48,614 bases of DNA from Betaproteobacteria bacterium (lineage in GTDB: Bacteria > Pseudomonadota > Gammaproteobacteria > Burkholderiales > Burkholderiaceae_D): the NCBI GenBank assembly GCA_013287275.1, contig JABDED010000016.1, positions 1-48,614 on the forward strand. The letters run 5' to 3'. A program made the translations under genes and the position numbers. Positions 1-48,614 of the stretch are shown piece by piece. Under the pieces are notes generated by a model. The model ran no database searches. It was not told the DNA's origin and saw only the letters and a program-made list of their open reading frames with translations. How positions within the stretch are numbered: the first letter of the stretch is position 1; each line of letters begins with the position of its first letter.

Positions 1-14
1 GGTGCCCACCCTAC
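1..14 (-). repeat. Edge of a GTAG-type REP-like palindrome
   Basis: Read on the minus strand these bases are GTAGGGTGGGCACC: a GTAG foot followed by a small palindrome. They resemble the arms of the longer repeats at 6809, 10936 and 48166. The element is cut by the window edge, so its full form cannot be seen. It lies just downstream of the last gene of the J-domain operon, a usual place for REP elements. Confidence 0.35.
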
Positions 15-69
15 AGCTAAGAGAGGAGGATGGCGGCAGACTGATCACTGCCGGCAGCCCACCCCAGCG

Positions 70-1284
70 CTACTTCTTCGCTTTCTCTATATAGCAATTC
101 TCACGCAGGAAGCGCATGGCGCCGGTGTAGTTGCTATCCCAGTCATCCATAAGGTAGTTATTCGCTTCTTCCACAAACTCTTCCCAGTCTGCCAGCAGGC
201 TTTCCTGCTTTTCATGCGGGGCAGCCATCTTGATGAACTCGGCCGCGGCATCCGGATTGAAGCCCTCGTCGCGGAGCTTCTTGACCAGCTTTTTGGCGCC
301 GGCTTCAGTCAGGCTGGTTTTCGGCGGCATGTCTGCGGCCAGGCACAGGAATAGGGTCAGCAGTGCATCGATGTCGGTCTTGCCCTTGGTGAGCTTGGTC
401 CACTCCTTGGAGACCAGCGCATCGTATTCTGAAGTATCTTCCACTTCATAATCGCGCAGGTAATACCTGTCCTTGAGTTCATAGACCAGTTTATCCAGCG
501 AGATTTCCAGGTCCTGGATACGCGGCAAATCACGTTCGGCCACTTCTTTCTGGATACGCTCCGCGATCGCGCGGTATTTCTCAGGGATTTCTCCAGCCTT
601 GCCGTTCGTTGTCTTCTTGAGCTTGATCCCTTTGGCGCGGATGGCATCCAGCAGGCCGGCAAACTCCACCTGGTTCAACAAGCTGCCATTGGCCTTGCCG
701 GCCAGGCGCAACAACATCGCGGTGCGGATCACGGATTCGGCATCGGCGTCCTGCTCCCGCAGATCCTCGCGTTCCAGCTCCAACTGCTGCCCAAACCACA
801 GGCCCGCTTCTATCTCCAGCATATTGGCCTTGCGCTGCGCCAACGCCTTTTGATAGTCGATCTGGTTTTCCTTGCGCGACCAGTATTCCAGGAAGTCTTC
901 CACCCGGCCTTTTTCTTCGCGTCCCAGCAATGCATATTCCGGCATCGCGAACAGCGCCTTGATCAGGCCGGAACCGCCGCGCGACAAAGACAGGAAACTA
1001 TTGTCGCGGATCAGCTTGGCCGCCACCTCCAGGTCGCCATTGGCAGTCTCAAACAAATACAGGCTGACCAGGTTGACGATGCGCTTGCGCGCGGTTTCTA
1101 TTTCCGGCCGCAAATACTTGCTGCCGAAAGCCTCCGCGATCTGCACCATGCCCTTGGGGGCGTCGGCTTCTATCGCGGCAATCTTGGCCTGGTCCACGAC
1201 ACCTTGCTGAACGCCAAGGCGCAAGGCCCTTTCAAAGAAAGGACGATCTTCAAACAATGAGATATTGGACGTATTTTCAGGCAT
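70..1284 (-). CDS. Conserved-looking protein of unknown function, last gene seen of the J-domain operon
   Basis: A 404-residue soluble protein that I do not recognise. It has no signal peptide or membrane segment. The sequence is rich in Glu, Asp, Lys and Leu and looks largely helical; the C-terminal third carries acidic and aromatic patches (for example DWEEFVEEANNYLMDDWDSN). It is the fourth gene of a minus-strand run that starts with a J-domain protein at 3018, 97 bases after the 253-residue gene. The ATG at 1284 has only a weak upstream GATGAG as ribosome site, so the start is likely but not certain. By context it may be a partner or substrate adaptor of an Hsp70/J-protein pair; that is inference. 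Codon use fits a native gene. Confidence 0.8.
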   Translation of the reverse strand: MPENTSNISLFEDRPFFERALRLGVQQGVVDQAKIAAIEADAPKGMVQIAEAFGSKYLRPEIETARKRIVNLVSLYLFETANGDLEVAAKLIRDNSFLSLSRGGSGLIKALFAMPEYALLGREEKGRVEDFLEYWSRKENQIDYQKALAQRKANMLEIEAGLWFGQQLELEREDLREQDADAESVIRTAMLLRLAGKANGSLLNQVEFAGLLDAIRAKGIKLKKTTNGKAGEIPEKYRAIAERIQKEVAERDLPRIQDLEISLDKLVYELKDRYYLRDYEVEDTSEYDALVSKEWTKLTKGKTDIDALLTLFLCLAADMPPKTSLTEAGAKKLVKKLRDEGFNPDAAAEFIKMAAPHEKQESLLADWEEFVEEANNYLMDDWDSNYTGAMRFLRENCYIEKAKK

Positions 1285-1381
1285 CGCTCATCAGTCGTTT
1301 CAAGGGAAGTGGAACCGCCAGGCCCCAGCCAGGGCGGGCGGTGCAAATCGGGAAGCGTTTCGGCCTCCCGCGGGCGGTGGG

Positions 1382-2143
1382 CTACAGGGCGGACTCTTCT
1401 TCGTCGCCCTTGTCTACCTTCTCGTTCTTCGGCGCGTCTTCTTCATCCTCGTCCGACACCAGCGCATCGGCCTCGGCATCTTCCAGCGCCTGCGCACTGT
1501 TCTGGTAGCGGGTGCGCAATTTCAGCAGCACTTCCCTGAACAGCTCAGGCAACTGGAAGCGCAGGATGTAGGTCACTTCCATCCAGTCATGGTCGATCAC
1601 ATTTGCCATATCCTGCGCGGACACCGACGCATCGGTATCGCCGCTCAGGTTCATCAAGTCATCGTCTATGGCCTGGGTCTTGACGTCGTCGCCGTATTCG
1701 AACAGGTCGAAGGTGCCATAGCGATAAAAATGTTCCACACGCTTGGTGCGCTCGGACAGGTAATCGACCAGCGCATCGTAGCCACCGTCGAGCTCGCCGA
1801 TTTCATACAGGAATTCGGCTGCGTCGGCACCTTCGCGAAAGATGACGGAATTGATCATGCCGCGCAATTGTTCATGGCTCAGGTCGCCGTAGCGCTTTTC
1901 CAGCACCACCGCCTTGGCGAACTGTTCCGGCGTCACCAGCAGGTTGACCAGCGATTCTTTCGACGCATCGTATTCGCGGATGATCGCCAGCAAATCCTTG
2001 GGTGGAAACTCGTCCAGCGCCGCCACCAATGCATGGTCGCCCTCGGTTTCCGCCATGGTTGCCAGTGCCGATTCTGCACCGACGATGTCGCCTATCTTGA
2101 CCAGGCTTTGCGCCTCTATCAGCGCGGGGAAATTTGTTTTCAT
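1382..2143 (-). CDS. Acidic protein of unknown function, third gene of the J-domain operon
   Basis: A 253-residue soluble protein of no family I recognise. The body looks helical. The last 30 residues are strongly acidic (DAEADALVSDEDEEDAPKNE and onward), probably a disordered tail. The ATG at 2143 has an AGGAC element about 6 bases upstream. The gene begins 18 bases after the stop of the preceding gene, which argues for one transcript with the J-domain gene. Like its two companions it has no signal peptide. Function unknown; the shared context with a J-domain protein suggests a chaperone-linked role, which is inference. Confidence 0.8.
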   Translation of the reverse strand: MKTNFPALIEAQSLVKIGDIVGAESALATMAETEGDHALVAALDEFPPKDLLAIIREYDASKESLVNLLVTPEQFAKAVVLEKRYGDLSHEQLRGMINSVIFREGADAAEFLYEIGELDGGYDALVDYLSERTKRVEHFYRYGTFDLFEYGDDVKTQAIDDDLMNLSGDTDASVSAQDMANVIDHDWMEVTYILRFQLPELFREVLLKLRTRYQNSAQALEDAEADALVSDEDEEDAPKNEKVDKGDEEESAL

Positions 2144-2161
2144 AGTTGTCCTAAGTTCTGC

Positions 2162-2743
2162 TTAATCTTTACGGTCGAAGCCCTGCTCCACGAGCCAGTC
2201 GGCCCCGGCTTCTTCCAGATCGCCCTGATCTTCATCGTATTCGTCGCCGCTGCCGTTGCGCGTATCCAGATGGTAGCGGCCTTCATTGGCTTCGCTCTCT
2301 TCTTCATCTTCCTCTTCGGCCTCTTCCACGTTGGAAGGATTGTTTGCGCGCGACTGTCCGCTTTTGTTCAGGTATTCCAGGCAAGCGGCGGTCACCATGA
2401 ACTGCTCGCCATCTGCATTATCCAACACTATTGCACTCAATTTCTCAGCCCATGTCTCAATGACCAGGCTGCCCTTCAATTCTTTCCAGGAAGGAAATCT
2501 GTTCGGCTCCTTGGATGCCAATGCTTCCATGACCAAGGGATTCATGAACTTGATGCCGCCATGAAAGGCGACCGCGACCATTTCAGGGTTGCTCTTCAAC
2601 ATGGACAACAGCAGCGGCACTTCTCCGCGTTTGGTCATCAGGCGTTTGCGCAGAATATCGTTGCCTTCGGAATCGCTGCGCAAATCCTCCAGTTCCGCTT
2701 CATACGCAGATGCCAGGGCCTCAAAAAAATTAGACAGCTTCAC
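2162..2743 (-). CDS. Acidic protein of unknown function, second gene of the J-domain operon
   Basis: About 193 residues, unrecognised. I choose the GTG at 2743 over the in-frame ATG at 2773: GTG is preceded by CAGGAG at 8 bases, and it overlaps the TGA stop of the J-domain gene as GTGA, a usual sign of translational coupling. The protein starts MKLSNFFEALASAYEAE. The C-terminal half is very acidic (a run of Glu/Asp around EEAEEEDEEESEANEG) and ends with VEQGFDRKD. No membrane segment or signal peptide. The physical coupling to the J protein is seen directly; any cooperation in protein folding is inference. Confidence 0.82.
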   Translation of the reverse strand: MKLSNFFEALASAYEAELEDLRSDSEGNDILRKRLMTKRGEVPLLLSMLKSNPEMVAVAFHGGIKFMNPLVMEALASKEPNRFPSWKELKGSLVIETWAEKLSAIVLDNADGEQFMVTAACLEYLNKSGQSRANNPSNVEEAEEEDEEESEANEGRYHLDTRNGSGDEYDEDQGDLEEAGADWLVEQGFDRKD

Positions 2744-3018
2744 TGCAATACTCCTGATAAATAATTCTTCCAAATTTCTGTTGCGGTCTGCAGAGGGTCT
2801 TCCAGCAGGTTGCGCCGGCGATTCTCGTCATAGGCGGCCCGGGCCGCATCGTCCGACAGCACGTCGTAGGCTTCCCTGATCTCGCGGAATTTTTCCGGCG
2901 CTATTTCCGACGTATTCCTGTCCGGGTGAAATTCAGACGCTTTCTGCCTGAATGCTTTTTTCACCTCCGACAGCGGCGCCGTACTCGGGATACCCAACAC
3001 AAAGTAATAGTCTTTCAT
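2740..3018 (-). CDS. J-domain (DnaJ-like) mini-protein
   Basis: A 92-residue protein that is almost entirely a J domain: YYFVLGI at the N-terminus, the HPD motif at residues 31-33 that stimulates Hsp70 ATPase, then the helix with FREIREAYDVLSD. There is no Gly/Phe linker, zinc-finger or client-binding domain as in full DnaJ, only a short tail ending WKNYLSGVLQ. It therefore probably relies on partner proteins for specificity. The ATG at 3018 has AGAGGG 5 bases upstream. It is first in a four-gene minus-strand operon with three unknown acidic proteins, and its stop overlaps the next start by 4 bases. An Hsp70 partner is not in the window. Confidence 0.9.
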   Translation of the reverse strand: MKDYYFVLGIPSTAPLSEVKKAFRQKASEFHPDRNTSEIAPEKFREIREAYDVLSDDAARAAYDENRRRNLLEDPLQTATEIWKNYLSGVLQ

Positions 3019-3180
3019 GCACCCTCTTTAGTTCAATAATAGCAACGTATGCAGCCATACGTTCTGAAAGCCCCGCATCTTAACATTGCCGGCCCCTCAG
3101 GACGCAAAAAAGAAGGGAAGATAGAAGGAGTTGCAAGAGCATCGCTTGATTTCAACACGCCCTAAAGTATAGCTCCCCGA

Positions 3181-3217
3181 TAAAAACAAAAACGGGCCCA
3201 TCAAGGGCCCGGTTTTT
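3181..3217. terminator. Bidirectional intrinsic terminator
   Basis: The stem CGGGCCC / GGGCCCG (3193-3199 with 3205-3211) has a 5-base loop. It is followed by GTTTTT on the plus strand and by TTTTTGTTTTTA on the minus strand. It most likely ends the membrane-protein gene that stops at 3279 and insulates it from the J-domain operon, whose promoter must lie between here and 3018. Confidence 0.8.
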
Positions 3218-3278
3218 ACGGCGAAAGCAAGTATTCAATCAGCAATAAATCGGCGCTGCGTCTGCACCAAGCCAGCGA

Positions 3279-3644
3279 TCAAGCGCGCTTTTTCCTGGCA
3301 ATGAAGGCGATCAGGGCAACCAGCAGCACTACCGGCAATATGACCGGGGCCAGCGCCAGCAAGATGGCCAGCAGCACAAAGGCAAACACGCCTATCAGCA
3401 CCAGGGACACGCCGGCCAGCACCGCGCCGACGACAGCCAGGGCAAACACGGTGGCCACCGCGCCTATCACCAGGCCGCCGAACGCAAAACCCGCGCCGGC
3501 AAAGCCGTCTACGGTGTCCCCGTCCATAGTCACGGCCCAGCCGGCATCGCTGCCTCCCATCGCTACCAGGGCGCAGACTGCGATCGCAGCCAGGATAAGC
3601 AGCGCTGTAAAGCTCAGCAAGTAGTTACGTGTTCTGGTGTTCAT
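3279..3644 (-). CDS. Small hydrophobic membrane protein, function unknown
   Basis: A 121-residue protein starting MNTRTRNYLLSF. The ATG at 3644 is chosen because AAAGGA lies about 8 bases upstream; an upstream in-frame extension to 3749 has no ribosome site and poor codon choice. It has one N-terminal membrane segment (about residues 9-28), a short polar stretch with DGDTVDG, and then an almost continuous hydrophobic Ala/Val/Leu/Gly region (about 48-115) that should form two or three further helices. It ends in the basic ARKKRA. I do not recognise the family. A long inverted repeat lies in its leader (3661-3775) and a terminator follows the gene, so it is probably transcribed alone. Confidence 0.7.
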   Translation of the reverse strand: MNTRTRNYLLSFTALLILAAIAVCALVAMGGSDAGWAVTMDGDTVDGFAGAGFAFGGLVIGAVATVFALAVVGAVLAGVSLVLIGVFAFVLLAILLALAPVILPVVLLVALIAFIARKKRA

Positions 3645-3660
3645 GGCAAGGTCCTTTGGT

Positions 3661-3775
3661 CTTTTTGTCATTTCGGCTAGGATTTCTGTCGCGATCAATA
3701 TTGTTTGATCCGATGTAAGCATCTTAGGGAAACTTGAAATCCCGCTCAATTCACCTGCGACAGAATGACAAAAAG
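3661..3775 (-). promoter_or_regulatory. Long inverted repeat in the leader of the membrane-protein gene
   Basis: On the minus strand CTTTTTGTCATTCTGTCGC (3775-3757) can pair with GCGACAG plus AATGACAAAAAG (3692-3661), interrupted by a 13-base bulge. The 3' arm ends about 4 bases before the AAAGGA ribosome site of the gene starting at 3644. This may be an RNA stem controlling translation or a binding site in the promoter region; which one cannot be told from sequence. The rest of the gap 3645-4013 shows no gene. Confidence 0.5.
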
Positions 3776-4013
3776 CATGGATAAAGCGGCTAAAAGTGCA
3801 GATAAGCTAATGATATGGGCTTGGAAAACCGGCAAAAACGGCTGATCTCAAAAACCTGGGTAAAAAATTGGAAATTTTCCATGGAAATACTTCCCATGCA
3901 GGAACTGTTTCCATCCATGCTTGTCCATATCTGTCAGGCAACATAAATTGCCCTGAACTCTAATTAGACCTGCCGAGTAAAAAACGAGGCGGGCAATCAC
4001 CCGAGAGAACCCA

Positions 4014-6710
4014 ATGACGCCAAGATTATTATCCGCCAGTGTAGCGCTGGCCTGGGCAGCCGCTGCAGGCTTCGGCCTGAGCCATGCATATGCCCAGGCA
4101 GCCACCTCCCCCAGTCCCGCCGCCCCCATGGTCAGGCTGAAAGCCAGCGAACTGACGCTGGAGCGCCTGTATCCTGCCCGCAGCTATGCAGGACAAGCAG
4201 CGCACAACCTGCACTTCAGTGAAGACGGCCGCTACCTGGCCTACCTGTGGAATCCATTTGGCGAAAACGGTTCCGACCTGTATGTGTACGACACCCAGAC
4301 CGGACAGGGCACGCGCATCACTTCGCCGGCCATCATGAAGGCCTACGATGCCCCCGAGGACCTGGAGCGCTTCACCAAGAAGGGCCTGCAAAAAGAAAAA
4401 GAAGAAGCAGAACGCCAGGCCAAGGCCGAAGCGCAGGCCGCCTACCTGCGCGGTGAAAAGGTGGACCTGTATCAATGGGAAACCGCGGCGCTGGAAGTAC
4501 TGAAGCGCGAGTTGGCCGAGAAAAAAATCAAGGATGCAGCGAAGAAGGCAGAGCTGGATGCAGACGCGGCCAAAGAAAAGGCCGCCGCCGCAGCAGCCAG
4601 GCTGGACGGCAAGGGCGCAGTAGAAGTGGCGGAAGCGGACCGCAAGGCCGACGAAGCGGAAAAGAAAGCCGCCAAGCTCAGCGACAAACCCAAGGAACTG
4701 TGGGAATTGCGCGACGAGCTGAAGAAGAAGCTGGAAAAAGAAAAACTGAAACCCAGCGACCTGTACCCGGGCGTAGAAGATGTGGTGTGGGCCAAGACCC
4801 GCAATGAACTGATCTTCCAGTACCGCGGCGACCTGTTCCGCGTAAATATGGCCGACGGCAAGATAGAGCCGCTGGCCCAGACCGGCCGCCTGAAGCATAT
4901 CCTTGCCTATAACGCAGACGACAGCGGCTACCTGTATATGGACGACAAGCGCGTGTACAGCACCCGCTTCGACCGTGGCACCGTGATCCAGCTGAACCGC
5001 GAATTGTGGAACCCGGACGACGAAGAAAAGAAATACAAGATCACCGACACCGTGCTCAGCGAAGACAAGCAGTGGATGGCCATTTCCGCCGAAGCGCCGG
5101 AACCCAAGCCTGAGGGCGATGCCAAGCCTGCTCCTGCCGAACGCCAGGTAGAGATCATGAACTATAGCGAGCGCTTTGCCACCGCCAAGAAAGTCCCGCG
5201 CGAGGTATCGGACGACAAGCGCAAGGTACTGGCGTCGGCGCTGTATATACGCCGTGTGGCCGACGTATCGGCCAAGCAGCCGGAACCGGTGTTCACCAAC
5301 GCCGGCGGCGACATCTGGTTTGAAATGAGCAAGGTCAGCTGGGCCAAGGACGGCAGCTGCTATACCTTCTCCACCTGGGAACGAGAAAAAGAACTGCTGC
5401 GCATCTATGTCGGCAAGGCCGAAGAAGGCGTCAAACCGGCGATGGTGTTTGAACGCAGGGTCAAGGTCGGCCACGAGGTGGTGAACGTGTTGTCGCCGCG
5501 CTTCACGCCGGACGGCAGCAAGCTGATCGCCATCATGGACGAAGACGGCTTCCGCCAACCGTATGTGATCGATACTGCCAACGGCAGCGCCCGCGCTATC
5601 GTCAAGGGCAATTTTGAAGCCCACAACATCATAGGCTTCACACCGGATAGCAAAACCATGTTCGTTACCGCCAACCGCGACGATTTCGCCGCGATGAATT
5701 TGTACCGGGTGGACCTCGCCAGTGGCGACATGAAGGCGCTGGGCCAGCCTGGCGACTACCACCGCACCACCGCCGTCTCCGAAGACGGCCGGCATATCGC
5801 CAGCATGGCCGGCCAGTGGTCGCGCCGCCCGGAGCTGCAATACCTGGACTTGCCAAAAGCCACGCACCGCACGCTGACGCAGAGCCACGATCCGGCCTGG
5901 AACCAGGTTGATTTGATGCGCCCGGAGCGCTTCCACTACACCAACCGACACGGCGACGCGATCCAGGCCTATGTATTCAAGCCCGCCAGTTGGAGCGCCA
6001 GCGACCACCGCCCTGCCGTCGTCTACACCTACGGCGGCCCGCTGAACGACAGGCATACGGTAGAGACCGACAGCTTCCAGCAAACCGCCTACCTGTTCGG
6101 CATGTACATGGCAGCCAAGCACGGCTACGTGATGGTCGCCGTGGACCCGCGCGGCCATTCCGACTACGGCCGCCATTTCAGCGACGCCAACTGGGAACAA
6201 CCGGGCAAACCGCAAACCGAAGACCTGGAAGACCTGGCCAAATACATGGACAAGAAACTGGGCGTGGATGGCAAACGCATAGGCCTGACAGGCTGGAGCT
6301 TCGGCGGCTACCAGACCCAGTACACGATGTACACCAGCCCCGACACCTTCGCCGCAGGCATCGCCGGCGCCGGCCCTACCGAATGGGAAAACTACAACAG
6401 CTGGTACAGCGGCCGCACGATAGGCAAGACAGAGCGCAGCAAACCCACGCTGCGCCGCTTCTCCTTGTTACCGCTGACCGCAGGCCTGAAAAAACCGCTG
6501 ATGCTGGTACACGGCATGCAAGACCCGAATGTGCTGTACCAGGACACCGTTAACGTGTACCGCGCATTGCTGGAAAACGGCAAGGAAGACCTGGTAGACC
6601 TGTTCCTGGATCCGGATGGCGTGCACGGGCTGGGCGGTGTGGTGAAACCCAAGGCTTTGCACAAGAAGTATGAGAGTTTTTTCCTGGAGCATTTGGGTGA
6701 AGGGAAATAA
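4014..6710 (+). CDS. Secreted S9 (prolyl oligopeptidase family) serine peptidase
   Basis: 898 residues. The N-terminal signal peptide (about residues 1-28, ending SHAYAQA) sends it to the periplasm or beyond. A beta-propeller-type region with repeated SxDGxxLA-like strands precedes the C-terminal alpha/beta-hydrolase domain. The catalytic triad can be read: Ser762 in GWSFGGYQT, Asp837 in HGMQDPNVLY, His871 in DGVHGLGG. The family cleaves short peptides, often after proline or as dipeptidyl peptidase; the exact substrate is not predictable. Unusual: residues about 118-245 form a long Lys/Glu/Ala-rich, probably coiled-coil insertion before the propeller strands resume. GAGAGAA lies just before the ATG. 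It stands alone and is closed by a strong hairpin terminator. Confidence 0.92.
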   Translation: MTPRLLSASVALAWAAAAGFGLSHAYAQAATSPSPAAPMVRLKASELTLERLYPARSYAGQAAHNLHFSEDGRYLAYLWNPFGENGSDLYVYDTQTGQGTRITSPAIMKAYDAPEDLERFTKKGLQKEKEEAERQAKAEAQAAYLRGEKVDLYQWETAALEVLKRELAEKKIKDAAKKAELDADAAKEKAAAAAARLDGKGAVEVAEADRKADEAEKKAAKLSDKPKELWELRDELKKKLEKEKLKPSDLYPGVEDVVWAKTRNELIFQYRGDLFRVNMADGKIEPLAQTGRLKHILAYNADDSGYLYMDDKRVYSTRFDRGTVIQLNRELWNPDDEEKKYKITDTVLSEDKQWMAISAEAPEPKPEGDAKPAPAERQVEIMNYSERFATAKKVPREVSDDKRKVLASALYIRRVADVSAKQPEPVFTNAGGDIWFEMSKVSWAKDGSCYTFSTWEREKELLRIYVGKAEEGVKPAMVFERRVKVGHEVVNVLSPRFTPDGSKLIAIMDEDGFRQPYVIDTANGSARAIVKGNFEAHNIIGFTPDSKTMFVTANRDDFAAMNLYRVDLASGDMKALGQPGDYHRTTAVSEDGRHIASMAGQWSRRPELQYLDLPKATHRTLTQSHDPAWNQVDLMRPERFHYTNRHGDAIQAYVFKPASWSASDHRPAVVYTYGGPLNDRHTVETDSFQQTAYLFGMYMAAKHGYVMVAVDPRGHSDYGRHFSDANWEQPGKPQTEDLEDLAKYMDKKLGVDGKRIGLTGWSFGGYQTQYTMYTSPDTFAAGIAGAGPTEWENYNSWYSGRTIGKTERSKPTLRRFSLLPLTAGLKKPLMLVHGMQDPNVLYQDTVNVYRALLENGKEDLVDLFLDPDGVHGLGGVVKPKALHKKYESFFLEHLGEGK

Positions 6711-6737
6711 GTATCCCAAGGTAAGACAGACATAAAA

Positions 6738-6787
6738 AACAAGGGCGCGGAAAAATCATCTGTTAATGATTTTTCCGCGCCCTTGTT
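6738..6787. terminator. Perfect 22-bp hairpin terminator after the S9 peptidase
   Basis: The arms 6738-6759 and 6766-6787 are exactly complementary over 22 bp around the 6-base loop CTGTTA. The stem has a GC-rich base (GGGCGCGG) and an A/T-rich top. It closes the peptidase gene that stops at 6710. Its central 36 bases match in length and register the terminator at 12256-12301, and its right arm reappears, degenerate, before the second REP doublet at about 10893. Confidence 0.75.
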
Positions 6788-6808
6788 CTATTTCAGCAAT
6801 CACGTTTC

Positions 6809-6953
6809 GTAGGGTGCCAATAGCGCAGCGTATTGCACCGAACAGAATTTAAACTAAACTGGCACATGATCGAAGCTGAATGTAGATACTGCAAACCGTC
6901 ATGGCATTTTGAAACCGCTTGCGGTGCAATACGCTGCGCTATTGGCACCCTAC
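6809..6953. repeat. REP-doublet (REPIN/MITE-like) element, copy A
   Basis: A 145-bp element with perfect 32-bp terminal inverted repeats that start GTAGGGTGCCAATAGCGCAG. Each arm is itself GTAG plus an imperfect hairpin (GGTGCCAATA with TATTGCACC), the form of REP elements mobilised by RAYT (TnpA_REP) transposases. The middle has no coding potential. About 90% identical to copy B at 10936-11080 in a hand alignment (about 15 differences, nearly all transitions). With the terminator it fills most of the 431-base gap 6711-7141; the remainder (6954-7141) shows no clear gene and should hold the promoter of the next gene. Confidence 0.8.
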
Positions 6954-7141
6954 CCGCTGTATAACATGTAGTAGCTCAGGCTTGACCTGACACATCAAAT
7001 CAGACGACCGGCAGCTGTCGCCCCCCGAAAGCGGACTTAGCTTAGGTTTGAACTCCTATCGAGGATTATGAAAGACGCCCTATGTAGTCTAGAATAAGTC
7101 TGCGTTTTTGTCAGGTAACTTTGAAAGTTTGCGAGGATTTA

Positions 7142-10100
7142 ATGTACCAACTTGGTTCGGATGAAAACAGCACGCTCTCCCGAGTTCTCAAGGAATTCCA
7201 CCGAAAAGCTGTAGTATCCCGATGCGCGGGCTTGCTGACCGTTCCAGCCTTCCACGCAAACACGATTCGGATAGAGACGTTAGTTCACTTAGCTGTGGCT
7301 TATTGTGGCGGCAAGCGCAAACCTACATTTTCAGATGTTGGCCGCTGGCTTAACCGAAACCTGGGAAATTCTGCGGTATCGAGTGCTGAAGACCCGCCCG
7401 AGGATGTTTTTGTTAGCAACATCTGTACGGCTCAGGGAAATTTTCGGCTGTTCGAGGGAACTTGGGAAAGCAATGACTTTCACCTTCAGCATATGTTGGA
7501 TACGGCAGAGTCTCTATCTTTAAGCGTACCGCCAATTGCGATTGCACTTCAACGCGTTTATGCATTGCTTCGATTGGGCGATGTAGTTGCTGCGCGTCTC
7601 AATCTTTTACGGTGGCACGCGGCGCCATCGTCACGGGAAGGTAATTTAACCGTCGGCCCAAATACAAATATCGATACGCGGGCGGCGGCGGTTACCTTTT
7701 CGATTGACGACCTTTATGCTGTAGGAATTGAGCCTGGGGATTTGGAACCTTTCTTGTTCACTGAAGCTGATAGGGCTACGCTTTCATCCCAAGTGGTCAC
7801 TCAAGGGACAGCGCTGGAACTGCGGCCACTGGTTCCTTTCGGCGATGAGTACGTACTTGCGCTACCTGCCGGCGTGGGATCGGCGCTACGTAGCTATATT
7901 TTGCGAGAGGTAGTCGCGGCAAAGGCTTTCTCTGTCTTTGAGAAAGCTCTGAGTTTACGGCAAGCATCGCTCGTCCGTCAGTTGCTGCGTCGGATGGAGG
8001 ATGAGTACGAGTCACTTTTATCTAGTGAGAAAAACCCGGAATTGCCTCAGATACAAAGCTGGTGTTTTGTTCGCGACACGAACCAACACGTTCATGTGGT
8101 AGTTCTTCATGAAGACCTAAAAGAATGCGTTGACCTCGGATGGGGTGTTACGAGAGAGCTCGGGGCTGCTCAACAAAGCGCCTTAGACGATTTTTTGCAA
8201 GGTAGTACTGTGCATTGTGAGAAACAGCCGAATTTTAAGCACGGTACTACACTTGTGATTTTCGCTGGCGTCGGTAGAGCCTTGTCTACTTCGCTGCCAA
8301 GATTAGGCGATTCTTGGGATATTCTTTCGCTGGGGCTTGCTGACTTGGATATGTTAGTAGCTTACTGTGATGATGCGCTTGAGCAGCTTTTTAAATTCCG
8401 GCACCAAGCTGCTTGGGTTACGAACAAGGGAGCTAAGTATTTCAACTTTGGAGACTTCTCACTCTTCTGTCAGTGGGTCCAGGACGACTTCAGCATCTGG
8501 CCGCGTGATTTACCACTTAGAGAGGGCTCGGTCTATATGGTTCCTCCGTCCTCTGTACTCGATTTCCGAAAAAATGTGCGAAGGTCACGCGATAAGCATT
8601 CAATACAAACTTGGTCAGGCAAGTGGATGGTTTGTGAGCGCTATGGAAGAAATTCCTTTTTCGACAGCCAGACCAAGCGTCCCATTTTTGTTTGCATGGA
8701 GGTGATTGAACACTTGATGCTCGCTGCCGCTGTGGAAACCGTGAAAGGAACACGATGGTTGATTTGCGTAAACGGCGGCTTTGATGCGAATAAGAGAAAG
8801 TATGTATTCCGTCTATGGTCTGACTTCCTAAATTCGTTTGCAGAGGTAGCGCTTTTCATTGATGAGAATTCGACGTCAATGCGGGCCGATGTCTTGGAAG
8901 TCTTCTTGGATTGTACGATGATGGTCGACGTCGAATCTGCAGCATACTCCGCCGCAGACGCCACGAGTAAAGATGCCGCTGTCGTAGAGATGACTGAAGG
9001 CCGTGCAGAAGTTCGACTTCCCGTGAATTTTTTTGCAGGCTTCCAGCAAGTGGAAAATGGAGGGGAGCGTGCTCTAATTTCAGTATTCGTTCGAGCGCTG
9101 GAGAAAGCTGCGAACTTGACCATTCCGTTTGAGGCGGAATTTGTAGAGCGCGCGGTAAATGTGGCCTTGCCGTCAGACGGCGCACGTCTTATTCATCTCT
9201 TTAGTAGCAAACTTAAGTCCGACCATCTGATTTGGAGTGCAAGCTCTGAACCGCGTTGGTTAAATCGCGCAGATGCTGCGTTTGTCCGTTTAAATCTAGC
9301 AAACGCGCCGCCTACTAATTCGAAGGTGGTAAACGGAAAAGAGGCCTGCACTGAGATTCTAAACGAATACGTGTCAAGTATTTGGGAGGAGATTAAGCTC
9401 TCGCTCAATGGGTTGGATTTAAGTTCGCTGTTGAAGGCTACATTTTTCTCGAATGAGGCTATCTACAGCGATAGGATCCACTGGCGCAGGACAGCACGCG
9501 CCGTATTATCCTTGAACGAAAATGGCGAAGGTCTTGATGCCGCATTTACCCAAGAACAAAAAAGAAATAGAACTTCATTGGCAACGCGGGTGCTCGCTGA
9601 AATGGCATTGTGCGAGTGCGCTGTTGAGGGAGGCGCATTAGTGACCGATTCGGAATTCGACTTATTGGCCGCGAAGGTTTCCCTTCTTATTGAGGTTGCG
9701 TCGGATTCTGATGCCATTCGTGGCAAGTTGGCACCTGGGCGGTTGACCATCTATCCAAACGGAGAATACGAGATTGACAGGTCCTACCAAGCGACAATCA
9801 TGCAGCCCTTCGTGGAGAATCAATACAATGATGAGTACCAAGATGCAGCCGGTGAGTACTCTCAGTACTATGAAAACAAGAATACCAGCGGTAAATCGAA
9901 AGCGTCTGATGTGTACAGCCAGGACTTCCTATTGGCTTTTGAGGCAGAGTACCGTCTAAGTCCGGATGAGCTAATCGACTGCTTCGCGGAACTGTCTGAC
10001 TTCGCAACCGACATCGGTCAAGTTGTTGTTGTCGCTTCTATAAATGAGATAAAGCGACGAATCGGTCAAAATCGTGGTTTGAGCCAAGTGAAGTGTGATG

Positions 10101-10831
10101 CGTTCGTCAAGGCCTTCTCCCTGGTTCGTAGACCCAAATGGGAGAAGGCACCGAAAGGATTTGCGGCGAGGGACATTTGGCCTTGGCTTTTTAAAAGAAG
10201 ACTCTCGATTATTGTGAGGCCCGTGGTGTCCACCGGTGCATCAGATAGCGATACGGCATACTTCGGCATCAGTCAAATTCTGCAATCGCTGAACTACCTG
10301 TTGGGGCGGTCCAGCAAAGCGTGGATGCCGCAGGACTTCTTTGTCTCCCAAGAGATGAAGGCATTTTCTGGAAAGACTGCCCATGCGTTAGGGGGCGTGT
10401 TCGAGGACGATGTCGTTCGTGAGTTGAACGCGAATGGATGGGAAGCGCGTGCACGCGTTCAGATGAGCGAGCTTGGTGCGCCTCGAGAATTGGGGGATGT
10501 CGATGTGCTGGCCTGGCGGCCAGACGGGCGCGTGCTCATCATTGAGTGCAAGCGTTTGCAGCCGGCACGGACAGTTGGTGAAGTGGCTGACGTCTTGCAG
10601 AAGTTTGCTGGAGAAGAGAAAGACAAATTAGCCCGTCACCTTAGACGACTGAGTTGGCTTCAGGCGTCGCCATCAGGAGTTCCCCGTGCTCTCAGGTTAG
10701 ATAAAGCGGCGATAATTTCATCTATTCAAGGGCGTCTGGTCACAAACACAGACGTGCCAATGATGTACGCGAAAGACCTGCCTATCCTTGTCTCGGAAAT
10801 CATTCCGACTCGATTACTGAAGACTATTTGA
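7142..10831 (+). CDS. Large protein with C-terminal PD-(D/E)XK nuclease domain; possible defence protein
   Basis: 1229 residues. The ATG at 7142 is preferred over the in-frame TTG at 7121 because GAGG lies 5 bases before it. About the first 1050 residues match no family I know; I see no Walker A motif, helicase motifs, membrane segment or signal peptide. Near the C-terminus GGVFEDDVVRELNANGW (Glu1088) precedes Asp1121 in GDVDVLAW, then Glu1135 and Lys1137 in IIECKRL: the restriction-endonuclease-like active site. A basic helix follows (KDKLARHLRRLSWL). Three 60-base rows counted by hand give 43-50% GC, below the neighbours. It is a single-gene insert flanked by direct repeats. Likely a DNA- or RNA-cutting protein, perhaps antiphage; the nuclease motif is seen, the role is inferred. 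Confidence 0.85.
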   Translation: MYQLGSDENSTLSRVLKEFHRKAVVSRCAGLLTVPAFHANTIRIETLVHLAVAYCGGKRKPTFSDVGRWLNRNLGNSAVSSAEDPPEDVFVSNICTAQGNFRLFEGTWESNDFHLQHMLDTAESLSLSVPPIAIALQRVYALLRLGDVVAARLNLLRWHAAPSSREGNLTVGPNTNIDTRAAAVTFSIDDLYAVGIEPGDLEPFLFTEADRATLSSQVVTQGTALELRPLVPFGDEYVLALPAGVGSALRSYILREVVAAKAFSVFEKALSLRQASLVRQLLRRMEDEYESLLSSEKNPELPQIQSWCFVRDTNQHVHVVVLHEDLKECVDLGWGVTRELGAAQQSALDDFLQGSTVHCEKQPNFKHGTTLVIFAGVGRALSTSLPRLGDSWDILSLGLADLDMLVAYCDDALEQLFKFRHQAAWVTNKGAKYFNFGDFSLFCQWVQDDFSIWPRDLPLREGSVYMVPPSSVLDFRKNVRRSRDKHSIQTWSGKWMVCERYGRNSFFDSQTKRPIFVCMEVIEHLMLAAAVETVKGTRWLICVNGGFDANKRKYVFRLWSDFLNSFAEVALFIDENSTSMRADVLEVFLDCTMMVDVESAAYSAADATSKDAAVVEMTEGRAEVRLPVNFFAGFQQVENGGERALISVFVRALEKAANLTIPFEAEFVERAVNVALPSDGARLIHLFSSKLKSDHLIWSASSEPRWLNRADAAFVRLNLANAPPTNSKVVNGKEACTEILNEYVSSIWEEIKLSLNGLDLSSLLKATFFSNEAIYSDRIHWRRTARAVLSLNENGEGLDAAFTQEQKRNRTSLATRVLAEMALCECAVEGGALVTDSEFDLLAAKVSLLIEVASDSDAIRGKLAPGRLTIYPNGEYEIDRSYQATIMQPFVENQYNDEYQDAAGEYSQYYENKNTSGKSKASDVYSQDFLLAFEAEYRLSPDELIDCFAELSDFATDIGQVVVVASINEIKRRIGQNRGLSQVKCDAFVKAFSLVRRPKWEKAPKGFAARDIWPWLFKRRLSIIVRPVVSTGASDSDTAYFGISQILQSLNYLLGRSSKAWMPQDFFVSQEMKAFSGKTAHALGGVFEDDVVRELNANGWEARARVQMSELGAPRELGDVDVLAWRPDGRVLIIECKRLQPARTVGEVADVLQKFAGEEKDKLARHLRRLSWLQASPSGVPRALRLDKAAIISSIQGRLVTNTDVPMMYAKDLPILVSEIIPTRLLKTI

Positions 10832-10892
10832 AGTACAAACTAATTTCATGAACCCTCTTCTGGTTGTCAGTGGCCCCAAGAAGACCAACAGA

Positions 10893-10935
10893 TGATTATT
10901 CCCCCGCCCCTCTCCTATTTCAGCAATCACGTTTC
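10893..10935. repeat. Duplicated left flank of REP doublet, with half a terminator
   Basis: The 21 bases just left of copy B (10915-10935) are identical to the 21 bases left of copy A (6788-6808). Further left, 10893-10914 is a degenerate version of the right arm of the peptidase terminator (6766-6787). The direct repeat is therefore longer than the mobile element itself. The opposite arm of the hairpin is missing here, so this copy cannot form the terminator. Confidence 0.65.
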
Positions 10936-11080
10936 GTAGGGTGCCAATAGCGCAGCGCATTGCACCGAACGGGATTTAAACTAAGCTGGTACATGATCGA
11001 AGCTGAATACAGGTATTGCAAACGGTCGTGATATTTTGAAGCCGCTTGTGGTGCAATACGCTGCGCTATTGGCACCCTAC
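10936..11080. repeat. REP-doublet (REPIN/MITE-like) element, copy B
   Basis: A 145-bp element, same length and orientation as copy A, with one mismatch between its 32-bp terminal inverted repeats. Together the two copies bracket the nuclease gene. No coding potential. The shared sequence extends left of the element but not right of it, so the pair is not explained by two independent insertions alone. Confidence 0.8.
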
Positions 11081-11099
11081 CTACTACTCCTTGTGACTA

Positions 11100-11507
11100 C
11101 TACGAATTCTCCGCGAGATTTTTCAATTTTCTCAGCACATCCGCAAAATCCGCAGTAACCATAGGCCCAAATTCCGCCTCGGCGGGTCCGGTAATTTCTG
11201 TGCTGTAGATGACCTTGGTGCGGCCTGAGTCCAAGGGAACGATCCTGTGGTACACCACTACCCGGGTTCCGTCTATGACGGTTTCATCGGTAAAGCCTTC
11301 GTTCTCTTTGACATCCGTCAAGGTGCTGATGAATGCTTCTTCGCCGGGAGGCTGCATCGAGAAGGTCGTTCCGCTCGCAAACGGGCCACGCATTTCCAGG
11401 TATTCGATGCCGTCGTTCCAATTTTTCCAGCCAGGGACGTCTGAAAACAGCTTCCAGATTTGCGCAGGGCTAGCTGTTGTCTCCATGCTTTCTTCATGAG
11501 TCCACAT
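11100..11507 (-). CDS. SRPBCC-fold protein (polyketide cyclase/dehydrase-like)
   Basis: A 135-residue cytosolic protein with the layout of the START/SRPBCC superfamily: an N-terminal strand with helix-forming SPAQIWKLFSDVPGWKNWN, a central FASGTTFSMQPPGE strand region, and a C-terminal long helix (MVTADFADVLRKLKNLAENS). The fold binds small hydrophobic ligands; no catalytic residue can be named. The ATG at 11507 has an excellent GGAGGAAT ribosome site. It stops about 20 bases from REP copy B. It lies in the accessory patch and may have arrived with it. No recognisable partner. Confidence 0.85.
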   Translation of the reverse strand: MWTHEESMETTASPAQIWKLFSDVPGWKNWNDGIEYLEMRGPFASGTTFSMQPPGEEAFISTLTDVKENEGFTDETVIDGTRVVVYHRIVPLDSGRTKVIYSTEITGPAEAEFGPMVTADFADVLRKLKNLAENS

Positions 11508-11710
11508 AATTCCTCCGGGTTGTCTGGCACGATTCAGTTCGGATGCTTGCTTTCTGCTTCAAAACGGCGAGAGCCGCCAACGCGATGATTGCCCTGACGG
11601 CTCCCGTTTCTAAAACCAAACCAGCATATTCCAGTCGTTTGCAGTTTGCAGCTTCAGCAATTTGCATAGCATGATCCTGCAAGAAAATGCCGTATGACTA
11701 ACTCAATCGC

Positions 11711-12055
11711 TTACCAGAATTTCCAAAACGGTTTGGTACGGGCTTTGGGAGGGGGATATTCAAAAGATGATTGGCATTCAAGACCATCGCCATTTATCTG
11801 GAAGCTTATTTTCGCCTTGATCCAGAAATTTCCACTCTCCATGTCACGAACGTACATTTCGTCAATCAGGTCTCGCAATTTTTCGCTAATGCTGGCAGTA
11901 CCCGGCTCACCTTCACTCTTGAGTTTATAGGTGATGTGTACCCCGTCAACGCAATCAATTGTCAGTGAGCCCTTTGTCCATTCTTTTGGAATGCACAATA
12001 CCATTTCCGAAATGAGCCGGGTCAATACGTCCGCTTGTTGTTGAAACTTATCCAC
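11711..12055 (-). CDS. YezG/DUF600-like immunity protein (orphan)
   Basis: About 114 residues from the GTG at 12055, chosen because GAAAGG sits 7 bases upstream; the ATG at 12139 has no clear site and would add 28 residues of unlike composition. The pattern resembles YezG/DUF600 immunity proteins: an N-terminal helix leading to MVLCIPKEW, strands with DGVHITYKLK, then a helix LRDLIDEMY and SGNFWIKAKISFQINGDG before FEY. Such proteins neutralise LXG- or polymorphic-type toxins. No toxin gene is seen nearby, so it would be an orphan. The gene and its upstream region are AT-rich, a sign of transfer. Family assignment is from memory of the pattern and is tentative. Confidence 0.6.
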   Translation of the reverse strand: MDKFQQQADVLTRLISEMVLCIPKEWTKGSLTIDCVDGVHITYKLKSEGEPGTASISEKLRDLIDEMYVRDMESGNFWIKAKISFQINGDGLECQSSFEYPPPKARTKPFWKFW

Positions 12056-12255
12056 GTTCAGCCTTTCAATTTTATTTGGTTGAGATGCTGTTCTTCGCCC
12101 TATGCATGGAGCCAAAGGCGCTTTCAATTTTATCAACATTTATTATTAAATAACAACAAATTATTTTTTGATAAGATAATTATTGATACTGACAGGTCAT
12201 TAAGTTTGTATTGATTGATTAGTTTATCTGCCGACTGAACGCATCTGCCAAAAGA

Positions 12256-12301
12256 AAAAAGCGCGGGGCAATCATCTCTCAATGATTGCCCCGCGCTTTT
12301 T
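12256..12301. terminator. Bidirectional hairpin terminator after slyD
   Basis: The 20-bp perfect stem (12256-12275 with 12282-12301) has GC-rich arms, a 6-base loop and T runs on both strands. On the minus strand it ends the slyD transcript. The AT-rich 12140-12250 stretch beside it has no gene I can support and should hold the promoter of the immunity-like gene. Confidence 0.85.
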
Positions 12302-12345
12302 CGATTAGATCACTGCAACACCTGAACAGGTGTTGCTAACTCCGA

Positions 12346-12825
12346 TCAATGATGATGGCCGTGCTCGCCGTGTACGTGGCCGTGCGCGATTTCTTCGTCG
12401 CTGGCGGCGCGTACTTCCAGTACGCTGGCGTCAAAGCGGATGGTCATGCCGGCCAGTGGATGGTTGCCGTCCACGGTGACCTTGCCTGCGTCGATGGCGG
12501 TGACGCGGAACTGCATCGATTCTTCGGTTTCCGGATCGCGGGTTTCAAACATCATGCCGACTTCGATATCGGGTGGGAACAGGCCGATCTCTTCTTCGCG
12601 CACCAATTCTGCTTCGTGCTCGCCGAAGGCGTCTTGCGGCGCCATCGTCACCGAGATGGTGTCGCCTGCTGCTTTGCCTTCCAGCGCTTCTTCCACCGCC
12701 GGCAGGATATTGTCGTAGCCGCCGTGCAGGTAGACGATAGGCTCTTCGTTTTTGTCGATGATCTTGCCGGCGTCGTCGAACATTGTGTAGTTCAGCGAGA
12801 CGGCGGTATTTTCAGTAATTTTCAT
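12346..12825 (-). CDS. slyD: FKBP-type peptidyl-prolyl isomerase SlyD
   Basis: 159 residues. The FKBP domain with the inserted IF chaperone flap is recognisable: NTAVSLNYTMFDDAGKIID, then PIVYLHGGYDNILPAVEEAL, the flap around DAFGEHEAELVREE, then GNHPLAGMTIRFDASVLEVR. It ends in a short His-rich tail (HGHVHGEHGHHH) that binds nickel or other metals, as in SlyD. It catalyses proline cis/trans isomerisation in the cytosol and can serve metalloenzyme maturation. The gene stands alone between its own terminator and cobQ, whose stop lies 144 bases downstream of the slyD start in window coordinates. Confidence 0.93.
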   Translation of the reverse strand: MKITENTAVSLNYTMFDDAGKIIDKNEEPIVYLHGGYDNILPAVEEALEGKAAGDTISVTMAPQDAFGEHEAELVREEEIGLFPPDIEVGMMFETRDPETEESMQFRVTAIDAGKVTVDGNHPLAGMTIRFDASVLEVRAASDEEIAHGHVHGEHGHHH

Positions 12826-12969
12826 GATGTCTGGTATTAATAAGGATTTGTCGATTCCGACAGGAGCGATTTGGCAAAATCAGACACAAATCAAAAACAC
12901 CATCGGTCAATTAATTATTTCAAACACAATACAAACTGTGCTCAGGGGTGAATTGTATCAGAGCATGCC

Positions 12970-14412
12970 TTAAAGCTTTTGCAAAGCTTCCAGCAAGGGC
13001 GCGCAAGCATCTGCTACCCGGTTGATGCTTTGCTCACGCAAAGCCGCCAGATCTACCTTGACAGCGGTTTTCAGGCCCGCCCACTCCAGCAGGGCCGCGC
13101 CGGCGTCCGGCTCGTCGAACATGCCGTGCAAATAAGAGCCTAAGATCTGGTCATCCGGCGAGCGCGTGCCCTCTTCTTCGCCATTGATGATAAACGCCGG
13201 CAAGGTATCGTTGCTGGCATAGGTGAGGCCCATGTGGATTTCATAGCCGCTTACCTTGGCCTTGTCCTGGCTGCCGAACGCGCAATAGCCGCTGACCTGC
13301 TGCAGACGCTTTTCCTGCGTCAGCTCGGTGGTGATATCCAGCAAACCCAGGCCGGAAGAATCGCCGGGAGCGCCCTCCACGCCGTGCGGATCGCTGACCA
13401 CCTGCCCCAGCATCTGGTAACCGCCGCAGATGCCTATCACCTTGCCGCCGTAGCGCAGATGCTTTTCCAGCGCATCCAGCCAGCCTTGCCCGATCAGGAA
13501 ATCCAGATCGGCGCGGGTATTCTTGCTGCCGGGAAGCACTATCAGATCGGCCGCCGGTATCGCGTGGCCGGGGCCGATGAATTGCAGGTCGACATCCGGG
13601 TGCGCGCGCAGCGCGTCGAAATCGGTATGGTTGGAGATGCGCGGAATCGCCGGCACGATGATGCGGAACTTGCCTGTACCGCTCTGGCTGGACTGGATCG
13701 CATCTTCCGCATCCAGTTGCAGGCCGTGCAAATACGGCAGCACCGCCAGCACTGGCTTGCCGGTCTTCTGCAGCAGCCATTCCAGGCCGGGTTCCAGCAG
13801 GCCTATGTCGCCGCGGAAACGGTTGATGACAAAACCGACGATGCGCTTTTGCTCCGACTCGGACAGGCATTCCAGCGTGCCGACAAAGTGCGCGAACACG
13901 CCGCCGCGATCGATATCGGCGACCAGGATCACCGGGCAATCGACGGCCTCGGCAAAACCCATATTGGCGATATCGCGCTCGCGCAGATTGATCTCGGCCG
14001 GGCTGCCAGCACCTTCGACAATGATGGCTTCATATTGCTGCTGCAGCCGCTGGTAGGATTCCAGCACCGCCTGCATGGCCACGGTCTTGTATTGGTGATA
14101 GTCGCGCGCATTCATGTCGGCGCGCACCTTGCCGTGGATGATGACCTGTGCTCCGGTATCGGATGACGGTTTCAGCAAGACTGGGTTCATGTCGGTATGC
14201 GCGGGCAAACCCGCCGCCATGGCCTGCAGGGCCTGCGCGCGCCCTATCTCGCCGCCGCCCACCGTCACCGCGCTGTTCAGTGCCATGTTCTGCGGTTTCA
14301 TCGGCACTACCTTCACACCCTGCCTGGCCAGCAGCCGGCACAGCGCTGCCACAACGGTGCTCTTGCCGGCGTCGGAGGTCGTGCCCTGCACCATCAGCGT
14401 AGCTAGTTTCAT
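12970..14412 (-). CDS. cobQ: Cobyric acid synthase (CobQ/CbiP)
   Basis: 480 residues, full length. It amidates side chains b, d, e and g of adenosylcobyrinic acid a,c-diamide using glutamine and ATP. The N-terminal DTBS-like P-loop region reads [20 protein letters not shown] and continues [13 protein letters not shown]. The C-terminal class I glutamine amidotransferase domain has its nucleophile Cys329 in [12 protein letters not shown]. It is the last gene of the long minus-strand cobalamin run and begins 4 bases after the preceding btuF-like gene stops. Confidence 0.95.
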
Positions 14413-14416
14413 CTTT

Positions 14417-15217
14417 TTATTTGTCCTGTTTCAGTTGCCAGGCTGCGATCAATGCCTGTATCTGCGGCAGGCCTTCAGTGATCGCGCACGGCCCGGGTGA
14501 CAGGATGTCCGCCGACTTGATCTCGGCGACGTGGCCGTTCCTCACCGCCGGAATCTGTTCCCAGCCTGGCCGCGCGCATAATAACTCGGGCCGGAATTTC
14601 TTGCCGCACCAGGATCCGATGATGATATTCGGCGCGCGCCGTATGATCTCATCTGCATCGGCGATGATGCGCTCTTTGGCGCTGTGATGCTGCGCCAGAT
14701 CGGCAAAGGCGTCCTCGCCACCGGCTATGCCTATCAATTCGGATACCCAGCCTATGCCACTCATCATGGGCGTATCCCATTCTTCAAAATACACTTTGGG
14801 CCGCGCTGTCCACGCCGCGGCTTTTTGCCTGGCAAGCGCCATCTCCGCTTCCAGCTCCATGATCAATCTTTGCCCCTGTTCCTGCTTGTCCACCATCGCC
14901 GCCAGCATGGCAATCATGCGCAGGATGCCGACGACGCTACGCTGGTTGAACAGATGCACTTCAATACCGGCCTTGACCAGGTCGCGGCAGATATCGGCCT
15001 GCATGTCCGAAAAGCCGATGACCAGGTCCGGCTTCACATCCAGGATGCGCTCTATCCTGGAGGAAGAAAAGCCGGATATCCTGGTCTTTTCCTGGCGTGC
15101 CCGCGCCGGCCGGGTGGTGAAGCCGGAGATGCCGGCGATATACTGTTCCGCTCCTAGCGCATACAGGGTCTCTACCGCTTCTGTGCATAGACAGGCAATG
15201 CGCTGATAGTGGCTCAT
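14417..15217 (-). CDS. BtuF-like cobalamin-binding protein without signal peptide
   Basis: 266 residues with the type III periplasmic binding protein fold typical of Btu[23 protein letters not shown], then [30 protein letters not shown] and [15 protein letters not shown]. Unlike its neighbour it has no signal sequence, so it should stay in the cytosol unless exported otherwise. Its ATG overlaps the stop of btuF as ATGA, and it stops 4 bases before cobQ. Similar leaderless BtuF-like proteins occur in cobalamin clusters, but their role is not settled; a corrinoid-binding or trafficking role is inference. Confidence 0.85.
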
Positions 15218-16125
15218 GGCTTTTGGCCCGCCCCGGCATTTTTAACCACATTGCGGTTGTTGCGCGCAATGTCCAGCGCTTCGCATACCGCCCTGACGCC
15301 CTCTATGATGCGCGGGCCTGGGCGGTTCAATTCATCGCCGTCTATCGCGACCAGGTTATGGTTTTTCACCGCCAGCATGCTGGTGAAGGGTTTCCATTGC
15401 TCTATGCCGCTGGCGCCCTGGTTCTTGCTGTCGCCGCTTACCAGCACTTCCGGATTTTCCGCCAGCACCGCTTCCAGGCTCACGGTCGGCGCCGCCACCG
15501 GCAGCTTGCCGAAAATATTTTCGCCGCCGCAGGTGCGTATCACGTCGCTGACGATGTGCTGGTCATTCAGCGTATACAGCGGCTTGCCCCAGACCTGGTA
15601 AAACACTTTGACATTGCTACTGGACTGGTAGCGGCCGCTGAGTTGCGCCAGTTGTCGGCTGAAGTCCCTGGCTGCGGCCTGCGCCTGTTTTTCGGTGCCG
15701 AACATCGCGCCCATCTTGAGCAGGGTTTCCGGTATCTGCTCCAGCTTGCGCGGGTCGCTGAAAAAGTAGGGAATGCCGGATTTTTTCAGCGGTTCCAGTT
15801 GCCGTTCAAACGCACCATGCATCCAGACGATCAACAGGTCCGGCTTCATTGCGATCACGCGCTCTATGTCTATCTGCCGGTTATCGCCTATGCGCGGAAT
15901 ATTCTTGGCTGCTGCCGGATAGTCGCTATATTTGACGGTCGCGACAATACGCTCGCCGGCGCCGGCCGCATAGATGAGTTCGGTCACGTGCGGCGACAGG
16001 CTGATGATTCTTTGCGCCGGCTTTTGCAATACGATGGTATTGCCGATGTCGTCGGTGACGGTAATTGCCGCCTGCGCCTGTACAGTCGCAAGCAAACAAA
16101 ATAGGCAAAGCAAGAGTTTTTTCAT
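15214..16125 (-). CDS. btuF: Cobalamin ABC transporter periplasmic binding protein BtuF
   Basis: 303 residues from the ATG at 16125. This start gives a proper signal peptide (MKKLLLCLFCLLATVQAQA), has GAGGAAG 3 bases upstream and overlaps the cobD stop as TAATG. The mature part has the BtuF pattern: QRIISLSPHVTELIYAAGAG, VKYSDYPAAAKNIPRIGD, RVIAMKPDLLIVW and YQVWGKPLYTLNDQH. It captures corrinoids in the periplasm and hands them to BtuCD, encoded a few genes upstream in the same operon. Confidence 0.93.
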   Translation of the reverse strand: MKKLLLCLFCLLATVQAQAAITVTDDIGNTIVLQKPAQRIISLSPHVTELIYAAGAGERIVATVKYSDYPAAAKNIPRIGDNRQIDIERVIAMKPDLLIVWMHGAFERQLEPLKKSGIPYFFSDPRKLEQIPETLLKMGAMFGTEKQAQAAARDFSRQLAQLSGRYQSSSNVKVFYQVWGKPLYTLNDQHIVSDVIRTCGGENIFGKLPVAAPTVSLEAVLAENPEVLVSGDSKNQGASGIEQWKPFTSMLAVKNHNLVAIDGDELNRPGPRIIEGVRAVCEALDIARNNRNVVKNAGAGQKP

Positions 16126-17126
16126 TACTTCCTCGTAGACCATAGTTCGAAAGCCCGCTCCAGGCGCTGCCAGGCTGCCTCATCCGCCGGTAGGCCAAAG
16201 CGCAGGCCGCGCGCCGCATGCCTGAACAGCCGCAACCAGATTCCCTGCTCCGCCATGTGCTGCCACAGTTGTTCCGTCTGTAGTTGCAGGTCGGCATCGG
16301 CGCACCACTGGAACAAATCGGTCCCGGATGAACGGTAACCCTGCCGGCTTAACAGCGAGCGCAACCGGTCACCCTGCTGCCGCAGATAGTTGCGGGTATC
16401 GGCTTGCCATGCCTTGTCATTCAAAGCGGCGCAAGCTATCTGCTGGGCCGGGCCGCTGATTGTCCACGGTCCGAGATGATTTTCCAGCTTGGCCAACAGA
16501 CCCTGCTCAGCCGCGACAAAGCCCAGCCGCAAGCCGGCCAGCCCAAAGAATTTGCCTACGGATCTCAGCACGATCAGGCCCGGCCTGTCGGTCCAGGGCG
16601 TCATGCCGGTTCCCGGCAAGGTGTCCGCAAAGGCCTCGTCCACGACCAGCCAGCCACCCCTGCGCTGCAGTTGCTCGGCCCACAGCAACAGCATTTGAGG
16701 CAATACGCCGGCGCCCGTAGGGTTATTCGGATTGCAGATGACGACCACGTCGGCGGTGGGCACGGCAGCGTTCAATTCCGAATAGGCCAGCTCTGTCACC
16801 TGATGTCCATGCTGGCTCCACTGGTAGGCGTGCTCCGCGTAGGACGGTGCAGAGACTACAACCCTGGATCGCTGCCGCAAACGCGGCAAAGCCTGGATCG
16901 CCGCTTGCGTGCCTGCAACCGCCAGCATTGCCGGGGCAGCATAGAAAGCTTGCGCAGCGCGCAACAGCTCATCGGATTTTTCCGGCAGGCGGTGCCACGC
17001 ATTGTCGGTGATTTGCGGCACCGGATAAAACCTGGGGTTGATGCCGGTGGACAGATCCACCCAATCCTGCAAGGGCCGCCCGTAGTGAGCTATCGCATCC
17101 CTGAGATTGCCGCCGTGCTCAAGCAT
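16125..17126 (-). CDS. cobD: L-threonine-O-3-phosphate decarboxylase (CobD; CobC in other nomenclature)
   Basis: 333 residues, a PLP enzyme of the histidinol-phosphate aminotransferase type. MLEHGGNLRDAIAHYG at the start is typical of this family. CNPNNPTGAG and VVDEAFAD line the cofactor site, and Lys192 in SVGKFFGLAGLRLGF should hold PLP. It makes (R)-1-aminopropan-2-ol phosphate, the linker that CbiB attaches to adenosylcobyric acid. It overlaps cbiB by 8 bases and btuF by 1 base, so it is firmly inside the operon. Confidence 0.92.
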   Translation of the reverse strand: MLEHGGNLRDAIAHYGRPLQDWVDLSTGINPRFYPVPQITDNAWHRLPEKSDELLRAAQAFYAAPAMLAVAGTQAAIQALPRLRQRSRVVVSAPSYAEHAYQWSQHGHQVTELAYSELNAAVPTADVVVICNPNNPTGAGVLPQMLLLWAEQLQRRGGWLVVDEAFADTLPGTGMTPWTDRPGLIVLRSVGKFFGLAGLRLGFVAAEQGLLAKLENHLGPWTISGPAQQIACAALNDKAWQADTRNYLRQQGDRLRSLLSRQGYRSSGTDLFQWCADADLQLQTEQLWQHMAEQGIWLRLFRHAARGLRFGLPADEAAWQRLERAFELWSTRK

Positions 17127-18078
17127 GCGCTCCTCCGCTCAACATCGGCACCAGCCACACTAAAAACAAAATCCCCACCCAAAGCAGTGTAGTGCTGAAC
17201 ACCAGGCGCCATGCCCTGGAAATATCTTTCATCGTTGCCGGTTCGCCTTCTCCCAGCAGCGGCCTTTGCTCTACCGTCCCGTCATAGCTGGCGGCTCCGC
17301 CCAGGGCCAGGTTCAGGGCCCCGGCTCCGGCCGACATTACCGGACCGGCGTTCGGGCTGGGCCATTGCGGCGCCTGCCTGCGCCAGCACTGCCAGGCCAG
17401 CCGGGTATTCCCCAACGCCGCATAAGACAACGCGGTCAATCTGGCCGGTATCCAGTTCAGGCCGTCATCGATGCGGGCGGCGGCGCAGCCGAACTTCAGG
17501 AAACGCGGGCTGCGATAGCCCCACATCGCATCTAGCGTATTCGACAAGCGGTATAGCACGGCACCGGCGCCGCCGGCGACGACAAACCAGAACAGCGCGC
17601 CGAATACTGCGTCGCAGCCGTTTTCCAGCAGGGACTCGACTGCCGCCTTGGACAAATCCTGCTCGCTCGCCTGCACGGTGTCGCGGCTGACGATATGCGA
17701 AGTCAGCCGCCTGGCTTCGTCCAGATTGGCGTTCTGTAAAGCCGCCTGTATCGGCGCGGTATGTTCGCGCAGGCTGCGCAGGCCCAGGCAAAAATACAGC
17801 AGCAAGGCATGCAAGGAGACACCCAGCCAGGCATTGAAACTCATGGCCCAAAATAGCAGTAACTGGATGAGGCCTGCGAGCGGCAAAACGACGATGGCCC
17901 ACGCAAGCAGGCCTGTCATACGTCCTGCTGCGGGATGATTCAATTTTTTCTCTACGGCACCCGCCATCCGGCCGTATCCCACCAGCGGATGCCAGCGCCT
18001 GGCTTCTCCCAGGATGAGGTCGAGCGCGACTGCTGCTATCACGCCGACCACCACCATCGCATAGGCCAGGGCCAGCAT
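17119..18078 (-). CDS. cbiB: Adenosylcobinamide-phosphate synthase (CbiB)
   Basis: 319 residues, an integral inner-membrane protein with several hydrophobic segments (starting MLALAYAMVVVGVIAAVALD and ending with LLWVGILFLVWLVPML). Family signatures include LGEARRWHPLVGYGRM near the N-terminus, ESLLENGCDAVFGALFW in the middle and MWGYRSPRFLKFGCAAARIDD. It joins the aminopropanol phosphate made by CobD to cobyric acid. It starts 1 base after the cobU stop and overlaps cobD. Confidence 0.94.
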   Translation of the reverse strand: MLALAYAMVVVGVIAAVALDLILGEARRWHPLVGYGRMAGAVEKKLNHPAAGRMTGLLAWAIVVLPLAGLIQLLLFWAMSFNAWLGVSLHALLLYFCLGLRSLREHTAPIQAALQNANLDEARRLTSHIVSRDTVQASEQDLSKAAVESLLENGCDAVFGALFWFVVAGGAGAVLYRLSNTLDAMWGYRSPRFLKFGCAAARIDDGLNWIPARLTALSYAALGNTRLAWQCWRRQAPQWPSPNAGPVMSAGAGALNLALGGAASYDGTVEQRPLLGEGEPATMKDISRAWRLVFSTTLLWVGILFLVWLVPMLSGGAHA

Positions 18079-18079
18079 G

Positions 18080-18628
18080 TCAGCCCTTCAATGCCAGCGG
18101 CAGGCCGGCGGCAATCCAGAACACGCGGTCGCAGGCCGCCGCCACTGCCTGGTTCAGGCGCCCGGCTTCATCCACAAACCAGCGCGAGACCGCGCCCTGC
18201 GGCACGATGCCCATGCCGACCTCATTGGAGACCAGGATGATGTCGCCCTGCATATCCAGCAAAACTTGCAGTAATTGTCCGCGTTGCTGCGCGTAGCCGT
18301 CTGGTGGGACGATTTGCCCTACTTCCGGATAGTCGCGCTGCTCAGAAAACAGCAGGTTGGATAGCCAGACAGTCAGGCAATCGACCAGGATCAGGGTATC
18401 CGGTGCCGCATGTTGCCGTATCGCGCCGGCAAGTTCCACCGTCTGCTCTACGGTGATCCAATCGGCGGGACGCTGCTGCCGGTGCAGCGCTATCCTGGCC
18501 TGCATTTCGGCATCGCCTGCCTGTGCGGTTGCGATATACACCACACGCTTGCCGGATTGCACAGCCAGCTTCTCCGCATAGCTGCTCTTGCCGGAACGGG
18601 CGCCGCCAAAGACCAAGGTGCGCGTCAT
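18080..18628 (-). CDS. cobU: Adenosylcobinamide kinase / guanylyltransferase (CobU)
   Basis: 182 residues from the ATG at 18628, which overlaps the cobB stop as ATGA; an open frame further upstream lies over cobB and is not part of the gene. The P-loop GGARSGKSSYAE sits at residues 8-19. His49 in IALHRQQRPADW matches the guanylylated histidine region of Salmonella CobU. VDCLTVWLSNLL and VSNEVGMGIVP are further family marks. It phosphorylates adenosylcobinamide and adds GMP, preparing it for CobS. Confidence 0.94.
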   Translation of the reverse strand: MTRTLVFGGARSGKSSYAEKLAVQSGKRVVYIATAQAGDAEMQARIALHRQQRPADWITVEQTVELAGAIRQHAAPDTLILVDCLTVWLSNLLFSEQRDYPEVGQIVPPDGYAQQRGQLLQVLLDMQGDIILVSNEVGMGIVPQGAVSRWFVDEAGRLNQAVAAACDRVFWIAAGLPLALKG

Positions 18629-19938
18629 GCCGGCCTCGGCAGGAATAATGCCGCAGTTGCCTGCGGGCTGGACGGGAAATAGCTGTGGAAGTAAGACGCG
18701 CTCAGGTTGCCGCTGCGGTAGATCGCCTCTCCCGGCTCGCCGCTGGAATGTTTTTGCGTATGCGTCTCTGCCTGCAATGCGGTCTCGAAACGTGAATAGT
18801 GAAACGCATGTCCGCGCAACACGCCTTGCGGCGTGCTCCACGCTTGCGGTCCCAACGCGGCCAGGCGGCTCTGCATGACTACCGTTCCCGCCAGCAAGCC
18901 CAGCATGGGCCATTCCGATTCCTGCTTATCGACCAGTTTATCCGTCAGCACCATCATGCCGCCGCATTCTGCCAGTATCGGAATTCCAGCCGCGTAGGCG
19001 GCGCACATCGATTGCTGCCAGCGCCCGGCTTGCGTCAGTGCCTGCGCATGCAACTCCGGATAACCGCCGGGAAGGTAAACGGCATCGGCATTTTCCGGCA
19101 CCGCTTCATCTTTTATCGGAGAAAAGAATTCCAGCCTCGCCCCAAGGTCGTGCAGGCATTCCAGATTGGTCGGATACAGGAAAGCAAACGCGGCGTCGCG
19201 CGCGATGGCGATGGTCTTTCCTTGCAGCAGCTTGGGAGTATCCGTGGGCAATGCCGGCGGCAAAGCCAGCTTGGGCAAGCCCTCCCAGGCTGGCATATCC
19301 AGCGCCAGCTGATCCGCCAACTGGTCCAGCATACTGTCCAGCTGCGATACCTCGTCCGGTAATACCAGGCCCAGATGCCGCTCAGGCAGTGCCTGCCGCT
19401 GCCTGGGCAAAGTCGCCAGCAAGGGGATATCGCGCATTGCTTCGGCGATCATCCTGGCGTGCCCGCTGGAAGCGACGCGGTTGGCGACCACACCCGCTAG
19501 TTGCACCGGGCCAAAGTCGCGCAAACCCATCACCACGGCACCAACGGTCTGCGCCATCGCGGACGCATCCACCACGGCCAGTACCGGTACGCCGAAAGCG
19601 CGCGCCAGGTCGGCCGATGAAGGATTGCCGTCATACAGGCCCATCACGCCTTCTATCAATATCACATCCACCTGTTGCGCCGCCTGCGCCAGCATCGCCT
19701 GCGATTGTTCCAGCCCTACCATCCACAGGTCCAGCGATTGCACAGCGTGGCCACAGGCACGCTTCAGCATCATGGGATCGATAAAATCCGGCCCGGTCTT
19801 GAATACCCTGACGGTTTTACCCAGCTTGAGCAGCTTGCGCGCCAATGCCGCCGTGGTCGTGGTCTTGCCCTGGCCCGAGGCTATCGCGGAGACCAGCACT
19901 ATCGTGACGGGGCGGGCATTCTCCATCACCATCACCAT
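18625..19938 (-). CDS. cobB: Cobyrinic acid a,c-diamide synthase (CobB/CbiA)
   Basis: 437 residues. The N-terminal ATP-binding region reads VSAIASGQGKTTTTAALARK and continues RVFKTGPDFIDPMML. The C-terminal glutamine amidotransferase domain has Cys325 in PILAECGGMM. It amidates the a and c carboxylates of cobyrinic acid. Three in-frame ATGs lie close together (19938, 19932, 19926) over the end of cobO; I give the longest, and translation is probably coupled to cobO. Its presence suggests that the host either makes the corrin ring elsewhere in the genome or salvages incomplete corrinoids. Confidence 0.93.
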   Translation of the reverse strand: MVMVMENARPVTIVLVSAIASGQGKTTTTAALARKLLKLGKTVRVFKTGPDFIDPMMLKRACGHAVQSLDLWMVGLEQSQAMLAQAAQQVDVILIEGVMGLYDGNPSSADLARAFGVPVLAVVDASAMAQTVGAVVMGLRDFGPVQLAGVVANRVASSGHARMIAEAMRDIPLLATLPRQRQALPERHLGLVLPDEVSQLDSMLDQLADQLALDMPAWEGLPKLALPPALPTDTPKLLQGKTIAIARDAAFAFLYPTNLECLHDLGARLEFFSPIKDEAVPENADAVYLPGGYPELHAQALTQAGRWQQSMCAAYAAGIPILAECGGMMVLTDKLVDKQESEWPMLGLLAGTVVMQSRLAALGPQAWSTPQGVLRGHAFHYSRFETALQAETHTQKHSSGEPGEAIYRSGNLSASYFHSYFPSSPQATAALFLPRPA

Positions 19939-20540
19939 TCCACGCCGGCCTGCGCGGCGATGCCATCCTTGAACGCGTGTTTCACTACCTGCATCTCGGT
20001 CACGGTGTCGGCGATGTCTATCAGCTCTTGCGGCGCGCCGCGGCCGGTGACGACCGCGTGCTGCATTTCCGGGCGGCCATCCAGGTCGGCGATCACTTGC
20101 TGCACGTCCAGGTAGTGGTATTTCAATGCGATATTCAACTCATCCAGCAGCACCAGGCCTATCGACGGGTCGTTCAAAAAGAGCCTGGCCTGTTCCCATG
20201 CCAGTTGCGCCTTGGCGATGTCGCGCTCCCTGTCCTGGGTTTCCCAGGTGTAGCCCTCGCCCATCGCATGGAAGCTGACTTCTTCGGGGAAGCGGCGCAG
20301 GAACATTTCCTCGCCGGTGGACATTGCCCCCTTGATGAACTGCACCACGCCGACCTTCATGCCGTGTCCCATCGCCCGCATCACCATGCCGAAACCGCTG
20401 GAGCTCTTGCCCTTGCCGTTGCCGGTATTCACCAGCAAGACACCGGTCTGCCGCTGCGCCGCCTGTATCTTTTGATCGACGACTTCCTTCTTGCGCTGCA
20501 TCCGCCGCTGGTGGCGGGTATTGATATTGTCGACGTCCAT
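19932..20540 (-). CDS. cobO: Corrinoid adenosyltransferase (CobO/BtuR)
   Basis: 202 residues. The modified P-loop VNTGNGKGKSSSGFG at about residues 37-51 and the following MRAMGHGMKVGVVQFIKG are diagnostic of the CobA/CobO/BtuR type. Further marks are LVLLDELNIALKYHYLD and VTGRGAPQELID. It transfers the adenosyl group of ATP to cob(I)alamin or cobyrinate diamide. It begins 11 bases after btuD stops and overlaps cobB. Confidence 0.95.
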   Translation of the reverse strand: MDVDNINTRHQRRMQRKKEVVDQKIQAAQRQTGVLLVNTGNGKGKSSSGFGMVMRAMGHGMKVGVVQFIKGAMSTGEEMFLRRFPEEVSFHAMGEGYTWETQDRERDIAKAQLAWEQARLFLNDPSIGLVLLDELNIALKYHYLDVQQVIADLDGRPEMQHAVVTGRGAPQELIDIADTVTEMQVVKHAFKDGIAAQAGVEW

Positions 20541-20550
20541 GCTTACCTTG

Positions 20551-21312
20551 TCAGTTTTGGGGAAGGAATACGGTTTGCGTGCCGTGCCGGAACATCTCTA
20601 TCGGATGCCCCAGGCACAGGCTCAGCCGCTCTGCCGTCATGACCTCTGCCGCCGGGCCTGCCTGCCACTGGCCATCGCTCATGATCAGCAAGGCGTGCGT
20701 GGCGATCCGGTAGGCCATGTTCAGGTCGTGGCTGACCATCACGACGGCCTTTTGCCGCTCATGGCACAGGCGTGCAAACAATTGCATCACGCTGATCTGG
20801 TGCGCCAGGTCCAGCGCATTGGCGGGCTCGTCCAGCAGCATCACGCCCGCGTCCTGTGCCAGCAAGGCGGCAATCGCGACCCGCTGACGCTCACCGCCGG
20901 ACAGGCTGCGCACGTCCCTGTCGGCCAGGTCGGCCACATCCAGTTCTTGCAGGGCCGCGTGCGCCAGCGCAATGTCTTCGCCGGACTCCCAGTAGCGGCT
21001 ATCGTGGTAGGGATGGCGCGCACTCAATACGGTTTCTATCGCCGTATAGGCAAACGCATCCACCCTGCCCTGCGACAGGAAAGAACGCTCACGCGCCAGC
21101 TCTGCCAGCGGCCAGCCGGCGATATCCTTGCCGTGCATCTGCACCTGGCCGGCATCAATAGGACGCAAGCCCGCCAACGTACGCAGCAAGGTGCTCTTGC
21201 CGGCGCCGTTGCGGCCGATCACGCACCAGCACTCGCCGGCCTGCACCTGCCATTCCAGGTCCTTCAGCAGGCAACGCTTGCCTACATAGACATTCAGCTT
21301 CCTGGTCTGCAT
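20551..21312 (-). CDS. btuD: Vitamin B12 ABC transporter ATP-binding protein BtuD
   Basis: 253 residues from the ATG at 21312, which shares one base with the btuC stop (TGATG); an open frame further upstream lies over btuC. It has Walker A GRNGAGKST, the signature LSGGERQRVAIA, Walker B VMLLDEPANALD and the switch His in VMVSHDLNMAYR. It powers corrinoid import through BtuC with BtuF as the binding protein. Confidence 0.94.
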   Translation of the reverse strand: MQTRKLNVYVGKRCLLKDLEWQVQAGECWCVIGRNGAGKSTLLRTLAGLRPIDAGQVQMHGKDIAGWPLAELARERSFLSQGRVDAFAYTAIETVLSARHPYHDSRYWESGEDIALAHAALQELDVADLADRDVRSLSGGERQRVAIAALLAQDAGVMLLDEPANALDLAHQISVMQLFARLCHERQKAVVMVSHDLNMAYRIATHALLIMSDGQWQAGPAAEVMTAERLSLCLGHPIEMFRHGTQTVFLPQN

Positions 21313-22364
21313 CAGCGTCTTCTCAACTGATGCAATTGCAGCAGGAATACCGGCACGCCTATCATCGCGGTAATCACGCCCACCGGCAATTGCTGCGGCG
21401 CCAGCACGCTGCGCGCCAAGGTATCCGCCAGCACCAGGAAGCTGCCGCCGGCCAGACTGGCGGCAGGAATCAGCAGGCGATGGTCCGGGCCCCAGGCAAA
21501 GCGGCAGGCATGCGGCATGATCAGGCCCACAAAACCTATACTGCCGGCGCTGCTGACCGCACTCGCCGTCAGCAAGGCGGAACAAAAAAACATGGCCTGG
21601 CGCAGGCTGCCGACCTTGATCCCCAGCGTACTCGCGTTGTCTGCATGCATCGCGGCGATATTGATTGCGCGCGCCATGCTGATGGAAAATGCCAATACTC
21701 CCACCAAGATGATCCAGGGCAGGTAACGCGGCTGCGTGGTCGATAAATCGCCTATCATCCAGAACACCATGCCGCGCATGCGGCTGTCCGGCGCTATCGA
21801 CAGCATCAGGCTGACCAGCGCGCCGCAGCCGGAGGCGATGATCACCCCGGTCAACAGCAACAAAGGCGCATTTCCCTCGGAACTGCCGCTGCCGCGCAGG
21901 TCACGATAGGCCAGGCCGAACAGCAGCAACGCTACTGCGATGGCGCCGGCGAATGCCGCCAGGTCTACCATCCAGGCAGCGCCGAGAAACAGTATCGTCG
22001 CCAGCGCGCCTACCGAGGCGCCACCGGAGATGCCGAGCACATAGGGCTCAGCCAGCGGATTGCGCAACAGCGCCTGCATCAATACTCCGGTCAATGCCAG
22101 CGTCGCACCGACCACAAAACCGGACAGCGCGCGGCCCAGCCGCAGCTCCAGCAGGGTTGCCGCCAGCGTGGAAGGTTTGCCGTGCAGGATTTCTAGCAGT
22201 GCATTGAATAACTCGCCGCTGCTTAAAGAGATGGAGCCGACCAGGCAGGCAATCACTATGCTGGCGACCGAGAGTACGGCCAGAATGGACAGCACGGACA
22301 CGGCGCGGCCGGATGCCCGGGCTTGCGCGGAAATAGGTACGGCAGTTGCAGAAACAGTAGGCAC
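21312..22364 (-). CDS. btuC: Vitamin B12 ABC transporter permease BtuC (FecCD family)
   Basis: 350 residues with about ten hydrophobic segments. FecCD-family marks include LRLGRALSGFVVGATLALTG, LRNPLAEPYVLGISGGASVG and VGLIMPHACRFAWGPDHR near the C-terminus. It forms the inner-membrane channel of the cobalamin importer. It is the first gene of the compact run after btuB; a 147-base gap with two hairpins (22422-22500) separates it from btuB, so it may have its own promoter or share a processed btuB transcript. Confidence 0.93.
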   Translation of the reverse strand: MPTVSATAVPISAQARASGRAVSVLSILAVLSVASIVIACLVGSISLSSGELFNALLEILHGKPSTLAATLLELRLGRALSGFVVGATLALTGVLMQALLRNPLAEPYVLGISGGASVGALATILFLGAAWMVDLAAFAGAIAVALLLFGLAYRDLRGSGSSEGNAPLLLLTGVIIASGCGALVSLMLSIAPDSRMRGMVFWMIGDLSTTQPRYLPWIILVGVLAFSISMARAINIAAMHADNASTLGIKVGSLRQAMFFCSALLTASAVSSAGSIGFVGLIMPHACRFAWGPDHRLLIPAASLAGGSFLVLADTLARSVLAPQQLPVGVITAMIGVPVFLLQLHQLRRR

Positions 22365-22421
22365 GGCCAGCCCTTGTGAGATGTATTAGTGAATCAATGA
22401 ATATCTGAAGAGCATCTGTAT

Positions 22422-22500
22422 CGCCAGTTCCGGCGCATGCAACGCACAAGCCGGAACGGCGCATCTTTACAGCCAGGCTCGATTGCCAGGCAGTCGAGCC
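22422..22500. terminator. Two hairpins between btuB and btuC
   Basis: The first hairpin (22422-22462) pairs GTTCCGGC with GCCGGAAC and extends through CGCC/GGCG. The second (22476-22500) pairs GGCTCGA with TCGAGCC with further inner pairing. Neither is followed by a clear T run on the minus strand. They may weaken transcription after btuB, protect its 3' end, or set the ratio between receptor and downstream genes. Confidence 0.45.
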
Positions 22501-22511
22501 AAATACCAGAC

Positions 22512-24386
22512 TTATTTAAAACCGTAATTCAGGCCAACGTACAGGTTGGAACCCATGGAATTATAGTTTCTTGCCAGCTGATAGTCCTTGTTCAGCACAT
22601 TGTTCCAGCGGCCGATCACGGACCAGCTTGGCGCAATGTCGTAGGTCGCGTACAGGTTCAGCAAGCTGTAGCCGCCCAGGACTTTCTTGTTGGCAGCATC
22701 GTCAAAGCGCCTGTCCGAGAAGGTCGCTTCCACGCCCACTTTGGCTTTTGCAATAGTGTACTCCGCTGCTACGTTACCATGCTGCTTGGAGCGGCGCACC
22801 AGCTGCAGGCCGGTGGTATCGTCTTTCGGATCCTGGATATCCAGCGAACCGCGCAGGCTGAGGTCGCCGAATTTGGTCGAGCCGCCTATCGTCAGGCCGG
22901 ACAAGGTCGCTTTCGCTACATTGTAGGCACAACCGAAAGGATGTGTCGCCTGCTCCACCGGGCACACGCTGACGTTGACCAGCAGGTCGGTCAGCTTGTT
23001 CTGGTAGTACACGGCGCTCAGCTGCGTATCGCCCAGCTCATAATAGATGCCGACTTCTGCATTCTTGCCTTTTTCCGGTTTGTTCGAGGCAATGCCAAAT
23101 CCAGGGTAGTACAGTTCATTGTAGGTCGGCGCGCGGAAGCTGGTGCCGTAACTGGCGTTGACGCGGAAAGCGTCATTGATGCGGTAGCCGTAGGCGATGC
23201 TGCCGGTCGTGTTGGAGCCATATACCGAACTATCGTCATAACGCACACTGGCGCTGGCCAGGCTGGCACCGCGTTTCAGCACATAGGACGCCGCCCACGA
23301 ATCGGTCGTGCGCTTGCCGTTCAGCGCCGCTGTCGTTGTCGCGACTTTTTCCTGGCGGTTTTCGTACAGCAGTTGCAATACATCCTTGCCGATAGTGATG
23401 TCATTCTGCAGGTTGAATATATCCTGCTCGGTGTTGATCTGGCTCTTGCCGTACGATGCATCGGTGAAAGACTTGTCTTCAGACTGCGCATACTGGGCCT
23501 TCAGGGTCCAGTTGTCGGCCAGCTTGTTTTGGCTGTAGACGGCGATCGTTTCCAGTCTTTGCTCGGTGCGGTCGTCATAAGCCGGGCCGGCGTCGAACTG
23601 CGCTTTCAAGCGGCTTTGCAGCAGGTTCAGGCCCAGCTCCTGGCCTTTGGACCATTCATAGGCCAGGCGACCGCTGACGCTGTCCAGCTTGTAGCCGTCC
23701 TTATCCGGGTTATAGGTGAAGGGGCCTGCGGCGGGCGTGCTGGCGGAAAAGCCGTCTGCTTCTTCATGCGCGGCATTCAGCGCAAAACTGAGATTCTTGT
23801 CGGCCGCGCCGGAGATACCGGCTTCCACCTTGCGCAAGCCATAGCTGCCGGCGCCTATGGACGCGGTTGGCGTAATGGCCGAACCGCCCTTCTTGGTGAA
23901 TACCTGGACTACGCCGCCGATGGCGTCGGCACCGTACAGGCTGCTCAGTGGGCCGTAGACGATTTCTATACGCTCGATCTGCGACAGCGGGATGGTCGAC
24001 CAGGTCGCGCCACCGGTAGTGGACGAGCCTATGCGCACGCCATCCACCAGCACCACGTTTTGCGCATTGCTGGTGCCGCGGATAAATACCGAAGAGGTCG
24101 TGCCGGGGCCGCCATTGCGCGTGACTTCAATGCCGCGCTGCTTTTGCAGCAAGTCTGTCAGCGACGATGCGCCGGACTTGGCGATCTCGTCTGCAGTAAT
24201 AACGACGTTATCTGCCAGCACATCCTTGGCAGCCTGGACTTGGCGGCCAGCGGTCAGTACAACCGCTTCAGCTTCGGCGGCCTCGGCGGCAAAAGTTGAT
24301 GCGGCAGGAAACAGGGAGGCAACAGCCAGGCTGATGGCGAACGGCTTCAGCGCTGAAACAGCGCCGCGGGAAACATTAGAGGTCAT
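22512..24386 (-). CDS. btuB: TonB-dependent cobalamin outer-membrane receptor BtuB
   Basis: 624 residues from the ATG at 24386; the frame stays open upstream to 24461, but that would place non-signal sequence ahead of the signal peptide (MTSNVSRG..AVASLFPAAS..FAAE). The plug domain reads DVLADNVVITADEIAKSG, IEVTRNGGPGTTSSVFIRG, VLVDGVRIG and YGADAIGGVVQVFTKK. The rest has the alternating strand pattern of a 22-strand barrel, ending NLYVGLNYGFK. It carries corrinoids across the outer membrane. The riboswitch directly upstream on the same strand makes cobalamin the ligand with good certainty. Confidence 0.94.
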   Translation of the reverse strand: MTSNVSRGAVSALKPFAISLAVASLFPAASTFAAEAAEAEAVVLTAGRQVQAAKDVLADNVVITADEIAKSGASSLTDLLQKQRGIEVTRNGGPGTTSSVFIRGTSNAQNVVLVDGVRIGSSTTGGATWSTIPLSQIERIEIVYGPLSSLYGADAIGGVVQVFTKKGGSAITPTASIGAGSYGLRKVEAGISGAADKNLSFALNAAHEEADGFSASTPAAGPFTYNPDKDGYKLDSVSGRLAYEWSKGQELGLNLLQSRLKAQFDAGPAYDDRTEQRLETIAVYSQNKLADNWTLKAQYAQSEDKSFTDASYGKSQINTEQDIFNLQNDITIGKDVLQLLYENRQEKVATTTAALNGKRTTDSWAASYVLKRGASLASASVRYDDSSVYGSNTTGSIAYGYRINDAFRVNASYGTSFRAPTYNELYYPGFGIASNKPEKGKNAEVGIYYELGDTQLSAVYYQNKLTDLLVNVSVCPVEQATHPFGCAYNVAKATLSGLTIGGSTKFGDLSLRGSLDIQDPKDDTTGLQLVRRSKQHGNVAAEYTIAKAKVGVEATFSDRRFDDAANKKVLGGYSLLNLYATYDIAPSWSVIGRWNNVLNKDYQLARNYNSMGSNLYVGLNYGFK

Positions 24387-24408
24387 GATAGCTACAATAA
24401 AGGGCAAG

Positions 24409-24430
24409 CAGCCGGCGTCCCCGCAGGCTG
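24409..24430 (-). promoter_or_regulatory. Hairpin just before btuB, possible riboswitch expression platform
   Basis: CAGCC with GGCTG and an inner GCG/CGC pair form a short GC-rich stem 23 bases before the btuB start codon, downstream of the aptamer at 24540-24780. It could mask or expose the translation start or stop transcription. There is no long T run, so translational control seems more likely; this is inference. Confidence 0.4.
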
Positions 24431-24539
24431 GATTGAACAAAAGTGCCGCTATCGGATACATCGCGCATACGGTCTGTCACCGCATTACATTATGCAAAGA
24501 AGGATATTCACGAAACTCCCCGTCCGCGACACTTTCACC

Positions 24540-24780
24540 TATTCTGGCCGGTATCCGGGCTGACAAGCATGGCCCATCCGACCTTCCCATGCAGACTGCA
24601 CAGTGGTATTGGAAGAGGGCTTGCCGGGTAGGCTCCTGGAGAAAAACTTGGGAGGACTAGCGAGGCACTTGTACACCGTTGCGGGGGCAGCACACATTAC
24701 GCAGCATCGCCGATAGCCGGCTGATGGATGCACCGTGTTTCCCGTTTAACCGCAGACATGAACATGTCCGCGAGCACCAA
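24540..24780 (-). promoter_or_regulatory. Cobalamin riboswitch (aptamer) upstream of btuB
   Basis: On the minus strand the conserved blocks follow in the right order: GGGAAACACGGTG (24743-24731), CCCCCGCAACGGT (24687-24675), CCACTG (24606-24601), GGGAAGG (24588-24582), and the B12-box region GTCAGCCCGGATACCGGCC (24564-24546). This is the architecture of the AdoCbl/cobalamin riboswitch class. The aptamer ends about 155 bases before the btuB ATG. It should repress btuB when B12 is plentiful. The 520-base gap 24387-24906 contains nothing else I can support. Confidence 0.93.
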
Positions 24781-24906
24781 AACCCCGCCATTTTATAGGG
24801 TCTTGGGCTTTGTATCAAGGCAAGCCTCCCGAGCTGCGCCGACACGGGCGGCCAAAGATGGGGATATGCCGGGCATTCCGCAATTGAAAATGTCAATTCG
24901 ATAAGA

Positions 24907-25482
24907 CTAATTTAGCGCGGGCAATCCCCACTCCACGCATTGCCCGTACTGGATTTTTTCCCGGCTCGCCACTGCCTGGGTCGCCAGCTCGCTGGCCGAC
25001 ATTCCGGCGCGGTAAGCCAGCATCGTGCGTATCGGACCGGAATGGCAGACCACGGCCGGGCCGGCATCGTGACGGCCGTAGCGCTGCTGCAGATCCTGCA
25101 AAAATTCGATCACACGGGTCGCCATCGCGATGACGCTTTCACCGCCGCCCGGCCGATAATTGACTGGATCTTGTGCCCAGGCCTCAATCTCGGCCCGCGG
25201 GATATCGTCCCAGCGGCGCAATTCCCAGGTACCGAAATCCAGTTCCATCAGGCGTGCGTCCAGCAGCGGTGCAGCGCTCTGCGTGGCCTCTGCCAGCCTA
25301 TGCGCCAATACTGCGCAACGCTGCAAGGGGCTGGATATTATCGGTATGCCGGCGGGCAGCCTGGCCGACACCACCTGCAAAACTTGCCCGCAATGGGCCT
25401 CGTTGGCCGCCAAATCGGAGCGTCCGTAGCAGGTATCGGGCGCCACTTCGGGCTGCGGATGGCGGATCAGATAGAGTTGCAC
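24907..25482 (-). CDS. cobC: Alpha-ribazole phosphatase, histidine phosphatase family (CobC)
   Basis: 191 residues from a GTG at 25482, 4 bases after the cobS stop; an open frame further upstream lies over cobS. The phosphatase motif is LIRHPQP at the N-terminus (Arg-His; the usual Gly is Pro here). Further family marks are SSPLQRCAVLAHRL, LMELDFGTWELRRWDDIP and VVCHSGPIRTML with the second catalytic His. It removes the phosphate from alpha-ribazole phosphate or from adenosylcobalamin phosphate in the last steps. It closes the cobT-cobS-cobC block. Confidence 0.9.
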   Translation of the reverse strand: MQLYLIRHPQPEVAPDTCYGRSDLAANEAHCGQVLQVVSARLPAGIPIISSPLQRCAVLAHRLAEATQSAAPLLDARLMELDFGTWELRRWDDIPRAEIEAWAQDPVNYRPGGGESVIAMATRVIEFLQDLQQRYGRHDAGPAVVCHSGPIRTMLAYRAGMSASELATQAVASREKIQYGQCVEWGLPALN

Positions 25483-25486
25483 GATG

Positions 25487-26260
25487 CTAGGCCATCCTGG
25501 CGATGGCCGCCGCAAAACCAAGGTAAAAGGCGACTTCGGACAACTGCTGCACGGCGCCCAGGCAGTCGCCGGTATAGCCGGCGATGCGGCGAACAAACAT
25601 GCGTGCCAGCCAGCAGCCGGCCAATACCAGCAACAGCAAGCCTAGCAAGAAATGCGGCAGCAAGAAACTGTTGCAGGCCAGCAGGCCCGCTATTGGCAAC
25701 AACACCGTCAGGCAGGCGATGATAAATTCTGTATGCGACATATGCTGCGCCAGCGGCTTGGCCTTGCCCTCCTGCCTGGCGTATTCCAGGTGCCAGATCA
25801 GGCTCACCGCCATCAGCCGCGACAACGGGTGTGCGATCAGCAGGGCAAACACGACCCATCCGGCAGGCATGCCGGCGAGTACGGTGCATTTAATCAGCAG
25901 CATCAGCGCTATGCCTATCGCGCCGTAGGCGCCAACCCGCGAATCCTTCATGATTTCCAGCACGCGCTCGGGAGTCGCACCGCCGCCGAAGCCGTCGCAC
26001 ACATCGGCAAATCCGTCTTCGTGAAATGCGCCGGTCAGCCAGATGCCTGCGGCGGTAGACAATACCACTGCGACAGCCTGCGGCCAGACCGTTACCGCCA
26101 ACGCGTAGACCAATGCAGTCCACGCGGCAACCACCCAGCCCACCGCCGGAAAATAGCGCGAAGCCTGATGCAGCCAAGCCGCATCGAAACCTACCCAGCG
26201 CGGGATGGGGATGCGGGTAAAGAACTGCAAGGCAATGAAGAACAGGCGCAACTGCTGCAT
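25487..26260 (-). CDS. cobS: Adenosylcobinamide-GDP ribazoletransferase (CobS)
   Basis: 257 residues, an integral membrane protein. The N-terminus LRLFFIALQFFTRIPIPRW is typical, as is the acidic catalytic loop AFHEDGFADVCDGFGGGATP followed by RVLEIMKDSRVGAYG. Several hydrophobic segments follow. It joins alpha-ribazole (phosphate) to adenosylcobinamide-GDP at the inner membrane, completing the nucleotide loop. It starts 10 bases after cobT stops. Confidence 0.95.
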   Translation of the reverse strand: MQQLRLFFIALQFFTRIPIPRWVGFDAAWLHQASRYFPAVGWVVAAWTALVYALAVTVWPQAVAVVLSTAAGIWLTGAFHEDGFADVCDGFGGGATPERVLEIMKDSRVGAYGAIGIALMLLIKCTVLAGMPAGWVVFALLIAHPLSRLMAVSLIWHLEYARQEGKAKPLAQHMSHTEFIIACLTVLLPIAGLLACNSFLLPHFLLGLLLLVLAGCWLARMFVRRIAGYTGDCLGAVQQLSEVAFYLGFAAAIARMA

Positions 26261-26270
26261 CGTGCCAGCC

Positions 26271-27299
26271 TTAGGTCTTCCCGCTGACCTGGGCCGACTC
26301 GAAGGTCGCCATCTGCCACATGAAGTTCACTGCGGCCTGCAGCAGCGGATAGGCCAGTGCGGCGCCTGTGCCTTCACCCAGGCGCAGGTCCAGCTGCAGC
26401 AAAGGCCGCGCGTGCAAGGCATCCAGCATTTTCGCATGGCCGCTTTCATCCGAGCGGTGTGCAAATACGCAGTAGTCCAGGATCGCCGGCTGCAGTTTTG
26501 CAACGACGAGCAAGGCCGACGTCACGATGAAACCGTCTATCAGCAAGATCATGCGGCGCGCCGCGGCTTCCAGCATCGCGCCGACCATCATCGCCACTTC
26601 AAAACCGCCAAAGGCCGCCAGGACGTCCAGCGGCTGCGTCACTCCCGCATGCAGCGCCACTGCCTTTTCTATCACCTGCTGCTTGTGCAGGACGCCCTCG
26701 GCAGACAGGCCGGTGCCGGCGCCCACGCATTCAGCGACGGGGATGCCGGTCAGCTTGTGCATCAGCGCGGCGGCGATCGTGGTATTGCCTATGCCCATTT
26801 CGCCAAAGCCCACCACATTGCCGGGTAAATCCGCAACTAGCGATTTGCCGTGCTGTATCGCCAGCGCGCACTGCTCTTCCGACATCGCCGCCTGCTGCGC
26901 AAAATTGTGCGAGCCCATTGCCACTTTGCGGTCCAGCAACTGTTCGCGCCGGCCGAAATCATGCTTCACGCCGGCGTCCACGATGTGCAGCGCTATGTCG
27001 TTTTGCCGTGCAAAAACATTGATCGCTGCGCCCTGCGCCAGGAAATTTTCCACCATCTGCCAGGTCACGCTTTGCGGATAGGCGGAAATGTTTTCAGCGC
27101 AAATGCCGTGGTCGGCCGCAAACACGATGATGGCAGGCTGGCTCAGCGCCGGCTGTGTGCTTTCCTGTATCAGGCCTATTTGCTTGGCCAGGCTTTCCAG
27201 CCGGCCCAGGCTGCCGGGCGGCTTGGTTTTATTATTGATGCAGGCGTCCAGCGCCTGCGACAGCGTGGTATTTTGAGTGGATGTGACGACAGGGATCAT
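26271..27299 (-). CDS. cobT: Nicotinate-nucleotide--dimethylbenzimidazole phosphoribosyltransferase (CobT)
   Basis: 342 residues from the ATG at 27299 (MIPVVTSTQNT); the open frame extends further upstream, but that part has no family resemblance. Signatures: NNKTKPPGSLGRLESLA, VFAADHGICAENISAYPQSVTW, GEMGIGNTTIAAAL, VGAGTGLSAEGVLHK and AFGGFEVAMMVGAML. It makes alpha-ribazole phosphate, the lower ligand precursor used by CobS. It is the first gene of the cobT-cobS-cobC block. The 227 bases upstream (27300-27526) hold no gene I can support. Confidence 0.95.
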   Translation of the reverse strand: MIPVVTSTQNTTLSQALDACINNKTKPPGSLGRLESLAKQIGLIQESTQPALSQPAIIVFAADHGICAENISAYPQSVTWQMVENFLAQGAAINVFARQNDIALHIVDAGVKHDFGRREQLLDRKVAMGSHNFAQQAAMSEEQCALAIQHGKSLVADLPGNVVGFGEMGIGNTTIAAALMHKLTGIPVAECVGAGTGLSAEGVLHKQQVIEKAVALHAGVTQPLDVLAAFGGFEVAMMVGAMLEAAARRMILLIDGFIVTSALLVVAKLQPAILDYCVFAHRSDESGHAKMLDALHARPLLQLDLRLGEGTGAALAYPLLQAAVNFMWQMATFESAQVSGKT

Positions 27300-27526
27300 A
27301 GGTATTCTGCTTTGTAGTATGGCTTGCTGCCCGGAAAAGCGGCTAGTGTAGAGCCTAAGCGGCGCTAAAACAAATATTCCTGCTATAAATATGCGGCAAC
27401 GGATTCGCTTCTCGCGCTGTCGCCGGGGCTTCGGGAACTGATAGCCGATGTCCAGCCGTAACAGCCAGCATACCATTCAAATGACGTGGGAAGGCATTGC
27501 GCCGGCAGGCACAATGCTGGAAAAGC

Positions 27527-27925
27527 TCAGTAGTAAAAGCGGTTGAACAAGACAACCGCCCAGGTCGCCACTGCAATCAGGAAAGTCAGCAATACCGCCG
27601 CGCTGCCAAAATCCTTGGCATTCTTGGATAGCGAATGGCGTTCCAGCGATACCCTGTCCACCACCGCCTCTATCGCCGAATTAAGCAATTCCACTACCAG
27701 GATCAGCACCAGCACCGCGATCATCATCAGTTTCTCAAACGCGGAAACCGGCAATGCCAGCGCCACCACGGCGCCGATGATCACCAGGATCAGCTCTTGC
27801 CGGAACGCATGTTCATTCTTCCAGGCATTTTTAAAGCCGTCGATAGAATAGAAAAAAGCAGAAAATATTCTCTGTACCCCACTCTTGCTTTTGAATTCAC
27901 TGACCGGCTGTTCTTGATTGGGCAT
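27527..27925 (-). CDS. dgkA: Diacylglycerol kinase (DgkA)
   Basis: 132 residues with three membrane helices. The family core is clear: SAFFYSIDGFKNAWKNEHAF at the N-terminus and VELLNSAIEAVVDRVSLE after the second helix. It phosphorylates diacylglycerol to phosphatidic acid, recycling lipid released during membrane-oligosaccharide or LPS modification. It stands alone on the minus strand, divergent from the IclR gene. Confidence 0.95.
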   Translation of the reverse strand: MPNQEQPVSEFKSKSGVQRIFSAFFYSIDGFKNAWKNEHAFRQELILVIIGAVVALALPVSAFEKLMMIAVLVLILVVELLNSAIEAVVDRVSLERHSLSKNAKDFGSAAVLLTFLIAVATWAVVLFNRFYY

Positions 27926-28176
27926 GCACTACCTTAGGTAAAAATCATTAATTGGCTGCAGATCGATTCTTGTTCGCTTTGATATTCTATCGGCAAGCCT
28001 GCATGCAGATTTTAACAGGACTGGCTCTGCCGGCGGCACTGGGACGGGCCCTGCCTGTTTTGCCGTGTTCATATTTGCGGTATTCGTGCTACATGCGTGC
28101 CTATCCGTGCCCACCACGCAATTAAGCAAGGGAGAAATTTTGCCTAAAAACAATACAGGTTTTTTATTACCGTAAG

Positions 28177-28205
28177 CTGACATGCTTTTCACAATGTGGT
28201 ATAAC
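28177..28205 (+). promoter_or_regulatory. Sigma-70 type promoter for the IclR gene
   Basis: CTGACA (28177-28182) and TATAAC (28200-28205) are separated by exactly 17 bases. They lie 29 bases before the ATG at 28235. This would put the transcription start near 28212, which argues against the TTG at 28214 as the start codon. The rest of the gap 27926-28234 has no gene I can support. Confidence 0.7.
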
Positions 28206-28234
28206 AGAGTTTATTGCATTGCACCAACCATATT

Positions 28235-29017
28235 ATGAAAAACGAATCCGCTGGCGACAAGACTTCAATCCAGGTTATAGAACGCCTGGTATCGCTGCTC
28301 GACGCCTTGTCCAATTACCAGGATCCCGTGAGCCTGAAAGAGCTGGCCATAGAAACCGGCCTGCATCCGTCTACCGCGCACAGGATCCTGAACGACTTGG
28401 TCACCACCCGCTTTGTCGACCGCGCAGAACCGGGCACCTATCGCCTGGGCATGCGCCTGCTGGAACTGGGCAATATCGTCAAGAGCCGCCTGAACGTACG
28501 TGAAGCGGCGCTGGAATTCATGCGCTCGCTGCATAGGCAAACCCATCAGACGGTGAACCTGTCGGTACGCCAGGGCGATGAAATCGTGTATATAGACCGC
28601 GCATTCTCGGAACGCTCAGGCATGCAGGTGGTACGCGCCATCGGCGGCCGCGCACCTTTACACCTGACTTCCACCGGCAAGCTGTTCCTGTCGCTCGACG
28701 AACCCAAAGCGATACGCGCCTATGCGACCCGCACCGGGCTCGCCGGCCACAATAAGAATTCCATCACCGACCTGAACAAGCTGGAAGGCGAACTGCGCGC
28801 CGTGCGCGAATACGGTTTTGCCAGGGACAATGAAGAACTGGAACTGGGCGTGCGCTGCATGGCTGCCGGCATCCACGACGACAGCGGCAGGATGATCGCC
28901 GGCCTGTCGATCTCGGCGCCGGCCGACCGCTTGCAGGAAGAGTGGCTGGAAGATTTGATACGCACCGCGGCGCAGATTTCGGCGACCTTGGGGTATGTGG
29001 AGCCGCAGGCCGCGTGA
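28235..29017 (+). CDS. IclR-family transcriptional regulator
   Basis: 260 residues. The N-terminal winged helix-turn-helix (about residues 10-75) includes VSLKELAIETGLHPSTAHRI and the wing GTYRLGMRLLELG. The C-terminal effector domain contains NLSVRQGDEIVYIDRAFSE, GGRAPLHLTSTGKLFL and the family signature region LGVRCMAAGIHDDSGRMIAG. It is a cytosolic DNA-binding regulator; its ligand and targets are not evident because no catabolic operon is adjacent. The ATG at 28235 is chosen from the promoter position, although no clear Shine-Dalgarno site is present. Confidence 0.9.
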   Translation: MKNESAGDKTSIQVIERLVSLLDALSNYQDPVSLKELAIETGLHPSTAHRILNDLVTTRFVDRAEPGTYRLGMRLLELGNIVKSRLNVREAALEFMRSLHRQTHQTVNLSVRQGDEIVYIDRAFSERSGMQVVRAIGGRAPLHLTSTGKLFLSLDEPKAIRAYATRTGLAGHNKNSITDLNKLEGELRAVREYGFARDNEELELGVRCMAAGIHDDSGRMIAGLSISAPADRLQEEWLEDLIRTAAQISATLGYVEPQAA

Positions 29018-29047
29018 TTTGACGGCGTGTCGTGCAGACTATGCATG

Positions 29048-29079
29048 CCCCGGATTACGCTACGCTCCATCCAGGCTAC
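29048..29079. repeat. Single REP-like arm (half element)
   Basis: This 32-base sequence, from CCCCGGATTACGC to CCAGGCTAC, is nearly identical to the right arm of the doublet at 48166-48255. It is flanked by 8-bp inverted repeats TGCAGACT (29033-29040) and AGTCTGCA (29087-29094). It lies between the convergent IclR and lepB genes and may act as their transcription barrier. Confidence 0.7.
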
Positions 29080-29105
29080 CTCTCTCAGTCTGCAAACATT
29101 CGAGC

Positions 29106-29786
29106 TTAAACCGCTGCCCCTATCCTCTCCCACCTAGGCAAATAGTAATTATCGCCATCCAGCGAAAACAGCAGCCGCTTGACCTGGCCGGTAATCAATT
29201 CCCTTTTCACAAACCCGATAAAGCGCGAATCCTTGCTGTTATCGCGATTGTCGCCCAGCATCAGGTACTGGCCTTCCGGCACTTTGATCGGTCCAAAATT
29301 ACGCATCGCCAGCTTGCCCGGCATCACGATGATGCCATGCTGCAACTGGCCCAGGCTCTCATGCAAGACCAGTTGCTCACCCGCATATTCACGCTCCGGT
29401 GTCAGATGTTTTTTGTCGGCGGCGAGCAATTGGTAATCTCCCTTGACGCCGTTGATGATCAGATGCTCATCCTTCATTTCGACCACGTCGCCGGGAACCG
29501 CGACCAGGCGCTTGACCAGACGCACGCCGTCTTCCGGCGAACTGAAGGTCACGATGTCGCCCCTTTGCGGGTCGGCGATATGCTTGAGGATCACATCGGT
29601 AAATGGAAGCTTGACGTCATAGGCCAGGCGGTCGGCGATCACCCTGTCGCCTTCCACCAGGGTGGGATACATGGAACTGGATGGCACCTGGTACCAGTCG
29701 GCCAGTGCGCTGCGCACCATCAGCATGCAAAACAGGAACAAAAGGAATCCCTTATTGTCTGCAACGAGTTTCCTGGCATTTAACAT
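29106..29786 (-). CDS. lepB: Signal peptidase I
   Basis: 226 residues, an S26 serine protease that cleaves signal peptides at the outer face of the inner membrane. One N-terminal membrane segment (about 13-29) is followed by the nucleophile Ser38 in VPSSSMYPTL, the general base Lys92 in GVRLVKRLVAVPGD, and the late box YLMLGDNRDNSKDSRF. E. coli LepB has two membrane segments; this is a shorter single-span form, so it may be a second signal peptidase next to a main lepB elsewhere. It stands alone rather than beside lepA and rnc. Confidence 0.9.
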   Translation of the reverse strand: MLNARKLVADNKGFLLFLFCMLMVRSALADWYQVPSSSMYPTLVEGDRVIADRLAYDVKLPFTDVILKHIADPQRGDIVTFSSPEDGVRLVKRLVAVPGDVVEMKDEHLIINGVKGDYQLLAADKKHLTPEREYAGEQLVLHESLGQLQHGIIVMPGKLAMRNFGPIKVPEGQYLMLGDNRDNSKDSRFIGFVKRELITGQVKRLLFSLDGDNYYLPRWERIGAAV

Positions 29787-29837
29787 GGCTCACGTCTCCG
29801 AAATTGGGTTGTCAACAATTGACTACCGAGCTTTGGA

Positions 29838-29868
29838 CAAAAAAATACCCCGAAAAGTTCGGGGTATT
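29838..29868 (-). terminator. Intrinsic terminator after gapA
   Basis: An 11-bp perfect stem (29844-29854 with 29858-29868) with a 3-base loop is followed on the minus strand by a run of Ts. It lies 24 bases after the gapA stop. Confidence 0.9.
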
Positions 29869-29891
29869 GATCAAAAATCAAATAATTTTGA

Positions 29892-30905
29892 TTATTTTGC
29901 GCTCATCAGCGCAATGGTAGTGTCCAGCATGCGGTTGGAGAAACCCCATTCATTGTCATACCAGGACGATACCTTGACCAGGCGGCCGGATACTTTTGTC
30001 AGTGTGGAGTCAAAAGTGCTGGAAGCCGGGTTGTGGTTGAAATCTACCGACACCAGCAAATCGTCGTTGTAGTTCAGGATGCCTTTCAGTGCCGGCGTTT
30101 CAGATGCGTCTTTCATGATCTTGTTGATTTCTTCAACAGTCGTGTCGCGTGCGGCAACGAAAGACAGGTCAACGATGGAGACATTGATGGTCGGCACGCG
30201 GATAGCGTAGCCGTCCAGCTTGCCGTTCAACTCAGGCAATACCAGGCCTACTGCGGCAGCGGCGCCGGTCTTGGCCGGGATCATGCTTTGGGTGGCGGAA
30301 CGGGCGCGGCGCAGGTCTTCGTGCATCACGTCGGTCAACACCTGGTCGTTGGTGTAGGCATGCACGGTGGTCATCAGGCCGTTGACGATGCCGACTGCAT
30401 CATTCAAGGACTTGGCCAGAGGAGCCAGGCAGTTGGTGGTGCAGGATGCATTGGAAATCACGGTATCCGTGGATTTCAGTACGCCATGGTTCACGCCATA
30501 AACAACGGTTGCGTCTACGTCCTTGCCGCCGGGAGCGGAGATGATGACTTTCTTGGCGCCGCCGGCGATGTGGGCGGATGCTTTTTCCTTGGTGGTGAAG
30601 AAGCCTGTGCATTCCAGCACGACGTCCACGCCTTCGGCGCCCCAGGGGATGTTGGCCGGATTGCGTTCCGCAAATACGCGGATCTTGTCGCCGTTGACGA
30701 TCATGTAGTCGCCATCCACAGTCACGGTGCCTGGAAACTTGCCATGCGCAGTGTCGTAACGGGTCAGGTGGGCATTCGATTTGGCATCGCCAAGGTCGTT
30801 GATCGCAACGATCTGGATGTCATGCTTCTTGCCGCCTTCGTAGTGAGCGCGAAGGATGTTACGGCCGATACGGCCATAGCCGTTGATTGCGACGCGAATC
30901 GTCAT
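29892..30905 (-). CDS. gapA: Glyceraldehyde-3-phosphate dehydrogenase, type I
   Basis: 337 residues from the ATG at 30905, which has AGGAG 7 bases upstream. The NAD-binding Rossmann motif is [10 protein letters not shown] at residues 7-16. The catalytic Cys155 sits in [25 protein letters not shown] is near the C-terminus. It converts glyceraldehyde-3-phosphate to 1,3-bisphosphoglycerate in glycolysis and gluconeogenesis. The start is [11 protein letters not shown]. It lies downstream of tkt and a GNAT gene on the same strand and has its own terminator. Confidence 0.96.
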
Positions 30906-31016
30906 GGAGTTTCTCCTGGAGAAAGGTAATAAAATCGAACTAAACAAGCCACTAAATTACTCAGCTATCTGCCGCCTCGCTTGATGCCTAATGCGCGGCG
31001 AAGATATCTACATCTA

Positions 31017-31577
31017 TCAATGCAAATTTTTGCGGGCCACTGGAAGCGCCGGGGACAGCAGGTCCAAATCCTTCCAGCCGTAACCCACTTCCTGCAAATC
31101 CATGCCATCCCAGTTGAAGCCCTGCTCTATCAGCAGTTCCGCACCCAGGTGTTCATAAAACCTGCGGGCAGCCTTGTTGCCGGAAATGACCCATACCAGC
31201 AAACCTGTTGCGCCCCTGGCCTGGCAAGCTTGCGCCACTTCCTGCACCATGCGCCGGCCTATGCCTGAGCGCTGCATATCCTGGTTCAGGTAGACAGCGG
31301 TCAATTCGGCGTTCAGGCCGAATTTTTCTTCCTGCAGCATCATGCCGGAAGCAAAGCCGACGATGCCTGCTTCGCTTTCCGCCACGAATACGCATACTTT
31401 GTCGCTGGCCACTTCCAGTATCTTGGTCCAGTGCGCGGTGCTGTCGTCCAGTTTCATCCCGTCCAGGTAGGCATCCGGAATCATGCCGCGATAGGTGGCG
31501 CGCCAGCTGTTGATACGCACTTCCGCGATCGCCGCCGCGTCCGCCACCGTGGCCCGGCGCAAAATCACATTCATCAT
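31017..31577 (-). CDS. GNAT-family N-acetyltransferase
   Basis: 186 residues. The GNAT fold is shown by [21 protein letters not shown] at the N-terminus, [20 protein letters not shown] (the acetyl-CoA pyrophosphate loop Q/RxxGxG/A) and [20 protein letters not shown]. The substrate is unknown. Its start overlaps the tkt stop by 4 bases, so it is translated from the tkt transcript, which puts it between tkt and gapA. Confidence 0.9.
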
Positions 31578-33589
31578 GCCTGGCTGTTCTTTACGGTCTC
31601 GTTGACCACCTTGACGACATGCTCAACCGTGAAGCCGAAATGCTTGAACAATACGCCGGCCGGAGCGGATTCGCCGAAGGTATCGATGCCGACCACGGCG
31701 CCTTCCAGGCCCACATACTTGTACCAGAAGGAGGTCACGCCGGCTTCGATCGCGATACGCGGCAGGCCTTTGCCCAGTACCGCTGCCTTGTATGCTGCAT
31801 CCTGACGATCGAAGACGTCGGTACACGGCATCGAGACCACACGTACCGGCGTGCCTTGCTGCGCCAGTTCTGCCGCAGCCTTCACTGCCAGTTCGACTTC
31901 AGAACCGGTTGCGATCAGCACTGCCTTGGCATTCGCTGCGTCTTGCAATACATAGCCGCCGCGCTGGATATCGGCGATCTGTGCTGCAGAGCGCTCCTGA
32001 TAAGGCAAGTTCTGGCGCGAGAAAATCAGCGTGCTCGGGCCATCGTGGCGCTTCACCGCGTGCGCCCATGCGCCGACGGATTCTACCGTGTCGCAAGGAC
32101 GCCAGTTATCCAGATTAGGAATCAGGCGCAGGCTGGAAACGTGTTCTACCGATTGGTGGGTAGGGCCGTCTTCACCCAGGCCGATCGAGTCGTGCGTGAA
32201 CACAAACAGCGTGCGGATCTGCATCAATGAAGCCATGCGGATTGCATTACGGCTGTAATCGGAGAAGGTCAGGAAAGTGGCGCCAAAAGGAATGTAGCCG
32301 CCGTGCAGCGCGATGCCGTTCATGATCGCGCTCATGCCAAATTCGCGCACACCGTAGTTGATGTGGTTGCCGGCCTGGTTGCCGCGCACTGCCACGGATT
32401 CTTTCCAGTTGGTCAGGTTGGAACCGGTCAGGTCGGCGGAACCGCCGAGGAATTCAGGCAGGGACGGAGCAAAAGCCTGGATCGCGTTCTGGCTGGCCTT
32501 GCGGGTGGCGATGTTTTCTTTTTTCTCCACGCAGGAAGCGATGGCCGCTTTGACGACTTCGTCAAAATTGGCCGGTAGCGCGCCTTGCATGCGGCGGCTC
32601 AGTTCCGCCGCTTCTTTCGGGAATTTTTCGGAATAGGCCTTGAAATCGCCATCCCATTTCATTTCCAATGCCTGGCCATTGGCCTTGGCATCCCAGGCGG
32701 CATACACGTCTGCCGGAATTTCAAACGGCGCATAGTCCCACTGCAGGTGGTCGCGCACCGCAGCGATTTCCTTGTCGCCCAATGCAGCACCATGCACATT
32801 GTGGGTGCCTTCCATATTCGGCGAACCCTTGCCGATCACGGTCTTGCAGCAGATCAGCGTAGGCTTGTCGGACAGTTTGGCGGCGGCGATCGCTTGCGAT
32901 ACTGCCGCGGCGTTGTGGCCATCCACCGCAGGAATCACATTCCAGCCATAGGATGCGAAACGCTTGGGCGTATCGTCGGTGAACCAGCCTTCTACATGGC
33001 CGTCGATGGAGATGCCGTTGTCGTCCCACAGCGCGATCAGCTTGTTCAGGCGCAAGGTGCCGGCCAGCGAACAGGCTTCATGCGAGATGCCTTCCATCAG
33101 GCAGCCGTCGCCGAGGAAAACATAAGTATGATGGTCAACCACTTCCAGGCCCGGCTTGTTGAATTCCGCCGCCAGCAGTTTCTCTGCCAACGCCATGCCT
33201 ACCGCATTGGTGATGCCCTGTCCCAACGGGCCGGTGGTGGTTTCTATGCCCGGAGTGATATGCACTTCAGGATGGCCCGGCGTCTTGGAGTGCAACTGGC
33301 GGAAGTTGCGCAATTCATCCATGCTCAGGTCATAGCCGGTCAGGTGCAGCAACGCATAGTGCAGCATGGAGCCGTGGCCGTTGGACAAGACGAAGCGGTC
33401 GCGGTTGATCCATTTTGGATTGGCCGGGTTATGGCGATAATGTTCTGTCCACAGAGCAACAGCGATATCCGCCATCCCCATAGGCATGCCGGGGTGACCG
33501 GAATTGGCCTTTTGTACTGCATCCATTGCCAATGCGCGAATTGCATTGGCCATTTTGGTGATTGTTGCTGGCTGGAGAGAAGAAGTCAT
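31574..33589 (-). CDS. tkt: Transketolase
   Basis: 671 residues from the ATG at 33589 ([20 protein letters not shown]); the open frame upstream to 33694 has no family resemblance. TPP and metal site: [18 protein letters not shown]. Other marks are [20 protein letters not shown] near the start, the pyrimidine-domain [20 protein letters not shown], and a C-terminal domain ending [16 protein letters not shown]. It transfers two-carbon units in the pentose phosphate pathway. It lies upstream of gapA, as often seen in Burkholderiales. Confidence 0.96.
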
Positions 33590-33917
33590 GGCGGTCAGTG
33601 GTAATCTGGGTAGTTTTGAGAAACTTGACAATGATGCAAGGCAAAACCGGGAATCTCCAGGATTCTTAAGTCCACAGAGAGCAAGGTCCTGCAAAGCCCA
33701 GTATTTTACCAGAGCATCGCCTGCATATTACAATTGCCGCTTTTATATCATTAGGCTCATATCGAAGGTTTACACCTTAACCGCAGGCTGTTTCGGCTGC
33801 GCAAGCAGCCCGGCAAAGCTTCAGACATTGCGGGCAATAAGGCCGCATCGGGTATCTTTCTGGGCGCAATGAGCTTAGGATTGGGCCTATTGAACGCTGC
33901 CTGCATGATTTACTAAA

Positions 33918-33981
33918 AGGCTGTTGGGAAATTACCGTGGCGTTGTTGCGCCGCCTGGCCAAACTGATTTTGGAACAGCCT
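33918..33981. repeat. Weak inverted repeat in the tkt-rsmE gap
   Basis: AGGCTGTT (33918-33925) and AACAGCCT (33974-33981) are complementary 8-mers 48 bases apart. The gap 33590-34013 between the divergent tkt and rsmE genes shows no gene I can support; it must hold both promoters. Whether this repeat is a remnant of a mobile element or a chance match is unclear. Confidence 0.3.
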
Positions 33982-34013
33982 CCCAGACATTTCGAGAATT
34001 ATAGAATTTATTT

Positions 34014-34739
34014 ATGCCCCGTTTTTATTGCCCCATGCCGCTTGCGATCGGTGCTGTCATCAGCCTGCCGGACGAAGTAGCCCACCATGTATTCGTATTA
34101 CGCCAAAACATCGGCGACAGCATTACCCTGTTCAACGGCGATGGCGGCTCCTTTGTCGCGACACTGACCAGTGTCGGCAAAAAACAGGTCGACGCCGAAA
34201 TCAAACTGTTTCTGCCCGGCGAAACAGAATTGCCCTACGCATTGACGCTGGCCCAGGCCCTGCCCGAAGCATCCAAGATGGACTGGATCATAGAGAAATC
34301 GATAGAGCTTGGCGCTTCGACGATACAGCCTTTATCCGCGCAACGCTGCGTGGTCAGGCTGTCTGCCGAACGCGCCGAAAAGAAACAGGCGCACTGGCAA
34401 GGCATCATCGTCTCGGCTGCGGAGCAGTGCGGCCGCAACCGCCTGGCGCACCTGGCACCATTGATGGATGTCAACAAATGGCTGGGCCAGCAGGATATGC
34501 ACAAACGTATTATCCTGACCCCACGCTCCGAACTGTCGCTGGCGAACTGGTCGCGCCATCACCCGGCGCAAGCGGTTACGCTGATGGTGGGACCTGAGGG
34601 TGGATTTTCCGAGACGGAAGAAGACCTGGCGGTGAAACAAGGTGTGCTGGCACTGTCGATGGGGCCGAGGATACTGCGCACCGAAACCGCCGGCCTGGCG
34701 GCCATCACAATATTGAATGCAACATGGGGCGGCATGTGA
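34014..34739 (+). CDS. rsmE: 16S rRNA (uracil1498-N3)-methyltransferase RsmE
   Basis: 241 residues. The N-terminal PUA-like domain has HHVFVLRQNIGDSITLFNGDG; the C-terminal SPOUT knot has LMVGPEGGFSETEEDLA and LSMGPRILRTETAGLAA, the SAM-binding loops. The central part reads QALPEASKMDWIIEKSIELG and AAEQCGRNRLA. It methylates U1498 in the small-subunit rRNA. A full-length cytosolic enzyme, transcribed divergently from tkt. Confidence 0.95.
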   Translation: MPRFYCPMPLAIGAVISLPDEVAHHVFVLRQNIGDSITLFNGDGGSFVATLTSVGKKQVDAEIKLFLPGETELPYALTLAQALPEASKMDWIIEKSIELGASTIQPLSAQRCVVRLSAERAEKKQAHWQGIIVSAAEQCGRNRLAHLAPLMDVNKWLGQQDMHKRIILTPRSELSLANWSRHHPAQAVTLMVGPEGGFSETEEDLAVKQGVLALSMGPRILRTETAGLAAITILNATWGGM

Positions 34740-34817
34740 TGTAATGAGGATGTAATACCCTGGAAATATTTAGGCCCCAACCTATCCGCACTTCCATCAA
34801 CACCTGAAAGGAACATC

Positions 34818-35258
34818 ATGGGACTCTTAGACACAGCACTTGGCATGTTAGGCGGCAACCAAAATCCGAATCAAGGCAGCGATCCAAAATTGATGTTGAT
34901 GCAGGCCGCGATAGGCATGCTGTCGAATAACCAGGGCGGCGGCTTGCAGGGATTGATCGGGACTTTCCAGCAATCCGGCCTGGGCGACGTCGTCGGCTCC
35001 TGGGTGGGCACCGGACAAAACCTGCCTATCTCTGCAGACCAGATCAAGCAGGCGCTGGGCAATGGCCAGTTGCAGCAACTGGCCGACGCAGCCGGTATGT
35101 CGCATGACAGCGCGGCCGGCCACCTGGCCGAAATGCTGCCGGGCGTGATCAACCACTTGACCCCGGACGGTACGGTACCTGAAGAAGGGTCCGGCAACAT
35201 GGGGAATTTACTGCAATCGCTGGCGACCTCCTTCCTCGGCAACCGTACTCCAAGCTGA
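34818..35258 (+). CDS. YidB-like DUF937 protein
   Basis: 146 residues, Gly/Gln/Asn-rich and without a signal peptide. It begins MGLLDTALGMLGG and carries the DUF937/YidB pattern: GGLQGLIGTFQQSGLGDVVG, SWVGTGQNLPISADQIKQAL and LAEMLPGVINHLTPDG. AAGGAAC lies just before the ATG. The molecular function of this family is not established. It is probably a single-gene unit with the hairpin at 35295 downstream. Confidence 0.88.
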   Translation: MGLLDTALGMLGGNQNPNQGSDPKLMLMQAAIGMLSNNQGGGLQGLIGTFQQSGLGDVVGSWVGTGQNLPISADQIKQALGNGQLQQLADAAGMSHDSAAGHLAEMLPGVINHLTPDGTVPEEGSGNMGNLLQSLATSFLGNRTPS

Positions 35259-35294
35259 GGCGATCACGAGGCACACGCATAGCCCGGCTATGTG

Positions 35295-35325
35295 GTTCGC
35301 TGCCGGCATGACGCCGGCAGCGAAC
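35295..35325. terminator. 13-bp hairpin between convergent genes
   Basis: GTTCGCTGCCGGC and GCCGGCAGCGAAC form a perfect 13-bp stem with the loop ATGAC. It lies between the YidB-like gene (plus) and the DUF885 gene (minus). Neither side has a long T run, but its strength and location fit a shared transcription barrier. Confidence 0.6.
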
Positions 35326-35368
35326 GAATGCAAGCCTGCCCCGCAACTCCTGAACCAGCCTGAACGCC

Positions 35369-37156
35369 TTAGCCCTTCGTCATCAGGCTCTTGATGATGT
35401 GCACGGGCGCACTGCCATAGCTCAGAAATTCTTCATGGAATTGTTTCAGGTTGAATTTATTCCCCAGCGCTTTCTTGCGCTGTTCGCGGAATTCATATAA
35501 CTCGCTGTAGCCGCTGAAATAGCTTGCCAGTTGCACCGACGTATATTGCACGCGCAGCCACTTGCCGCTGGCTTCCGAATCGGTCTGGAAGGCTTGCCTG
35601 GTCAGGAACTGCATAGCGTCCGCTTCGCTCATACCGAGTACGTGCACGCTGTAGTCCAGTATCGTGTTGCATACCGTGCGCAGATTCCATTTGTAGTACA
35701 TCAGCCACATTTCCGGCGTGTTGCCGCCGTAGCCAGATTCCAGCATCATTCTTTCGCTATACACTGCCCAGCCCTCCACCATCGAGCCGTTGCCGAACAG
35801 GCTCTTGATCAGCGACGGCGATTTGTTGGCATGCTGCAGCTGCACGTAATGCCCGGGAATGCCCTCATGGATACTGAGGATTTGCATCACCCAGTGGTTG
35901 TATTCGCGCAGCGTGCTTTCCGCCTGCTCCGGGGTCTGGCTGTCCAGCGGGGTCACGTTGTAATAGGTTTTATCATGCGGGCGGAACGGCCCCGGCGCCT
36001 CTATCGACGCCACGCTGACGCCGCGCTCATACACCGGCGTCTCACGCACGATCAAGGGCTTATTGCGATCGAGCTCCACCAGGTCGTGATCGCGTATCCA
36101 GTCTTGCAGGATGGGTATCTGCTGGCGAATTTCCTTGAAGACATCCTCGCGCCTGACATGGTTTTCCGACAGCTTGTCTATCACCATCGCTACTTTTTGC
36201 ACGGCATCTTCCGGCTTCGCCTGCCCCGCCATGTATTTGGGCCATAGTTCGTCGGCCAGCCTGGCCATGTTCCTGTGCGCCTCTTCCTTGGCTTTCACCG
36301 CACGCTCAAACGTCTGCTCAGCGCTGTAACCGGACTGTATGTCGGCGGTAAACTTCCCCTCATACAGTTGCTTTCCTATGCGGAAAGAACGGGCAGTCTC
36401 TGGATTCAGCGTTTTTTCCAGATCGCCCAACCAATTGATGTAGCCTTGTACCGCCGTACTGGCAGCAGCTATGCGCTGGCTCAGCAAACTGCGCTCCGCC
36501 GCTGTCAGCTTGACCGTTTTCCCCGCCTTTTCAAGCTCCGCCAGCACATCCAGTGCGCCTGCACTCTGGCTGATGGCCAGCCGCGTATGTTCTGCAGTCG
36601 GGCGGGCTATGCTGGCGCGCGCAGCCTGGTAATAGGCAGGAACCTGAGCCAGGCGCTTGATCAGGCTGCGGACGCGCTGTGCCTTGGGCGCATAGTCGGT
36701 ATTCAGGATTACGTCCAGGCCACCGGCGACGTTGTACAAACTAGGGTTCCATTCAAATTCGCGGAAGTCCGTCAGGTACCAGCGCGATGAGGCGAGATAA
36801 TTATTGATCAGCGCCAGGTCGGTACTCTGGCTGGCCGACAGGCTTGCCCCATCCAGTTTGGCAAACCTGCCCAGCCACAGCTCGTCAAATGCCAGTCTTT
36901 GTGTGCGCGACTTCTGGTCGGGAACGGCCAGGTTCGCTGCGCTGTCGAATTTTCCAGCCCATAGCGCGGTGTCCGCATCTTCGCGCCACAAAGCGCTTAG
37001 AAATCTTTCTTTCAGCCTGATAAAATCCCTGTCCTGCTGCTGCGCCTGCACGGATGCCGGCACGGCGGCGTAAGCCGTGGACTGGACGGCAGCCAGGGAA
37101 AACGCGGCTCCGAATATTCCTGTAACCAGGCTATGGATAATTTTCTTTGTCATCAT
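35369..37156 (-). CDS. Secreted DUF885 protein (putative metallopeptidase-like)
   Basis: 595 residues from the ATG at 37156; a second ATG follows directly, and neither has a clear ribosome site. The signal peptide is MMTKKIIHSLVTGIFGAAFS through TAYAA. The family mark is HEGIPGH (His430, Glu431, His436), a zinc-site-like motif in ILSIHEGIPGHYVQLQHA; other DUF885 marks are EGWAVYSERMM and QAFQTDSEASGKWLR. Related proteins are taken as metal-dependent peptidases, but activity is not well established. Probably periplasmic. The divergent methyltransferase-like gene starts 307 bases upstream; that gap shows no other gene. Confidence 0.87.
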   Translation of the reverse strand: MMTKKIIHSLVTGIFGAAFSLAAVQSTAYAAVPASVQAQQQDRDFIRLKERFLSALWREDADTALWAGKFDSAANLAVPDQKSRTQRLAFDELWLGRFAKLDGASLSASQSTDLALINNYLASSRWYLTDFREFEWNPSLYNVAGGLDVILNTDYAPKAQRVRSLIKRLAQVPAYYQAARASIARPTAEHTRLAISQSAGALDVLAELEKAGKTVKLTAAERSLLSQRIAAASTAVQGYINWLGDLEKTLNPETARSFRIGKQLYEGKFTADIQSGYSAEQTFERAVKAKEEAHRNMARLADELWPKYMAGQAKPEDAVQKVAMVIDKLSENHVRREDVFKEIRQQIPILQDWIRDHDLVELDRNKPLIVRETPVYERGVSVASIEAPGPFRPHDKTYYNVTPLDSQTPEQAESTLREYNHWVMQILSIHEGIPGHYVQLQHANKSPSLIKSLFGNGSMVEGWAVYSERMMLESGYGGNTPEMWLMYYKWNLRTVCNTILDYSVHVLGMSEADAMQFLTRQAFQTDSEASGKWLRVQYTSVQLASYFSGYSELYEFREQRKKALGNKFNLKQFHEEFLSYGSAPVHIIKSLMTKG

Positions 37157-37463
37157 CGTGATTAGGTGGGTAACCAAGTGGGTAGCGCCATAGCAGGCCG
37201 GCTTCCGGCTTTGCAGGCTCGGTCATTTATATAAATATATTAAGCGAACAGATAATAAAGCCTTATGGCCGAAATGGGAAACTGCTTCCCTGTCCAAATT
37301 TTCATATTCCGCTTTCTTGGTTGACATACAGTGGGCACTCCGCAATCATCCCCTATTGTTTCCGAACTAATCCGGGCCAGGGCGGTCAAAATTGCGCCTT
37401 ACCTCCCCTGCGGTGCGAGCACCGTGACCCCAAACCAGACATCCATCTCTTTGGAGCAGAACC

Positions 37464-38294
37464 ATGAGACAGTTTTTCCAGGTAATCACACTCGCTTGCA
37501 CCCTGACAGGCGCATGGTCGGCTGCAGCACAAGCGGCCGAAGCGCCGGATCCGGCATTAAAGGCGGCCATCGCCGGCAGCCAGCGCACCCCCGACTATGC
37601 CGCGCGAGACGGCGCGCGCCACCCTTATGAAACCCTGGCTTTTTTCGGCATCAAACCGAATTCGACGGTGGTGGAATTATCCCCGGGTGGTGGCTGGTAC
37701 ACGGAAATCCTGGCTCCCTACCTGCGCGACCAGGGCATGCTGATAGAGGGCGCCAATGATCCGAATGCCGCCAGCGAATACTCGCGCCGGGGCATAGACA
37801 GGTTCAAGCAAAAGCTGAACGCGAGTCCGGCCGTGTATGACAAGGTGCAACTCGGCATCTTCGAGCCGCCCGGCAAGCAGGACTATGCGGCCAAGGGAAC
37901 GGTAGACCTGGTGCTCACCTTCCGCAACATCCACAACTGGGTGGATGCGGGTGGCGATGCTAACGTCAAAAACGTATTCCAGGTAGCCTACGACAGCCTG
38001 AAAAAGGGCGGCGTATTCGGCGTAGTGGAGCATCGCCTGCCAGCCGGCAAAACCCAGGATGCCAAGGCCAGCACAGGCTACGTGCATGAAGCCTATGTGA
38101 TCAAACTGGCGGAGAGCGTGGGCTTCAAGCTGGCGGCCAAATCGGAAATCAATGCCAACCCCAAGGACAATGCCGAACATGAAAATGGCGTGTGGGCCTT
38201 GCCGCCGACCTATACCAACAAGGACAAGGATAAAGCTGCCTACCAGGCCATAGGCGAAAGCGACCGGATGACGCTGAAATTTGTAAAACCTTGA
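37464..38294 (+). CDS. Exported SAM-methyltransferase-like protein
   Basis: 276 residues. It has a clear signal peptide (MRQFFQVITLACTLTGAW to QAAEA). The mature part has a class I methyltransferase core: motif I TVVELSPGGGWYTEILAPYL, then VDLVLTFRNIHNWVD and LKKGGVFGVVEHRLP. Proteins of this predicted-methyltransferase group are known in proteobacteria but their role is unclear, since SAM is not expected in the periplasm. It might bind another ligand or retain the fold only. The start has GGAGCAGAACC upstream. Confidence 0.85.
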   Translation: MRQFFQVITLACTLTGAWSAAAQAAEAPDPALKAAIAGSQRTPDYAARDGARHPYETLAFFGIKPNSTVVELSPGGGWYTEILAPYLRDQGMLIEGANDPNAASEYSRRGIDRFKQKLNASPAVYDKVQLGIFEPPGKQDYAAKGTVDLVLTFRNIHNWVDAGGDANVKNVFQVAYDSLKKGGVFGVVEHRLPAGKTQDAKASTGYVHEAYVIKLAESVGFKLAAKSEINANPKDNAEHENGVWALPPTYTNKDKDKAAYQAIGESDRMTLKFVKP

Positions 38295-38424
38295 ACCAAA
38301 ACAGATAGTTAGAGGAATTAACCTGCATGGAGCGCGTTTCGCTTGTGAAATGCGTTCCATATGGTAAGCTCGGAAGCATGTGAGTGCTGACACTACCATA
38401 CAGCCGAGCAAATGCGGGGAAAAC

Positions 38425-39009
38425 GTGCAATTATCGAAAGTCCTAACGAAAAGCCTGCCCATCGTCCTGGCCGTTGCCACAACGACAAGCAATGGATTTG
38501 CGGCTGACCGCTACATCATCGACCCGGAACACACTTACTCCAGTTTTGAATACCGTCATTGGGGCCTGTCCGATCAGCGTGGGCGTTTCGACAATAATTC
38601 GGGCTCGATAGACCTGGACTTGGCCGCTCGGACCGGCGCGATCAACATCCTGATCGACACTGCGTCAGTCAGCACAGGGTCAGAAACCTTCAATAAGGTA
38701 CTGCGCTCGGATAATTTCTTTGATGCCGACACCTATCCGCAAATATCGTTCAAATCCAGCAATATGCGCTTTGACGGCGACAAGCTGGTGCAGGTGGATG
38801 GCGACCTGACCATCCGCGGGGTCACCAAGCCGGCCAGTTTCGAGATCACCCACTTCAATTGCCGCTTCATGTTCATCTATTTCAAGCAGGCTTGCGGGGC
38901 CAACGGCTATACCAGGATATTGCGCAGCGACTTTGGCGTCGGCCGCTATGTACCCTTTGTCAGCGATGAGGTGACCCTGTCCTTCAGCGTCGAGGGCATC
39001 AAGGAATAG
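38425..39009 (+). CDS. YceI-family periplasmic protein
   Basis: 194 residues from the GTG at 38425, chosen because GGGGA lies 5 bases upstream and it starts a proper signal peptide (MQLSKVLTKSLPIVLAVATT to GFAA); the GTG at 38380 is less likely. The YceI lipocalin-like barrel starts DRYIIDPEHTYSSFEYRHWG and has FNKVLRSDNFFDADTYPQIS, GDLTIRGVTKPASFEI and ILRSDFGVGRYVPFVSDEV. The family binds isoprenoid-type lipids in the periplasm. No respiratory partner genes are adjacent. Confidence 0.93.
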   Translation: MQLSKVLTKSLPIVLAVATTTSNGFAADRYIIDPEHTYSSFEYRHWGLSDQRGRFDNNSGSIDLDLAARTGAINILIDTASVSTGSETFNKVLRSDNFFDADTYPQISFKSSNMRFDGDKLVQVDGDLTIRGVTKPASFEITHFNCRFMFIYFKQACGANGYTRILRSDFGVGRYVPFVSDEVTLSFSVEGIKE

Positions 39010-39204
39010 CGCCTGTCCGTTTTACCAATGACGGGCTTTTGCAGCGATCACATAGCTATTTTTCCCATATGCCGGAACCGGCGCCGTTTTTTGTTAAACT
39101 GCTGGGTTTTAATGGATAAGCTTGCGCCGGCTCGCCCGCGCCCAGGCTGCCGACATGCCATTCAAGCAATTCTATTCATCTGCAATCCACCCCAAGAGGA
39201 CCCC

Positions 39205-40344
39205 GTGAGCGATTATCCCGTCATTAGCTGGACCGAAGACGGCGAGACCCGTTCTGCCCGCTGGCATTCCGAAAGCGGATCGCCTGCGCCTAAAAAAGTC
39301 ATCATCGCCGACGACCGCATTACCGCCGACAGTGCCTACCGGCTGGCGTGCGAGGGTACGGCCCTGCTATGGCGCGGCGATTTCCAGAATGCCCGCCAGT
39401 TGCTGCAGGCGCTGGCGCGCCGCACCGAACACAAGCCTGGAAAATCGCGCAAAGAGGCCAAAGCACCATCTTCGCCGACCGAGGCTTTCCACCTGCACCG
39501 GCAGGCGCAATCGCAAAGGGCGCGCACGCTGGCGATGGTGCTGCTGCCTTTTGAAACCGATTTCCGCATCCCACTGCGCCGCGCACCGGATGTGCAGCAA
39601 GCCTGCAGCGAAGCCTATGGCAAGGTATCCGAACCCTTTGTTGCGTCCTTGAGGGAACTACAGGGGCTGATAGGCGCGCATGAATGGCGCAAAAAAGGCG
39701 TGGAAATCCCGGCACTGGAAGGGCGCATCCATCCCTACTATGGCGTGTTTTCTCCGGTCAGGGGCGAATACATAGGCCTGGTGGCCGATACTCCGCTGCC
39801 GTCCACAGCACTGGCATTCGACATAGGTACCGGTACCGGCGTGCTGGCGGCGGTGCTGGCCAAGCGCGGCGTCAGGCATATCGTCGCCACCGACCAGGAC
39901 CAGCGCGCGCTGGCCTGCGCACGTGAAAACCTGGACCGGCTGGGCGTGCAAAAGCAGGTCGAAGTTATCCAGGCCGACCTGTTCCCCGAGGGCCGCGCGC
40001 CGCTGGTGGTCTGCAACCCGCCCTGGGTGCCGGCCAGGCCGAACTCGCCGATAGAACATGCGGTATATGATCCGGACAGCCGCATGCTGCGCGGCTTCCT
40101 GGACGGATTGGCTGCCCATCTAGAGCCCAGGGGCGAAGGCTGGCTGATCCTGTCCGACCTGGCCGAGCATCTGGGCTTGCGCTCCAGGGCAGAATTGCTG
40201 GCGCTGATTGAAGGCGCCGGCCTGAAGGTACTGGGCAAATCGGACATACGGCCGCACCATCCGAAAGCCGCCGATACGCAAGACCCTTTGCATGCGGCGC
40301 GCTCAGCGGAGATAACGTCCTTATGGCGCCTGGGCGCCAAATAA
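39205..40344 (+). CDS. Class I SAM-dependent methyltransferase (HemK/Mrm-like)
   Basis: 379 residues from the GTG at 39205, preceded by AAGAGGA; upstream in-frame sequence has no such site. The N-terminal 190 residues are of unknown fold. The C-terminal domain has motif I AFDIGTGTGVLAAVLAKRG, the acidic loop IVATDQDQRALACARENL, and the catalytic NPPW in VVCNPPWVPARPN, as in enzymes that methylate side-chain amide or base nitrogens. The substrate cannot be named. It is followed 50 bases later by a small zinc-ribbon gene, possibly on the same transcript. Confidence 0.88.
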   Translation: MSDYPVISWTEDGETRSARWHSESGSPAPKKVIIADDRITADSAYRLACEGTALLWRGDFQNARQLLQALARRTEHKPGKSRKEAKAPSSPTEAFHLHRQAQSQRARTLAMVLLPFETDFRIPLRRAPDVQQACSEAYGKVSEPFVASLRELQGLIGAHEWRKKGVEIPALEGRIHPYYGVFSPVRGEYIGLVADTPLPSTALAFDIGTGTGVLAAVLAKRGVRHIVATDQDQRALACARENLDRLGVQKQVEVIQADLFPEGRAPLVVCNPPWVPARPNSPIEHAVYDPDSRMLRGFLDGLAAHLEPRGEGWLILSDLAEHLGLRSRAELLALIEGAGLKVLGKSDIRPHHPKAADTQDPLHAARSAEITSLWRLGAK

Positions 40345-40394
40345 GGCAAAGTAAGCAGACAGCAGCACAACACCTATTCATCAAGAGGAAACAA

Positions 40395-40613
40395 ATGAGC
40401 AGTAAACCCGCCCGCATCCTGACTTTTAAATGCAAGGCCTGCAGCAAGCCGGTACAGGTATTCTTGCAAAAAGTATCTGCCTGTTCCCACATCCAGCCTT
40501 ATCAGGGCATTTGCAAGTGCGGTGAAGTGATGCGCCATGCAACCGGGCAAAAGGAAGCAGTGGAATCCTATATGGCGTCGTCGGACACCCTATGGTCGCA
40601 CCATCACCATTAA
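40395..40613 (+). CDS. Small zinc-ribbon-like protein
   Basis: 72 residues from the ATG at 40395 with AAGAGGAAACAA upstream; an in-frame extension over the preceding methyltransferase gene is not supported. Cys pairs in FKCKACSKPV and ICKCGEVM suggest a zinc knuckle. It ends in a His run (LWSHHHH). Too short for a family call. Confidence 0.75.
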   Translation: MSSKPARILTFKCKACSKPVQVFLQKVSACSHIQPYQGICKCGEVMRHATGQKEAVESYMASSDTLWSHHHH

Positions 40614-40761
40614 AATAAGGAATATTTAGGCACCAATCGCTACAAAATAGCGGAAATTGCTTGAATATTCATACCGAACCCGCATCTGCACCATACCAAG
40701 CGCAGAAACCCAGGCGAAAGCATTTATAATCTAAGGTTTTTGCAGTAGTTCCTCTCACAAT

Positions 40762-41766
40762 ATGAAGGTATTTCGCGGACTTCCAAATGCTGCCTCGCGC
40801 GCGCCGTGTGCGCTGACGATAGGCAACTTTGACGGCGTGCATCTGGGACATCAGGTTTTATTGTCCAGATTGCGCGCAGCGGCCACACGCCTGTCGCTGG
40901 ATGCCGCCGTGATGACCTTCGAGCCCCATCCCCGCGCTTTCTTTGCGCAAATGTCGGGCGACCTGTCGCGAGCGCCCACCCGCATCGCCAACTTGCGCGA
41001 CAACCTGGCCTCCTTGACTGAAGCTGGGGTCGACCGTGTGATCGTCGAGCATTTCAATGCCCATTTTGCATCGCTGACGCCGCAGGATTTCATAGAGAAA
41101 GTGCTGGTGGAAGGCTTGCACGTAAAATGGCTGATGGTGGGTGAAGACTTCCGCTATGGCGCCAAACGCGCCGGCGATATCGCGATGCTGATTGAGGCGG
41201 GCCGGCGCTACGGCTTTGAAGTCGAAACCCTGCCCCCGGTGCAGAATAAGGGCGTCCGCATCTCTTCGTCGGCGGTGCGCAGTGCGCTGGCCTGCGGTGA
41301 TTTTGCCGAAGCCGAGGCGCTGCTGGGCCATCCTTACCGGATTTCCGGCCATGTGGTGCACGGCCAGAAACTGGGGCGCAGTATCGGCTATCCGACGCTG
41401 AACCTGCGGATTGCGCATCATCGCCCTGCGCTGACGGGAATTTTTATCGTGCAGGTGCATGGTCTCGCGGAGCAACCTTTGCCGGCGGTTGCCAGCCTGG
41501 GCGTGCGCCCGACGGTGGACGACAGCGGCCGCGTATTGCTGGAAACCCATGTGTTTGATTACAGCGGCAATTGCTACGGCAAGCTGATCGAGGTCGAATT
41601 CCTGAAGAAACTGCGCGATGAAGAGAAATTCATCGACCTGCCCACGCTAATCACGGCCATCGACCGCGATGCGGAACAGGCCAGGGCCTATTTCAGCAAG
41701 GTGACGGACCAGGCCGCCTATGAACAGGGCCGCAAGCAGGTCAGTTCGGCAACCGACCGAATTTGA
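40762..41766 (+). CDS. ribF: Bifunctional riboflavin kinase / FAD synthetase
   Basis: 334 residues. The N-terminal nucleotidyltransferase domain has TIGNFDGVHLGHQVLL (HxGH at residues 27-30) and VGEDFRYGAKRAGD with ISSSAVRSAL. The C-terminal kinase domain has GRSIGYPTLNL and VASLGVRPTVD. It converts riboflavin to FMN and FAD in the cytosol. First gene of the ribF-ileS-lspA order typical of many proteobacteria. No FMN riboswitch is evident upstream. Confidence 0.96.
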   Translation: MKVFRGLPNAASRAPCALTIGNFDGVHLGHQVLLSRLRAAATRLSLDAAVMTFEPHPRAFFAQMSGDLSRAPTRIANLRDNLASLTEAGVDRVIVEHFNAHFASLTPQDFIEKVLVEGLHVKWLMVGEDFRYGAKRAGDIAMLIEAGRRYGFEVETLPPVQNKGVRISSSAVRSALACGDFAEAEALLGHPYRISGHVVHGQKLGRSIGYPTLNLRIAHHRPALTGIFIVQVHGLAEQPLPAVASLGVRPTVDDSGRVLLETHVFDYSGNCYGKLIEVEFLKKLRDEEKFIDLPTLITAIDRDAEQARAYFSKVTDQAAYEQGRKQVSSATDRI

Positions 41767-41870
41767 AGCTCCTGTTTGAAGACCCGGGTCTTCCCAAGGC
41801 GCCGCCCACAGTGACATGCGCCCCAAGCCTCAATAAACCGAATTACGAAATATCTTACTGAAGAAAAACC

Positions 41871-44744
41871 ATGTCTGAAAATCAATCCGGCAAGCCGAAC
41901 AAAACCGTCAGCAAATATCCGGTCAACATGACCGAAACCCCTTTCCCTATGCGCGGCGACCTGGCCAAGCGCGAGCCTAAATGGGTCAAGGAATGGCAAG
42001 ACAAGAAGGTCTATCAGCGTATCCGCAAAGCGTCCGGGAATCGCCCCAAGTTCATCCTGCATGACGGACCTCCGTATGCGAATGGCGACATCCACATCGG
42101 CCATGCGGTCAACAAGATACTGAAGGATATCGTCGTCAAGTCGCGCAATATGGCGGGCTTTGATGCGCAATATGTTCCGGGTTGGGACTGCCACGGCATG
42201 CCTATCGAAATCCAGATCGAAAAACTGTATGGCAAGAACCTGCCGGTAGCCGACGTGCAGGCCAAGGCACGCGCCTATGCCGACGAGCAGATCGAACGCC
42301 AGAAGGCCGACTTCATCCGCCTGGGCGTATTGGGCGAATGGGACAATCCATACAAGACCATGAACTTCAGCAATGAAGCGGATGAGTTGCGCGCACTCGG
42401 CAAGCTGCTGGAAAAAGGCTATGTGTACCGCGGCCTGAAACCGGTCAACTGGTGTTTTGACTGCGGTTCCGCATTGGCCGAAGCCGAAGTCGAATATGAA
42501 AACAAACGCGACCCGTCTATCGACGTCGGCTTCCCGTTTGCCGAGCAGGACAAGATCGCCAAGGCCTTCAAGCTGGACAAGCTGCCGACAGACAAAGGCT
42601 ATTGCGTGATCTGGACCACCACACCGTGGACCATCCCATCCAACCAGGCGCTGAACATGCATCCGGAGATCACCTATGCGCTGGTGCAAACCGTGCGCAA
42701 CGGTGAAACCATCCTGCTGATCCTGGCGCAGGACCTGGTGGAATCCAGCCTGCAAAAATACAAGCTGGAAGGCAAGGTCATCGCGACCACGCTGGGCGCC
42801 GCCTTGTCTGAAATCAAATTCAAGCATCCGTTTGCCCATCTGGATGCCGGCTACGACCGCTACTCGCCGGTATACCTGGGCGAATATGTGACGCTGGACA
42901 GCGGTACCGGTATCGTCCACTCTGCGCCTGCCTACGGCATAGAGGATTTCCAGTCCTGCAAGGCACACGGCATGAAGGATGACGACATCCTGAACCCGGT
43001 CATGGGCGATGGCAAATACGCTTCCTGGCTGCCCTTCTTTGCCGGCATGAATATCTGGGAAGCCTCCAAACCTATCTGCTCCAAGCTGGAAGAAGCCGGC
43101 GCGCTGTTCCACCTGGTGATGTTCGACCATAGCTACATGCACTGCTGGCGCCATAAGACGCCCATCATCTATCGCGCCACTTCGCAGTGGTTCGCCAGCA
43201 TGGACAACACGCCCAAGGCCGGCGGCGCCAGCCTGCGCGAGACCGCATTGAAGAGCATAGACGAAACCGCTTTCTTCCCTGCATGGGGCCAGGCCCGCCT
43301 GCACGGCATGATCGCCAACCGTCCTGACTGGACCCTGTCCCGCCAGCGCCAGTGGGGCGTGCCTATGGCCTTTTTCCTGCACAAGGAAACCGGCCAGTTG
43401 CATCCGCGTACGCCAGAATTGCTGGAACAGATCGCCAAGCGGATAGAACAGCAAGGTATCGAAGCCTGGCAAAAACTGGACATCGCCGAATTGCTCGGCG
43501 ACGAAGCGGTGATGTATGTGAAGAACCGCGATACGCTGGACGTCTGGTTCGACTCCGGCACCACGCACCAGACCGTATTGCGCGGCTCGCACAAGGAACA
43601 ATCGCACTTCCCCGCCGACCTGTACCTGGAAGGCTCGGACCAGCATCGCGGCTGGTTCCACTCCTCCCTGCTGACTTCGGCCATGTTGAACGGCTGCGCG
43701 CCGTACAAGGCCTTGCTGACGCACGGCTTCGTCGTCGACGGCGAAGGCAAGAAGATGTCCAAGTCCAAGGGCAATGTGGTCGCACCGCAAAAAATATCCG
43801 ATACCTTGGGCGCCGACATCCTGCGCCTGTGGGTGGCTTCCACCGACTACTCCGGCGAACTGTCGATCTCCGACGAAATACTGAAACGCGTGACCGAGTC
43901 TTATCGCCGTATCCGCAATACCTTGCGCTTCCTGCTGGCCAATACTTCCGACTTTGACCCGGTCAAGGATGCAGTGCCTCTGGCCGACTTGCTGGAAATC
44001 GACCGCTATGCGATTGCCAACATGGCGGCATTGCAAAAAGAAATTCTTGAACACTACACCGTGTTTGAATATCACCCGGTGGTGTCCAAGCTGCAGTCCT
44101 TCTGCTCGGAAGACCTGGGCGGCTTCTACCTGGATATCCTGAAAGACCGCCTGTACACCAGCGGCACCACATCCGCCGCGCGCCGTTCGGCACAGACCGC
44201 GATCTGGCATATCACGCAGTCGCTGCTGCGCGTGATGGCGCCTATCCTGTCTTTTACCGCAGAAGAAGCCTGGGCAGCATTTGCCGGCAAGGAAGAGTTT
44301 GCCGCCAGCGATGAAACCATCTTCACGCAAATCTACTACGCGCTGCCGGAAATCGCCGGCGCAGAGGCGCTGCTGTCCAAGTTTGCCGCGCTGCGCGACA
44401 TCCGCGCGGAAGTCACCAAGCAACTGGAAGAAGTGCGTGTAGCCGGCGGCATCGGCGCTTCGCTGCAGGCCGAAGTGCTGGTCAAGGCGGCCGGCGCCAA
44501 GTATGAATTGCTGAAAAGCTTCGGCGACGATTTGCGCTTCATCTTCATCACCTCCAGTGCAACAGCAGAACAGGTGGCCGGCGAAGCCGACGAGGCAGTA
44601 GTGGTAACGCCGTCAGCCTACCAGAAATGCGAGCGCTGCTGGCATTATCGCGCCGACGTCGGCGCCCACGCAGACCATGCCGGCCTGTGCGGCCGTTGCG
44701 TCAGCAATTTGTTTGGCGCAGGTGAAGAGCGCCAATTTGCGTAA
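41871..44744 (+). CDS. ileS: Isoleucyl-tRNA synthetase
   Basis: 957 residues, full length. HIGH at residues 75-78, KMSKS at 628-632 ([12 protein letters not shown]), the editing domain with [14 protein letters not shown], and the C-terminal zinc finger with paired Cys in [14 protein letters not shown] and LCGRCVSNL. It charges tRNA-Ile and edits valine. Gap to ribF 104 bases, to lspA 73 bases; likely the same transcript. Confidence 0.97.
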
Positions 44745-44817
44745 TACTACGCCCAGCAGTATTTAATCCCCCTATCCTTGTCTGGAGAGGGGATGCTTCC
44801 AACGAATAACGCTGAAT

Positions 44818-45351
44818 ATGGCAACCAAAAAACGTTCTGCTACTCCATCCAAACCGTCCTTTCAATCGTCGGGATCCTCCAGTACGTCGCTAGGCCCATG
44901 GCTGGGCGTGGCGGCGATCGTGATCCTGCTCGATCAACTGACCAAGATCACCATCGCCAAGCTGTTTGTATTGGGCGAGACCCTCCCCGTCACCTCCTTC
45001 TTCAACCTGACCCTGTGGCATAACCCCGGCGCTGCATTCAGCTTCCTGGGCCAGGCTTCCGGCTGGCAGCGCTACCTGTTTACAGCGATAGGCCTGGGCG
45101 CGGCCTTGTTCATCGTCTACCTGCTGAAGAAACATGCGGGGCAACGCCTGTTTTGCTGGGCACTGGCGCTGATCATGGGCGGCGCGCTGGGCAATGTGAT
45201 CGACCGGCTGCTGTACGGCCACGTGATCGATTTCCTGGATTTTCACTATAGAGAGCAATATCACTTTGCCGCCTTTAACGTCGCCGACGCCGCCATCAGC
45301 ATAGGCGCAGCACTATTCATCCTGGATGAACTGAGGCGCGTCAGGAAGTAA
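44818..45351 (+). CDS. lspA: Lipoprotein signal peptidase (LspA)
   Basis: 177 residues with four membrane helices. The catalytic aspartates are Asp129 in [15 protein letters not shown] and Asp157 in [11 protein letters not shown]. The N-terminal 25 residues are Ser/Lys-rich and precede the first helix. It cleaves the signal peptide of lipidated prolipoproteins at the inner membrane. The ATG has a weak ribosome site, and translation may be helped by coupling to ileS. Expected position between ileS and coaBC. Confidence 0.95.
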
Positions 45352-45401
45352 GCGGGTAAGATTCCAGGAAGCGAAGCAAAAATTAGGCTTAGGAGCTGAA
45401 C

Positions 45402-46601
45402 ATGAAGCTTGCCGGTAAAAAAATAGTTCTCGGTTTGACGGGCGGTATCGCCTGCTACAAGGCGGCGGAACTGACGCGCGCGCTGGGCAAGGCCGGCGCC
45501 ACGGTGCAGGTGGTGATGACGCAGGCGGCGACACAGTTCATCACGACTGTCACGATGCAGGCCCTGTCCGGCAATACCGTCTACACCGATCAGTGGGATG
45601 CGCGCATACACAATAATATGCCGCATATAGACCTGACGCGCGACGCAGATGCCATCGTCATCGTCCCCTGCAGTACGGATTTCATTTTCAAGCTGGCGCA
45701 CGGCGCCTGCGACGACCTGCTGTCCACTTTGTGCATAGCGCGGCCCTTCGGCATGCCGCTGATGGTGGCGCCGGCGATGAACGTGGAAATGTGGCAAAAC
45801 CCGGCCACGCAAAGGAATATCGCGCAACTGCGGGCGGACGGCATACAGTTGCTGGGGCCGGCCGCCGGCGACCAGGCTTGCGGCGAGGTGGGCATGGGAC
45901 GCATGCTGGAGCCGGACGAGCTGCTGGCTGAGATTGTGGCAAATTTCCAGCCCAAGCTGCTGGCCGGCAAACATGTGCTGGTCACCGCCGGCCCTACTTT
46001 TGAACCTATCGATCCGGTGCGCGGCATCACCAACCTGTCTTCCGGCAAGATGGGCTATGCAATTGCACAGGCGGCGCGCGAAGCCGGCGCCATCGTCACA
46101 TTGGTATCCGGCCCTACCGCGCTGGATGCACCGTATGGCACGAACCGCGTATCGGTACAGACAGCCCAGCAGATGCACGACGCAGTGATGACCGCGCTGG
46201 CACAGCACAGGCAGGATGTATTTATTGCAGTCGCCGCAGTGGCCGACTGGCGCGTTGCCAATGCCAGCACGCAAAAACTGAAAAAAAGCGGCGACCGGGA
46301 TATGCCGCAGCTGCAGTTTGCCCAAAATCCCGACATCCTCGCCGCAGTCGCTGCGCTACCCGGCCGCCCTTATTGCGTCGGCTTTGCCGCGGAGTCGGAA
46401 AACCTGCTGCAATACGGCGCTGCCAAGCGCGTGAAGAAAAACGTACCGCTGCTGGTCGGCAACATAGGCCATAGCACCTTTGGCCAGGATGACAACGAAC
46501 TGGTGCTGTTTGACGAGCAGGGCCACAAGAACTTGCCGCGCGCGGACAAGCAAACCCTGGCCGGCCAGCTGGTTGCAGAGATCGCTGCACGCATCAGGTA
46601 G
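45402..46601 (+). CDS. coaBC: Bifunctional phosphopantothenoylcysteine decarboxylase / synthetase (CoaBC, Dfp)
   Basis: 399 residues. The CoaC flavodomain has KIVLGLTGGIACYKAAELTR, the active His in NNMPHIDLTRDAD and GDQACGEVGMGRML with the active Cys. The CoaB half has VTAGPTFEPIDPVRGITN, SSGKMGYAIA, the AAVADWR motif and the Lys-containing KLKKSGD. It makes 4'-phosphopantetheine in CoA synthesis. AGGAG lies 8 bases before the ATG. Neighbours lspA and dut fit the conserved order. Confidence 0.96.
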   Translation: MKLAGKKIVLGLTGGIACYKAAELTRALGKAGATVQVVMTQAATQFITTVTMQALSGNTVYTDQWDARIHNNMPHIDLTRDADAIVIVPCSTDFIFKLAHGACDDLLSTLCIARPFGMPLMVAPAMNVEMWQNPATQRNIAQLRADGIQLLGPAAGDQACGEVGMGRMLEPDELLAEIVANFQPKLLAGKHVLVTAGPTFEPIDPVRGITNLSSGKMGYAIAQAAREAGAIVTLVSGPTALDAPYGTNRVSVQTAQQMHDAVMTALAQHRQDVFIAVAAVADWRVANASTQKLKKSGDRDMPQLQFAQNPDILAAVAALPGRPYCVGFAAESENLLQYGAAKRVKKNVPLLVGNIGHSTFGQDDNELVLFDEQGHKNLPRADKQTLAGQLVAEIAARIR

Positions 46602-46646
46602 GCAAGAGATACGCAAAAAACAAGCAAAGAACCACTGAAGGCATTC

Positions 46647-47651
46647 ATGAAGTCAGCCGTCAAACTATCGGTGCTGGACCAATCCCCAGTCATAGAAGGC
46701 CATACCGCGCGTGATGCGCTGGCCGCCAGCGTAGAACTGGCGCAACTGGCCGACCAGCTCGGCTACACCCGCTACTGGTGCGCGGAGCACCATGGCCTGC
46801 TGGGCGTCTGCGACAGCGCGCCCGAGGTATTGCTGGCGCGCATAGGCGCGGCAACGCAGCGCATACGCATAGGTTCCGGCGGCGTCATGCTGCCGTATTA
46901 CAGCCCGTTCAAGGTCGCCGGCCAATTCCGCATGCTGGAGGCGCTATTTCCCAACCGTATCGACCTCGGCGTAGGACGGGCGCCCGGCGGCGACCAGAAA
47001 ACCGCGCAAGCCGTGGCCGCCGGCGATTACAATCGCGGCGAACTCTTCCCCCAGCAGGTACAGGAACTGATCTGGCACCTGCACGGCAGCCTGCCCGCAA
47101 ATCATCCGGCCTATGGCGTCGCGCTGCAGCCGCAAGTGGATACGGTGCCGGAAATATGGATGCTGGGGTCAAGCGACTTCGGCGGCAGCCTGGCGGCGCA
47201 ACTGGGAATACGTTTTGCGTTTGCGCATTTCATCAACGCGCACAATGGCCATTTCGTCGCACAGGAATACCGTGACCGCTTCAACACCCGGCTGGAAGCA
47301 AGGCCGTACTCCGCCGTCGCCGTCTTCGCGATTTGCGCCGACACCGAGAAAGAAGCGCAGGAATTGGCGCTGGCGGTCGATATGCGCCGCCTGCAGATGG
47401 CCTATGGCGTGAACGCGCCCATTCCTCGCATCGGCCAGACCAATGCGGCCAATTTCAGCGAACGCGACCGCATGATCATAGAACGCGAGCGTCCGCGCAG
47501 CGTCATAGGCACGCCGGAGCAGGTATCGGAAAAAATGCTGGGCCTGCAACAGCAATTCGGCGCCGACGAAATCATCGTGCTGACCGTTGCCGGCAGCTAT
47601 GCCGCGCGGCTACGCTCGTATGAACTGCTGGCGCAAGCCTTCGCTCTATAA
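46647..47651 (+). CDS. Luciferase-like (LLM class) flavin-dependent oxidoreductase
   Basis: 334 residues with the bacterial-luciferase TIM-barrel pattern: LDQSPVIEGHTARDALAASV, RYWCAEHHGLLGVCDSAPEV, RIGSGGVMLPYYSPFKVAGQ and FRMLEALFPNRIDLGVGRAPG. Near the C-terminus VIGTPEQVSEKMLGLQQQFG is also typical. It uses reduced flavin, probably FMNH2; the substrate is unknown. The insertion of this gene between coaBC and dut is the only departure from the usual order. Confidence 0.92.
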   Translation: MKSAVKLSVLDQSPVIEGHTARDALAASVELAQLADQLGYTRYWCAEHHGLLGVCDSAPEVLLARIGAATQRIRIGSGGVMLPYYSPFKVAGQFRMLEALFPNRIDLGVGRAPGGDQKTAQAVAAGDYNRGELFPQQVQELIWHLHGSLPANHPAYGVALQPQVDTVPEIWMLGSSDFGGSLAAQLGIRFAFAHFINAHNGHFVAQEYRDRFNTRLEARPYSAVAVFAICADTEKEAQELALAVDMRRLQMAYGVNAPIPRIGQTNAANFSERDRMIIERERPRSVIGTPEQVSEKMLGLQQQFGADEIIVLTVAGSYAARLRSYELLAQAFAL

Positions 47652-47692
47652 ATTTTTAATGCACTACTGACCATCACTACCAAGAAATATAG

Positions 47693-48142
47693 ATGAAAAA
47701 TATCGACCTCAAAATCCTCGACCCGCGTATGAAGGAATTGCTGCCCGCCTATGGAACGCCAGGCAGCGCCGGCCTGGACCTGCGCGCCTGCATCACCGAA
47801 GCCATCACGATCAAGCCGGGTGAAACCGTGCTGATCCCTACCGGCCTGGCCATCCATATCGGCGATCCCGGCTATGCGGCAATGCTGTTGCCGCGCAGCG
47901 GCATGGGCCACAAGAACGGCATCGTACTGGGCAACCTGGTCGGCCTGATCGATTCAGACTACCAGGGTGAATTGAAGATCTCTACCTGGAACCGCGGCCA
48001 GGCGGATTTCGTGCTGCAACCGATGGAGAGGCTGGCGCAGATGATCATCGTGCCTGTGCTGCAGGTCGGGTTTAATGTAGTCGATGATTTCGACAGCAGC
48101 GAACGCGGCGCCGGCGGTTTTGGCAGCACAGGCAAGCACTAA
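47693..48142 (+). CDS. dut: dUTP diphosphatase
   Basis: 149 residues, trimeric dUTPase. All five motifs can be followed: [10 protein letters not shown] (1), [19 protein letters not shown] (2), [11 protein letters not shown] (3), QMIIVPVLQ and [13 protein letters not shown] (5, the flexible Gly-rich arm). It hydrolyses dUTP to dUMP, keeping uracil out of DNA. The REP doublet and the terminator shared with clpA follow. Confidence 0.96.
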
Positions 48143-48165
48143 CAGATCTCAAAATCAGGAGAACT

Positions 48166-48255
48166 GTAGCCTGGATGGAGCGTAGCGTAATCCGGGGGGC
48201 ATTGAGGTTCGCAATCCACACAGCCCCGGATTACGCTGCGCTCCATCCAGGCTAC
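48166..48255. repeat. REP-doublet element (TAGCCTGGATGGAGC family)
   Basis: A 90-bp element with 32-bp arms (48166-48197 and 48224-48255) that differ at one position and a 26-base centre. The arms start GTAGCCTGGATGGAGCGTAG and each contains an imperfect hairpin. A single arm of the same family is at 29048-29079. It fills the dut-clpA gap together with the terminator. Confidence 0.85.
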
Positions 48256-48284
48256 TTCCATCGGTTTTTAAGCGCCGCAAAAAC

Positions 48285-48317
48285 AAAAAGCCCGGACTAT
48301 ATCGTCCGGGCTTTTTT
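48285..48317. terminator. Bidirectional terminator between dut and clpA
   Basis: The stem AAAAAGCCCGGAC / GTCCGGGCTTTTT (48285-48297 with 48304-48316) has T runs on both strands. It ends both the convergent dut and clpA transcripts. Confidence 0.9.
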
Positions 48318-48330
48318 TCATCAAGACACT

Positions 48331-48614
48331 TTACTCTGCCTCGGCAACCTCTTGCGAAGCTTCCGGCGGCGACGTATTGTCGCCCTCAAGGAATTCCAGC
48401 TTAATCAGGTCCTTGTCATCCAGATCGACAATTACCTTACCGCCGGTGACCAGCTTGCCAAACAGCAGTTCATCCGCCAGCGCTTTCCTGATCATGTCCT
48501 GGATCAGGCGTGCCATAGGACGGGCGCCCATCTGCGGATCAAAACCTTTTTTGCCGAGGAACTTGCGCAAGTTGTCGGTGAAAGTCGCTTCCACTTTTTT
48601 CTCGTGCAATTGTT
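48331..48614 (-). CDS. clpA: ATP-dependent Clp protease ATP-binding subunit ClpA, C-terminal part
   Basis: Only the last 94 or so codons are in the window; the reading frame runs off the right edge. The sequence has the C-terminal D2-small domain pattern of ClpA: FLGKKGFDPQMGARPMARLI followed by QDMIRKALADELLFGKLVTG. The acidic Glu-rich tail ends EASQEVAEAE. It is the unfoldase of the ClpAP protease. The dut-clpA arrangement is convergent. Confidence 0.93.
   Translation of the reverse strand, partial: QLHEKKVEATFTDNLRKFLGKKGFDPQMGARPMARLIQDMIRKALADELLFGKLVTGGKVIVDLDDKDLIKLEFLEGDNTSPPEASQEVAEAE

Follow-up and report, generated by a model that had tools for sequence, protein, structure and literature searches.

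A divergent member of the Upx anti-phage family with an invariant PD-(D/E)XK site at a strain-specific locus of a Betaproteobacteria bacterium

Upx is an anti-phage family that already has a name and a structure (PDB 9WUF), and whose mechanism is unexplained. It is tabulated under nucleic acid degradation in 2024 (PMC10855318); the mechanism of Gao_Upx is listed as unknown in a paper of July 2026, where the system is present only in plasmid-refractory relatives (PMC13367071); and, in Pseudomonas, Upx is almost exclusive to one hotspot of the PAGI-1 islands (PMC12629846). The open-access literature searched, in which most subscription journals are missing, yielded no paper on the mechanism of Upx. 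Three other kinds of described systems bear on the locus analysed here: McrC and the Mrr-like (Mrr_cat) restriction enzymes of type IV, which have a C-terminal PD-(D/E)XK nuclease domain like that of our protein; the type IIS cleavage domains of FokI and Nt.BspD6I, with which a middle domain of our protein is tentatively compared; and Avs3 (Avs3a-Avs3b), which neighbours the nearest relative of our protein and shows no kinship with Upx.

The window, i.e. the whole stretch of 48,614 nucleotides that was analysed, carries a single large gene (Table 1), whose open frame of 1229 residues was confirmed by translation, and whose ATG lies 4 bases 3' of the end of a GAGGA sequence. The preliminary description had presented the protein as being of unrecognised family and sequence, which proved wrong on three counts. 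First, the PADLOC Upx profile (Gao_Upx, PDLC02221) matches it with an E value of 3.2e-155, residues 6-1211 aligning on positions 34-1251 of 1271. Second, NCBIfam NF042954 matches it with an E value of 3e-171 and 571.3 bits. Third, its predicted fold, far from being that of a housekeeping enzyme devoid of a nuclease, matches the Upx structure 9WUF over its whole length, 9wuf being the sole Foldseek match at E 0.001. The window protein is a new, divergent member of Upx, a known kind. Like Upx, it is a single-gene system of similar length (1229 aa versus 1272 aa for the 9wuf chain), and its catalytic triad is the same as that of the Xenorhabdus Upx (P0002). In contrast to these likenesses, the identity is 24-25%, the Xenorhabdus protein stands in a 53-row branch of the tree and ours in a separate 20-row branch, and the score remains under the curated equivalog cut-off of 1900 bits. 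The window protein was therefore not filed as a strict Upx equivalog, and its function is not simply transferable from the reference Upx.

Table 1. Positions, in the window, of the Upx-family gene, its parts and its surroundings.
Feature	Position	Strand	Remark
Variable segment	2774..12345	.	missing from 22 of the 23 genus relatives whose locus was read
183-nt direct repeat, left copy	6772..6954	+	inverted arms GTAGGGTGCC...; element dispersed in the genome
GAGGA, likely ribosome binding site	7133..7137	+	read from the sequence
Upx-family gene	7142..10831	+	single gene, 1229 aa; translation, PADLOC Upx, NF042954, 9WUF fold match
N-terminal, mostly helical region, residues 20-262	7199..7927	+	secondary structure of the model
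Tentative degenerate FokI-type (PD-(D/E)XK-like) domain, about residues 267-443	7940..8470	+	
Tentative gluzincin-like (M1/M61 metallopeptidase) domain without HEXXH, about residues 492-681	8615..9184	+	
Helical region 5' of the nuclease domain, about residues 728-1012	9323..10177	+	secondary structure of the model
C-terminal PD-(D/E)XK nuclease domain	10289..10828	+	about residues 1050-1229
Asp1121 codon (motif GD[IV]D)	10502..10504	+	D in 73/73 rows
Glu1135-Cys1136-Lys1137 codons (E-x-K)	10544..10552	+	E, K in 73/73 rows; C in 71/73
183-nt direct repeat, right copy	10899..11081	+	89% identical to the left copy

The search for relatives used the patterns [LPY]GD[IV]D[VLI]LAW or PW[RLS][FY][GKR]RRLS[VIF], slightly shorter forms being used for the viral collection. 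The scan of genome contigs gave 154 stretches, 114 relatives and 80 kept, and that of the viral collection gave 17, with 5 kept. The window protein was aligned with those from 72 of the 85 loci (73 rows), after exclusion of 13 loci (L035, L044, L078, L091, L092, L093, L098, L101, L102, L103, L106, L108 and L109) as partial, broken or out of frame. Asp1121, Glu1135 and Lys1137, which had been proposed as a C-terminal active site, are identical in all 73 rows and in all 12 rows of a second alignment, window protein included, which puts the triad far beyond chance. The residues G1118-W1125 were partly preselected by the search pattern (the second pattern alone was present in 13 of the 72 relatives), whereas E1135 and K1137 were free of preselection. 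Together with the conserved D and (D/E)-x-K, the core strands of a PD-(D/E)XK domain are found in the model at 1100-1106 and 1111-1118. Glu1088, also suggested to belong to the site, must be dropped from it, this position being E in 17 and N in 34 of the 73 rows. Mrr_cat (PF04471) stays below its gathering cut-off of 21 bits (12.9 bits, E 0.12); neither Mrr_cat nor McrC is among the Foldseek matches at E 0.001, and a scan of 20 further ORFs of the window revealed no McrB-type GTPase.

The same GD-x-D and E-C-K site occurs in a distant Upx-like family of 1236-1278 aa (L014:6922-10749 (+), L024:9318-13154 (-) and L015:7474-11184 (+)), two members of which share an N-terminal KSREKRERRLA. The PADLOC Upx profile matches the first two at E 2.2e-4 and 6.8e-4, respectively, and not the third, and the PADLOC library holds no named defence family for them. 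Beside the L024 gene lies a 1510-aa frame (L024:4904-9433 (-)) with partial matches to Avs1b (E 1.8e-9) and LmuA (E 7.2e-9).

Ahead of the nuclease domain, the acidic residues E83, D84, E87 and D88 are conserved in 72, 69, 72 and 70 of the 73 rows, respectively; an acidic motif E-D-P-x-E-D spans residues 83-88 (window 7388-7405). Across residues 255-459, the FokI-type catalytic (D/E)-x-K is absent, acids being kept in at least 50 of the 73 rows only at positions 312 and 401, and K occurring in at least 40 rows at no position. Similarly, HEXXH is absent among the positions of residues 485-700 conserved in at least 50 of the 73 rows, where N639 and E642 are conserved. It is conceivable, if doubtful, that Upx is made of three stacked enzyme-derived folds, of which only the C-terminal one is live while the two dead ones form a sensor gating it, and that the 20-row branch of the window protein represents a second type of Upx, responding to a trigger of its own. 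In such an arrangement, the dead FokI-type domain would hold or probe DNA, and the dead gluzincin-like domain would carry a family-specific Asn639-x-x-Glu642 near the expected place of the zinc motif, as estimated from the aligned ranges. This tentative dead-enzyme architecture is the part of Upx that could surprise.

The homologues were expected to be patchily distributed, and they are. Counting the own genome each time, a search with the single protein matched 1 of 43 genomes of the genus; matches numbered 1 of 195 in the family, 5 of 398 in the phylum and, with a 7-row profile, 5 of 399 in the order, some of them being of a very distant kind (G308, G571, G684). Relatives were present in six plasmid records, and none was found in the search of phage records. 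In a FastTree phylogeny, a fast method here faced with long branches, the window protein pairs with a protein of an Oxalobacteraceae MAG (L025; 69% identity), within an eight-row group comprising Nitrospirota, Bacillota, Gemmatimonadota and Zixibacteria rows, itself inside the 20-row branch. This mixture of phyla suggests transfer between them, with the proviso that MAG bins may hold stray contigs. On the Deinococcus plasmid L012, the Upx relative is directly preceded by a second large unnamed gene of about 1281 aa (frames 1-3369 and 3775-7470). The Photorhabdus Upx L074:608-4243 is identical over the aligned rows to L105:734-4369, from a contig of the viral collection, and may therefore ride on a prophage-like element.

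The gene had been described as a repeat-bounded island. The 183-nt direct repeats do flank it, but the variable segment is wider (about 9.6 kb), and within the repeats lies a palindromic element that is dispersed in the genome, its core giving 40 BLAST pieces there, window copies included; the full 183-nt match occurs only between the two window copies, the next best reaching 80% over a part. Perfect terminator-like hairpins are present at 6738-6787 (22 bp arms) and 12256-12301 (20 bp arms), and a degenerate half of the former precedes the right repeat copy, which suggests a local duplication of the region that follows the S9 peptidase gene.

The FKBP gene right of the segment (12346-12825) was matched in 39 of 40 other genus genomes, of which 23 were chosen from the better matches for reading the locus and 16 were left out. 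In 22 of these 23 relatives, it adjoins the genes of the left flank (70-2773), the tblastn matches being 273-716 nt apart. The 23rd relative, G041, is the closest one read (FKBP 99% identical) and has two proteins in common with the insert, the S9 peptidase (90%) and the SRPBCC protein (79%). Between them, the spot is itself variable (G041:C2 around 151427-155810; L150:4430-8810): it holds no Upx and four frames that, from reading their translations, are DJ-1/PfpI-like, GNAT-like, unassigned and MFS-type. Upx, found at the locus in none of the 23 relatives, is therefore carried as cargo by a single strain, at a site that varies. The right side of FKBP varies too, since the cobalamin genes located there were matched at the locus only in G041, and were not found in L127, L128 and L129, read over at least 12 kb on that side.

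Among 20 further window ORFs, a part of the plausible genes of the window, a Pfam scan assigned 15 to ordinary families (cobalamin, transport, transketolase, tRNA synthetase and similar) and five to none, so that no defence island is visible in the window; no Avs3 was seen among the scanned ORFs. The proposed absence of a partner methylase, ATPase or helicase is confirmed only in part: these 20 ORFs matched no helicase family, and no restriction family either, but they include two ATP-binding proteins of CobB/CobQ type and, at 39028-40344, an MTS/PrmA-like small-domain methyltransferase.

Elsewhere, the nearest ORF on each side at 59 of the 85 loci, predicted by a simple longest-first rule, gave 115 neighbours, which were compared with an equal number of control ORFs sampled from the 341 of ordinary flanks in the genus. 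PADLOC families matched at E 1e-10 numbered 146 versus 20, a qualitative comparison, since these counts are of models, many of which overlap (type I specificity subunits). Any single PADLOC family was matched by at most three of the 115 neighbours; in Pfam, the counts were six for phage integrase, three for the type I S domain, and two each for HSDR_N and RP-C. The nearest neighbours thus vary between the 59 loci, no PADLOC family exceeding 3/115 and no Pfam family 6/115, as befits a single-gene system. In L025, the clearest case, Upx comes directly after Avs3a (2374 bits) and Avs3b, with a BrxH/SngC-like frame farther along, and three of its six scanned neighbours have no PADLOC match; a Bosea plasmid relative is found among helicase, TIR and caspase-family genes. 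The anticipated defence islands are borne out to the extent that some homologues adjoin Avs3, type I restriction or integrase genes, though not in the window itself.

The preliminary description, in proposing a self-contained defence nuclease, erred as to the family, whereas the Upx model and fold, the invariant site, the patchy distribution, the strain-specific locus and the defence or integrase genes beside some relatives all fit such a nuclease. Neither a locus shared by all relatives nor a housekeeping fold, either of which would have refuted the proposal, was found. We consider it very probable that the window protein is a Upx-family defence nuclease using the Asp1121/Glu1135/Lys1137 site; that its substrate is invader DNA, and that its front part gates the nuclease, has in our view an even chance of being right. 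The gene would have been acquired horizontally as a single-gene anti-phage (or anti-plasmid) system, the protein most likely being idle in the uninfected cell. We infer a sensing or regulatory role for the N-terminal part: this front part of about 1050 residues would bind a feature of the invading DNA or of an infection intermediate, thereby releasing the C-terminal PD-(D/E)XK domain, whose Asp1121, Glu1135 and Lys1137 would hold metal and cut DNA, to the protection of the cell.

Abortive infection is a serious, though not the favoured, alternative, in which the triggered nuclease would destroy host nucleic acid (chromosome or RNA) and stop or kill the cell, phage DNA not being selectively cut. 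The signal-activated nucleases Cdn1 and Card1 are among the fold matches of the C-terminal domain, and the scan of neighbouring ORFs revealed no methylase, so that it would take control of the nuclease, and not marking, to spare self-DNA; the same fold matches, however, also include the DNA-structure-specific enzymes Hjc and EndoMS. It is rather unlikely that plasmids or other mobile DNA, and not phages, are the main target, given that the plasmid-refractory link is a correlation across several systems and that the NCBI label of the NF042954 family is anti-phage. Still less probable is a passenger gene, left over from a mobile element and, though intact, silent or without function. The gene is, as had been noticed, AT-richer than its neighbours (GC 0.500 versus 0.577 for the rest of the window; lowest 1-kb step 0.475), its GC3 of 0.508 is unlike the 0.766 and 0.749 of two resident plus-strand genes, and repeats bound it; against this stand 1229 stop-free codons, the kept catalytic residues and a readable ribosome site. 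A housekeeping repair or recombination nuclease, to which the likeness of the C-terminal fold to the repair enzymes Hjc and EndoMS could point, is highly improbable, being contradicted by the 42 of 43 genus genomes without a match and by the absence from the locus in 23 of 23 relatives.

With the Upx-family defence nuclease as the preferred reading, the apparently orphan nuclease of the window becomes a catalogued kind of defence cargo. The triad, invariant family-wide, provides the exact residues for testing, and the deep second branch offers a natural comparison for Upx. The tentative dead-enzyme front part would provide a concrete hypothesis on the way in which a protein of this size may sense infection without a partner.
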